From Acidobacteriota bacterium (lineage in GTDB: Bacteria; Acidobacteriota; UBA6911; RPQK01; JAJDTT01): 45,116 nt of DNA. Position 1 is the first letter of the stretch; every line of letters begins with the position of its first letter. Below, piece after piece: positions 1 to 45,116 of the stretch. Position numbers and translations under genes: made by a program. The notes below the pieces were generated by a model. The model was given only the letters and a program-made list of their open reading frames with translations, was not told the DNA's origin and searched no databases. The stretch lies in NCBI GenBank assembly GCA_028874215.1, contig JAPPLF010000068.1, forward strand, positions 1-45,116, written 5' to 3'.

Positions 1-84
1 CCCCCCACCTACTATCCGACCGCCTATTTCATGCCTTTCCCCGCTGGCCGCTTACATCCCCGTCCCTCCGCCCGGGCCCGGGGG

Positions 85-109
85 GGGGCTCCACAGACTG
101 TGGAGCCCC
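85..109. repeat. Near-perfect intergenic palindrome
   Basis: A 12-base arm (85-96, starting GGGGCTCC) is followed by one base and its exact reverse complement (98-109). As RNA or single-stranded DNA it could fold into an 11-bp stem with a 3-nt loop. It lies upstream of the first gene, just after a C/G-rich run, with no T-tract, so it is a weak terminator candidate. It could end a gene lying off the left edge, or be a repeat like the other intergenic hairpins in the window. Confidence 0.6.
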
Positions 110-168
110 GCGAACCGCATTCTGAAGTCGTTTGACCGCAGACACAATTCCTTTGAGGATTCGGGTTC

Positions 169-2265
169 GTGTTATCCAGCCCAACGCCCGGCACAGCCCG
201 CATACTCCTTGTCGTTCTTGTCTGGACCCTGACGTCGGAAATCGCGCTCGGGACCGATCTCCGGGTGCTGCCGGCATCGGCACGACCGGACGGCGAAGTC
301 CGGTTGCTTCGGGATCATCTCCGGCCACTCGTCCACGCCGCGCTGGACCGGCGTCTGCAGGCGTACGAAGCGCTGAAGACCCCTGAGCAGATCCGGGATT
401 ACCAGGAGCGCCTGCGAGCCGAATTCATCGAAAGCCTGGGGGGATTCCCGGAACGCACTCCCCTGCGTCCCCGAGTCGTGGGCCGGCTGACGGGCGACGG
501 GTTTCGAGCCGAAAAGCTGATCTACGAGAGCCGGCCCGGCTTCCACGTGACGGCGGTCCTGTACCTGCCGGAGGCCGAACCGCCGTACCCCGGCGTCCTG
601 GTCCCCTGCGGCCACAGCGAGAACGGAAAGGCGGCCGAACTCTACCAGCGGGCGGCCATCCTGATGGCCAGGAACGGTCTGGCGGTGCTCTGCTACGACC
701 CCGTCGGCCAAGGGGAGCGGAAGCAGATTCTCGAGGACGGCGCGCCACGGTCGGAGCCCGCGAAGGGGCGGTTTCGGCCCACCGAAGAACACAACCTGGC
801 CGGCGTCGCCCCCATTTTGCTGGGCCGGAACCTGGCGACTTATCGCATCTGGGACGGGATCCGCAGCATCGATTACCTGGCGGGACGGGACGACGTCGAC
901 GAGTCGCGCATCGGCTGCACCGGAAACTCGGGCGGCGGCCTCATGACCGCCTACCTGATGGCGCTCGATCCGAGGATCGCCGCTGCGGCGTCCAGTTGTT
1001 TCATCACCACCACCCGCCGCAAGAACGACGACCCCGGTCCGGGCGACGCCGAGCAGAACATCTACGCACAGACCGCCTACGGCATGGACCACGCGGACTA
1101 CATCCTGATGAGAGCGCCTAAGCCTGCGTTGATTCTTGCCGCCACCAAGGACTTCGTGCCCATTGCGGGCGCCTGGGAGACATACCGGCAAGCCAAACGG
1201 CTCTACACGCGGTTGGGCGTCGCGGAGCGGGTCGGCCTGGTGGAGGCGGACGAGAAGCACGGGTTCTCCCTCCATCTGCGCACCGGCGCCTGCCGCTGGA
1301 TGCGTCGGTGGCTGCTGGACCGGGTCGACGAGGTGAACGAGCCGGACTTCGACGTCTTCTCCGACCGGCAGCTTCAATGCACGCCCCAGGGGCAGGTTCT
1401 GTTGCTGGAGGGCGCACGCTCGGTGTTCCAACTCTACCGAGCCGAGGAGGAGAGGCTCCGGCGGCATCGCGAGCGGTCGTGGCAGCCAAAGACCGACCAG
1501 GAGCGAAGAACCCAGGTGAGGGAAACCGCGGGCATCCGTCCCCTCTCGGAGATCCCGCCACCGGCAGTCCAAGCGTACGGCACGGTCCGGCGCACCGGTT
1601 ACCGCATCGAGAAGTTGATCCTGCAGTCCGCCGGCGGGTTTCCACTGCCGGCGCTGCGGTTCGTTCCCGAGCACTCGCGAGGCGAGTGGACGCTGTACCT
1701 GAACGGGCGGGGAAAGCAGATCGACGCGGGTCCCGGAGGGCCCATTGAGTCTCTGGCGCGCGGCGGGCATCCGGTGCTGGCCGTGGATCTGACCGGCTTG
1801 GGGGAGACCGAGTCCACGGCGTGGCGGTACGACCCGAAATACATCGGAAACAACTCGGCAGAGTATTTCATCGCCTACATGCTGGGACGTTCACTCGTCG
1901 GCATGCGGGCTGAGGACATACTCGCCTGCGCGCGTTACCTGCGCGTAGCGGCCGAGGAGGCGAAGCGAGTGAACCTGGTCGCCGTGGGAAGAGCCGGGAT
2001 TGCCGCGCTCCACGCCGCGGCCGTGGAGCCGGAGCTGTTTGGCCGGGTCGGCATCCGTGACTCCATCGACAGTTGGAGGCGCGTCGTCGAAACCGACGTC
2101 ACCGTGGATCAACTCGAGAACACGGTCCACGGAGCGCTCCGCTGGTACGATCTGGGAGACTTGGCCCGGCTGGCGGGGAAGGACCGGGTCGTTTTCGACA
2201 GGATCCGGACCGCATCCGGCGCCTTGTTGGAATCGGTCGGCGAACGGGGGGGACCGGGCGATTAG
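169..2265 (+). CDS. Secreted two-domain alpha/beta hydrolase (acetyl xylan esterase / dienelactone hydrolase-like)
   Basis: This is a 698-residue protein with an N-terminal hydrophobic signal (about residues 10-28), so probably periplasmic or secreted. The first half is a complete alpha/beta hydrolase. The nucleophile Ser254 is in GCTGNSGGG, the acid is probably Asp328 in ATKDFVP, and the base is His364 in EKHGFS. The second half (about residues 460-690) repeats the fold's landmarks (LYLNGRGK, VDLTGLGET), but its nucleophile elbow reads VGRAGIA, with Ala609 where Ser is expected. That half is therefore probably non-catalytic. The start is a GTG with GAGG at 155-158. The family suggests carbohydrate-ester or related ester cleavage; the exact substrate is unknown. 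Its stop codon lies inside the first hairpin of a repeat cluster. Confidence 0.8.
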   Translation: MLSSPTPGTARILLVVLVWTLTSEIALGTDLRVLPASARPDGEVRLLRDHLRPLVHAALDRRLQAYEALKTPEQIRDYQERLRAEFIESLGGFPERTPLRPRVVGRLTGDGFRAEKLIYESRPGFHVTAVLYLPEAEPPYPGVLVPCGHSENGKAAELYQRAAILMARNGLAVLCYDPVGQGERKQILEDGAPRSEPAKGRFRPTEEHNLAGVAPILLGRNLATYRIWDGIRSIDYLAGRDDVDESRIGCTGNSGGGLMTAYLMALDPRIAAAASSCFITTTRRKNDDPGPGDAEQNIYAQTAYGMDHADYILMRAPKPALILAATKDFVPIAGAWETYRQAKRLYTRLGVAERVGLVEADEKHGFSLHLRTGACRWMRRWLLDRVDEVNEPDFDVFSDRQLQCTPQGQVLLLEGARSVFQLYRAEEERLRRHRERSWQPKTDQERRTQVRETAGIRPLSEIPPPAVQAYGTVRRTGYRIEKLILQSAGGFPLPALRFVPEHSRGEWTLYLNGRGKQIDAGPGGPIESLARGGHPVLAVDLTGLGETESTAWRYDPKYIGNNSAEYFIAYMLGRSLVGMRAEDILACARYLRVAAEEAKRVNLVAVGRAGIAALHAAAVEPELFGRVGIRDSIDSWRRVVETDVTVDQLENTVHGALRWYDLGDLARLAGKDRVVFDRIRTASGALLESVGERGGPGD

Positions 2266-2347
2266 GAAATCGCCCTTCCGGCCGGAGCGGGAGCGGCGGT
2301 TTCCTAACCGCCGAACTCCCCGAGGAGCGGCGGTTTCCTAACCGCCG
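2256..2347. repeat. Cluster of three 20-nt hairpin repeats
   Basis: Three hairpins occur in a row. GGGCGATT-AGGA-AATCGCCC is at 2256-2275. Two identical copies of CGGCGGTT-TCCT-AACCGCCG are at 2294-2313 and 2328-2347. Each has an 8-bp perfect stem and a 4-nt loop. The first overlaps the stop codon of the upstream hydrolase gene; the others lie in the gap before the next gene. None has a following T-tract. They behave like REP-type repeats or mRNA 3'-end stabilisers; related copies are at 15960, 24421, 27022/27059 and 31773. Confidence 0.8.
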
Positions 2348-2419
2348 ATTCTTTAGACTTCGGCGAACCGGGGGTTAAGGACGAAGAGGGAAAAAACAGC
2401 CCCCCTCCAAGGAGACCAA

Positions 2420-3133
2420 ATGAGAGTCATTCTGATTGGCTGCGAATACGCGGGGACCACAACGCTGGCCGACGGAATCCAGCGCTGGAGTCATGAGGTC
2501 ATGGGCGAGGACAACGGTCTCAGGGCCTTCCATGACCATTGGAAGATCCCGCACGTCAGCGGGCATCCCGGACTCGACGACGAAAACCTGTTCACGCCGG
2601 AAGAGCAGGAGCAGTTCCTGGCCCTGACCCCCAAGACCAAGGAGATGATCCAGCGCTACAGCGTCACCTACCACCTCACGCCGGGCGCGCTTCGCAATCC
2701 GGACTACGTTTCCGTCGGCCTCCACATCGAAAACGCCATCTACGGGGCGCTGTACTTCGGCTACTACACCGGAGAGCAGGCCTGGATGCGCCGGGCCGTT
2801 CTGGACCACTTCGAAGAGAGCATCCAGGAGTTCGCGCCCGACATGCCGCTGGTGCTGGTGAAGGCTTCGCCCGAGACCATCGGCCGGCGCATGAAGGAGA
2901 ACCCCCATCCCAACGGCGTGCTGCAGGAACCCGACATCGAGCGGGTGCTGGAAGAGTTCGAGGCCGAGTTCGAACGGTCGTCCATGCGCAACAAGTTCAG
3001 CATCGACACGACCCGCAGGACACCGGAGGAGACGTTGGCCCGGTTCCTGGAAAAGTTCGAGCCCTACCTCAACGAGGCCGACAAACTCCGCATCCTGATC
3101 CACCGGGCCCGCCGGCGGGGCGAGTGGATCTGA
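2420..3133 (+). CDS. P-loop-like protein of unknown function with altered Walker A
   Basis: This is a 237-residue soluble protein with no signal peptide. The N-terminus (VILIGCEYAGTTTLADGI) has the strand-loop-helix pattern of a P-loop kinase. Residue 13 is Thr where the Walker A Lys should be (G7-C-E-Y-A-G12-T-T). A later segment, MPLVLVKASPETIGRRM, resembles the base- or lid-contacting region of adenylate-kinase-like folds. The start is fixed by AAGGAG at 2409-2414, 5 bases before the ATG. It lies 25 bp upstream of the Gfo/Idh/MocA gene on the same strand and is likely co-transcribed with it and the symporter. I do not recognise a named family. It could be a non-hydrolysing nucleotide-binding protein or a kinase using another residue. 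Confidence 0.7.
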   Translation: MRVILIGCEYAGTTTLADGIQRWSHEVMGEDNGLRAFHDHWKIPHVSGHPGLDDENLFTPEEQEQFLALTPKTKEMIQRYSVTYHLTPGALRNPDYVSVGLHIENAIYGALYFGYYTGEQAWMRRAVLDHFEESIQEFAPDMPLVLVKASPETIGRRMKENPHPNGVLQEPDIERVLEEFEAEFERSSMRNKFSIDTTRRTPEETLARFLEKFEPYLNEADKLRILIHRARRRGEWI

Positions 3134-3157
3134 ACATTTGCCGGGAGAAGAATCGCC

Positions 3158-4204
3158 ATGACGGACATCATCAGGGTCGGCATCATCGGAGCGGGAAAGA
3201 TCGCCCAGGCCCGGCACATCCCTCTGCTGCTGAGGGTTCCCGGCGTCGAGATCACCCACGCCTGGTCCCGCCGGAAGGAAACGGCTCGAACGGCGGCCCG
3301 GAAGTTCAATATTCCCAACCTGGTCGAGCGCTGGGTGCAGATCATCGAAAACCGCGGCATCGACGCCGTGGTGATCGCCACCCCGCCTCACCTCCACCTG
3401 CCGGCCACCGTAGCCGCCCTGGATGCCGGCAAGCGCGTTCTCTGTCAGGCGAGGATGGCGCGTAACCTGCACGAGGCCCGGCAGATGCTGGAAGCCTCCC
3501 GGAAGACCGACCTGGTCACCTCCCTCTATGCGGCCGGTTTCGGCCTCAAGGGGGACCGGGTGATGCGCCGGCTGCTCAGTCAGGGCTACGTGGGAGACCT
3601 CCGGGAAGTGCGGGTCACGTCGCTGGTTCCGGCCCTTCCCGAGTCCGGCGCCTGGCTGGTGAACCCGGAGGTGGTGGGCGTCAACACCATGATGCTGGGG
3701 ATCCTGGCCGAGGTCGTCTACCGCTGGATCGACCCTCCCGTCTCCCTGATCGCCACTACCGGCGAAGACCTGTTGTCCGTGCCCCAGTCCCTGTCCATCG
3801 GGGCCGAGTTGCAGGGAGGAGCAACCGCCAGCTTTCACCTTTCGTTCCGGGTTCCCCGGGGTCCGGGCAGCTCGGTGGAGATCTACGGCACGCGGGGAGC
3901 GCTGGATTACAAGCTGCTGGTTGAAAAACCGGGAGGGCTGGTGGAAGACGAAGAACTGTTCGGCATGACCCGCGGGGATACCGGGATGCACCCCATCGAA
4001 ATGCCGCGGGAGGAACGGCGGGACCGAACCATGGACGCCGAGTTCATCGAGGCCATCCGGCGCGGCACGCCGGTGGCTCCCGATTTCGCAGAAGGGATCC
4101 GCTACATGGAGTTCTGCGAGGCGGTGGCCCAGTCGATCTACGAAGGCAGGAGGATCTCCATGCCGCCGGAGCCGAAGATGGACTCCTGGGGCCGTCCGCT
4201 CTAA
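3158..4204 (+). CDS. Gfo/Idh/MocA-family oxidoreductase
   Basis: This 348-residue protein starts with a Rossmann NAD(P) site (VGIIGAGKIAQARHIP). The strand VVIATPPHLHLP and the segment AALDAGKRVLCQARMARN follow, as in this family. Members usually oxidise or reduce sugars, inositols or related polyols. The usual E-K-P catalytic motif is replaced by C96-Q97-A98-R99, so the canonical Lys is missing. This points to a divergent subgroup or a changed chemistry. The C-terminal alpha/beta domain ends with a stretch containing DFAEGIRYMEFCEAV, typical of the family. An RBS-like GGGAGAAG precedes the ATG. It sits between the P-loop-like gene and a symporter, suggesting joint uptake and use of a sugar-like compound. 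Confidence 0.85.
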   Translation: MTDIIRVGIIGAGKIAQARHIPLLLRVPGVEITHAWSRRKETARTAARKFNIPNLVERWVQIIENRGIDAVVIATPPHLHLPATVAALDAGKRVLCQARMARNLHEARQMLEASRKTDLVTSLYAAGFGLKGDRVMRRLLSQGYVGDLREVRVTSLVPALPESGAWLVNPEVVGVNTMMLGILAEVVYRWIDPPVSLIATTGEDLLSVPQSLSIGAELQGGATASFHLSFRVPRGPGSSVEIYGTRGALDYKLLVEKPGGLVEDEELFGMTRGDTGMHPIEMPREERRDRTMDAEFIEAIRRGTPVAPDFAEGIRYMEFCEAVAQSIYEGRRISMPPEPKMDSWGRPL

Positions 4205-4250
4205 GTCGCCTACAACCTTTCCACAGTTTTCCCAGAAGTTTTCCACAACC

Positions 4251-5747
4251 TTGGACCAAGCCAGCTTCGGCACCCTAAACGCCCTGGTTCTCGTAGCCTA
4301 CCTGCTGGGAGTCACCGTGCTGGCGCTGGCGCTGGCCGGACGCCAGCGGAACACCGAGTCCTATTTTCTGGCCGGACGCAGCATGCCCTGGCTGGCCGTC
4401 GCGTTGAGCACCGTCGCCAGCATGCTGAGCGGCCTCACCTACCTGGGAGCTCCGGCGGCGGCCTACAAGGACAACGCCTCCCTCATGCTGGCGGGCCCGG
4501 CGGCGCTGCTGGCCACGCCGCTGATGATCGCTCTCTATTTTCCCATCTACCGAAGGCTCAAGGTCACGACCATCTACGAATACGTCAACGCACGCTTTGG
4601 GAACCGTGCCCGCTACGCCGCCTCGGCTCTGGCCGTGCTTCAGATCCAGGGCTGGATGGGAATCGCCCTTTTCGCCCCCGCCCTGGCTCTTTCCACCGTC
4701 ACCGGGATCGATCTGACCCGCGCCATCCTGCTCATGGGTCTGGTGGCCACGGCGTACACCTGCACGGGAGGACTGGCGGCCGTCATCTGGACCGACGTGA
4801 TCCAGTTCGTGATCCTGACCACGGGCGCGGTGGTGGTCGCGTTCTCGCTGGTCGACCGGCTCCCGGGAGGCCTGGATCAATTCTTCGAGATCGTCCTGAC
4901 CGCGGACAAGTTGGGGGTGACCGATCTCCGGTTCGACCTGGCCGAGGCCACCGGACTGGCGGTCTTACTCTGTTACTTCATCAGCGGATTCGGATACGGG
5001 AACAACCAGGTGGTCATGCAGCGTCTGCTCGCGGCCAGGAGCCTCCGCGAAATGACGCGGGCGCTGTTGCTGGACCGGGTGCTGGAAATCCTGTTGGCCG
5101 CGCTGCTCTACATGATCGGACTCGGGATCTTCGCTTATTTCCTAGTATATCCCGAGCATCTGGCTCCGGGAGTCGCCGGCGACCGGATCCTGCCCTACTA
5201 CATCGTCCATGCCCTTCCGGCCGGCTTCTCGGGCCTGCTCATCGCCGCCGTCTTCGCCGCGGCCATGTCCACGGTGGATTCGGGGATCCACTCCTCAGCC
5301 ACCATGATCCAGGTCGATTTCGTGACCCCCCTCAGGAAGCGTGCCCTGACCCAGCGGCAGAGCCTGATGCTGGCCCGGGCCTTGACGGCGGGGCTGGGCC
5401 TGCTGGCCACCGCCGCCGCCCTGTTGGTATCGGAAGGCGCCGGCATTCTGGAAACCATGAGCAAGGTGGGCGGCCTCACGGCCGCGCCGGTCACGGGCCT
5501 CTTTCTGTTGGGAGTCCTGACCCGGAGGGGACATTTCCCGGCCTGGCTGGCCGCCACCGTGGGGATCTCGCTTCCGCTCAGCATCTACGTGCAGAACTTC
5601 GTCGAGATGCACTGGATCTTCTACACGCCCGTCGCGCTGTTGAGCTGCCTCTGCGGGTCCTGGCTCTTCAGCCTGCTGCCGAGATCACGGTCGAGCGAGG
5701 ATCGTGACCTCGAGGGATTGACGATCTGGGACCGGCGAAAAGGATAG
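4251..5747 (+). CDS. Sodium:solute symporter (SSS family)
   Basis: This is a 498-residue polytopic inner-membrane protein with about 13 hydrophobic segments. It carries SSS-family landmarks: AGRSMPWLAVALSTVASMLSGLTYLG near the N-terminus, the tyrosine-rich VTTIYEYVNARFG loop, ACTGGLAAVIWTDVIQF-like residues (TCTGGLAAVIWTDVIQ), and FAAAMSTVDSGIHSSATM late in the protein. The family imports sugars, amino acids or carboxylates with Na+. The start is a TTG at 4251, because no ATG or GTG lies between it and the preceding stop and the N-terminal helix begins directly after it; this start is not backed by a clear Shine-Dalgarno site. It is probably the last gene of the operon that begins at 2420, and is likely the uptake system for the oxidoreductase substrate. 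Confidence 0.9.
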   Translation: MDQASFGTLNALVLVAYLLGVTVLALALAGRQRNTESYFLAGRSMPWLAVALSTVASMLSGLTYLGAPAAAYKDNASLMLAGPAALLATPLMIALYFPIYRRLKVTTIYEYVNARFGNRARYAASALAVLQIQGWMGIALFAPALALSTVTGIDLTRAILLMGLVATAYTCTGGLAAVIWTDVIQFVILTTGAVVVAFSLVDRLPGGLDQFFEIVLTADKLGVTDLRFDLAEATGLAVLLCYFISGFGYGNNQVVMQRLLAARSLREMTRALLLDRVLEILLAALLYMIGLGIFAYFLVYPEHLAPGVAGDRILPYYIVHALPAGFSGLLIAAVFAAAMSTVDSGIHSSATMIQVDFVTPLRKRALTQRQSLMLARALTAGLGLLATAAALLVSEGAGILETMSKVGGLTAAPVTGLFLLGVLTRRGHFPAWLAATVGISLPLSIYVQNFVEMHWIFYTPVALLSCLCGSWLFSLLPRSRSSEDRDLEGLTIWDRRKG

Positions 5748-6182
5748 GAGCGGGAGTTGTTAACCCCCGATTCCGGATCGTACAGGCGAACCGGGACGTC
5801 CATATTCCAGCCATGCCGCGGCATCGGCGTTCGTGCTCCTGGGAACCCAATTAACGTCCTGGCCTGACTCCGTGCGCACCGGAGTCTCGTGGTTCCAGTC
5901 CCTCAGTCGTTGAGATAGACGAACCCTGGTCCTATGTCGCCAGCAAGGATCAGCGTGGGACATCGGCGGACCCGGAGACGGCCGGCACCCAGTGGATCTT
6001 CATCGCCATGGGCCGGGATAGCAAATGGAAGCCGGGCTGTCCGATTCGATCTGGCACATGGTCCATGCTCCCATGGTGGTACCATCCGTCGCTGCCATCG
6101 AGTCCTGTGTTAACTTTTCGGTAGCGAAGGTATAATTACGACTGGGACCTCGTTGAACCACAACTGAGAATCGGAGTCTCAA
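5748..6182. other. 435-bp intergenic stretch with decayed hairpin
   Basis: No convincing gene is visible. At 5751-5769 there is an imperfect hairpin (CGGGAGTT-GTT-AACCCCCG) at the same place relative to a stop codon as the other 20-nt hairpins, so it may be a decayed member. Short open frames on the minus strand (5621-6182) lack start signals and recognisable domains. The right end carries a promoter-like sequence for the next gene. Confidence 0.5.
6108..6136 (+). promoter_or_regulatory. Possible sigma70-type promoter
   Basis: A perfect TATAAT box is at 6131-6136 in otherwise GC-rich DNA, 46 bp upstream of the ATG at 6183. The matching -35 region at 17-bp spacing is weak (TGTTAA at 6108-6113). 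It would drive the accessory membrane-protein gene at 6183. Confidence 0.4.
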
Positions 6183-6800
6183 ATGCCCGAAGCCCTCGCA
6201 CTATCCCCCAGCTTGCCCGCATACTTTTGGGCAATGACACTTGAATCCATCACGGTTGACGAGACGAATTGGAATTTGACCCACGTGATCGGTGTCGGGG
6301 CAGGGATCACTGCGATTCTTTGTGCTATTGCGGCCGCAATCAATGGACTGATGAAGGCAGGGGCACGGAGACAAAAAATCAACGACCTATTGACGGCAAC
6401 CGAGGATTTTCCAGAGTGGAGGGGGCGCGTTGACAGACGCCTTGCCAAAATCGAAGACAAAATCGGAAACCTCATCTTGTTTCTGTTGGGAGGACCAAGG
6501 GAGGCTCTGTTTGGAACGAACAGCCCAATGACCTTGACCTCTCATGGCAAAGAGGCGGCACGCTCGATTGATGCGTCTTCATGGGCCAAGGGTGAAGTGG
6601 AAAAGCACCGAGCGGAAGTCGCCGGGAAGTCTGACTACCGGATTCAAGAATACTGCATTCGATATTGCCTGTTTGAGTACACTCCCTCCGAATCCTATTT
6701 GGCTGTGCTGGAAAAATGCGCTTTTGAAATGGGAGTGCAAATGGACGGCATCTTGCAGGTCTTGGCGATTGTGCTTCGAGACGAGTTGAGCAAGTCGTAG
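6183..6800 (+). CDS. Accessory one-helix membrane protein of unknown function
   Basis: This 205-residue protein has one clear transmembrane segment (about residues 35-56, VIGVGAGITAILCAIAAAI). A basic, charged stretch follows (KAGARRQKINDLL...RGRVDRRLAKIEDKIG) that could form a coiled coil. The C-terminal domain begins SPMTLTSHGKEAARSI, about residue 114. The SP-x-LT-x-x-G pattern occurs at the front of small C-terminal domains in many accessory proteins of unknown role. The gene is less GC-rich than its neighbours and has its own TATAAT box, both consistent with acquisition by transfer. The function is unknown; a membrane sensor or defence accessory role is only a guess. Confidence 0.65.
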   Translation: MPEALALSPSLPAYFWAMTLESITVDETNWNLTHVIGVGAGITAILCAIAAAINGLMKAGARRQKINDLLTATEDFPEWRGRVDRRLAKIEDKIGNLILFLLGGPREALFGTNSPMTLTSHGKEAARSIDASSWAKGEVEKHRAEVAGKSDYRIQEYCIRYCLFEYTPSESYLAVLEKCAFEMGVQMDGILQVLAIVLRDELSKS

Positions 6801-6975
6801 CCCCGCCCTTGGGCGCCATTGTTGGAATCCCCCTCATTAGCGACCCGCACCGGCGGCCCTCCGGCATGATCCCCCGAGAAACTGGTGGCGTGGGCGGCAA
6901 TGTTCGGGTGGGGCGCGAGGGGTGTCCGCGGCGGTCCGGCCGGGCCGGGATATGACACGAACCCAGCATGACGAC

Positions 6976-7221
6976 ATGGTACGAACTCAGATTCAGTTCG
7001 AAGAAAGGCAATATCAGCAGATCCGATCTCTGGCTCATCGGAAGAGGATTTCGATTTCCGAAGCGGTTCGCCGCCTCGTCCGACAGAGTCTCCGAGAAGG
7101 ATTAAAGGAAAAACAGTCCGGCGTGGAGGGGCTGTTGAGCATTGCCGGTATTGCATCCAGCGGCGTGAAGGATCTGGGCCGTCGTCACGACGACTACCTG
7201 GCGGAAATCTACGACGAATGA
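6976..7221 (+). CDS. Ribbon-helix-helix antitoxin (VapB-like)
   Basis: This 81-residue protein starts with the ribbon-helix-helix pattern VRTQIQFEERQYQQIRSLAHRKRISISEAVRRLVRQSL. That is a DNA-binding fold typical of VapB/CopG-like antitoxins that repress their own operon. The tail (KDLGRRHDDYLAEIYDE) is a typical toxin-neutralising extension. I chose the ATG at 6976 because the domain starts there; an ATG at 6952 and a GTG-type start at 6922 are also in frame. The stop codon overlaps the ATG of the next frame by 4 bp (ATGA), the usual antitoxin-toxin arrangement, but that next frame is a stub. Confidence 0.8.
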   Translation: MVRTQIQFEERQYQQIRSLAHRKRISISEAVRRLVRQSLREGLKEKQSGVEGLLSIAGIASSGVKDLGRRHDDYLAEIYDE

Positions 7222-7253
7222 CGTCGATCTTCGTCGACACTTCAGCCCCGTAA
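7218..7253 (+). pseudogene. Truncated VapC-type PIN toxin (11 codons)
   Basis: The frame that begins at the ATG overlapping the antitoxin stop reads MTSIFVDTSAP and then TAA. FVDTSA is the first beta-strand of PIN-domain RNases, including the first catalytic Asp. The rest of the ~130-residue toxin is absent: the next bases run into the 3' end of the convergent gene at 7300. The antitoxin is therefore left without its toxin. Confidence 0.75.
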
Positions 7254-7299
7254 AGGGTCAACCCACCTCAAACCAGCCACTTCTCTTCGTTCGGTTTCC

Positions 7300-8925
7300 T
7301 CATCGCCCGTAACGAAAGCGGAAGGAGAAGAGCTTGGCCTGCTTCAGATGGAAGCGCAGTTGGACCGGTTGCCCGGCCAGCCGCCCCACCCGCCCTTTGC
7401 CCTTCCAGGTCACGGCATGGCGGACCGAATCTCCCTGGAAGGCGTCGCAGTCTGTTCTCGCGTAGCCCGGTATCGGCCGCCCCGTCTCGGGGTCCAGGAT
7501 TTCGGCGGAGACTTCGCCCTGAGGTCCGGCCGTGGCGGCATTGATCTCCAACCGGTCTCCCGCGAAGACCAGCGGCTTGGTGGTCACCGATCCCTGTCCC
7601 GCGGTCAGCGAGACAAACCCGTCCAGCCGCAGCGTGGCCAGCGACACCGAGCTCTCCTGATTCCCGCCCCGCCGGACGGCCCAGTGGCCCCGTTCGAACC
7701 CCACGTAGTAAATCCAGATTTCTTCCAGCTCCTCCCGCACGACCGGCTGCTGGGCCACGAAGATCATGCCGGCGTCGTAGCTCCCCTCGGGACCGTTGGG
7801 GATGAAGGTGCGCCGATTCCCCACCCGTTGCCAGACCCTTCCGTCCCGGCTGAAGGCCAACTGGATGTCGATCCGATCCATCCAGGGATTTCGGGCATTT
7901 CCCCGCACCGGAGGAATCTCGGGCTCCATCCCGGGACAGACGTGATACGGGGTGAGGAAGCCCACGTAGACCCCTTCGTACTGAAGGATCTCGAAGGTGT
8001 AGAACCCGGCGGTGCAGGGGCCGTCCTCCGCGTCGGGCGGCACCAGGATGTACTTCCGGTTCACCTCCACCGGATCCCGCATGTCCTTGGGGGCGTCCCA
8101 GTGGATGAAGTCGGGACTGGTGGCGATTCCGGGAGTCCTGACGTTCCCTTTCCGGTTCCTGAAGTGAAACCTGGGATCGTCGGCGAAAAGGGGCGGCTTG
8201 AGCCGGATGTGGGCCACATAGCTCTCCCGTTGTTCGTCCCAGAACACCGCCTGGTGGGTGTCGTTGTTGAGGTAGACCGGATTCACTTCCGGGTACGGGT
8301 AGTCCTTCCATTGGATTCCGTCGGCCGAGTACGCGGCCCAGACGCCGCTCTCGGGACGCCTCCGGTTGTAGAGCATCTTGTAGCGTTTCGCGGGATCGGT
8401 TTCGTGAAGATCCTTGAAGACTCCGGGGGCGCCCAACCGGTGGGCGTTGCCGAACACGAAGTTGTGGCTCCGGGTCGACTCCCCGCGGCAGTAGTCCGAC
8501 TTGTACTCGAATTGCCCCACCGGCGGCTTCTCCCAGCGCAGACCGTCTTCCGAGACGTAGTAGCCCAGCAGACTGGTGGACCAGGAGTAGTTGACCGCCT
8601 GATTCCACATCTTGAAGCGGCGGTCCGCCTCGTCGTAGACCAGGTTGGGAGAGTTGGCGAAGTGCATATCCGCCTCCCAGCACTGGTCCATCTCGATCAC
8701 CGGGTTCCCGGCATACTTGAGAGGTTGGTTCAAGAGCTTGAAGACGGTGCCGTCCAGCGACTCGATGACGTAGTCGTCGATGAAGAGTTGCTTTCCGGTG
8801 CCGATTTCCAGGACCGTGGCGGATAGCGGCGGCATGGACAAGAGCGCCATGATCAGGGCCGGACCGGCGGCGCCCGCGGCCCGGGATGCTCCAAACCGTC
8901 GACGGGATTTCATCCTGTGATCCAT
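7300..8925 (-). CDS. Secreted beta-propeller glycosidase-like protein (paralog of the next gene)
   Basis: This 541-residue exported protein starts with basic residues and then a hydrophobic signal (about residues 18-36, ending near LSAT). The body has repeated propeller-blade signatures of GH32/GH43-like five-bladed folds: QLFIDDYVIESL, RRFKMWNQ, GYYVSEDGLRWEKP, YKMLYN, AAYSADGIQWKDYP, ATSPDFIHWD, AFSRDGRVWQRVG. The C-terminal ~110 residues (SLATLRLDGFVSLTAG onward) form a beta-sandwich-like module. The start at 8925 is supported by GGAGG just upstream. It is divergent from, and clearly homologous to, the gene at 9039. The substrate is unknown; the family context suggests glycan binding or cleavage outside the cytoplasm. 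Confidence 0.75.
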   Translation of the reverse strand: MDHRMKSRRRFGASRAAGAAGPALIMALLSMPPLSATVLEIGTGKQLFIDDYVIESLDGTVFKLLNQPLKYAGNPVIEMDQCWEADMHFANSPNLVYDEADRRFKMWNQAVNYSWSTSLLGYYVSEDGLRWEKPPVGQFEYKSDYCRGESTRSHNFVFGNAHRLGAPGVFKDLHETDPAKRYKMLYNRRRPESGVWAAYSADGIQWKDYPYPEVNPVYLNNDTHQAVFWDEQRESYVAHIRLKPPLFADDPRFHFRNRKGNVRTPGIATSPDFIHWDAPKDMRDPVEVNRKYILVPPDAEDGPCTAGFYTFEILQYEGVYVGFLTPYHVCPGMEPEIPPVRGNARNPWMDRIDIQLAFSRDGRVWQRVGNRRTFIPNGPEGSYDAGMIFVAQQPVVREELEEIWIYYVGFERGHWAVRRGGNQESSVSLATLRLDGFVSLTAGQGSVTTKPLVFAGDRLEINAATAGPQGEVSAEILDPETGRPIPGYARTDCDAFQGDSVRHAVTWKGKGRVGRLAGQPVQLRFHLKQAKLFSFRFRYGR

Positions 8926-9038
8926 GGCGCCTCCGTTTGCTGCTCGGACGTAGCGAGGGAATGTCAGAGTTGGTACAAGAATAGCTCAATATGGATTCCG
9001 AACCCATGGAAGTTCCTCGGCGGAACGGAAGAGGAACG

Positions 9039-10514
9039 ATGAGGGCGGCGCCGATGGCCGCCTGTCTTGTTTCCGTGGCCCTCGCCGCGGTTGCCGAGCC
9101 CTCTCGGAAGACGCAGCCCGACTCCCTGTCCATCGGCTCCCGGCTCGAATTGTTCGTGGACGGCCACCTCATCGAGTCGCTGAAGGGAGCGCGGCTGAAG
9201 CTTCACTCTCCCCGTCCGGCGGAGCGGGTGCTCTCCTTCGACCGGGAATGGGAAGGGGGAAACAGCGGCTACGTCACCGTGTTCCGGGACGGCGGCCGTT
9301 ACCGCATGTACTACCGGGGCGCCAGTTCCAGGGGATACGCGGTCCCCTCCCTTTTGAGGCCGGGTGAAACGTCCGTGCCGGATCACCCCCAGGTGGCCTG
9401 CTACGCCGAGAGTCCTGACGGGGTCACCTGGAGCCGGCCGTCGCTCGGCCGGTTCGAGTTCAACGGCTCCACAGACAACAACATCGTCTGGACCGGCTCC
9501 GGCGGGCACAACTTCTCCCCCTTCAAGGACACCAATCCCGACGCCCCTCCCGAGCAGCGCTACAAGGCCGTGGGCAGCGGCCGGATGGACGGAAAACCGG
9601 TGCTGCTGGGTTACGTCTCCGCGGACGGCATCCGCTGGCGGCGCCTGCGGGAGGAGCCGATTCTCAGCGACGGAAAGTTCGATTCCCTGAACGTCACTTT
9701 CTGGGACTCGGTGCGGCACCGCTACGTCGCCTTCTACCGCGACTTCCGCCACGGCGTGCGAACCATCAAGCACGCCACCTCGGCGAATTTCCTGGATTGG
9801 ACGGCCGGGCAGTGGGGCGAATTCGGAGATACTCCTCCCGAACACCTCTACACCAACGGGACCGTCGCCTATTTCCGCGCCCCGCACCTCTTTCTGGCTT
9901 TGCCGAGACGTTTTCTCCCCTGGCGGCAGCTCTACCCGGACGCTCCGGTGCCGGGCGCGTCCGACGGAGTCCTCATGAGCAGCCGCGACGGGGTCCACTG
10001 GGACCGCCGCTTCCTGGAGTCGTTCATCCGGCCCGGCCGCGACCCCCGCAACTGGCCCCAGCGGACCAACACGCCGGCGCGGGGCATCGTCCCCACCGCC
10101 GACGACGAAATCTCCCTCTACGTCGAGCGCCACCGGTCGGCGCCCACCAACCACCTGCAGCGGCTGGTGCTGCGCACCGACGGATTCGTCTCGGTCCACG
10201 CCGGCTGGTCCGGCGGCGAAATGATCACCAAACCGCTGCTCTTCGAGGGGGACAACCTGGTGCTCAACTTCGCCACCTCGGCCGCCGGCAGCATCCGGGT
10301 GGAGATACAGGATGTCCGCGGCCACCCCGTTCCCGGGTTCTCACTGGAGGAGTCGCCGCTGATCTGGGGGGACGAGATCGAGCAGGTGGTCCGGTGGGAG
10401 CGAAGTCACCGCAAAGCGAATTCGGACAGGCCTCTCCGGCGCCTCGCCGGGAATCCGGTGCGCCTGCGCCTGGTGATGAAGGACGCGGATCTGTACTCCC
10501 TGAGATTTCGATAG
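9039..10514 (+). CDS. Secreted beta-propeller glycosidase-like protein (paralog)
   Basis: This 491-residue protein has a signal peptide at its N-terminus (MRAAPMAACLVSVALAAVAE). It follows the same order as its divergent neighbour: LELFVDGHLIESLKGARLKL, GRYRMYYRG, CYAESPDGVTWSRP, YKAVGS, GYVSADGIRWRRL, ATSANFLDWT, SSRDGVHWDRRF. The end domain has LRTDGFVSVHAGWSGGEMITKPLLF and closes with LRLVMKDADLYSLRFR, matching the paralog's LRFHLKQAKLFSFRFR. The ATG at 9039 follows AGAGGA and gives a clean signal peptide; in-frame ATGs at 8991 and 9006 lack one. It is probably a glycan-active propeller enzyme or binding protein; no catalytic assignment is possible by eye. Confidence 0.75.
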   Translation: MRAAPMAACLVSVALAAVAEPSRKTQPDSLSIGSRLELFVDGHLIESLKGARLKLHSPRPAERVLSFDREWEGGNSGYVTVFRDGGRYRMYYRGASSRGYAVPSLLRPGETSVPDHPQVACYAESPDGVTWSRPSLGRFEFNGSTDNNIVWTGSGGHNFSPFKDTNPDAPPEQRYKAVGSGRMDGKPVLLGYVSADGIRWRRLREEPILSDGKFDSLNVTFWDSVRHRYVAFYRDFRHGVRTIKHATSANFLDWTAGQWGEFGDTPPEHLYTNGTVAYFRAPHLFLALPRRFLPWRQLYPDAPVPGASDGVLMSSRDGVHWDRRFLESFIRPGRDPRNWPQRTNTPARGIVPTADDEISLYVERHRSAPTNHLQRLVLRTDGFVSVHAGWSGGEMITKPLLFEGDNLVLNFATSAAGSIRVEIQDVRGHPVPGFSLEESPLIWGDEIEQVVRWERSHRKANSDRPLRRLAGNPVRLRLVMKDADLYSLRFR

Positions 10515-10565
10515 CAGCCGAAAAACGGCGCTCCGGGCCCAGCCCGCGCCGAAAAGATCAGGTCG

Positions 10566-11420
10566 ATGGACATCAACCTCATTCCTCATCCGCTTCAGGG
10601 CACCCCGTACGGAGCAGCCCTCGACCTGACGGTGGTTCTCGCCATCTCCTGCTGGCTCTTGTCGGTCATCACCCGTGAATATTCCTGGGTGGACCGCATC
10701 TGGACCGTCAGTCCCCCCATCTTTTGCCTGATGGTGGCCGCCGACCCGGATTTCGGTTCGACGCGGCTCAATGTCATGACGCTCCTGGTGACTGCGTGGG
10801 GGGCCCGATTGACCTACAACCTGGCTCGCAAGGGCGGGTATCGGCGCGGCGGTGAAGACTATCGCTGGAAAGTCTTGCGGGAACAGCTTGGTCCGATCAA
10901 GTTTCAAATCCTCAATCTCACCTTCGTCGCACCCGGGCAGTTGCTCGTCATCTGGCTGTTCACGTCTCCGGTGCATCAGGCCTGGACCCGGCAGGATCGG
11001 CCCCTGAATGTCCTGGATGCCGCCGCGATGGCACTGTTCGTGGCGTTTTGGGTCGTGGAAGCGATCAACGACCAGCAGATGTGGACGTTTCAGCAGGACA
11101 AGAAGCGCAGGATCGAGGCGGGTGAACCCGTGACGCAGCCCTTCGTCACCAGCGGCTTGTTCCAGTATTGCCGCCATCCCAGTTTTGTCTGCGAGATGGG
11201 CATGTGGACCGTGTTCTACCTGTTCGGGGTCGCGGCAACCGGCCAATGGATCCATTGGTCCGGCCTGGGATTCATTTTCCTGATGTTCATCTTTGGCGGG
11301 TCGACAAGATTGACCGAATCCATATCTCTGGATCGATACCCCTCGTACCGCGACTATCAGGCCTCGACGCCTCGGTTCATTCCCTTGACTCGGATCGGCT
11401 GCAAGAAACTTGACAACTGA
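10566..11420 (+). CDS. DUF1295-family integral membrane protein (steroid 5-alpha-reductase-like)
   Basis: This 284-residue protein has about six or seven hydrophobic helices and no signal peptide. The DUF1295 pattern is clear: DYRWKVLREQLG, then WTFQQDKKRRIEAGEP, then the conserved TSGLFQYCRHPSFVCEMGMW and the end motif DRYPSYRDYQASTPRFIP. Relatives include the C-terminal domain of 3-oxo-5-alpha-steroid dehydrogenases and isoprenylcysteine methyltransferase-like enzymes, so a lipid-modifying or reducing role in the inner membrane is likely. The last ~40 bp overlap, on the other strand, the out-of-frame tail of a truncated HEPN gene. Confidence 0.85.
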   Translation: MDINLIPHPLQGTPYGAALDLTVVLAISCWLLSVITREYSWVDRIWTVSPPIFCLMVAADPDFGSTRLNVMTLLVTAWGARLTYNLARKGGYRRGGEDYRWKVLREQLGPIKFQILNLTFVAPGQLLVIWLFTSPVHQAWTRQDRPLNVLDAAAMALFVAFWVVEAINDQQMWTFQQDKKRRIEAGEPVTQPFVTSGLFQYCRHPSFVCEMGMWTVFYLFGVAATGQWIHWSGLGFIFLMFIFGGSTRLTESISLDRYPSYRDYQASTPRFIPLTRIGCKKLDN

Positions 11421-11541
11421 CTATGGCAGGTTGCGGCATGCGGTTTTGCTCAAACTCCGGAAACGTCAGGCTCACGGCGAATCGTCTCGCCTCGCGCGCC
11501 GCCATCCACATGTCGAGGAGATAGGCGTCGCTACGCCGCAT
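11377..11541 (-). pseudogene. Truncated HEPN-domain toxin (DUF86-like)
   Basis: The ATG at 11541 overlaps the MNT antitoxin stop. The frame reads MRRSDAYLLDMWMAAREARRF and continues AVSLTFPEFEQNRM, which is the first helix and a half of DUF86-type HEPN RNases. After about 35 codons homology is lost, and the frame runs on as antisense of the DUF1295 gene's 3' end to a stop at 11377. The RNase motif (R-x4-6-H), which lies near the C-terminus of the normal ~115-residue protein, is missing. The toxin is therefore inactive by truncation. Confidence 0.7.
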
Positions 11542-11842
11542 ATACGATCTCGGCAGACTGGAGAATGGCCCTGCGGCGAATGTAGTTTGGACTTCGCTCG
11601 ACGGCGGCTCTCTCGACCAAGTCCGCCTCCCGGTCGAGCGTCGAACTCAACTCGTCCTGCATCTGTGCAACATCCAGAAGAGTGTGACGCGCTTGCGGGT
11701 CAAAGCGGACGAGTACATCCACGTCGCTTTCAGGACCAAAATCGTCTCGCAACACTGAACCAAACACCGCCAATTCAATGATGCGCCAACGCCGGCAAAA
11801 GGCAGCGATTTCTTCCTCTGGAAGGGCGATGCGTGATGTCAT
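11531..11842 (-). CDS. MNT-type nucleotidyltransferase antitoxin
   Basis: This 103-residue protein has the minimal nucleotidyltransferase signature: G28-S29 in LAVFGSVLRDDFG followed by S-D40-V-D42 in PESDVDVLVRF. In HEPN/MNT toxin-antitoxin pairs this protein neutralises the HEPN RNase, in the best-studied cases by adenylylating it. The gene is complete and its stop overlaps the start of a HEPN gene, the usual order. That HEPN gene is cut short, so this antitoxin appears to be an orphan. No clear Shine-Dalgarno site precedes its ATG. Confidence 0.85.
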   Translation of the reverse strand: MTSRIALPEEEIAAFCRRWRIIELAVFGSVLRDDFGPESDVDVLVRFDPQARHTLLDVAQMQDELSSTLDREADLVERAAVERSPNYIRRRAILQSAEIVYAA

Positions 11843-12043
11843 TGATCTATCTGGATTTCTTTCTGGCTCTCAGTAGCCCGATCGTCGACCATGTTGCCGC
11901 AGCAGTGCCGGCGACCGCCGGTATTGAAAGGCTCCGGGGTACGAGGTCACAAGGGTCACCACTGGCGCTTCCCGCAGCGCCTGTTCCGGCGAAGAGAATC
12001 CTTGGGGACAACTCGCCCGAAACAACCCTATCGGCCGATGTCG

Positions 12044-12652
12044 TTACGGAGCCGGGACTCGAATTCGAAATTTGCTGCGAAGGTCTTCTACGAACACTTT
12101 CAGTGACCGCTCCATCCTTCCGGCCCGGTACAAATCCATCTTTTCTGCGAGTTCGGCCGCGAACTCAATCCCACCGAGGGTCTGAGGATGCCCTCCCATC
12201 TGAACCGCTTTCCGAAGAATCGCCTTATAGTAATTTCTTTCGCATTTTTCGGAACCGAGATCAGGTTGATAGCCGACAACTTCGTAGAAGGAATTCACAT
12301 CTGCCATATACCAACGCTCGATATGGGGGTCGGGACAGGCCGCAACCAGCAGATGACGATACTCTTGTCCCACTGCATCTTCGATACTGGATCTGGTTTG
12401 TGCAAAGCTATTGCAGTTGGAGTCGATGGCGACAATGATCATATCCAGGGGGGCATCGAGGCCAAGATGTCGCCGATACCGCAGATAGAATTCAAGCTCA
12501 CTGAACACTCGTGGGTGACCACCGCGCGCCGTTCGTACTTGGCTACGGACGTCTACGCCTTCTTCCAAGGCAATGCGCTTCACCAATGGCACAAGCAGAT
12601 TCTCGTGCGCTGCGTCTTCCATAAACAGCTCGACGGCCAGAGCTTCATTCAT
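12044..12652 (-). CDS. TOPRIM-like effector (DUF4276-type), partner of ATPase
   Basis: This 202-residue protein has a TOPRIM-like layout. An N-terminal strand with acidic residues comes first (AVELFMEDAAHENLLVPLV, E12 and E17). Then come the hydrophobic strand DMIIVAIDSNCNSF with D77 and the segment PDPHIERWYMADVNSFY (about 107-123). The last matches the IEAWLLAD-like motif I associate with DUF4276/TOPRIM-like proteins paired with ATPases. The start at 12652 is chosen because ATGAATGA overlaps the ATPase stop by 8 bp, indicating translational coupling; an in-frame ATG-type start at 12691 would overlap further. It probably acts as a nuclease or nucleotide-binding effector in a two-gene defence module. 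The family assignment is by motif memory only. Confidence 0.6.
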   Translation of the reverse strand: MNEALAVELFMEDAAHENLLVPLVKRIALEEGVDVRSQVRTARGGHPRVFSELEFYLRYRRHLGLDAPLDMIIVAIDSNCNSFAQTRSSIEDAVGQEYRHLLVAACPDPHIERWYMADVNSFYEVVGYQPDLGSEKCERNYYKAILRKAVQMGGHPQTLGGIEFAAELAEKMDLYRAGRMERSLKVFVEDLRSKFRIRVPAP

Positions 12653-13910
12653 TGAGCCATCCACGCATGACCATGAATTCGAAGATGCCATCTTCCGTCT
12701 TACTCGTGAGATTGCTCATGATGTCGGGCTGATCGAACAACTCGACAGGGGGATCGAAGCGCTGGATTTGAGTTTCCCGGCCTACGCGGCGAACGTTGTA
12801 CAAAGCGATATCGCCATGTGGCCGCCCCCGGGCTTCTTTGAGCACGGCATCGCAAAATAGCGGCGAGTGGGTCGTCACGACGACTTGGCGTTCTTGCTCC
12901 ACAGCCATTGCCGTCAGCATTTTGGCAATCAGTTCTATCCGTCTCGGATGCACACCATTCTCGGGTTCCTCGAACGCAAGAAGCGAGCCACTCCACGGAT
13001 TCGCTGAGATTGCACAGAGCGCCAGCACTCGGAGTGTCCCCTCGGAAACGACGCGGGAAGAGTAGTTGGTGCCGTTCTGCTGAACGTTGATGTCAAGAAT
13101 GCCTCGACGCTCGTCCAGATCGATGTCGAATGCCTCGACGCTTGGAATTATCGATTGCACAGTTCGGACGACCGATTCAAAGTTCTTTCTGCGCTCTGCC
13201 TTGAGTTTGTAGAGGAAGGCTGCGATGTCCTCTCCGAACACACCTATATCAAACACATCCAGTGGTGGCGAAGCACGCCGCATCGCCAGCCGCGGATCCA
13301 GGTAGTAGGTTCTCCAGCCGAAGAGTTCTTCCCGAACCCGTTCGATGTACTTGTGTGCCGGGCTTCCTAACCGTGGGTCGGAGAGGATGGCGTAGTTCTG
13401 ATTGAGGTCCTCGAAACGAGGTCTCCCGCCCCCACTCTGGCGCCGGATCTTCAAACGCTGAGGCTCCGATTCCACTTCAATTGCCGGCACTCCTTTCTCA
13501 TTTCCGGTCGTTGACAGAGCCGACAGATACTCGTCACAGTTGGCCAGAGCACCCGACTTGGAGGCGATTTCCACCTCGATTCGATAACGGTAACGGTTCT
13601 TTCTGATTTTTCGCCCGTCAGGGATTGCCAAGTCTGCAGAAATCGAAAACCTGGCGGTAGATTTCGAGAGTAATTCCGGGATTCCACCGGCCGGCAGAGC
13701 AAATGCTTCGATCGGGTATCCCCGAATCATTTGTCCACCGAGGGCATCCATCAGCGTGCGCTCTGTACCGATCCTCGACAGAGCTTGGATCGCGTCGAGG
13801 AGGTTGCTCTTTCCCGCGGCATTAGGTCCGAAGAGAATCGTCAGCCGGGGAAATTCCATTGAAATGTTGGAGAGTGATTTGAAACTACGAACAGTCAGGT
13901 TCTGAATCAT
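12645..13910 (-). CDS. AAA/RecF-like ATPase (AAA_21), likely defence-associated
   Basis: This 421-residue protein is an SMC/RecF-type ATPase. The Walker A is GPNAAGKS (residues 28-35). An ABC-like signature, VSEGTLRVLAL, is near residue 287. The Walker B is LLAFEEPENGVHP (310-322) and the His switch is TTHSP (about 347-351). The middle section lacks a long coiled coil, as in OLD/AriA/RloA-like ATPases of phage-defence systems rather than RecF. GGAG just upstream supports the ATG at 13910. It is the first gene of a pair with the TOPRIM-like protein and overlaps it by 8 bp. ATP-dependent sensing with release or activation of the partner is the likely role, by analogy with PARIS, Gabija and OLD systems. 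Confidence 0.85.
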   Translation of the reverse strand: MIQNLTVRSFKSLSNISMEFPRLTILFGPNAAGKSNLLDAIQALSRIGTERTLMDALGGQMIRGYPIEAFALPAGGIPELLSKSTARFSISADLAIPDGRKIRKNRYRYRIEVEIASKSGALANCDEYLSALSTTGNEKGVPAIEVESEPQRLKIRRQSGGGRPRFEDLNQNYAILSDPRLGSPAHKYIERVREELFGWRTYYLDPRLAMRRASPPLDVFDIGVFGEDIAAFLYKLKAERRKNFESVVRTVQSIIPSVEAFDIDLDERRGILDINVQQNGTNYSSRVVSEGTLRVLALCAISANPWSGSLLAFEEPENGVHPRRIELIAKMLTAMAVEQERQVVVTTHSPLFCDAVLKEARGRPHGDIALYNVRRVGRETQIQRFDPPVELFDQPDIMSNLTSKTEDGIFEFMVMRGWLNE

Positions 13911-14252
13911 CGTCTCCGTCTCCTAAGGGCGATGCGGCCTCGCGATATGGGCCATGACCTCCACGATTATCGTCCACGATCGCGACTTTGCAGGGTCCAT
14001 CTTCCCACCGGCGGAAGCAGATTCGCCTCTGCGCATTGATCCGGATGCGGAACTGGCCGCCTTGAAGCCCAAAGGAGAAGGATACATGTACAGGCAAGAT
14101 GCCCGGAAGCCAAACCCCAGCGCGAAGACCGTTCCCCGGAAATTCAGACCTTGGGAATTGAGGGACAGGTGCTCTTACGGAGTCCCCTTGGCATTTGCGA
14201 ACGGCTTCCCGATTCCACTTCCCGGCTACATTCCACTACCATTTACCGCGGG
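13911..14252. other. 342-bp stretch before the sialidase-like gene
   Basis: An open frame begins at 13954 (MTSTIIVHDRDFAGSIFPPA, then EADSPLRIDPDAELAALKP). Its IVHD...P.EAD.PL..DPDA pattern looks like fragments I associate with mobile or intergenic islands, but its remainder runs out of frame into the next gene. I regard it as a possible remnant, not a firm gene. The left end holds the leader of the ATPase gene on the minus strand. Confidence 0.3.
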
Positions 14253-15950
14253 ATGGGCAGTTCCAGCCGCGCAGTTCGAATCACCTGGGTTTCGACCCTG
14301 CTACTGGTCGCTCTGGGATTTCCGGTCCGAGGTGCCGACCCGCCGGTGTTGCTCCGGGCGTCTCCGCCCGGCAAGGCCATCGTGACGCTGCCGGGAGGCG
14401 AACTCTGCATTCTCTACATGGTCTCCGGAAAACACTGCGCCTCGATCCGCTCCATCGACGGAGGAGTCACCTGGAGCGAGCCCCGGGTCGAGTTCGAGTT
14501 CAGGAATCCCGCCGGCGTTCCGGTGGTGCTGGTAGACCGGGAGGGAGAGCTGCACGCCTTCATGCTGGTGCTGCGGGGCGCCGGGCGGACGCCGACCGTG
14601 GATTACTTCTACGACATCTGGCATGCGGCGACGCGGGACGGCCGGTCCCGGTGGTCCGATCCCAAGAGGATCTTCGAAGGCTATGTGGGGGCCTTGAACG
14701 GGGTCCTCCAACTCGAGAGCGGAAGGATCGTGCTGCCCCAGCAGTTCTGGGTTCCGGGATTGCGGTCGGAGCCGCCCACGGGGTCCCACGTGGTCACCAC
14801 CAGCACCTCGGACGACGGCGGCCGGAGCTGGCGGCTCTCGCCGGCGCGGCTCACCTCTCCCTGCCACAGCGGCTACATCGGCAGCAACTACGGCGCGACC
14901 GAACCGGTGGCGGTCCAGCTTCGGGATGGACGGGTCTGGATGTTGATCCGGACCCAGACAGGATTCCTCTACGAATCGTTCTCCCCGGACGGGGTCGAGT
15001 GGTCCGAGGCCAGGCCCACCCGCTTCCGCTCCTCCAACTCTCCGGCCAACCTGTTGCGCCTGCCCGACGGCCGGCTGGTGGTGTTCTGGAACAACTGCGA
15101 GAACCCGTCGCGCGTGGACGGAGAGGCCGTGTACACGACGCGCGATGCCCTCCACGTGGCCATCTCCGGCGACGAAGGAAGGACCTGGAAGGGATACCGG
15201 GAGGCCTTCCGGGATCCCAACCGCAACCGGCCCCCTCCCCGGCGCGGCGACCGCGGGACCGCCTATCCCTTTTCCACGGCGACCCGAGACGGAAAGGTCA
15301 TCCTGGCGACGGGTCAGGGACAGGGCCGGATCGCCCTGGTGCGCATCGACCCGGAATGGATCGGGGCCTCCGCCCGGGAGGACGACTTCTCTGCGGGGTT
15401 GGAGGGCTGGAGCGTCTTCAAGCCCTTCGGTCCCGCCGAATACTACTGGCGCGACCGGGTCCAGGGTCCCCGGCTGGTGGATCATCCCACCCGGGAGGGC
15501 GCCAAGGCGCTTCAGGTGCGGCGGCCCGATGAGAAGAGCGGCGACGAGGCGGTCTGGAACTTTCCGGCCGGAAGGCGAGGGCAGGTCTCACTCCGGGTCC
15601 TGCTGCCGGAAGGCTTCGGGGGCGGAGTCATCGCTCTCGCCGACCGGTTTATTCAGCCGGCCGAGCCGGCGGCCGAACGGTTGGAGGTTTTCCGGCTTCA
15701 TTTGGACGCGGCTGGAAGGATCGAGGGCGGACCGGTCCTGGCCAAGGGCCGCTGGCATGCTCTCCGCCTCGCCTGGGACCTGAATCGCAACCGCTGCTCG
15801 GTCGCGGTCGACGGCAAGACCGCATTGGACCTGCCCCGGCTGAATAACGACAATGATCCTCTGAGCTACTTGCGGCTGCGCTCCAGCGCCACGTCGCCGG
15901 ACCCGGCTGGAATGCTCATCGATCGGGTCGCAGCGACGAGGGACGAATGA
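14253..15950 (+). CDS. Secreted sialidase-like (BNR/Asp-box) protein with C-terminal domain
   Basis: This protein has about 565 residues from the ATG at 14253, which starts an export signal (ITWVSTLLLVALGFPVRGA). In-frame codons upstream to 14151 do not give a signal peptide. Asp boxes are visible: SIDGGVTWSEP, SDDGGRSWRLS, SPDGVEWSE and SGDEGRTWKGY, the mark of six-bladed sialidase or exo-glycosidase propellers. Residues about 400-565 form a separate domain (DDFSAGLEGWSVF ... CSVAVDGKTALDL) resembling a lectin-like sandwich. It may cleave or bind sialic-acid-like or other terminal sugars; catalytic residues cannot be confirmed here. A 20-nt hairpin repeat follows the stop. Confidence 0.8.
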   Translation: MGSSSRAVRITWVSTLLLVALGFPVRGADPPVLLRASPPGKAIVTLPGGELCILYMVSGKHCASIRSIDGGVTWSEPRVEFEFRNPAGVPVVLVDREGELHAFMLVLRGAGRTPTVDYFYDIWHAATRDGRSRWSDPKRIFEGYVGALNGVLQLESGRIVLPQQFWVPGLRSEPPTGSHVVTTSTSDDGGRSWRLSPARLTSPCHSGYIGSNYGATEPVAVQLRDGRVWMLIRTQTGFLYESFSPDGVEWSEARPTRFRSSNSPANLLRLPDGRLVVFWNNCENPSRVDGEAVYTTRDALHVAISGDEGRTWKGYREAFRDPNRNRPPPRRGDRGTAYPFSTATRDGKVILATGQGQGRIALVRIDPEWIGASAREDDFSAGLEGWSVFKPFGPAEYYWRDRVQGPRLVDHPTREGAKALQVRRPDEKSGDEAVWNFPAGRRGQVSLRVLLPEGFGGGVIALADRFIQPAEPAAERLEVFRLHLDAAGRIEGGPVLAKGRWHALRLAWDLNRNRCSVAVDGKTALDLPRLNNDNDPLSYLRLRSSATSPDPAGMLIDRVAATRDE

Positions 15951-15959
15951 GGGGAGGAG

Positions 15960-15979
15960 CGGCGGTTTTCTTACCGCCG
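15960..15979. repeat. 20-nt hairpin repeat
   Basis: The sequence is CGGCGGTT-TTCT-TACCGCCG, ten bases after the sialidase-like stop codon. It is the same as the pair at 2294 and 2328 except for loop and closing-base changes (7 paired bases plus one T-T mismatch). There is no T-tract directly after it; a G-rich stretch follows. Confidence 0.7.
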
Positions 15980-16028
15980 ATTGGGGGGGTTAGGGGGGAC
16001 GTATACGGATAAGATCTCGTAAGTATAT

Positions 16029-16049
16029 GATAATAATAGAGTTATTATC
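16029..16049. repeat. AT-rich palindrome
   Basis: GATAATAA and TTATTATC flank a 5-base centre (TAGAG). It sits in an AT-rich block (about 16009-16055) that contrasts with the GC-rich surroundings, at the left edge of the mosaic zone and beside an integrase fragment. It could be a regulator site, an insertion target or a recombination site. I cannot decide which. Confidence 0.45.
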
Positions 16050-16142
16050 TATTCTCCCCAGCGTATTCCCTCATTGAATCCCTCCTTTTAAACGGGATTC
16101 CATTCGACCATTTTGGAAGTCCGTGGACCCATGGACGGTTTC

Positions 16143-16244
16143 GAGACTCGACTCGATTCGTGGTTGAAGCGCCTGCGCGCTTCGGTAGTTGGGGGCATAC
16201 ATTCTGAGCCGACCGTATCCGTGCGGGCAGTTCTGCTGCCGACT
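16143..16244 (-). pseudogene. Tyrosine recombinase fragment (residues ~18-51)
   Basis: The minus-strand frame reads PHGYGRLRMYAPNYRSAQAL followed by QPRIESSLE. This matches the intact integrase at 23224-24339 (PHGSGRLRMYAPNYRSAQAL, then QTRIESSIL) with few changes. Only about 34 codons remain, with no start codon and no catalytic part. It is a relic of a second copy of the same integrase family. Confidence 0.85.
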
Positions 16245-16304
16245 GGTTTTGATAGTATTCGCGCAACTCCCTAAGGCACATCCGAACCTGGAAGCGAGGT
16301 GAGC

Positions 16305-16964
16305 ATGGAGAGTCACTCCGCAGCATCGGAACAGACCGAGGGCTTCAGGGATCCGACCCGGCTTACGAAATGGACACAGGGGTTTTTGTACGCCAGTATC
16401 GTTGCGGCACTGTTCGGGATGTGGTCCACTGCCCGCGACTTGCTGGGAGGCGGAGGCGAGGCCGAGTTGGACACCGGGCTGAGGGCGATCTTCTGGGTCT
16501 TCAAAGAGTTCCCGATCCCGCTCATTACCTCGATCCTAGTGCTCATCTGGATTCATAGGGCCAACCACAATGCCCGGCAGTTGGGCGCAGCCGACATGCA
16601 CTTCACGCCCGGGTGGGCGGTGGGTTGGTACTTCGTGCCCATCGCATGGTTTTGGAAGCCCTACCAGGCCATGACGGAGATCTGGCGCGCTTCCCGTAAC
16701 CCTGCCGACTGGCGCGGAAGGCCGGTGTCCGCGCTGCTGCAATGGTGGTGGGTCCTCTGGATTGTTCCGTTCTGGGGCGAGGCCATCGTGAACTGGGCGG
16801 TGGGCCGCAACCTCGACGAAGCAGGTGCGGAGACCTTGGAAGCAGCGACTGGGCTCGCGGGCTGGATCTTGGATATCCCGCTGATCCTCGTCTTTCTCGC
16901 CATCATCGGCGCCGTCCACCGGATGCAGATACAACATCGCGCGAGGCAGATGGCGGCGGGCTGA
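16305..16964 (+). CDS. DUF4328 membrane protein
   Basis: This 219-residue protein has about four hydrophobic helices. The DUF4328 core is clear: IHRANHNARQLGAADMHFTP, then GWAVGWYFVPIAWFWKPYQA and MTEIWRASRNP. Members are integral membrane proteins of unknown function common in many bacteria. The ATG at 16305 is chosen because GAGG (16296-16299) is spaced correctly; an upstream GTG at 16299 is less likely. It is flanked on both sides by mobile-element debris (integrase fragment on the left, istB remnant directly at its stop), so the gene itself may be part of an acquired segment. Confidence 0.85.
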   Translation: MESHSAASEQTEGFRDPTRLTKWTQGFLYASIVAALFGMWSTARDLLGGGGEAELDTGLRAIFWVFKEFPIPLITSILVLIWIHRANHNARQLGAADMHFTPGWAVGWYFVPIAWFWKPYQAMTEIWRASRNPADWRGRPVSALLQWWWVLWIVPFWGEAIVNWAVGRNLDEAGAETLEAATGLAGWILDIPLILVFLAIIGAVHRMQIQHRARQMAAG

Positions 16965-17353
16965 CCGCGGCCGAAAGCGGGCGCAAGATCTACTTCGGCA
17001 CGCTGACGGACCTAGTAATCTCTCTAGAAGAAGCCAGGGCCGTCGGCCGGCTCGACCGCCGCCTCAAGACCCTCACCCACCCGCCGCTTCTTGTCGTGGA
17101 CGAGATCGGCTACCTGCCGGTGACCCAGAGCGCCGAGGTCCTTTTCTTCCAAGTCATCAACGGGCGCTACGGGCGGGCCTCGAAAATCCTGACGTCCAAC
17201 AAGGGCTTCGAGGAGTGGGGCCGGATCCTCGGCGACGAGGTCATGGCCGCCGCGCTGCTCGACCGTCTACTCCACCGATGCCACATCGTGAATATCCGGG
17301 GCAACAGCTTCCGCATGCGCCGCCATGCCGAACTCTCCAAGGCGATCCATCCC
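16965..17353 (+). pseudogene. IS21-family IstB helper ATPase, C-terminal remnant
   Basis: About 129 codons of an IstB-like AAA protein are visible: KIYFGTLTDLVISLEEA, Walker B LLVVDEIGYLPV, SNKGFEEWGRILGDEVMAAA, then LLDRLLHRCHIVNIRGNSFR and the usual end ELSKAIHP. The N-terminal half with Walker A, and the IstA transposase, are missing. The left edge coincides with the stop of the DUF4328 gene. After SKAIHP the frame continues with unrelated residues. It is a dead remnant of an IS21 insertion. Confidence 0.85.
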
Positions 17354-17420
17354 CTTGGGAACCGAATGGGCGCCCAATCGCCCATGTCCAACTCGGCCTC
17401 GCTGGAAGCTTCGAATGCCA

Positions 17421-17700
17421 CAGTTCAGACAGCGGTAAGCGCGGCGGTCGCGGAGCCTCTCCGCCGCCTGCTTCCTGAGGGTCTCCAGCCGTTGCTCGTG
17501 GATGTCAGGGGCGCTCATGCATCCCATCTTGCACGTCACGGGTGTCTGTTCTTGTCCTTCCCGCCAGGGATATTTTGGACGGGAGCGACCCCCCAAGGCG
17601 ATGGCACGGAGAGTGCACATCAGCCGGGACCGCATTGCCGATCCGGGAGGCAAAAAGGGGGGGTCGCTCCCGTCCACTTCCGAACTCTCCGAGCGGCACG
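17421..17700 (-). repeat. Long structured repeat, copy A
   Basis: This ~280-bp segment is homologous to 19884-20175. On the minus strand it consists of an outer hairpin, a ~50-base leader and an open frame starting MSAPDIHEQRLETLRKQAAE and continuing RLRDRRAYRC. The hairpin arms (17577-17594 and 17658-17675) are perfect 18-bp complements (GGACGGGAGCGACCCCCC) with a 63-nt loop. Homology to copy B stops at the RRAYRC codons, so the recurring unit seems to be hairpin plus leader plus ~35 codons. It could be a mobile structured element, or the 5' part of a gene family whose 3' ends were lost. Confidence 0.7.
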
Positions 17701-17837
17701 GGCAAGCCGCGAGGCGATTCGTAACTCGCACGGGGACAGCAGTTTAGAGAAACACGTCCGTGCACATCGAAAGGCCTCATTGGTGCACATGGTTCCGGCT
17801 GTCCCATGTGCACTTCCCGAGCAACACGCAACGCCAC

Positions 17838-18019
17838 TTATTGGCTGATGGCGGCAATGGCGCGTTTCACCGTGGCCGGTTGCACCTGCTGCGTCCTCTT
17901 GGCGACGTAGCGTCTTCTCCCCCGGCGATCCTTCACCTTATAGATGCCCATGCATCTTCTCCTTTCTGGATCCGGGTTCTTCGCCGTGGAGCGAATCCTG
18001 CCACGGCTCCAAGGAATCG
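17838..18019 (-). pseudogene. Internally deleted tyrosine recombinase copy
   Basis: A 37-codon frame (start 17951, stop at 17838) reads MGIYKVKDRRGRRR, then YVAKRTQQVQPATVKRAIAA and ISQ. This joins residues 1-14 of the intact integrase (23224) directly to its residues 120-141. About 315 bp are missing in frame, and a stop follows. Homology also covers the ribosome-binding site and upstream leader (17952 to about 18019), including bases that lie in the repressor-integrase intergenic region of the intact locus. All catalytic residues are gone. Confidence 0.85.
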
Positions 18020-18125
18020 ACACTCCTCCCTTATCCAAATCGAATCACCACCATGGGAGCAGGACCAGTCTGGGCCCGAAGCATTGAGGCTGACCAGTGC
18101 ACCAACGCCACGAGGGAGAATGATG

Positions 18126-18911
18126 TCAGCGAAGAGGCTCCGTTGTAACGATCACGGAACTAAACCATTCCGTCTCCCGTGAGAACCAGAGAGCTCCCAC
18201 GGCAATGACAGTCTCCCCCTGGACGCGAACCACGCCACTGAATCTGATCGGTTCAGGACTGATAGTGTTTCGTGGTGGGTTTCCGCCCAAGGGGACCCAC
18301 TCCCGCAGGAAACGGCTCAGCTTGCTCTGGGCCTCGATCTCCCATGTCCTATTGCTCACCCTCCCTGACTCTGGCCCATGTTCGTAGAAGGTCACTGTGA
18401 CTGATTGCGCCGCGTCAGTTGGATTGGCAATCGCGATCCCCGTCTCTCCTTCCTCCGTCAACCGTGCGAACAGTCGGAATGCGTTGGCGGGTTCGACCAC
18501 TTGGGATTCGACGTACAGTCCCGGACGTGTCCGGTCCCACGTCGTGTTGACGGCATAGACGTCTGCGACATCGGGAACCGTAATCTTCGCCCAACCATTG
18601 TCAGTGAAGGGACCCGTCGAGGAATGGTGTGTGTTGTGGACCGATAACGCATCGCGGGCGATCAAGTGTGACTCTCTATACGACTCCCTCCCGTTTTCTC
18701 GGTACTCCTGGACGGTCACGCCAACGTACCGGCCCGACACTTCCGTAATGGACAGATAAGACGCCAGTGGGTCGGACTGAGTGAAGACTGGGGCGATAAG
18801 CTGCTTCCCTCCGGTGTCGTCATCGAGGGAGCGATCCGGGCGGTTCTGGCGCGCCTGACTGCCCGGCGCGAGGAGCAACAGGAGCCCAATTACAAATAGT
18901 TTGAATCGCAT
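18126..18911 (-). CDS. Secreted protein of unknown function
   Basis: This 261-residue protein has a clear signal peptide (MRFKLFVIGLLLLLAPGSQA). The start at 18911 is fixed by AAGGAG a few bases upstream. The mature part is beta-rich. One segment, GETGIAIANPTDAAQSVTVT followed by FYEHG, resembles the repeated NP-x-x-VTVTL modules in exported Acidobacteriota proteins. The C-terminus (VVRVQGETVIAVGALWFSRE) looks like a final sheet of the same type. There are no cysteines suggesting lipidation and no catalytic motif recognised. It is divergent from the outer-membrane protein gene at 19193. It is probably a cell-surface or periplasmic protein; its role is unknown. Confidence 0.7.
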   Translation of the reverse strand: MRFKLFVIGLLLLLAPGSQARQNRPDRSLDDDTGGKQLIAPVFTQSDPLASYLSITEVSGRYVGVTVQEYRENGRESYRESHLIARDALSVHNTHHSSTGPFTDNGWAKITVPDVADVYAVNTTWDRTRPGLYVESQVVEPANAFRLFARLTEEGETGIAIANPTDAAQSVTVTFYEHGPESGRVSNRTWEIEAQSKLSRFLREWVPLGGNPPRNTISPEPIRFSGVVRVQGETVIAVGALWFSRETEWFSSVIVTTEPLR

Positions 18912-19192
18912 AGGTTTCTCCTTCCTTCCGGATGGTCGACCTCGGGCAGACATCTCTTATCGGCTGGGTCCATTGTCGCGGTCCCTGCGGCGTTCCGATT
19001 CCCTGAGTCTCTCTCGCCTTCTCGCGGACGCTCTGCTCGAAGCGGGCACGCCGCTCAGTGCGGTCCTCTCTGATGGGTCGATCTCGTGGAGCTATCTGGA
19101 CTCAAGCCATCTGAACTCACTTGGTGAGCCGATTGTGGAGAAAAAATCGCATTTCCTGATGTCAGTCTGATTTCTAATGGGAGATGGGCACC
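18912..19192. promoter_or_regulatory. Divergent intergenic region
   Basis: This 281-bp gap separates the secreted-protein gene (minus) from the beta-barrel gene (plus). It must hold both promoters. I see no convincing -10/-35 pair or operator by eye. GGGAG at 19179-19183 is the ribosome-binding site of the plus gene. Confidence 0.4.
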
Positions 19193-19864
19193 ATGAGCAT
19201 CCTTACAAGCATACGCAACAGGCGGTTCCGGAAAACGGTCGGGTCCCAATATGTGGGACCTATCGCACCCATATTGAGTATTGTCTTTCGTCTTGCCATC
19301 ACTCTGGCACTGATTGTGCTGCCCACCGTCGGCACACTCTCCGCACAGCCCAAATCACCGGAAATATTCAGTACCATCGGCACTCTGCAGCTTGGAACCG
19401 ATGACGGCACACTCGGTCGCGCGGTCAGCTACGGCGGTGGTCTCACTGTACCCGTCACGGACCGCATGTATCTCGGATTCGACTTCGAGACTGCGCAGAT
19501 CCGCGAAATACATTCCAATGACAACTTCTACATCCGTCGAAGCACTCTCGTAATTCCCAACATATGCTTTCGGTGGGGCAATGAGAAAGCATACGGGTAT
19601 GTGGGCGCAGGGGTAGGCGGCGAATATGTGGAATCTCGTTCCAGGGGCGACCACTTCGAGCCTGGAGAGTCACTGCCAGAATGGCGTGAAATCAGGCCAG
19701 GCGTGTTGGAGTTTGGCTTTAAGGAGTGGCGCAGAATACTGTTCGCGCCCAAGGTCGGGTTTGTTGCGTTTCCGGTTGACCGGATTGGAGTAAAGGTAGA
19801 TTTCGGGTTCGCTAATTGGCACATGGGCCTTAGAGTGGGCGCGGTCTACAGGATTGGAAGTTGA
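19193..19864 (+). CDS. Putative outer-membrane beta-barrel protein
   Basis: This 223-residue protein has a long basic N-terminus followed by a signal-like helix (ILSIVFRLAITLALIVLPTV, ending before LSAQP). The rest shows alternating-residue strands typical of small barrels: YGGGLTVPVTDRMYLGFDFE, AYGYVGAGVGGEYV, FAPKVGFVAFPVDRIGVKVD and LRVGAVYRIGS. It was probably exported to the outer membrane. The ATG at 19193 matches GGGAG at good spacing; an ATG at 19184 is also in frame. It has no close partner; the gene ends 20 bp before repeat copy B. Confidence 0.65.
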   Translation: MSILTSIRNRRFRKTVGSQYVGPIAPILSIVFRLAITLALIVLPTVGTLSAQPKSPEIFSTIGTLQLGTDDGTLGRAVSYGGGLTVPVTDRMYLGFDFETAQIREIHSNDNFYIRRSTLVIPNICFRWGNEKAYGYVGAGVGGEYVESRSRGDHFEPGESLPEWREIRPGVLEFGFKEWRRILFAPKVGFVAFPVDRIGVKVDFGFANWHMGLRVGAVYRIGS

Positions 19865-19883
19865 AGAGGATACGATAGGAAAC

Positions 19884-20175
19884 CAGTCCGGACAGCGGTA
19901 AGCGCGGCGGACACGCAGCCTCTCCACCGCCTGCTTCCTGAGGGCCTCCAGCCGTTGCTCGGGGATGCCGGGGACGCTCATGCGTTCCATCGTGCCCGTC
20001 ACTGGTGTCTTCTATTGGCCTTCCCGCAAGGGATAATTTGGAAGGGAGCGACCCCCCACAGGGGGTGTTGCGCAGATGTAAACTGCGCCACACCCCCGCG
20101 CCCGCACCGGGCAGGAAAAAGGGGGGGGTCGCTCCCGTCCACCTCCGCTTTCCCCGTGCGGGCACCGCGAAGCCG
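19884..20175 (-). repeat. Long structured repeat, copy B
   Basis: This is homologous to 17421-17700. On the minus strand the frame starts MSVPGIPEQRLEALRKQAVE and continues RLRVRRAYRC, then diverges. Outer arms at 20040-20057 and 20123-20140 pair over 18 bp with one mismatch. Inside the loop there is a second hairpin absent from copy A: 20061-20075 against 20083-20097, 15 bp with one mismatch and a 7-nt loop ATGTAAA. The outer stem is nearly constant between copies while the inner part differs, which suggests that the outer stem is what matters or that it marks element ends. Confidence 0.7.
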
Positions 20176-20600
20176 GGAATGTGGCCGCAACTGCATGAGC
20201 GACAAAGAGATCGGGGAAATCGGAGGTGTAAGTCAAAAGGCCTCCGGGATGTAACTTGAGTCCTTTGTCTCCCTTACACTCCCCGATCGGCACCGAACCC
20301 CACTTTTCGGCGGTCAGAATCGACCTCCCGGAAGCCGGCTCGAACGCCAGCTCCCGAAGCCTGCCGGGAGGACCACCACGGCGGATCAACGGTGCCGGAC
20401 GGACGCCTGAGGCCGGCTCTCGCCAGCCAGATAGCTCGCCCAGTTCTCCGCGAGCACGCGCCGCCGCTCGAACAGGTCAGTGGACTCTATGGACGAGTTT
20501 CGAGCTTCAACTCCAAACCACGCCGCCCAGCCGGGAGGTCTGGGAATTGCCCACGCAGTCCACCGGAATCGGTGTGGAAAGGTTCCGGGCTCAATTCTTA
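20176..20600. other. 425-bp stretch without a supported gene
   Basis: Open frames on both strands are short, Pro/Arg/Ser-rich and without domains. A minus-strand segment (about 20264-20370) reads GRLRELAFEPASGRSILTAE, which looks like protein debris, but no start or end can be set. The right edge is the left inverted repeat of the IS5-type element. Confidence 0.4.
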
Positions 20601-21794
20601 GGGAAGGTCTGAGTAAGTCCTCATACGGGGCGAAACAGACCTTAGTATCTCTGCCTTTTTCGGATCCAGGCGTTGTAACGTGGGATTTGCAACCCTGAAT
20701 TGGTCTTGACCAAGCGATTGCGAGACGGTTTCCCCAGCCTCAAACACAGCCGTGCCGCATTCCGATCAGGCGGTCACACCGGAGCGCTCGGCGATCATCA
20801 GATTGGCGAATCCCACCAGCAGATAGATCCGTTGGGTGTTTTTCGCCAGCCCGCGGTAGCGCACCTTGGCGTAGCCGAAATGCCGTTTCAGGTACCCGAA
20901 CACATGTTCGGCCTTCGCCCGAACCGATGCCTTGCGCCGCTCGGCCAACGCCGCCTCACTCTCCGGCGACAGCTGCCAACGCTTCCCGGGCTTCATCATC
21001 ACCTGCCAATCCATCGGCCGATCTCGATTCTCCGACCGCTTCTGCACTCCCTGGTATCCGGAATCCCCCCAAACTTGCGACTCCGAGCCGTGCAGCAATT
21101 CGGAGGCCCGCGTCACGTCATGCTCGTTGGCCGGAGCCGTCACCACCGTGTGCGCCACCCCCGTCTGGGCGTCCACCCCCAGGTGGGCCTTCATTCCGAA
21201 ATACCACTGTTTTCCCTTCTTCGTCTGATGCATCTCCGGGTCCCGCGCCCCCTCCCTGTTCTTGGTCGAGGAAGGCGCCGCCAGGATACTCGCGTCCACG
21301 ATCGTCCCCCGGCTCAGCCGCAGGCCTTGCCGCTGCAGGTGAGAACCGATCTCCTCGAACAGCGCCTCCCCCAGACCATGCTCCTCCAGCCGATGACGGA
21401 ACTTCAGAATCGTCGTCTCGTCCGGCAGCGGCCCCGTGAGCTTCAGGCCCACGAACCGCCGCACCGACTCCACCTCATAGAGCAGATCCTCCATCCCCGG
21501 ATCGCTCAGGTTGTAAAACAGCTGCACGCAGTGAACCCGCAGCATCGTCGAGAGCGGGTAGGGACGCCGGCCCCGTCCCGCTTTCGGGTAAAACGGCTCA
21601 ATCCGGGCTTCCAAGTGCTCCCACGGAATCAACCCGTCCATGCGGGCCAGAAACTTCTCTCGACGGGTCACCCGCTTCTTGGTGTCGTATTCCAGATCTG
21701 CGAACGTCCGTTGCGACATCGTCTTTCCCCCCAACGCAGTGATGATGAAAGAATTATCGTGCAGAACGCTGACTCGACTTAATCAGACCTTCCC
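20601..21794. mobile_element. IS5-type insertion sequence, complete
   Basis: Terminal inverted repeats GGGAAGGTCTGAGTAAGTC (20601-20619) and its counterpart at 21776-21794 (read inward GGGAAGGTCTGATTAAGTC) match at 18 of 19 bases. They enclose one transposase gene. The total is about 1.19 kb, a normal size for the family. No target-site duplication is obvious in the flanks (left ...TTCTTA, right TGATAA...), so the flanks may have been rearranged after insertion. The element looks intact and possibly active. Confidence 0.85.
20766..21719 (-). CDS. IS5-family DDE transposase
   Basis: This 317-residue protein has the IS5 layout. An N-terminal DUF772-like region comes first (RRPYPLSTMLRVHCVQLFYN, LSDPGMEDLLYE, LPDETTILKFRH). 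The DDE core follows, with Asp in GTIVDASILAAPSSTKN, Asp in VWGDSGYQGVQKR and Glu in VRAKAEHVFGYLKRHFGY. The conserved YFGMKAHLGVDAQTGV segment is present. The ATG at 21719 follows GGGGGAAAG; a TTG at 21734 is also in frame. The length is normal and no frameshift is needed. It lies within inverted repeats at 20601 and 21794. Confidence 0.92.
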   Translation of the reverse strand: MSQRTFADLEYDTKKRVTRREKFLARMDGLIPWEHLEARIEPFYPKAGRGRRPYPLSTMLRVHCVQLFYNLSDPGMEDLLYEVESVRRFVGLKLTGPLPDETTILKFRHRLEEHGLGEALFEEIGSHLQRQGLRLSRGTIVDASILAAPSSTKNREGARDPEMHQTKKGKQWYFGMKAHLGVDAQTGVAHTVVTAPANEHDVTRASELLHGSESQVWGDSGYQGVQKRSENRDRPMDWQVMMKPGKRWQLSPESEAALAERRKASVRAKAEHVFGYLKRHFGYAKVRYRGLAKNTQRIYLLVGFANLMIAERSGVTA

Positions 21795-21836
21795 TGATAA
21801 ACTGCAACCAATCGATTGTACTGAGGGTAGTTGATA

Positions 21837-22277
21837 ATGATTGCGATCCTACCTCTCTCGGTTTCCTTGGTGACAATCTGGATTTGGTGGGAGCCCGGCG
21901 GGTGGATTCTAGGAGCTACTATCGCGGTCGGAATCGTGAGTTGGGGGAGCATCCTCGCCCTGAAGACCCCAACCTCGGAAGCGGCGTTTGAAACGGCGTT
22001 ACTCCGTGAGATCAGCGGCGGAGCCTGGGGTACTTCCGTGGATGAAATTAAAGCGTCCCCCTTCGCTAGTGGGGTCTACGTGGTCACTCTCTTGACCCAG
22101 ACCGGACTGCTCACCTGGGGAGTGAGCCGAAACCCTTCCGTTGCCTTGTGGCAAGCTCCAGCAGCCGTGATCATCCTGGCGGTCTGTCTGTTCATCACCG
22201 AGGGGAAAATTTTAAAGTGGCTTTTCTTCCTAGCGGTTAGCGCGTGGCTGATTCGATTTTGCGGCGTTGATCTGTAA
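21837..22277 (+). CDS. Small integral membrane protein of unknown function
   Basis: This 146-residue protein has four hydrophobic helices: at the N-terminus (IAILPLSVSLVTIWIWW), near residues 20-40, near 80-95, and a C-terminal pair including AAVIILAVCLFITEGKILKW and LFFLAVSAWLI. The soluble loop (LKTPTSEAAFETALLREISG) is acidic. The ATG at 21837 is set by GAGGG at 21823-21827. The gene lies just inside the right flank of the IS5-type element, so its promoter is probably separate from its original context. I recognise no family. Confidence 0.6.
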   Translation: MIAILPLSVSLVTIWIWWEPGGWILGATIAVGIVSWGSILALKTPTSEAAFETALLREISGGAWGTSVDEIKASPFASGVYVVTLLTQTGLLTWGVSRNPSVALWQAPAAVIILAVCLFITEGKILKWLFFLAVSAWLIRFCGVDL

Positions 22278-22488
22278 TTCGGGAGATTGGCCGTTCGCAG
22301 ACATTCCCGGTAGAAGTCCTTGGCCATCACTAGCTGTAACTCTTCCCTTTTCATGTTCCAGGTCAGTCTGAAGGTAGCGATAATGAGCGCTCCCCTGGTA
22401 AGTCGGTAGTTCAGGTCGAACCAAGCTTGCTTGATTTTCTTCAACTCCCACAGAAAATTCCGACGGATGCTCATTGCCCGCAAACATC

Positions 22489-23150
22489 TTTACAGTCCCT
22501 GCCATCTACTTGAATTCTCCGATCACTTCGGCCTCCCCTCATGGTTCCGACTCCCAATCCGGGTGAACGCTGACCAGCAGCCACTTGCCTGAATCGTCAT
22601 TCCGAGTTCGCGTGACCACCAAGCCATCTCTCTTGCGGACCACAAAGATGTGTCCTTACAGGCGTCGCTTTCGGTTGTGGTCGAGAAGAATCACGCAGCC
22701 TTGCGGCAAGGTAGGCTCTATCGATTCACCCATCACGCTGATGATGCTGAATCGCTCGGATACAAGTCTTTGCCTCGACAACCATTCGTACAGGAAGTAG
22801 GCGTAGGCCTTCACCTCTTCGTCCGGATCCAGAGCTTCACTGCCAGCAGCCGTCCGGAGCTTGCAAACCGGCATCGGCCGGCCGCCGGGGAGTTGACGGA
22901 TCTCCGGTGTGATTTCCTCGATCGTGAGTTCTGCCGATGGAGTGAGGTCAACCGTCATCCCCACTAGATTGTCGAGCGAGACGCTCAGCTTATGCTCTGC
23001 CTTGACCGTACTATCCATTAGCAACGTCGAGTGTCCCGACACCACATGGAAAATCATCGTCTGCTCGTAACGATCGCCCAGCGCTGCCGCCAGATCCACC
23101 TCCCGTAGGCCGACACTGCCGGGTCTTCGCCTTGGAGGACTTGAACGCCT
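22489..23150 (-). pseudogene. XRE/S24 phage-type repressor, decayed (three in-frame stops)
   Basis: Read on the minus strand, an HTH region (GLREVDLAAALGDRYEQTMI ... VSLDNLVGMTVDLTP) is followed by the S24 peptidase core ISVMGESIEPTLPQGCVILL, containing the catalytic-Ser context. TAA at 22656-22658 interrupts it. The same frame then continues GHIFVVRKRDGLVVTRTRND, then SGKWLLVSVHPDWESEP, TGA at 22539-22541, EAEVIGEFK, TAG at 22506-22508 and MAGTV. Homologs end with a WP-x-DAEVIGEV-x-W-x-AR-like tail, so the last two stops fit lost Trp codons. The usual Lys after the VV pair is Thr. The 5' end is unclear and may be shifted. It lies divergent from the intact integrase. Confidence 0.85.
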
Positions 23151-23223
23151 ACGCCGATTCTCTGGAGCCGTGGTACGATTCGCTTCATGGCGAAGAACCC
23201 GGATCCGGAAAGGAGGAGATGCT

Positions 23224-24339
23224 ATGGGCATCTACAAGGTGAAGGATCGCCGGGGGAGACGACGTTTCGTCGTCAGCAAGTACTGGCCGCATGGATCCGG
23301 TCGGCTCCGAATGTACGCCCCCAACTACCGGAGCGCACAGGCGCTTCAAACACGAATCGAGTCCAGCATCCTGGACGGCACCTGGAAGCACCTCAAGGAG
23401 GAGCTCGCCGGTGGGAAACGCACCATCTGGACGGTGCACAGCTTCTACGAGCGTTTTCTCGAGGAGTACTGCAAACCTCGCATGCGTTCCTGGCGGAGCT
23501 ATGAGGGTTCGTTCAAGAGCCTCAATGCCATGCTGGGGAACATTCCCCTGAAGGAGTTCCAACGCAAGGACCTGCACCGCTACGTCGCCCAGAGGAAGGA
23601 ACAAGTCAAACCGGCCACGGTGAACCGCGCCATCGCCGCCATCAGCAAGCTATTTTCCTACGCGCTGGAGTGCGGGGAAGTGGACACGCACCCGCTGATT
23701 CGGTTCCCCAAACTCAAGGAGCCGAAGAAGGTCTTCCGGCCTTTGACGGTCCGACAGTTCCGCGACCTGGTCGAGGCGGTGGACAATCCCTACCTGCAAG
23801 CCATGATCGCGGTGATCGGCGAGACGGGAATTCGAAAGGGAGAAGCATTGTCGCTCACCTGGAAGCGGGTGGACCTGGACCGAGGATTGCTCTGGGTGGA
23901 ACTCACCAAGAACGACAGGACGAGGGAGATCCCACTGTCGCAGTATGCCACCGGATATCTGACAGGGCTCCCACGGTACCTGAACACCTCATACGTCTTT
24001 GTCAACAGCCGGACGGAGACGAGATGGGTGAATCCCGACCAGCCTCTGCGTTGCGCTGCCGAGAGAGTTGGGTTGAAGGTCGGATTTCACGATCTGAGGC
24101 GATTCCGGTGCAGCCACTGGCTGATGCAGGGTGTGGACGTGAGGACGGTGCAGAAGCTGATGGGCCACTCGGCCATCAGCACGACCATGCGGTATGCGGG
24201 GTACGTCAGTTCGCATGCGCTTGCCAGCATTCGGGAGGCACAGGCTACCGAAGACTCCCAAACGCAACCGGCAACAAACAGGCAACGGGTAAGAACCAAG
24301 AGGGAACATTTAGAGGGGAGAATTGAGATAAACTATTGA
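23224..24339 (+). CDS. Tyrosine recombinase / phage-type integrase, intact
   Basis: This 371-residue protein has three parts. There is an N-terminal short basic segment (MGIYKVKDRRGRRR). A SAM-like core-binding domain follows (about residues 65-145, TVHSFYERFLEEYC ... KPATVNRAIAAISKLFSYAL). The catalytic domain has Arg204 (ETGIRKGE), Lys229, His289-Leu-Arg-Arg292 (FHDLRRFR), His315 (LMGHSAIST) and Tyr324 (TMRYAGY). All residues needed for DNA cleavage are present. AGGAGG precedes the ATG strongly. It is the parent type of the two broken copies at 16143 and 17838. It is probably the integrase of a small genomic island with the decayed S24 repressor divergent to it. No tRNA-based attachment site was found nearby. 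Confidence 0.92.
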   Translation: MGIYKVKDRRGRRRFVVSKYWPHGSGRLRMYAPNYRSAQALQTRIESSILDGTWKHLKEELAGGKRTIWTVHSFYERFLEEYCKPRMRSWRSYEGSFKSLNAMLGNIPLKEFQRKDLHRYVAQRKEQVKPATVNRAIAAISKLFSYALECGEVDTHPLIRFPKLKEPKKVFRPLTVRQFRDLVEAVDNPYLQAMIAVIGETGIRKGEALSLTWKRVDLDRGLLWVELTKNDRTREIPLSQYATGYLTGLPRYLNTSYVFVNSRTETRWVNPDQPLRCAAERVGLKVGFHDLRRFRCSHWLMQGVDVRTVQKLMGHSAISTTMRYAGYVSSHALASIREAQATEDSQTQPATNRQRVRTKREHLEGRIEINY

Positions 24340-24385
24340 TAAAAAATGGTCTATCACCTGACTCATCTAGTCAGAGCAAAGGATT

Positions 24386-24440
24386 TCCAATCGCCCGTTC
24401 TTCCGTCGCCGCTTTGCGTCCGGCGGTTAGGAAACCGCCG
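24386..24440. repeat. Hairpin repeat with partial second unit
   Basis: CGGCGGTT-AGGA-AACCGCCG at 24421-24440 is the exact reverse complement of the hairpins at 2294 and 2328. Upstream, TCCAATCGCCC (24386-24396) is the same as the loop and right arm of the hairpin at 27022, without its left arm. The site lies between the ends of two convergent genes. Confidence 0.7.
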
Positions 24441-24473
24441 TTCCTTTTGGGAAAAGATATGGTCCATTTCACG

Positions 24474-25607
24474 TCATTCTCCGGCAACGACCTGTTCCAG
24501 TTGGCGGGCCGCCTGGCTCAACGCCTTCACCCTTCCGGTCGCCGTGTCCACTCCCCAGACAAAATGCACCGGTTGTCCGCCGAACTGTTCGGCAATCAGA
24601 TCCACCAGGAGTTCCGAGCCCCGGCGGCCGGCGATGCTCCATTCCGCGAAACGCGTGCTGGGAACCTGGCCGTCCACCAGCCGTTGCGCCGCCTTCGATC
24701 CCGACAACAGGTCCCGGTAAGCCTTTTCGGCCTCCTCCAACTGGCGCTTTTCCGCCTCCTCGTCGGCGGACTTCCGCTCAGGCGCGGGGGGTGTGCCGGC
24801 GGTCGGGGCTGTCCCGCCGTCAGGCTCCCGGACCAGGACCGGCCGGTCCCCCGGGCGCGGCGGCCGCGGGGGCTTGGGCTTTTCCGGTTTGGGGGGTGGC
24901 AAGGGGGCCGGTTCGGGCGCAGCGGCGGCCCGTGCCTTCGGTGGCGGCTTGATCTCCTGCTGGGGAGGGGAGGCGGTCGGGGTAGTGCCGGCGCCGGATT
25001 CATCGGTCTCGACGGGATCCGAGTCGACGGCCGTGGTGGCGCTGGAAGCCGCAGTTTGGCCGGAACCGGCGTCGACGGGCGTCCCGACAGGCGCGGGGGG
25101 GACCGGCGGCTCGGGTGCGGGATCCGTGACGGCGGCCGGAGCCGTTTCCGTTGGAGCTTCTCCACCGCCGATCAGAAGCAGGACCAGGACCGCCGACAGA
25201 ACCACCACCGCTCCGGCCAGAATGGGTGCCATGGGCAGGCGGCGCCGCTTCTCGGTCTTGCGGTCTCGAAAGACCTCGTCGAAGAGGGACGCCGTACCGC
25301 TGGCGGGGGGAAGGGGCGCGTCCGCCGACGGACCGGGGCCGGCCTCCGAAACCGGAGAAGGAACCCTTGCGACGGAGGCCTCCGCGTCGGCGCGGGCCTC
25401 TTTCTGTCCGGGATGCTGCATCAGGACCTGGTAGGCGTCGTGAATCTCCCGGATCTTGACGGCGGCCTTGGACCGGAGCCGCGGGTGCGATTTCAGGCGG
25501 CTCGGGTCCCACAGCGCCAGGAGATCGTCACGAGCCTCCACGATTTCCTTGACGGTGGCTCCCGGCTTCAGGTCCAGGATGCGAAAGGCTTGCTCGATAT
25601 CGGTCAT
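24474..25607 (-). CDS. Membrane-anchored J-domain-like protein with Pro-rich linker
   Basis: This 377-residue protein has four parts. Residues 1-66 resemble a DnaJ domain (DIEQAFRILDLKPGATVKEI ... AAVKIREIHDAYQVLMQHP), but the HPD motif is absent: the corresponding loop reads LLALWDPSRLKSHPRL. A single transmembrane helix (about 124-146, MAPILAGAVVVLSAVLVLLL) follows a basic stretch. A Pro/Ala-rich linker of about 130 residues then leads to a charged helix (DEEAEKRQLEEAEKAYRDLL) and a C-terminal domain (EWSIAGRRGSELLVDLIAEQ). The topology suggests the J-like part is cytoplasmic and the C-terminal part periplasmic. The lost HPD implies no Hsp70 stimulation. The role is unknown. Confidence 0.7.
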   Translation of the reverse strand: MTDIEQAFRILDLKPGATVKEIVEARDDLLALWDPSRLKSHPRLRSKAAVKIREIHDAYQVLMQHPGQKEARADAEASVARVPSPVSEAGPGPSADAPLPPASGTASLFDEVFRDRKTEKRRRLPMAPILAGAVVVLSAVLVLLLIGGGEAPTETAPAAVTDPAPEPPVPPAPVGTPVDAGSGQTAASSATTAVDSDPVETDESGAGTTPTASPPQQEIKPPPKARAAAAPEPAPLPPPKPEKPKPPRPPRPGDRPVLVREPDGGTAPTAGTPPAPERKSADEEAEKRQLEEAEKAYRDLLSGSKAAQRLVDGQVPSTRFAEWSIAGRRGSELLVDLIAEQFGGQPVHFVWGVDTATGRVKALSQAARQLEQVVAGE

Positions 25608-25635
25608 GGGATGATTGTCGACGGGTTGCCGTTGC

Positions 25636-27006
25636 TCAGAAACTCCATGCCGGCCGGCTCTCTCCTCCGGTCAGCACTTCTTCCACGTATGCGCCCGTAT
25701 GGGGAGTCGGGGCTTCTCCTCGAAGGACCTCCCCCAGATCGCAGATCCGCATGCCGATGACGTCGTGCCACTTCCCGTCCGCCAGGCGCACCGTATGGGC
25801 GGAGGGGTGGTCCACCCCCCAGGTGAACCCCGACGGGGCCGGACCGAAGTCGCCGGCGCAATGGCGTACCAGGAGAGGCGTCTCCAGGCCCCGCCGTTCC
25901 TGGTCCAGCGGCCAGAACGCCAAGCGCTCCCGGAGCCATCCGCCCAGCCGTGTGTTCCCCTGCTCGTCACGCGGATACCGGTGCCCCGGCACCATCGGTT
26001 CCTCCAGGACGCTGTAAAGGTTGGAGGCCACATAGGGGTCTCCGCTGCGGCTCCTGTTGATGGCGATGGGAGCCGTGGAGACGACGCCGCGGACGTGGAT
26101 GACCTTCTTCCAGGGGGCGTCCCCGCCGGTCGATCGCCAGACCCGGATGTCGTTGTAGTCGGGCCCGCGGCCCCCCCGGGCGCAGAAGAGGAGGGTGCCG
26201 TCCCGGTCCCGGACCACGCTGGGCTCGAAGGCTTTGTCGGGCCCGGTGATGGGACTCCAGGAGACGGGTCGCCAACCCTCCCGGCCGCGGCGCCAGCGGG
26301 TCAGTCCCGAACCCCGGTCCTGCTCGATCCGGCCGCCCATGGCGAAGAGCAGGTCCTCGCCGTCGGGGATCGCCGTGGTGATTCCCGGGTTGGACAGCAC
26401 CGCGCCGTGCAGAAGCCGGCCGAACGTCAGCCGCGCAGTCGCCGTGACCTGGAACTGCCGGCCGTCGAAGGCCAGCTGGTAAACCTCCATGTAGTCTTCG
26501 CGACGGTCTTGGGGGTAGACCCCCTTCCGGTCCGGAGTCCAGGCGATGACCTGGCTGCATCCGAATCCGGTTCCCGCGTGGGGATGGGGCGATCCGTCGG
26601 CAAGCAATGCGCCCATGGGGACGAAGCCGCCCCGGACCGGGTACTTGACCATGATGGCCGGTTGGCCCGGAGGATCGGAGTGGGGATTCGTCTCCTCGTG
26701 GTTGCGGGAGATGGGAATGGCTTCGCGCTCCCGGAGGCCGGAGAATTCGCGAAAGAGAAAGACATCGGTCCCGATTTCGTAGTCATGGCCCGACTGGCCG
26801 CGGATGTTGCAGAAAATGGCCGCCGTGTCGGAGGAGACTTGAAAGGGAAACGTCAGGCCGTATCGCCAGGTCTCGTTTGTGGGCTGATCGGGAGGGACGG
26901 CGACGTCAGGGGAGCCCTTGGTCATGGTGAGCGTCCCCCCGCCGGAACCGGCCAAAACGAATCCCATGGCGTTCGCAAAGCTGCGTCTCGTCAGTGAACT
27001 GGTCAT
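25636..27006 (-). CDS. Exported sialidase-like protein with Tat signal (paralog 1)
   Basis: This protein of about 456 residues begins MTSSLTRRSFANAMGFVLAG, a twin-arginine-type signal. The start at 27006 is set by GGAG just upstream. Shared landmarks with the next gene are RYGLTFPFQVSSDTAAIFCN, PPGQPAIMVKYPVRGGFVP, DGSPHPHAGTGFG, EPSVVRDRDGTLLFCARG, VDHPSAHTVRLADGKWHDVI and HTGAYVEEVLTGGE. One degenerate Asp-box-like element, WRSTGGDAPWKKV, is present. It probably folds as a propeller related to exo-sialidases. It lies 28 bp upstream of the J-like gene on the same strand and downstream of its paralog, so the three may be co-transcribed. Confidence 0.75.
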   Translation of the reverse strand: MTSSLTRRSFANAMGFVLAGSGGGTLTMTKGSPDVAVPPDQPTNETWRYGLTFPFQVSSDTAAIFCNIRGQSGHDYEIGTDVFLFREFSGLREREAIPISRNHEETNPHSDPPGQPAIMVKYPVRGGFVPMGALLADGSPHPHAGTGFGCSQVIAWTPDRKGVYPQDRREDYMEVYQLAFDGRQFQVTATARLTFGRLLHGAVLSNPGITTAIPDGEDLLFAMGGRIEQDRGSGLTRWRRGREGWRPVSWSPITGPDKAFEPSVVRDRDGTLLFCARGGRGPDYNDIRVWRSTGGDAPWKKVIHVRGVVSTAPIAINRSRSGDPYVASNLYSVLEEPMVPGHRYPRDEQGNTRLGGWLRERLAFWPLDQERRGLETPLLVRHCAGDFGPAPSGFTWGVDHPSAHTVRLADGKWHDVIGMRICDLGEVLRGEAPTPHTGAYVEEVLTGGESRPAWSF

Positions 27007-27021
27007 GATGCGCTCCAAGGC

Positions 27022-27078
27022 GGGCGATGTCCAATCGCCCTTTTTCTCATTTCGGATCCGGCGGTTGGGAAACCGCTG
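27022..27078. repeat. Two-hairpin repeat unit
   Basis: GGGCGAT-GTCCA-ATCGCCC (27022-27040) is followed after 18 bases by CGGCGGTT-GGGA-AACCGCTG (27059-27078). The same order and the same 18-base spacing occur at 2256-2313. It lies between two co-directional genes, just upstream of the ribosome-binding site of the gene starting at 27006. Confidence 0.7.
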
Positions 27079-27141
27079 CTCCTACCCTTTTCCCACCGGG
27101 CCTCCGGCGGATCGCGCCGGTGGGGGTGATTGCCTCATTCC

Positions 27142-28632
27142 TCAGAATCTCCAGTTGGGAATCGGTTCTCCCGCAGAGATGACCTCTTCCAGGTACGCCC
27201 CCGTCTGGGGTGGAGACGGCAACTCGTGGCTCTCCACGTCGTCGTGGATCCGGTATCCCATGACGTTGTGCCAGTTGCCGTCGGCCAGTTGAACCGTGGT
27301 GGACGAGGGATGGTCCACCCGCCACATGGAACCGCTCGGAGCCGGACCGAATTCGGCCTTGCAGTGGCGGCCCAGGATCGGCGCCTCCAGGCTGGTCCGG
27401 TCGTCGCTCAAGGGCCAGAGGTACAGTTTCTGCCGGGTCCATCCGCCTCCCCGGACGCGGCCTTCCGTGTCGGCCGGTATCCGGAAGCGCTTGGGTATGG
27501 GGTCCAATGGCACCAGGTACATGTTGGAGGCGATGTAAGGAGTCCCGTCCGCCGCCTGGTTCAGAGTGATGGGACAACTGGAGATGACGCCCACCACGTG
27601 AATGATCTTTTCCCAGGTCTCACCACCGTCCCGGGAGCGCCAGACGCGTATGGCGTGGGGTCGTGTGCCCCCCTTGCCCCGGGCCGAGAAGAGCAGGTCG
27701 CCGTTGGTGTCGCGGATCAGGCTGGGCTCGGTCGACCCGTCCGTGCCGGTCACCGAAACGAAAGAGACGGGGCGCCACAAGCCGTTGGTCCGCCGCCAGC
27801 GCAGGACGCCGGATCCACCGGGGACCGGTTCGCCGGACTCTGCCACCCTGGAGGCGTGCATGCCCAGCAGCAAGTCGTCCCCGTCGGCGATGGCGTTGGT
27901 GAGGCTGCCGTTGCTGATGTTCCAGCCGGAAACCAGATCGGTGGGGAGAACCCTCTCCTCGCCGGTCACCCGGAACTGGCCTCCGTCGTAGCTGAACTGG
28001 AAGACCTCCATGATCTGGTAACGTTCGGCGTCCTCGTACATCCCTCCCCCGTGGGCGCTCTTGGGGTCGCCCGGGTGCCGCGCCAATCCGGTGTCGATCC
28101 CGAAACCGGTCCCGGCGTGGGGGTGGGGAGAACCGTCCGGGTTCTTGGCTCCCAGGGGAACGAATCCGCCTCTCATGGGGTACTTGACCATGATGGCGGG
28201 CTGGTTGGGCGGGTCGGAGTTGGGATTGGCCTGCTCGTGGTTTCGGGTCACCGGTACGGCGGGTGCGGAAGGGGGACGGCTGAGGTCGTCGAAGAGGACC
28301 ACGTCGTTGCCCACCTCGTAGTCGTCGCCGCTGCGGGCCGGCGCCATGACGCCGTTGCGGATCCGGATGTTGACGAAGGCGGCGGCCATGCGGGGAGCCA
28401 CCTGGAACGGAAAGATGAGTCCGTAGCGCCAGCTCTTGCCCTCGGGAACGTCGGGGGGAACGGTCAGGTCCGGACCTCCCCGAGTCACGCTCAGGATCCC
28501 GAGGCCGGGGCCGCTGGATGCCGGTTGTCCCTCCTCTCCCGAAGAGCACCCGCCGATGGTACCCAGCGAAGCGCCTCCCAGGAGCAGGGTCAATCGCTTC
28601 TGAAACTCCCGGCGGTGAAATCGAGCGTTCAT
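27142..28632 (-). CDS. Exported sialidase-like lipoprotein (paralog 2)
   Basis: This 496-residue protein begins MNARFHRREFQKRLTLLLGG, with a Tat-like RR motif. It then has a lipobox-like GTIGGC with Cys29, so it is probably a lipoprotein. It shares all the landmarks of the downstream gene (RYGLIFPFQVAPRMAAAFVN, NQPAIMVKYPMRGGFVP, DGSPHPHAGTGFG, EPSLIRDTNGDLLFSARG, VDHPSSTTVQLADGNWHNVM). It carries a good Asp box, SRDGGETWEKI. GAGGGAG precedes its ATG. Tandem duplication followed by different anchoring is likely. It is divergent from the TonB receptor, so the pair and the receptor may serve one glycan-use locus. Confidence 0.78.
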   Translation of the reverse strand: MNARFHRREFQKRLTLLLGGASLGTIGGCSSGEEGQPASSGPGLGILSVTRGGPDLTVPPDVPEGKSWRYGLIFPFQVAPRMAAAFVNIRIRNGVMAPARSGDDYEVGNDVVLFDDLSRPPSAPAVPVTRNHEQANPNSDPPNQPAIMVKYPMRGGFVPLGAKNPDGSPHPHAGTGFGIDTGLARHPGDPKSAHGGGMYEDAERYQIMEVFQFSYDGGQFRVTGEERVLPTDLVSGWNISNGSLTNAIADGDDLLLGMHASRVAESGEPVPGGSGVLRWRRTNGLWRPVSFVSVTGTDGSTEPSLIRDTNGDLLFSARGKGGTRPHAIRVWRSRDGGETWEKIIHVVGVISSCPITLNQAADGTPYIASNMYLVPLDPIPKRFRIPADTEGRVRGGGWTRQKLYLWPLSDDRTSLEAPILGRHCKAEFGPAPSGSMWRVDHPSSTTVQLADGNWHNVMGYRIHDDVESHELPSPPQTGAYLEEVISAGEPIPNWRF

Positions 28633-28688
28633 GGGGTGTCTCCCTCACAGGAATTGCATTTTGGCGCCCAGTCTACTACGCTGCCAAC

Positions 28689-31600
28689 GTGCTCTGCCAT
28701 GACCTCCGGCGATTGCAAGCGCTCCCGAAGGCCCTGATTCCGGTGGCGATCGTCAGCTTGGTTGCCATGCACGTTCCTGTCGTTGCGCAGCAGCAGGTGG
28801 GCGGTCTCCGAGTCCTCGTCACCGACCGGACCGGCAGCGTCATTCCCGGCGCCGAAGTCGAGTTCGGCAGCCGGGTGTTGATCCGGCCGGACTTCGGAGT
28901 CTCCGATGATCAGGGATTGGTGATCAAGAACAACCTGCCGCCCGGAACCTACGCGGTGACCGTCCGGTTCCCGGGGTTCCGGACCGCGGTGAACGAAGAC
29001 GTCGCCGTCCAGGCCGGCCGGATATTTGCCGTTGAGATACCCCTCGAAGTCGGCGGGATCGACAGTACGATCATCGTGGAGGCGGGCCAAGCGGCCATCG
29101 ATACGTTCAAGAGCGAGTCGGCGTCGATCTACACCGGGCAACGGATCACCGACGCCCCCGGGGGCCGGGACTTCAGCGACTACGCGCGCTTCACGCCGAG
29201 CGTCAACGTCGAAGCCCAGGCGGGCAACGTGACCTACCGGGGGCAGAACGTCCGTGGTATCTCCGTCGACGGTTCCTCGGGCGCGGAGAACGTCTTCTAT
29301 ATCGACGGTGTCGATACGACGAGCATGTACAACGGGTTGAACAATCAGAACCTGCGTGTCGAAACGGTGCAGGAGTTCCAATTGAAGACCGCCGGTTACG
29401 AGGCGGAGTTCGGCGGCGCCATGGGGGGCGTGCTCAGCATCCGGACCAAGAGCGGATCGAACGACTTTCACGGAAGCGTGCTTTGGTACGGTAGCGGCAG
29501 CACACTGACCGGCGCCCCGAGCAGGCGGCTGCGCCTGGACCCGTCCCAGGCCGTCGACGTGGCCGAATACGTGTTCGACGCCGAAGACGATGAGGCGATC
29601 AATGAATTTGGCTTCACCCTGGGAGGTCCGATCTGGCGCGACCGCATCTGGTTCTTCGGCGCGCTCCTCCCGCAAGTCCGAAACCGGACGCGCTCCATAA
29701 CCTTCACATCCGGAGAAACGGGCGTCTTCAAGCGCAAGGATCAGCTCCGTAGCACGACCGTCAAGTTCGATTTCCAACCCGCGGAGAGAGTCCGATTGAT
29801 GTCCTCATACGTATCGGACCGGTCGAAATGGAAGGGTGGACTGCCCCATCGCGACGGCACCTCCAACCCGGACTTCGAGTGGGAGAAGGAAGGGTTCGAA
29901 CATCCCGGCTACACGGTGACGGGAGCCATGACCTTCACGCCGTCCCCGGTGGCGATCCTGGATGCCCGTTGGGGACTGAATGCCATTCAAACAGAACAAC
30001 TGCTGGGGCCGAATCAGGTCCGTCACAGGTTTCCCCAAACCCCGGGACTGATCGGGTATTCGCCGGAAGACCCCCTCTATCGACCACGCGGCTTCTCTTC
30101 GATCGGCCATTCGGCAAGCTTCAATACCTCCCAGGATTTCCAGAAAAAGAGCACCGTATCTCTCAGTGGGAACTATCTGGCCACCCTGGCCGGCCAGCAG
30201 CATGACCTTCGCTTCGGCTGGCAGTTCAACGGGCTCGCACACGACGTCAACAACGCCTACAAGTTCGACTACGTCCTTCACTACTACGCCCGGCCCTACA
30301 ACACCGTGGACGGGACCGTCCGGACCAGCGTCTGCACGGGTCAGGACGGCGTGCGCTATGATCCTTGCGGCTACTATTCGGTGAGGACGCCGTTCGGCGT
30401 CGTGGCGAACGTCGCCACTTTCCGCCATGCCCTGTTCTTCCAGGACGCCTGGACCATCAACGGCTCCCTCACCCTGAACCTGGGCCTTCGCTTCGAACGC
30501 GAAGAGATCCCCTCCTTCAGCGATCTTCCGGAATTTTCCGGAGCCGTCTTCAAGTGGGGCTTTCTGGACAAGACCGCGCCCCGCCTGGGCTTCGCCTATG
30601 ACCTCCTGGGGAACGCGAAGGTCAAGGTCTTCGGCAGTTGGGCGCGGTTCTACGACGCCATGAAGCTCGAGATGGCCAACGGCTCGTTCGGCGGGTTCAA
30701 GTGGTTGAGCAATTACTACCTGATGGACGACACGACGCTGGATTGGACCCGGGTCGGCGGGCTGTCGGGCCAGGGGAACTATCCCGGGACCTTCGTCGAG
30801 ACCAGGAACTGGAGACTTCCGTCTTTCGAGGATCTGGATCCAAGCCTGAAGCCCATGCGCATGACGGGAGTCGTGGCCGGGGCCGAGTTTGAGGCCGCGA
30901 CGGACTATGTGGTTTCTTTCCGGTATACGCGAAAGAATCTGGACGAGGCGATCGAGGACGTGGGCCGCCAGACCCCGGCCGGCGAAGCCTACTACATCAC
31001 CAACCCGGGACGAGGCCTGTCGGTCGACCGTTTCCTGGAAGCGGGGCTGCCGGCCACCCCCAAACCAAAGCGAACCTACAATGCCGCCGAATTCCGCTTG
31101 CGCAAGTCCATCCGAGACAGTTGGTTTGCAGACGTCGCCTACGTGGTCTCGAGGCTGTACGGCCTCTATTCGGGCCTGGGAAGCTCCGACGAAAACGGCC
31201 GCCTCAGTCCCAACGTCGACCGGGATTTCGATCTCTGGTTCCTGAACTACGACTCCGCCGGCAACCTGATCGACGGACCGCTGGGCACCGACCGAACGCA
31301 CCAACTCAAGGTCAATGGGATGTGGATCACGCCGTGGAATATGGCCGTGAGCGGCTTTTTCCGCGCCATGAGCGGAACGCCCATCACCCGGACCGTCGAC
31401 CTGGAACATGTGGATGTCATCGTGGACAATCGCGGCAGCGACGGGCGAAACCCGTTCTGGACCCAGACGGACCTCTCCCTCGTCCAGCGCTTCTACCCTT
31501 TCCGGGACGAGACCCGATCGTTCGAGATCAACTTCAACGTCATCAATCTCTTCAACCAGAAGACCGGCTTGCGGACATTTCGAAGCCTGTACCGCCAGTC

Positions 31601-31766
31601 CCTTCCCTTGTGGCAACCGGGCGATCCCGCCTCGCAGGTCCTGAACGGCTACGACTATCGCGCCATAGCCGCCTCCCAGGGCGCGACCCAGGATCCGCGC
31701 TTCCTGCAGCAGGACCGGTTCCTGGACCCGATCGCGGCCCGCTTCGGGGTCCGATTCGTCTTCTGA
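28689..31766 (+). CDS. Oar-like TonB-dependent receptor with carboxypeptidase-regulatory domain
   Basis: This protein has about 1025 residues. The likely signal (ALIPVAIVSLVAMHVPVVAQ) is followed by a CarboxypepD_reg-type beta-sandwich (GLRVLVTDRTGSVIPGAEVE ... NLPPGTYAVTVRFPGF). Next comes a plug domain (NVTYRGQNVRGISVDG ... FYIDGVDTT), then the hallmark AGYEAEFGGAMGGVLSIRTK and SGSNDFHGSV. A large barrel ends in RFGVRFVF with C-terminal Phe. Such outer-membrane receptors are very common in Acidobacteriota and import polymers or complexes using TonB. The start is uncertain: a GTG at 28689 is used; a TTG at 28713 also fits, and the in-frame region further upstream overlaps the divergent gene. 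A hairpin follows the stop. Confidence 0.9.
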   Translation: MLCHDLRRLQALPKALIPVAIVSLVAMHVPVVAQQQVGGLRVLVTDRTGSVIPGAEVEFGSRVLIRPDFGVSDDQGLVIKNNLPPGTYAVTVRFPGFRTAVNEDVAVQAGRIFAVEIPLEVGGIDSTIIVEAGQAAIDTFKSESASIYTGQRITDAPGGRDFSDYARFTPSVNVEAQAGNVTYRGQNVRGISVDGSSGAENVFYIDGVDTTSMYNGLNNQNLRVETVQEFQLKTAGYEAEFGGAMGGVLSIRTKSGSNDFHGSVLWYGSGSTLTGAPSRRLRLDPSQAVDVAEYVFDAEDDEAINEFGFTLGGPIWRDRIWFFGALLPQVRNRTRSITFTSGETGVFKRKDQLRSTTVKFDFQPAERVRLMSSYVSDRSKWKGGLPHRDGTSNPDFEWEKEGFEHPGYTVTGAMTFTPSPVAILDARWGLNAIQTEQLLGPNQVRHRFPQTPGLIGYSPEDPLYRPRGFSSIGHSASFNTSQDFQKKSTVSLSGNYLATLAGQQHDLRFGWQFNGLAHDVNNAYKFDYVLHYYARPYNTVDGTVRTSVCTGQDGVRYDPCGYYSVRTPFGVVANVATFRHALFFQDAWTINGSLTLNLGLRFEREEIPSFSDLPEFSGAVFKWGFLDKTAPRLGFAYDLLGNAKVKVFGSWARFYDAMKLEMANGSFGGFKWLSNYYLMDDTTLDWTRVGGLSGQGNYPGTFVETRNWRLPSFEDLDPSLKPMRMTGVVAGAEFEAATDYVVSFRYTRKNLDEAIEDVGRQTPAGEAYYITNPGRGLSVDRFLEAGLPATPKPKRTYNAAEFRLRKSIRDSWFADVAYVVSRLYGLYSGLGSSDENGRLSPNVDRDFDLWFLNYDSAGNLIDGPLGTDRTHQLKVNGMWITPWNMAVSGFFRAMSGTPITRTVDLEHVDVIVDNRGSDGRNPFWTQTDLSLVQRFYPFRDETRSFEINFNVINLFNQKTGLRTFRSLYRQSLPLWQPGDPASQVLNGYDYRAIAASQGATQDPRFLQQDRFLDPIAARFGVRFVF

Positions 31767-31772
31767 TTGGAG

Positions 31773-31792
31773 GGGGGACATTCTTGTCCCCC
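31773..31792. repeat. 20-nt hairpin repeat (variant stem)
   Basis: GGGGGACA-TTCT-TGTCCCCC is an 8-bp perfect stem with a TTCT loop. It begins 7 bp after the stop codon of the TonB receptor. The length, loop type and position are the same as in the other hairpins of the window, but the stem is different. It has no T-tract, so it is not a classic terminator. Confidence 0.75.
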
Positions 31793-31931
31793 ACTCTTCG
31801 TCCGGGATTCGGCGGCTGAATGCTCCGGCCCCGCCGATTCCCGGCCCCGTTTCACCCGCGATTCTGCAGGGGACGGGCCGTGAGACAATCGGGGACGAAT
31901 TGGGCAATTTGCAAAGGAATTTGACCGGCGC

Positions 31932-32078
31932 ATGACCTGTCCACGGTGCCGGACGAAGATGAAGGTCGCCGCCCACCGGGCCCACAACCATGAGAAATGG
32001 CGCTGCCCCAAGTGCGGCAAGGTGCGGATGAAACCGGCCAGCTACCGCCGCTCCAAGTACCGGAACCGAAAGGGGTGA
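31932..32078 (+). CDS. Short zinc-ribbon protein (48 residues)
   Basis: The frame reads MTCPRCRTKMKVAAHRAHNH, then EKWRCPKCGKVRMK, and ends in a basic tail (PASYRRSKYRNRKG). Two CPxC knuckles (Cys3/Cys6 and Cys29/Cys32) give a four-Cys zinc ribbon. Such small basic ribbons bind RNA, ribosomes or DNA. The ribosome-binding site is weak (AAGGAA, rather far upstream). The pattern makes chance unlikely, but expression is not proven. It lies alone between the TonB receptor and the ImmA/IrrE-like pair. Confidence 0.6.
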   Translation: MTCPRCRTKMKVAAHRAHNHEKWRCPKCGKVRMKPASYRRSKYRNRKG

Positions 32079-32155
32079 GGTTCGGCCTCTGTGACGGTCA
32101 ACCCCGCCTGCGGGCGGACGCTTCATGTTGCCCTCGGGAGATTTCGGACCAGCAG

Positions 32156-32365
32156 ATGATCCATGGATGGTTGCGTTCTGCAATTCGTCGCGGCGCGACC
32201 GGTGCCCCATGGGGAAGTGGTTTCCCGCGTTATGTGTGGTACAAGGATGGCGAGACTGTCTTTGAGGGTCGGCTGGTGAACCGGGGGAACGGTTCGTACA
32301 AGGGCTATCCACTCGAGAAGGACGAATGGCCGGAAGGCGTTGAGGGATTGTATGCCGAGACTTAG
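32156..32365 (+). CDS. Small accessory protein, partner of ImmA/IrrE-like gene
   Basis: This 69-residue protein starts MIHGWLRSAIRRG and has a compact, probably beta-rich core, FPRYVWYKDGETVFEGRLVN followed by RGNGSYKGYPLEKDEWPEGV. I associate this pattern with conserved small proteins of unknown function on accessory islands. Its end overlaps the next start by 14 bp, which indicates coupled translation with the ImmA/IrrE-like gene. The start is the ATG at 32156; the in-frame stretch upstream overlaps the zinc-ribbon gene and shows no conservation. It may be an antitoxin-like or adaptor partner; this is inference. Confidence 0.6.
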   Translation: MIHGWLRSAIRRGATGAPWGSGFPRYVWYKDGETVFEGRLVNRGNGSYKGYPLEKDEWPEGVEGLYAET

Positions 32366-33662
32366 TTTCGACATCGATTGGGTGGATGCGGAAGGGATCA
32401 ATGGCCCTGAATTGTCCGCGACATGGGCGTCTCTTCAAATTCACGCCGGCGACTCGGTTGTTACGCGTGTGCTCGACGAACGGGCCAAGACGGTTCGCGA
32501 TTTCGTTCACGTACCTCTGTACCCGTTGGCGGAATGGCTGGCCACGAACTGGTGGTTCCTGACACATGAATACCGTAATCCGGTCAAGGAAGCAGATCCT
32601 GCGTTCCGTCGCCGACACGCGCTCCGCTCAGGACGGGAGGGGTATGCTTTCCCTGACCTGGAGGTCGTTTCCTCGGGTGCTCGAACGCTCTTGGCCTGGA
32701 AGCGTAATCAGTCGTTGTGGGGGAGAGTCGAATTCCTGGACGAGGGGCAAGTCTGGACGGACAGCAACGAATTCCGGGAGAGTTGCTCCGATCTCGTCGA
32801 TCGAGTGATTCGACGGCTCGCATCTCTTGGAGTCGAAGGCACGTTCCTTGAGGAGGAGTGGGCCGCAATTCAGACGGGGGATAAGGACGAGATTGAATTC
32901 TGCGAAACCGCAGCCGGTCTGGGTTGGGATCCTTACGACCTGGATGACGAGGGACGCGAGAACGTGATCTGGCTCGCTGAATTGTTGGATGGGCCGGTAC
33001 TGGAAGAGGCGATCGCCGCACTTGAGCCGGTGACCCTGAAACAGAGCACGCTTACCATTGCCAGCGCCATCGATCACGCCAAGTCCAACAGACTCAGTTT
33101 GGATCGTCTCAATTGCGTTCTTCCGCAAGTCCTGCTGGGATCAGATTATGTTGGCGTCTATCCGTGGGATGCAGGTTACGACGCGGCGCGACGCCTTCGG
33201 AGGGAATTGGACCTGGACGGCAATCCGCTACCCACTGATGCCGCCATCGCAGAGGCGCTTGGTGAGGATCCGGAATCTCTTGCACGAATGAGGCAGCCCG
33301 TGGTTTTCCAAGAGGCCCCGCTGATCGACGGAGTGATCACCGGCGGTGAAGGAGATAACCCGGCGTTCGCTTTTCGGAGCCTCGATGACTATCACTGGCG
33401 GTTCCACTTCTGCCGCGGCATTGCGGAAGTCCTCGCTCCGCCCAGCACGGACACGTTGCTTACGAGAGCACACTCCGAGCGGCAACAGCGTAATCGTGCC
33501 TTTGCGGCCGAATTCCTGGCGCCGTCAAGTGGCTTGAGGAAAAAGGTGTCCGGCCCCGTTGTGGATGCCGAGGACATTGATGAGTTGGCCGTAGAATTCG
33601 GCGTTTCCTCTCGCGTGATTGAGCACCAAGTCGTAAATCACGGGCTTGCCAGGGTTTTGTGA
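32352..33662 (+). CDS. ImmA/IrrE-like accessory protein lacking an obvious HExxH
   Basis: This 436-residue soluble protein starts at the ATG preceded by GAGGG (32346-32350 region). Its N-terminal ~200 residues are unassigned (LSFDIDWVDAEG ... RRHALRSGREGYAFPDLEV). The C-terminal part, TRAHSERQQRNRAFAAEFLA, then VDAEDIDELAVEFGVSSRVI and EHQVVNHGLARV, matches the end of ImmA/IrrE metallopeptidases, where the protein must retain the A-x-EFLxP and LA-x-x-F-x-VS motifs. The zinc motif normally upstream (HExxH) is not visible; the aligned segment reads WRFHFCRGIAEVL. It may be an inactive or modified sensor protein. It is encoded with a 69-residue partner, a layout typical of toxin-antitoxin or defence units. 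Confidence 0.65.
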   Translation: MPRLSFDIDWVDAEGINGPELSATWASLQIHAGDSVVTRVLDERAKTVRDFVHVPLYPLAEWLATNWWFLTHEYRNPVKEADPAFRRRHALRSGREGYAFPDLEVVSSGARTLLAWKRNQSLWGRVEFLDEGQVWTDSNEFRESCSDLVDRVIRRLASLGVEGTFLEEEWAAIQTGDKDEIEFCETAAGLGWDPYDLDDEGRENVIWLAELLDGPVLEEAIAALEPVTLKQSTLTIASAIDHAKSNRLSLDRLNCVLPQVLLGSDYVGVYPWDAGYDAARRLRRELDLDGNPLPTDAAIAEALGEDPESLARMRQPVVFQEAPLIDGVITGGEGDNPAFAFRSLDDYHWRFHFCRGIAEVLAPPSTDTLLTRAHSERQQRNRAFAAEFLAPSSGLRKKVSGPVVDAEDIDELAVEFGVSSRVIEHQVVNHGLARVL

Positions 33663-33705
33663 CCTGATCGACGGCCATCATTCGAGAGCCGCTCCCGGTA
33701 GCTTT

Positions 33706-35208
33706 CTATTTCACGCCGGCCGCCAGCCACCGGATCGGCCGCGCGCAGATCAGGAACACGGCCCCGGCGATGACCGAGGTGACGGCGACGTTGAAGAACA
33801 GCTCCTCGGCGGTCATGGTCTCGAGTCGTCCGGCCATGAGCCCGGCGATGAGGTTTCCCAGGGCGGCTCCCATGAACCAGGTGCCCATCATCTGTCCCAC
33901 GAGACGCGCCGGGGAGAGCTTGGTGATGCTGCTCAATCCCACGGGACTCAGGCAGAGCTCGCCGACGGTGTGAAAAAAGTAGGTCGTCACCAGCCACACC
34001 GGGCTCACCTTGCCGGCGGCGACGTATTGGGAACCCCAGGCCATGACGAAAAAACCGGCTCCCAGAAAGGCGAGCGCGAAGGCGAACTTGACCCCCAGGG
34101 ACGGATTCCTCGATCCGAGGCCGACCCAGAGCATCCCCATCAAGGGCGCCAGCATGACGATCAGCAGGGGATTCACCTGCTGCAGCCAGCCGGCGGGAAA
34201 CTCCCAGGAGAAGATCATCAGGTCGGTGTGTTCCTTGGCGAAGAGGTTCATGCTGGAGCCGGCCTGCTCGAAGCCGGACCAGAAGATCGCCGCTCCGATG
34301 AAGAGGACGAAGATGAGACCCACCCTGCGTCTCTCCAGGCCGTCTCTGCAGGCGAACAGGATCACGTAGCTGAAGTAGAGGACGGCCAGAACCGAAATCG
34401 AGAGGGAGACGGTCCGGGCCACGGCCTCGACGGTGAGCGTCAGGACCCCCGCCGACGTCAGAGCGACCAGAGCCACTGCCGCGGCGGCCACCACTCCCAG
34501 TCCCATCAGGAATTGGCCGCGGGACCGGGCTTGCGCCTGGAGGCCGGCGGCATCCCCCTTGAGTTCGCCGGCCCCGGCCAGGTGCCGGCGTCCCAGCACG
34601 TACTGCAGCACGGCGAAGGTCATGCCTACGCCGGCGGCGCCGAAGCCCAGATGCCAATCCACCTTCTCGCCCAGAAAGGAGCAGATCCCCGGCCCCAGGA
34701 AAGCGCCGACATTGATTCCCATATAGAAGATGGAGAAACCGGCGTCCCGCCGAGCGTCGTTTCCCGTGTAGAGGTCGCCGACGATGGCGCTGACGTTGGG
34801 TTTCAGCAGGCCGGTGCCCAGCGCCACCAATCCCAACCCCACGTAGAACGTGAGCTCGGCCGGGACCGCCAGCGCGTAATGGCCGGCGGCGATGATGATC
34901 CCGCCCACCAGGACGGCGCGCCGCTGGCCGATGAGCCGGTCGGCCACCCACCCTCCGGGGAGTGCCAGCGCGTAGACCGCAAAGGTGTACAAGCCGTAGA
35001 CGGCGCCCGCTTCGGCCTTGCCCATGCCCATGCCCCCGCTGGCGGTGTCGATCATGAACAGGACCAGGAGGGCCCTCATGCCGTAGTAGCTGAAGCGCTC
35101 CCACATTTCGGTGAAGAAGAGGGTCGAGAGTCCCCGGGGATGGCCGAAAAAGGTCTGTTGCCGGCGGCCGCCGCCGGATGTCTGCGATGGGTCCATGGAG
35201 GCCTCCAT
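33706..35208 (-). CDS. POT/PTR-family proton-dependent peptide transporter
   Basis: This 500-residue inner-membrane protein has 12-14 helices. Family motifs are the TEMWERFSYYGMRALLVLFM segment with ExxERFxYYG in the first helix, LPGGWVADRLIGQRRAVLVG, the GLLKPNVSAIVGDLYTGND segment (PTR2 signature region) and AGFSIFYMGINVGAFLGPGI. Such proteins import di- and tripeptides with protons. The ATG at 35208 follows GAGGAC; an ATG at 35196 is possible. It lies 16 bp downstream of the cyclase-family gene on the same strand and may be co-transcribed with it. Peptide uptake fits the proteolytic and glycan-degrading theme. Confidence 0.92.
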   Translation of the reverse strand: MEASMDPSQTSGGGRRQQTFFGHPRGLSTLFFTEMWERFSYYGMRALLVLFMIDTASGGMGMGKAEAGAVYGLYTFAVYALALPGGWVADRLIGQRRAVLVGGIIIAAGHYALAVPAELTFYVGLGLVALGTGLLKPNVSAIVGDLYTGNDARRDAGFSIFYMGINVGAFLGPGICSFLGEKVDWHLGFGAAGVGMTFAVLQYVLGRRHLAGAGELKGDAAGLQAQARSRGQFLMGLGVVAAAAVALVALTSAGVLTLTVEAVARTVSLSISVLAVLYFSYVILFACRDGLERRRVGLIFVLFIGAAIFWSGFEQAGSSMNLFAKEHTDLMIFSWEFPAGWLQQVNPLLIVMLAPLMGMLWVGLGSRNPSLGVKFAFALAFLGAGFFVMAWGSQYVAAGKVSPVWLVTTYFFHTVGELCLSPVGLSSITKLSPARLVGQMMGTWFMGAALGNLIAGLMAGRLETMTAEELFFNVAVTSVIAGAVFLICARPIRWLAAGVK

Positions 35209-35224
35209 AGTCAAGTCCTCGGGA

Positions 35225-36184
35225 TCAACGAACCGCGATGGGATTCCCCGGAGATCCGGTGGCTCCCTTCAGGCGCAGAGGGGAGAAGATGAAGGCGAAC
35301 TCGTAGGCCTTGTCGCGCGCCAGCTCCTCCAGCGTGAGATTCTCCAGGTTGTAGATCCCGTGTCGCACCAGCATCCACTGGTGCACTTCGAAGGGGCGGT
35401 CCGGATTCTCGTGGGGGACCACCTCGATGCCCCAGTTGTCGGCCCCGGTCAGCACTGTTTTCCGGCTGCTGAGCCAGCGGGCCGCCTCCATGCCGATCCC
35501 CGGCTCACCCGAGTTGTATTGATCGTTGTCCCGCATCCAAAGTTTCTCGTGGCCGGTGCGGATCAGGACCGCGTCCCCCTCTCGGACCTCCACGCCCTGT
35601 CGCTTCAGGGCGCCCTCCAGGTCGTCCGAGGTGATGACGTCGCCTGGTTGCATCCGATCCACACCCTTGTACGAAGCCACGTCGATGAGGACTCCGCGGG
35701 TGAAGAAGACGCCCACATTCTCGACGCCCAGCTTCAGAAGTCCGTAGGGGGTCGCGAATCGGGACCGCCGGAAGCCGTTGTAGAAATAGTCGTCGTCGGG
35801 CAGCCGTACGCCCACGTGGCCGAGTCCGTCGAACTGGGTTCCCACCTGACCGATCTCCCCGCTGAACATCTCGTCGAATCCCACGAGTCCATTGGTTCCT
35901 GTGGGGTCGCCCGAAGTCGGGGATCCCGGAATGGTCAGCTTGAAATGCCGCTTGCCCGCCAGCGGCATCCCTTCCTGGTAGACCTGACCCAGGGAATAGA
36001 TCTTGCCGGTGCGGATGAGCCGGCCGGCTTCCAGGACCTTGGCCGGCGTGATCCGGTTGGCGGCGCCGCGTTGATCCCCGGCGCCCCACTCGGAAGGCCA
36101 CCAGCGGGAACCGACGGGTGTTTCCTGGGGCCCGGCAACCGACTGCATGGACCAGCAGAGCAGTATGAACCCGATGAGCCTCAT
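35225..36184 (-). CDS. Exported cyclase-family (kynurenine formamidase-like) hydrolase
   Basis: This 319-residue protein has a signal peptide (MRLIGFILLCWSMQSVAGPQ). The metal-site region reads VGTQFDGLGHVGVRLP, corresponding to the HxGTHxDxxxH-type motif of the cyclase family. The downstream GVLIDVASYKGVDRMQPGDV, ALKRQGVEVREGDAVLIRTG and GIGMEAARWLSSRKTVLTGA segments are typical. Family members hydrolyse cyclic amides or lactones, as in kynurenine formamidase and isatin hydrolase. GGGAGAAG precedes the ATG. It is followed by the peptide transporter and preceded, 38 bp away, by an LLM oxidoreductase, all on the minus strand. The substrate is unknown. Confidence 0.88.
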   Translation of the reverse strand: MRLIGFILLCWSMQSVAGPQETPVGSRWWPSEWGAGDQRGAANRITPAKVLEAGRLIRTGKIYSLGQVYQEGMPLAGKRHFKLTIPGSPTSGDPTGTNGLVGFDEMFSGEIGQVGTQFDGLGHVGVRLPDDDYFYNGFRRSRFATPYGLLKLGVENVGVFFTRGVLIDVASYKGVDRMQPGDVITSDDLEGALKRQGVEVREGDAVLIRTGHEKLWMRDNDQYNSGEPGIGMEAARWLSSRKTVLTGADNWGIEVVPHENPDRPFEVHQWMLVRHGIYNLENLTLEELARDKAYEFAFIFSPLRLKGATGSPGNPIAVR

Positions 36185-36221
36185 GAATTGCTTCTCCCTC
36201 GCGTCATGTTCGGCTTCCGAA

Positions 36222-37337
36222 TCAATTCGTCTCCGCCGGCTCGGAAGGACCGGCGTTCAGAGCAGGAATCACCTCCCGAGCCATGAGCTCCAGACTCCGG
36301 ATCCAACTCTGCTTGTCGTCCCAGTCATGAGCGGTCAGGACGAGAGTCCCGAAGCCGCCGACCTGGTCCCTCAATTCCCGGAGCATCTGCGTGACCCGGG
36401 GCGGGTCCCCCGCAATCACGACCTCGTCCATGAAATAGTCCAGATTGCAATCAGCGTCGCTCATGGAAGGATCCCGTTTCCAGATCTCCAGGCCCGGGCC
36501 CCTCCGGGTCAGCTCCAGGATGTATTCGATGCATTTCCCCATGGAGTTTCCGGCGGCGAGCCGGCGGGCCTCCCCGGTGGTTTCGGCCACGAGGACGTTG
36601 CGGGCGACCCTCCAGTCGTCGATTCGCGCGCGGCGGCCGTGTCGGCGGGCTCCCGACTCGTAGGTCGACCAATGGTTCTGCAAGGTTTCTGTCGACACCA
36701 TGTGGTGGCTGATGGGAAGGAAGCCGCGGCCGGCCGCCTTCTCGACGCCCACCGAGTCGCGGGTGATGCACGGAACCATGATGGGCGGGTGAGGTTGCTG
36801 CAGCGGCCTGTGGAGGACGCCCACGCCCATTTCCGGGTCGATGGTCTCGGAGAGACGGAAGTCCCAGAACTTCCCGTGGAACTCGATGGGGGGTTCCTGG
36901 CTCCAGATTCCCAGGATGGCTTCGATGGCCTCGCCGACCAGACCGCCGGATTGCTTCGGATCGACGCCGTAGATCTCCATGTCGCTGGGGATCGCCCCGG
37001 GACCGAAACAGAGATTGAGGCGCCCGTGGGACAGGTGGTCAAGAAAGGCCAGGCGCGACGCGACGTGGGCCGGATGGTGGTACTGAAGGCAGACCGGAGC
37101 CGGTCCGATCCGGATTCGCGAGGTCATTCCCAACGCCTTGCCGATGAAGATCTCCGGCATGACGATGTTTTCCACGCTGGAGGAGTGATGTTCTCCCACC
37201 CAGAACTCCGAAAATCCCAGTTCCTCGCATCGCACGACCAGTTCCAGGTCCTCGTCGAAGCATTGGGCCAGTGGCTTGTCCGGATCGTGCACGGGCATGA
37301 GGAACATCCCGAGCTGCAGGGCCGGCTGATGGGTCAT
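36222..37337 (-). CDS. LLM-class flavin-dependent oxidoreductase (luciferase-like)
   Basis: This 371-residue TIM-barrel protein has the LLM pattern: LQLGMFLMPVHDPDKPLAQC, CEELGFSEFWVGEHHSSSVE, SRIRIGPAPVCLQYHHPAHV and HLSHGRLNLCFGPGAIPSDM. The later VLVAETTGEARRLAAGN and GDPPRVTQMLRELRDQVGGF match the F420/FMN bacterial luciferase-like family. These enzymes usually oxidise alkanes, sulfonates or aromatic compounds with reduced flavin. The ATG at 37337 is set by AAAGGA upstream. It is the first gene of the minus-strand run LLM - cyclase hydrolase - POT transporter; the exact substrate is not predictable. Confidence 0.92.
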   Translation of the reverse strand: MTHQPALQLGMFLMPVHDPDKPLAQCFDEDLELVVRCEELGFSEFWVGEHHSSSVENIVMPEIFIGKALGMTSRIRIGPAPVCLQYHHPAHVASRLAFLDHLSHGRLNLCFGPGAIPSDMEIYGVDPKQSGGLVGEAIEAILGIWSQEPPIEFHGKFWDFRLSETIDPEMGVGVLHRPLQQPHPPIMVPCITRDSVGVEKAAGRGFLPISHHMVSTETLQNHWSTYESGARRHGRRARIDDWRVARNVLVAETTGEARRLAAGNSMGKCIEYILELTRRGPGLEIWKRDPSMSDADCNLDYFMDEVVIAGDPPRVTQMLRELRDQVGGFGTLVLTAHDWDDKQSWIRSLELMAREVIPALNAGPSEPAETN

Positions 37338-37440
37338 GGCGGGATCCTTTCTTGAAGTGCGGCGCGTCATGGTCCCTGGTGTCGCCAATCAGAATGGGCG
37401 CGAACGCGTGCAGAGTCAACGTCTTCCCTCAGGTCCCAAG

Positions 37441-37470
37441 TTGCACCCCGGACTTGCGAGCGAATAAAAT
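37441..37470 (+). promoter_or_regulatory. Possible sigma70-type promoter for ABC permease
   Basis: TTGCAC at 37441-37446 and TAAAAT at 37465-37470 are separated by 18 bp, about 90 bp before the ATG at 37560. The -10 lies in a locally AT-rich spot within GC-rich DNA. It was found by eye only. Confidence 0.4.
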
Positions 37471-37559
37471 TATGCAGGTATTCCAATGAGGCAAGATAAC
37501 CTTGTCCCGGTTGGAAACGGGTTCAGACTTGGGGCCGCCAGAGGTCCAGGCGTGATGCG

Positions 37560-38654
37560 ATGATGTGGCACCTGATTCTCTCCAACCTCCGCCAGCGGCC
37601 GACCCGCACCTGCGTCAACATCATGGCCGTTTCCCTGGGCGTGGTGCTGGTCCTGGTCAGCGTGGGACTCTCCTACGGGCAGTTGCTCGATCAGGCCGAG
37701 CGGACCCGCCGCATCGGTGGGGACTTCATGCTTCAGCCACCGGACGCCTCCTTCTTCCTGGCGCTCAACAGCGGCGCCATGGACGTGAGGATCGGGCAGG
37801 TCATCGAAAAGGTGGACGGCGTCGAGGCTTCGACTCCGATCATGGTCAAGGTCGTCAGCAGGAACTTCTTCGCGGTCTTCGGCGTGGAGGCGGCCAGCTT
37901 CCGGAGAGTCAATGATGGACTGAAGTTCGTCCAGGGCCGGTTTTTCGAGTCAGAGGATGAGGCGGTCGTCGACGAACTCTACGCCTCCACCAACGATGTC
38001 GAAGTCGGACAGGAAATCGATCTCCTCGGGCACGATTTCAAGATAACCGGGATCTACCAGAGGGGAACCGCCGGCCGGGCCATGATCCCACTCGAGACCC
38101 TGCAGAGGATCAACGGGACCCCGGGCAAGTGCTCGGTCTTCTTCATCCGTGCCGAGGACGGAAGGTCCCACGACGAAGTGCGAACGGCGCTGGAAACCCG
38201 GTTCGAAAACTACAATGTGACAGCCACCAGGAACCTGGATCAACTCTTCACTTCCACCACACCCGTTTTCCGCGAGTTCCTCCTGGTGATCGTCGCATTG
38301 GCCGTGGCCATGAGCTTCCTGGTGACGCTCACCGCCACCTACAGCACCATTGTCGAGCGGACCCGGGAAATCGGAATCCTCAAGTCCCTGGGGGCTTCCA
38401 AGTCCTATATCGTCCGCCTCTTTCTCGAGGAGTCGCTGCTGGTCTCGGTGCTGGGCCTGATCTCCGGCTTCCTCCTGACCTGGGGAGTCCTCAGCCTGAT
38501 TGCGGTCAATTTTCCCTCCTTGCCCGTGATTATCCAGCCCCTCTGGCGGGTGGCGGTGGTGGGGATTTCCATGGGCGGAACCGTGATGGGCGCTCTCTAT
38601 CCCGCGTGGAAGGCGGCCAAGATGGACCCGGTCACGGCCCTGGGCTACGAGTAG
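37560..38654 (+). CDS. ABC transporter permease (FtsX/MacB type) without adjacent ATPase
   Basis: This 364-residue protein has one N-terminal transmembrane helix (NIMAVSLGVVLVLVSVGLSY), a long periplasmic MacB-PCD domain (about residues 45-230), and three C-terminal helices forming the FtsX domain. The first is around FLLVIVALAVAMSFLVTLTA, the next around LLVSVLGLISGFLLTWGVLS, and the last around VAVVGISMGGTVMGALYPAW. The conserved ATYSTIVERTREIGILKSLG cytoplasmic coupling segment is present. Such permeases work with a LolD/MacB-like ATPase in lipoprotein or peptide export. No ATPase gene is next to it, so it must use one encoded elsewhere. The gene downstream is convergent. Confidence 0.9.
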   Translation: MMWHLILSNLRQRPTRTCVNIMAVSLGVVLVLVSVGLSYGQLLDQAERTRRIGGDFMLQPPDASFFLALNSGAMDVRIGQVIEKVDGVEASTPIMVKVVSRNFFAVFGVEAASFRRVNDGLKFVQGRFFESEDEAVVDELYASTNDVEVGQEIDLLGHDFKITGIYQRGTAGRAMIPLETLQRINGTPGKCSVFFIRAEDGRSHDEVRTALETRFENYNVTATRNLDQLFTSTTPVFREFLLVIVALAVAMSFLVTLTATYSTIVERTREIGILKSLGASKSYIVRLFLEESLLVSVLGLISGFLLTWGVLSLIAVNFPSLPVIIQPLWRVAVVGISMGGTVMGALYPAWKAAKMDPVTALGYE

Positions 38655-38697
38655 TGCCTGCCGTCCGGGATTCGTCTCCGGCCGCCGGACAATTTCC

Positions 38698-39858
38698 TCA
38701 ATTCGGGCGGCTACCCCTATTCCGAACCGCATTGGAAGGGGCGCGGCCGGCGATCTTTTCCACGAGCCTCACCATCTGCTCCTGGTGCTGTCGGATGGAT
38801 TCCACCAGTTTGAACTGGGCGCGGCAGCGATCCAGGTTCTGACCCTCCCTTCGGATCTTGAAATAGACGTCCCCTTCCAGATGGTCCGTGAGGAAGCGGA
38901 GACCCAGTTCGTAGGCGATGAGTTGTCCCGAGAAGGGGAGGTATTGCCGTTCGGTCGGGGTGAGAAAGTGGGCGGTCTCCGCCAGGTAACCTCGAGCCAG
39001 AGCTTCGAAGAGAGGCATCTCGACGCCCACTCTGGAGAGGTCGCGCTCGTCCTCCCGATGGGTTCCGGAGCCGGTCCGCATCAGGTCTGCGAAATCATGA
39101 ACGGAAAGGCCCGGCATGACCGTGTCCAGGTCGATGACGCACAGCATCTTGCCGGTCGCCGCGTCGAGCAGGACATTGTTGATCTTGGTGTCGTTGTGGG
39201 CGATCCGCTCGGGCAGCCGGCCCTGCCTCCGGAGGCGGGGCAGCACCCGGATCAGCGGCTCCGACGAGTGGGCGAATCGGATCTGTTCCACGGCGTCCCG
39301 GGCACGATTCCAGGGGTCCCGTTCCAACGCCGAGAGGAACTGACCGAACCGGAGTTCCGTATCGTGGAAGCCGGGGATGGTCTCGTCAAGACGCGGGGGC
39401 GGCAGGTCCAGAAGCAGTTTCTGAAAGCGCCCGAAAGCGCGGGCCGCCTCATAGGCCATCCGGGGCGAGGCGATGGTGTCATGGGTCGAAGCGCCTTCGA
39501 CGAAGTCGTAGGTACGCCAGTAGTTCCCGGCAGGATCCTGAACAAAGCTGGAGCCGTCGTTTGCCGGCACCAGGGTCAGGGAACGGCGCGTCGGATCTTC
39601 GACTCCAGCCTGCCGGAGCTTCAGCCTGAGGTGCCGGGTGACCCGCTGAATGTTTCCCATGAGGGCGGGCGGATCCCGGAAGACCCGCTGGTTGATCCGC
39701 TGATGAACGTAACGCTTCCGGTGACCCCGATGCCGGTAGCTGGCGAGGTAGGTGTCATGGATGTGGCCGTTCCCGTAGGGGCGAATCTCCTCCAGGTCGC
39801 CGTGCACGGCGAAACGGGAGCTGACGGCCGCGAGATCGTCCTGTTGCTGCCGGGTCAT
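38698..39858 (-). CDS. Phosphotransferase of the APH family, probably an aminosugar/sugar kinase
   Basis: This 386-residue cytosolic protein has kinase-like folds: IRPYGNGHIHDTYLAS at the N-terminus (G-loop-like), ERIAHNDTKINNVLLDAATG with the HNDTKxNN catalytic loop, and MLCVIDLDTVMPGLSVHDFA with the metal-binding Asp. The pattern is that of N-acetylhexosamine 1-kinase (NahK)-like members of the aminoglycoside phosphotransferase family. I infer sugar phosphorylation rather than antibiotic resistance. The start at 39858 follows AGGA; in-frame sequence upstream to 40032 is low-complexity and uncharacteristic. It lies ~180 bp downstream of the M81 gene on the same strand. Confidence 0.85.
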   Translation of the reverse strand: MTRQQQDDLAAVSSRFAVHGDLEEIRPYGNGHIHDTYLASYRHRGHRKRYVHQRINQRVFRDPPALMGNIQRVTRHLRLKLRQAGVEDPTRRSLTLVPANDGSSFVQDPAGNYWRTYDFVEGASTHDTIASPRMAYEAARAFGRFQKLLLDLPPPRLDETIPGFHDTELRFGQFLSALERDPWNRARDAVEQIRFAHSSEPLIRVLPRLRRQGRLPERIAHNDTKINNVLLDAATGKMLCVIDLDTVMPGLSVHDFADLMRTGSGTHREDERDLSRVGVEMPLFEALARGYLAETAHFLTPTERQYLPFSGQLIAYELGLRFLTDHLEGDVYFKIRREGQNLDRCRAQFKLVESIRQHQEQMVRLVEKIAGRAPSNAVRNRGSRPN

Positions 39859-40038
39859 TCCTGCGCCCTTCCCCAGGGGCCGCGGCAATCGCCACGAATT
39901 CCGGGATTCTAGCTCCGGCGATCCCGAACGCAAAGCCGGACCGGAGAAGACGGGAGCGAGAAGTGACGAGCGTGACGCTTTCGGTGCACCTCTTGCTCGC
40001 TCGCCCGCGATTCCGCTCTCGTCAGTCCTCATTGTTTC

Positions 40039-41499
40039 TCACTTCTCTCCGAGTGGATACACCCGGCGGCCCAGCCGCTGGTACGTGATGGCGTCCGGAC
40101 TGTGGACCCCCGGCTCCGATACGACCTGGATCTGGCCGGCCCACTCCTCGTAGCCGGCCCGGAAATGCGCCGCCGATTTCAGGCCGATGTATCGCATTTT
40201 CTTGGGATCGAGCCCCAGTGTGAGAGAAAAGGCGGTGTCGAAGGGCTGCTCCCGAACGCTGACCAACAGGATGTGAACGCCGTCGACTCGAATCCGGGCC
40301 GAGACTCCCATGCTTCCCCGCAGGCCGGCGTACATGGGGCCGTTGTAGGCGAATTCTCCGTCGGAAACGGCTTCCACAACGGCCTCCACGGGAACCGGCG
40401 GTCCCTGGCTGGGGGTCGATTTGCCCCCGACCCGGAGCGATACGGTGGCGCCGGCGCCGGCGCGATGACAGGCCACCGCGGATTCGTGGTCCACGATGTA
40501 GAGGACGCAGGCGTCCTTGAGGCCGCGGTCCAGAAAGGCTCTGAGCATCCCTGTGCTGTCCCCCGGAGAACCGCCGCCCGTATTGTCGTTTTTGTCCGCG
40601 AAGACCGCCGGATAGCGGCCCAGCATTTCCGCCTTGGCCAGGGCTTCCTGCGTGGAGGGAAGATGGTGATGCCAATCGGCCCGGCGCCGGTAGATCCACG
40701 CCGCCAGGTCGTCGGCGTGGCGTTGCGCCGAGGCCCGGTCGTTGTCCGTGACCACGTGAACCGAAGCTCCCACGTGCGGCGCGTCGGCCAAGGCAAAACA
40801 GGTGGCAATGGATGCGGCCACGACGCCCGGTTCGGCCTCCAACCGGTGCAGGCGCTCGATGGCTTCGCTCATGGGCGGGTGCGCGGTCACCTGGTTCAGA
40901 CCCCAGAACATGGGGATCTGGGAGAGGGCCATGGTGGGACGCAAGCCCTCCCGGACGATCCGGACCATCACGTCGGCGCACTCCCGGCCCCGCGCCGCCA
41001 TGTCCACTTCAGGGTAGGTTTCCCGTCCGATGAGGGCATCGGCCAGTTCGACCATGCGGTGCGAGACGTTGGAGTGGATGTCCAACTGGGCGACGATGGG
41101 CACCTCCGGCCCCACCAGGTCTCGAACCGCCTCCAGAATGTAGGCCTCGCCGTCGTCGATGCCTTGGGCCGTCATGGAACCGTGGAGCTCCAGCAGGACT
41201 CCGTCCGCCGGAGACGCGGCCTTCATGAGGCTCAGCATCCGGTCCAGAAGGCGGTCCAGATCGCGCTTGGGGACCGGGCCGCTGGGATGGGCCTCCGCGA
41301 AAATGGTCGGCACCAGCTCGAAACCGTGAGCTTCAGCCCCGCTGATAAAGCCGCCCGTGGGGACGTTGGCGCCCCGAAACGCCGGGATGATCTGGTCGGG
41401 TTGAAGCTCCCCGAACCTCTCGCTGAAGCTCCGAATGGTGGTGGGAACGGGAGTGAAGGTGCTGGTCTCGTGGCTGATGGTGCCCATGAGGATCTTCAT
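40039..41499 (-). CDS. M81-family metallopeptidase (MlrC-like)
   Basis: This 486-residue protein starts MKILMGTISHETSTFTPVPT. The HETSTFxP motif is at the front of the M81 fold, and the two-part structure includes DGVLLELHGSMTAQGIDDGE and VPIVAQLDIHSNVSHRMVEL, carrying putative zinc ligands. The C-terminal domain has NTGGGSPGDSTGMLRAFL and GVHSPDAITYQRLGRRVYPL. The family includes the enzyme that degrades linearised microcystin; many members in environmental bacteria act on other small peptides or amides. The start at 41499 is chosen because homology begins there; an upstream in-frame ATG at 41577 lacks a signal peptide. Transcription is probably its own. Confidence 0.9.
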   Translation of the reverse strand: MKILMGTISHETSTFTPVPTTIRSFSERFGELQPDQIIPAFRGANVPTGGFISGAEAHGFELVPTIFAEAHPSGPVPKRDLDRLLDRMLSLMKAASPADGVLLELHGSMTAQGIDDGEAYILEAVRDLVGPEVPIVAQLDIHSNVSHRMVELADALIGRETYPEVDMAARGRECADVMVRIVREGLRPTMALSQIPMFWGLNQVTAHPPMSEAIERLHRLEAEPGVVAASIATCFALADAPHVGASVHVVTDNDRASAQRHADDLAAWIYRRRADWHHHLPSTQEALAKAEMLGRYPAVFADKNDNTGGGSPGDSTGMLRAFLDRGLKDACVLYIVDHESAVACHRAGAGATVSLRVGGKSTPSQGPPVPVEAVVEAVSDGEFAYNGPMYAGLRGSMGVSARIRVDGVHILLVSVREQPFDTAFSLTLGLDPKKMRYIGLKSAAHFRAGYEEWAGQIQVVSEPGVHSPDAITYQRLGRRVYPLGEK

Positions 41500-41670
41500 C
41501 GGATCAGTCTCCGCTCTACCGTCCGCAGCCGACGGGAAAATTCTGGTCCCAGGTCCGATTCGTAAGTTCAAGAGCATGATTCCATAGAGGTCTGATAGGC
41601 ACTCCCGGTCTGAACGGGGGGGCGTTGGAGTGTGACGGAGTCACTCTCGGGCTGGTAAGATCCGGGTGTG

Positions 41671-42441
41671 ATGCGAAACTGCGGAGTTGCTCGCGTCCGG
41701 AACCGGGAGAGAGTTCGCGCCGGAATCGCAGGGGTCCTGTTGTGGCTCATGCTGGCTCCGGCGCAGACCCACGCCGGCGATTGGATCGCTCTGTACAACG
41801 GGAAGAACCTGGAGGGGTGGGAGTCCGTCGGGTCGGGTTTCTGGATGCCGACTCCCGAAGGCTACCTGCTGGGGCAGTGGGATCCTTTCGATCCGCCCGA
41901 CCCCGAACCCGGGCTCAATGGCATCAAGGCTCGTCTGAACCGTTCCCGGTTCAAGACCGACTTCAAGGTCGTCATCAACCAGGCTTGGCTCTACACCCGC
42001 CGGGAATTCTACGAATACGACCTCCACTTGGAGTGGAAGGTCCCTCCGGGCGGCAACAGCGGCATTGCGCTGCACGATCCGAGCCGGGGGCGCTATACGT
42101 CCGGTCCCGGGGCCGACCTTGCCCGGACTCCGTCCCAGATCGCCTACGAAGTCCAGATCGTCAATCTGGACGTGGAGCAGGATTTCACGGGGAGCATCTA
42201 CATGGTCCAGACCGCCCGGGAGGATGTACGCAAGGCGGATGACTGGAACGTGTTCGACATCGAGGTGCGCCGGGAAGTGATCAGGGTGCGGCTCAACGGA
42301 CACCTGGTCACTGAAGGAACTCCCATTCCCGGCCGTCCCGAATCGGGGCCCATCGGCATTCAGCTCCACGACCCCGGCAGCTTCATCCTGCTGCGGGACC
42401 TTCGGATTCGGGAGCTGACCCCGGCCTCGGCTCGCGAGTGA
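41671..42441 (+). CDS. Exported DUF1080 protein (3-keto-disaccharide hydrolase-like)
   Basis: This 256-residue protein has a signal peptide (VRAGIAGVLLWLMLAPAQTH, mature from about AGDW). The DUF1080 landmarks are present: WIALYNGKNLEGWESVG, YDLHLEWKVPPGGNSGIALH, a Tyr-rich middle and VEVQ-like strand (IAYEVQIVNLD), and WNVFDIEVRREVIRVRLNGH. The fold is a concanavalin-like beta-sandwich, and characterised members cleave 3-keto-glycosides. It is on the plus strand before the SDR gene, with which it is convergent. GTG at 41668 and ATG at 41671 are both possible starts. Confidence 0.9.
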   Translation: MRNCGVARVRNRERVRAGIAGVLLWLMLAPAQTHAGDWIALYNGKNLEGWESVGSGFWMPTPEGYLLGQWDPFDPPDPEPGLNGIKARLNRSRFKTDFKVVINQAWLYTRREFYEYDLHLEWKVPPGGNSGIALHDPSRGRYTSGPGADLARTPSQIAYEVQIVNLDVEQDFTGSIYMVQTAREDVRKADDWNVFDIEVRREVIRVRLNGHLVTEGTPIPGRPESGPIGIQLHDPGSFILLRDLRIRELTPASARE

Positions 42442-42475
42442 GGCCTCGTCCCGCCGCGAATCAGGTGCCCGCCCG

Positions 42476-43231
42476 CTAATGGGCCAGATACCCGCCGTCT
42501 ATGGGTAGCGCCAGTCCGTTGACGTAAGAAGCAGCGTCGCTGCAGAGCCACACAGCCGTTTTCGCAATCTCGTCCGGAGTCCCGAATCGAGCCATGGGAA
42601 TGAACTGAGTCATCCGTTCCGCACGATCGTCATCGGCCCCCAGGAGCCGGTCGGTCATGGGGGTCCGGACAGCTCCCGGACAGAGCGCATTGACGCGAAT
42701 CCCCTTGGCTCCGTACTCGACGGCGGCGGTCCTGGTCAGGCCGAGCACTCCGTGCTTGCTGGCAATGTAGGCGGACATCCGGCCCCGGGAGCCGACATGG
42801 CCGGCAGTCGACGAGGTGTTGACGATGGCGCCCTTCCCCTGTTTCAGCATCTGCCGCAGTTCGTACTTCATGCAGAGCCAGGTCCCCTTGAGATTGACCC
42901 GGATGATCCGGTCCCACACCGTATCCGGGTACTCGTGGAAACGGGCGATGGCGCCCTCGATGCCCGCATTGTTGAACGCGCAATCCAGCCTTCCGTGAAG
43001 GTCGACCGCTTGGCGGATCAGGTGCTTGACCTGAGACGTGACGGAGACGTCGGTCTGGACAAAGGTCGACGCCGCCGGCATCATCCGCACGGTTTCGGCG
43101 CCTTTTTCCGGATCGACATCGGAGACGACGACCCTGGCTCCAGACCGGGCGAAGGCCAGAGCGGCGGCTCTCCCGATCCCGGAGCCTGCTCCGGTCACCA
43201 GGGCGACTCGGTCCCGTAGCGAATTCTTCAT
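42476..43231 (-). CDS. Short-chain dehydrogenase/reductase (SDR)
   Basis: This 251-residue Rossmann protein has the N-terminal TGAGSGIG cofactor motif, DVDPEKGAETVRM (Asp suggests NAD preference), LDCAFNNAGIEG, catalytic Ser in NTSSTAGHVGS, YIASK with catalytic Tyr and Lys, and LCPGAVRTPM. The end, YVNGLALPIDGGYLAH, is typical of classical SDRs such as glucose/3-oxoacyl dehydrogenases. Start 43231 is set by AAGGAG upstream. It is divergent, with a 95-bp gap, from the PQQ dehydrogenase, which may share its promoter region and act on related alcohols or sugars. Confidence 0.93.
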   Translation of the reverse strand: MKNSLRDRVALVTGAGSGIGRAAALAFARSGARVVVSDVDPEKGAETVRMMPAASTFVQTDVSVTSQVKHLIRQAVDLHGRLDCAFNNAGIEGAIARFHEYPDTVWDRIIRVNLKGTWLCMKYELRQMLKQGKGAIVNTSSTAGHVGSRGRMSAYIASKHGVLGLTRTAAVEYGAKGIRVNALCPGAVRTPMTDRLLGADDDRAERMTQFIPMARFGTPDEIAKTAVWLCSDAASYVNGLALPIDGGYLAH

Positions 43232-43326
43232 CCCGACCCGCTCTCCTTTCTGGCTGGGCGTCCAGTCTCTCATACTTGTCCCGGGCCCTCATGCGGGTTC
43301 GGGACCGGGCTGGTAAACTCCGGATC

Positions 43327-44991
43327 ATGAATCGATTCTCACTTGGACTCCGTCTCCTGCCGCCGGTTCTGATTCTCGGCGTCCTCACGGCCGGAACCGC
43401 GCGGGGACAGGACGGGCCCACCGGGGCGGACTGGCCCCACTATGGAGGGAGCTACCAATTCTGGCGCTACAGCTCCCTGGACCAGGTGAATCGGAAGACG
43501 GTGAAGAAGCTGGTTCCGGTCTGGGCCTTTCAGACCGGAATCGTGGACGGCGGACTTCAGGCCACCCCCATCGTTCTGGACGGCGTCATGTATCTGACTT
43601 CGTCCTGGAACCGGGTCTTTGCCATCGACGCCGCGACCGGAGACGAGATCTGGCACTACTATTATGAGAATCCGCGGCAGATCGGGATTATCTACAGCCC
43701 CTGGAACCGGGGCGTCGCGGTCTCCGGCCCGCGCGTCTTCATGGGCACTCTCGACAACTATGTCGTGGCCCTGGATCGGAAGACGGGGCGCGAACTGTGG
43801 AAGGTCAACGTCGAGGACTTGAAGCAGTGCGGCTGCAACATCACCGGTGCGCCGCTGGTGGTGAAGGACAAGGTGATCGTCGGCGTCACCGGGGGGGACT
43901 CGGCTCACCGGGGTTACCTGACCGCCTTCGATGCGGCCACCGGACGTCTGGCCTGGCGTTTCTACACCATCCCCGGTCCGGGCGAGAAGGGCCACGAGAC
44001 GTGGGAGGGGGACAGCTGGAAGTTTGGCGGCGGTGCGACCTGGATGACCGGTTCCTACGACCCCCACCTGGACCTCCTCTATTGGGGGGTGGGAAATCCG
44101 GCGGCCGACTTCTACGGGGGGGACCGGCGAGGGAGCAACCTGTACACCGACTCGGTCATCGCCCTGGATCCGGACACGGGAGAGCTCAAGTGGTACCACC
44201 AGCAGATTCCGCATGACGTGTGGGACTGGGATTCGGCCTACGAGTGCGTTCTTCTGGATCTTAGGGTGAATGGAAGGGACCGGAAGCTCCTCCTGAACAC
44301 CAACAAAGGGGGCTACACCTACATCGTGGATCGGACGACCGGCGAGTTCATCTCAGCCTGGCCGGTGGTGGACCATCTGAATTGGATCGAGGGTGTCGGC
44401 CCGAACGGTGAACTGATCGGCCGCAACGAGCCGGTTCTGGACAAGGCCAAGCTGATTTGCCCGTCCATCGGCGGCGGCAGGCAATGGAACCAGGGCGCCT
44501 ATTCTCCGAGAACCGGGTGGTATTACACCACCGGAATCGAATGGTGCCAGGAGGTGACGGCCCGGGAAGAGGAGCCTCAGGAGGGGATGAACTTTTTCGG
44601 AGGTGTCTTCAAATTGAAGGAGGTGCCGGGAGTCGACCATCACGGACACCTGGACGCCTACGATCCGCTGACGGGAAAGAAGCATTGGAGCTGCCGGTCG
44701 CCGTATCCCTTTCTGGCCTCGCAATTGGCTACGGCCGGTGACCTGGTGTTCAGTGGTGACGCGGAGGGGCTGTTTTTCGCGCTGGACGCCATGACGGGAC
44801 GAAAGCTCTGGAGCTTTCAGACCGGGTCGGGGCACCGGGGCTCGGCCATCACCTACTCGGTGGCGGGACGCCAGTATATCGCCACGCCGTCCGGCTGGGG
44901 ATCGGCGGTGGCCGGCCTCATGCCCCAACTCTGGCCCGAGACGGAGGATTTTCGGGCCGGCTCGACCCTGTTTGTTTTCGCGCTGCCTTGA
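43327..44991 (+). CDS. PQQ-dependent dehydrogenase (eight-bladed quinoprotein)
   Basis: This 554-residue periplasmic protein has a signal peptide (GLRLLPPVLILGVLTAGTAR). Repeated W-motifs occur (AIDAATGDEIWHYYYE, ALDRKTGRELWKVN, AFDAATGRLAWRFY, ALDPDTGELKWYH, AYDPLTGKKHWS). The PQQ region shows C168-G-C170 in KQCGCNITGAP rather than adjacent cysteines, HETWEGDSWKFGGGATWMTG for the cofactor and metal, GNPAADFYGG with Asn, and the catalytic Asp in PHDVWDWDSAYE (D300, with D302 two residues later). It oxidises alcohols or sugars and passes electrons to a cytochrome or quinone; no cytochrome domain is fused and no partner gene is in view. A complete protein ends before the contig artefact. Confidence 0.93.
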   Translation: MNRFSLGLRLLPPVLILGVLTAGTARGQDGPTGADWPHYGGSYQFWRYSSLDQVNRKTVKKLVPVWAFQTGIVDGGLQATPIVLDGVMYLTSSWNRVFAIDAATGDEIWHYYYENPRQIGIIYSPWNRGVAVSGPRVFMGTLDNYVVALDRKTGRELWKVNVEDLKQCGCNITGAPLVVKDKVIVGVTGGDSAHRGYLTAFDAATGRLAWRFYTIPGPGEKGHETWEGDSWKFGGGATWMTGSYDPHLDLLYWGVGNPAADFYGGDRRGSNLYTDSVIALDPDTGELKWYHQQIPHDVWDWDSAYECVLLDLRVNGRDRKLLLNTNKGGYTYIVDRTTGEFISAWPVVDHLNWIEGVGPNGELIGRNEPVLDKAKLICPSIGGGRQWNQGAYSPRTGWYYTTGIEWCQEVTAREEEPQEGMNFFGGVFKLKEVPGVDHHGHLDAYDPLTGKKHWSCRSPYPFLASQLATAGDLVFSGDAEGLFFALDAMTGRKLWSFQTGSGHRGSAITYSVAGRQYIATPSGWGSAVAGLMPQLWPETEDFRAGSTLFVFALP

Positions 44992-45017
44992 CGCGGCGTG
45001 GTAGCCCGGAAGCGCAA

Positions 45018-45116
<99 letters not shown>

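Follow-up and report, generated by a model that had tools for sequence, protein, structure and literature searches.

A hairpin-bearing repeat behind P4-like integrases is a probable attachment module of small integrative elements in an acidobacterial genome

Two copies of a structured repeat (hereafter copies A and B), located in a 45,116 nt stretch of acidobacterial DNA (the window), were found to belong to a large family of modules that typically lie directly behind a P4-like tyrosine integrase. We consider it likely that the module is an integrase attachment (att) module, placed at the end of small, tandemly accreting integrative elements, and the best reading of copies A and B is that they are decayed right ends of such elements. 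In the intact order, the left end of the element would be succeeded by the integrase, ~190 nt of spacer, four arm-type motifs around one inverted repeat, the hairpin, 8-11 nt and a palindromic core. The N-terminal arm-binding domain of the integrase would bind the four concerted motifs, while its catalytic domain would cleave the core and link it to a second one; as the module ends carry a core themselves, elements would pile up in tandem and leave behind 3' integrase stubs together with their modules. The integrase binding, the strand exchange, the tandem accretion and the role of the folding are proposed here on the grounds of comparative sequence analysis.

The original prediction placed a repeated hairpin at 17421-17700 and 19884-20175, and we recovered it there as two pairs of direct matches: 17421-17595 with 19884-20058 (175 nt, 87% identical) and 17645-17696 with 20110-20161 (52 nt, 83% identical). 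The unit is longer than initially described, as homology reaches ~17839 for copy A and ~20482 (at an integrase 3' remnant) for copy B. All features listed below are read on the minus strand. The module of copy A (type 2, GTGCAC arm motifs) spans 17556-17839, from the crossover core to the left limit of homology, and comprises the core ATCCCTGGCGGGAAGG (17556-17571, the putative crossover site), the right (17576-17594, minus-strand GGGGGGTCGCTCCCGTCCA) and left (17658-17676, minus-strand TGGACGGGAGCGACCCCCC) arms of the outer stem, an imperfect inner hairpin (17597-17622) that holds arm-like site 4 (GATGTGCACTC, 17611-17621), and the arm-like sites 3 (GATGTGCACGG, 17758-17768), 2 (CATGTGCACC, 17782-17791) and 1 (inverted, GTGCACATGG, 17804-17813). 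The module of copy B (type 1, TTACA arm motifs; 20019-20312, left edge approximate) has the core ATCCCTTGCGGGAAGG (20019-20034), outer stem arms at 20039-20057 (right) and 20123-20141 (left), an inner hairpin (GGGGGTGTGGCGCAG..CTGCGCAACACCCCC, 20061-20097) with site 4 in its loop (CAGTTTACATC, 20075-20085), a second outer inverted repeat (CCTCCGATTTCCCC/GGGGAAAGCGGAGG, 20142-20226) and, within 20225-20279, the arm-like sites 3 (20225-20234), 2 (20247-20256) and 1 (inverted, 20271-20279). The outer arms are complementary at 19/19 positions in A and 18/19 in B, in agreement with the predicted perfect stem and single mismatch. The inner hairpin thought to be exclusive to copy B is indeed present there; its supposed absence from A was not borne out, for a bulged counterpart (GGCGATGgCAC..GTGcACATC) exists, albeit a weak one (interiors of this type score z -0.65 against shuffles). 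No intact integrase of the module-linked P4-like family lies alongside either copy: B is preceded by a 31-codon integrase 3' remnant (20386-20481, ending in TDLFERRRVLAENWASYLAGESRPQASVRHR and a stop), and A by an N-terminal scrap (MGIYKVKDRRGRRR..., 17838-17951) of a second tyrosine recombinase family, of which a long copy is found at 23221-24336.

The possibility that only these two copies exist, which the original prediction held against itself, does not apply, as copy A, when used as query against the host genome, returned about 36 module matches (some over the full query, many over the hairpin half only). The perfect-stem pattern occurs 22 times in this genome (vs 0 for a reversed-pattern control). 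Three genomes of the same genus contain 16, 5 and 7 module copies, and a further 27 from the order or class yielded none at the sensitivity of the copy A search. Among 297 genomes of the phylum, the exact stem pattern was encountered in the host genome, two of the same genus and two distant ones (reversed control 0). Furthermore, diverged modules are present in Gemmatimonadota and distant Acidobacteriota, and one module adjoins a near-identical (93%) integrase in a gammaproteobacterial MAG (L145); judging by these occurrences, the module has spread to bacteria of other phyla. Searches of plasmids, phages and IMG/VR with the module or the stem pattern gave no match, and nothing relevant was found in the literature on the stem sequence or on such elements in sponge symbionts, to which the host bacterium probably belongs (as bin names suggest). 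The host genome is also rich in other palindromic repeats.

Upstream of the hairpin (in the minus-strand reading) homology extends to the 3' portion of a tyrosine integrase gene that, when intact, is ~1.2 kb long and P4-like. Its domains are Arm-DNA-bind_3, Phage_int_M and Phage_integrase (two divergent copies score above the curated cut-offs), and no match to integron integrases was obtained for the module-linked integrases. The original prediction saw no further parts near the repeat; such a part does exist in the form of this integrase, usually ~190 nt upstream, although in the window only copy B retains a 3' remnant of it. In the host genome, ~13 long copies coexist with roughly a dozen fragments of the C-terminus, and wherever both integrase 3' end and hairpin unit survive, they lie on the same strand at a distance of 174-196 nt. 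The module was detected behind 9 of the 12 integrase 3' ends that have at least 400 nt of downstream sequence; some integrases (those at C80 and C107 and a fragment at C21) are devoid of it. Relatives of the integrase (70-93% identity) were identified in MAGs labelled as Gammaproteobacteria, Acidobacteria, BD2-11, Gemmatimonadetes and others. The closest of these (L145, 93%) has the same module behind it, core included and the stem interior largely deleted, and the more distant L150 and L151 (77-78%, Gemmatimonadetes) have an AlpA gene instead of the module; in the part of the ORF lists that was scanned, no AlpA was noticed beside module-bearing integrases. Both the module-less integrases and these AlpA-linked relatives count against the attachment-site reading. 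In G216, a genome from a distant acidobacterial family, the same stem is preceded at ~250 nt by a C-terminal integrase remnant, and the core reads TTCCCTGGCGGGAAGGCC.

In alignments of 28 and then 46 modules, a short motif was seen to recur four times per module, once inverted, twice direct and once within the stem, so that repeated putative arm-type sites are present near the integrase. The motif differs by module type (TTACA in type 1, GTGCAC in type 2 and TTCACA in type 3), and its four copies vary in concert: sites within one module agree at a mean of 5.3-5.7 of 6 bases, compared to 4.5-4.8 between modules, for all six site pairs, and 0/500 permutations reached the observed value (the permutation leaves in common ancestry, which contributes to it). 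Diverged modules display new versions that are again repeated (GCGCAC at sites 1-3 in L217a, ATTCACAC in L348). Pairing is conceivable between sites 1 and 3; it does not explain the concert of sites 2 and 4. Such concerted iterons point to the binding of a DNA-binding protein that reads their sequence, and the integrase, as it possesses the appropriate domain (Arm-DNA-bind_3), is the candidate reader.

The hairpin itself combines an invariant outer stem (GGGAGCGACCCC/GGGGTCGCTCCC; 12-18 bp in its intact form) with a replaceable interior that usually forms hairpins as well. Copies A and B fold on both strands with -73 to -82 kcal/mol (z -4.5 to -6.4), and 0/200 dinucleotide shuffles were as good. 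Ten classes of interior were discerned, most of which fold better than shuffled sequences, with weak folding in the class of copy A and in G216. The stem is near-invariant across phyla, and L145 has kept it while losing most of the interior, which agrees with the mobile structured element of constant stem and exchangeable interior that was originally proposed. Behind the left arm there is a short run of T. To our knowledge, a long hairpin is not a usual part of attP, and its presence counts against the attachment-site reading; its most likely job is to fix the helical distance between the arm region and the core or to stop transcription from the integrase gene, and use as a folded site is another possible one.

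The second of these roles leads to a rival explanation, namely that the integrase mRNA carries the module as a structured RNA in its 3' untranslated region, where it would act like lambda sib as a retroregulator or terminator and keep integrase levels low, the integrase-less copies being dead remnants. The module's place immediately behind the integrase and on its strand, the strong folding (on both strands), the persistence of hairpin formation in several different interiors and the T run all suit such an RNA. On the other hand, RNA folding alone does not explain the covariation of motifs 1-4 (of which two are not pairing partners), nor does an RNA account for the switching of right-hand sequences at the core; moreover, the window is without an Rfam match, and compensatory changes are rare in the outer stem (double changes at four of 17 consensus pairs, with C-G to A-U in six copies). 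The scarcity of covariation, which the original prediction would have taken as unfavourable, is to be read together with the fact that the outer stem hardly varies. We regard the untranslated-region RNA as unlikely to be the main explanation, and note that it is compatible with an attachment role, so that both could coexist. A regulatory RNA leader, also suggested earlier, is conceivable and yet not the best reading, given the four concerted iteron-like motifs and an ORF that lies beyond the recombination junction and is not a fixed partner.

Attachment-site function would further predict site-specific joining, and the varied joins found at the palindromic core (TCCCTGGCGGGAAGG / TCCCTnGCGGGAAGG) match this expectation. 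The core lies outside the large hairpin, separated from the stem by a spacer of 8-11 nt across phyla, and a handful of different, recurring right-hand sequences are joined to it (junctions sorted by eye from the module alignments). The flank that encodes a small zinc-ribbon-like ORF follows modules of type 1 (C24a, C48a, window B, G002a, G001c), type 2 (C24d, C11b, C59, window A, G003d) and type 3 (C24c, C48b, C11a, C93, C38); flank iii is likewise joined to all three types, and flank iv (CGGACTGTTTC...) to types 1 and 3. Module-free occurrences of flank iv exist too: there it is joined, again exactly at CGG, to left-hand sequences that are unrelated, namely either half of an abundant palindromic repeat, and integrases at C74 and C80 are preceded by these halves as well. 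A related palindromic core (CCTTCCCGCnnGGAATCC) is located at the left end of the integrase element and is shared by L145, L146 and L147. Two modules (C80a and C24b) are mosaics generated by homologous recombination inside the stem; this process could explain part of the shuffling between modules and flanks, but not the occurrence of flank iv on unrelated left sequences. Orthologous flanks (bamD, HU, katG and those of the window) were searched for a clean filled/empty site or attL/attR pair and none was recovered, as contigs break within the repeats; the nearest candidate for an empty site (L137) can also be interpreted as a deletion. The joins sit at palindromic repeats and module ends, and no tRNA gene was noticed there.

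Runs of modules in the same orientation (four at C24, three at C48, further ones at C70 and in the window) enclose genes for a SacI-like restriction enzyme and a cytosine methylase, an additional, truncated bamD (the ordinary one being at C61) and HU-family genes (C24, C40, C48), which suggests that the genes between modules are element-borne. These arrays and their assorted genes, together with the free combination of junctions at the core, bring to mind integrons, in which case the hairpin would be a folded single-stranded recombination site and the intervening genes cassettes moved by the integrase. We find this improbable: the integrase is P4-like with an arm domain and is not an IntI, the core lies outside the large hairpin, no complete module-to-module unit (a cassette intact with both ends) was found at two places, and the HU copies have in common only ~490 bp rather than whole module-to-module units. 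The integron-like reading could, in part, coexist with the attachment module. A more far-reaching version, to which we assign a small chance, is that P4-like integrases shuffle cassettes by means of a folded hairpin att site with arm motifs in the role of attC, and thereby capture and reorder genes across sponge-symbiont phyla.

It is quite improbable that the module is a non-autonomous MITE-like or REP-like repeat of ~300 bp, moved by a transposase and adjacent to integrases by accident: many module-only copies do begin near one point (~290-330 bp from the core) in a genome full of other palindromic repeats, but the left edges are spread over several positions and are not sharp, the spacing to the integrase 3' end is constant in many copies and in other taxa, and neither terminal inverted repeats nor a target duplication could be made out around it (with no empty site for comparison). 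The retron-like or DGR-like unit mentioned in the original prediction was dropped, as no reverse transcriptase was among the proteins examined around the copies (part of the ORFs scanned), and so was a known RNA family, as an Rfam 15 scan of the window gave nothing above the gathering score.

Among the described systems, the P4/CP4-57-type integrases of genomic islands (with attP and AlpA) share the domain order Arm-DNA-bind_3, Phage_int_M, Phage_integrase, and AlpA follows the 77-78% identical Gemmatimonadetes relatives of the module-linked integrase; they differ from the present case, where a ~300 nt module, equipped with an invariant hairpin and four concerted motifs, stands behind the integrase, more than 30 copies of it populate one genome, and joins occur at palindromic repeats and module ends. 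In phage lambda the integrase 3' end likewise adjoins the arm sites and core of attP, with a hairpin (sib) in the 3' untranslated region, whereas here all four recognised motifs fall on one side of the core and the stem sequence is invariant across phyla. Integrons (IntI, attC) resemble our arrays in their many structured sites of uniform orientation with different genes between them, and are set apart by the P4-like integrase with its arm domain, the core outside the big hairpin and the presence of arm-type repeats. By analogy, the nearest described behaviour is that of PAISt of Streptomyces turgidiscabies, a tyrosine-integrase island with a palindromic core that excises in modules, these being bounded by repeated att sites beside C-terminal integrase remnants (PMC4057263). 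PAISt has three att copies, very large modules and a plain 8-bp palindrome (PMC4057263), whereas the copies reported here number in the dozens and feature arm motifs along with a conserved hairpin. We argue that an anonymous and very abundant repeat of apparent sponge symbionts can now be tied to an enzyme and a testable mechanism, and that its four-fold concerted motif variants constitute a natural data set on the evolution of integrase arm-binding specificity. Moreover, the invariant hairpin beside the core raises the question of whether an arm-type integrase uses a folded site, and the occurrence in Acidobacteriota, Gemmatimonadota and a gammaproteobacterial MAG makes the module a candidate vehicle of gene flow in sponge microbiomes.

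The shared frame start that was originally noticed downstream of the hairpin could be confirmed (A, MSAPDIHEQRLETLRKQAAERLRDRRAYRC, from 17518; B, MSVPGIPEQRLEALRKQAVERLRVRRAYRC, from 19981; both minus strand), and represents the N-terminal portion of the zinc-ribbon-like ORF located shortly beyond the core (17393-17518 in A and 19883-19981 in B). Better copies of this ORF exhibit two CPxCG-type knuckles (MSAPDIHEQRLEALRKQAVERLRARRAYRCPDCGYRSFQRDCPRCGETCETA), and the protein search suggested at the outset produced weak zinc-ribbon matches only (Pfam). Synonymous changes make up 45% of single-change codons in the ORF frame, as opposed to 21-23% in the other two, and this roughly two-fold excess indicates that the ORF probably was once a real gene, now often broken. 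Its start is situated ~40 nt beyond the core, and it can adjoin the left ends of integrases instead of modules (C21, L146); being outside the core and also found at such left ends, the ORF appears as a neighbour or target of the module and not as the reason for the hairpin.

The integrases and flank iv (one of the recurring right-hand sequences joined at the module core) are attached at the centre of an abundant palindromic repeat (L103 ~5870-6030; L336 ~3230-3340; L339 ~13846-13904), the ends of which read AACAGYCCGTGGTRAAAGTC. The integrase fragments found at two further loci (L083, 6-332; L081, 3676-3783) resume, after deletion or fusion, at common codons (KVEAAYRRTDLF), and this shared restart hints at a second breakpoint. 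Related integrases were also located within a coupling-protein gene (L149 and L151, ~5400-6000; VirD4/TraG-like, as named by eye from sequence), where FWQQAY marks the insertion point.

Besides integrases, other genes were found among the modules (i.e. the putative attachment sites) and zinc-ORFs (the small zinc-ribbon-like frames just outside the module core). An extra, truncated bamD (L079 13240-13791; 79% to the ordinary copy at C61) is flanked by a module on either side, and a repeated HU-family gene (L079 14896-15162; L080 7398-7664; L081 10234-10500) adjoins the zinc-ORFs. Since lambda-type integrases are aided by HU-type proteins, this placement may be functional.

Within the window, a helper ATPase of the IS21 IstB type is represented by its C-terminal half (16976-17395), which breaks off at the start of the copy A zinc-ORF, and the integrase remnant of copy B is directly adjoined by an IS with 25-bp inverted ends (20595-21800; DDE transposase 20769-21734). 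The window additionally encodes a 372-aa member (23221-24336) of a second tyrosine recombinase family, of which the genome holds six long copies (three with an in-frame stop).
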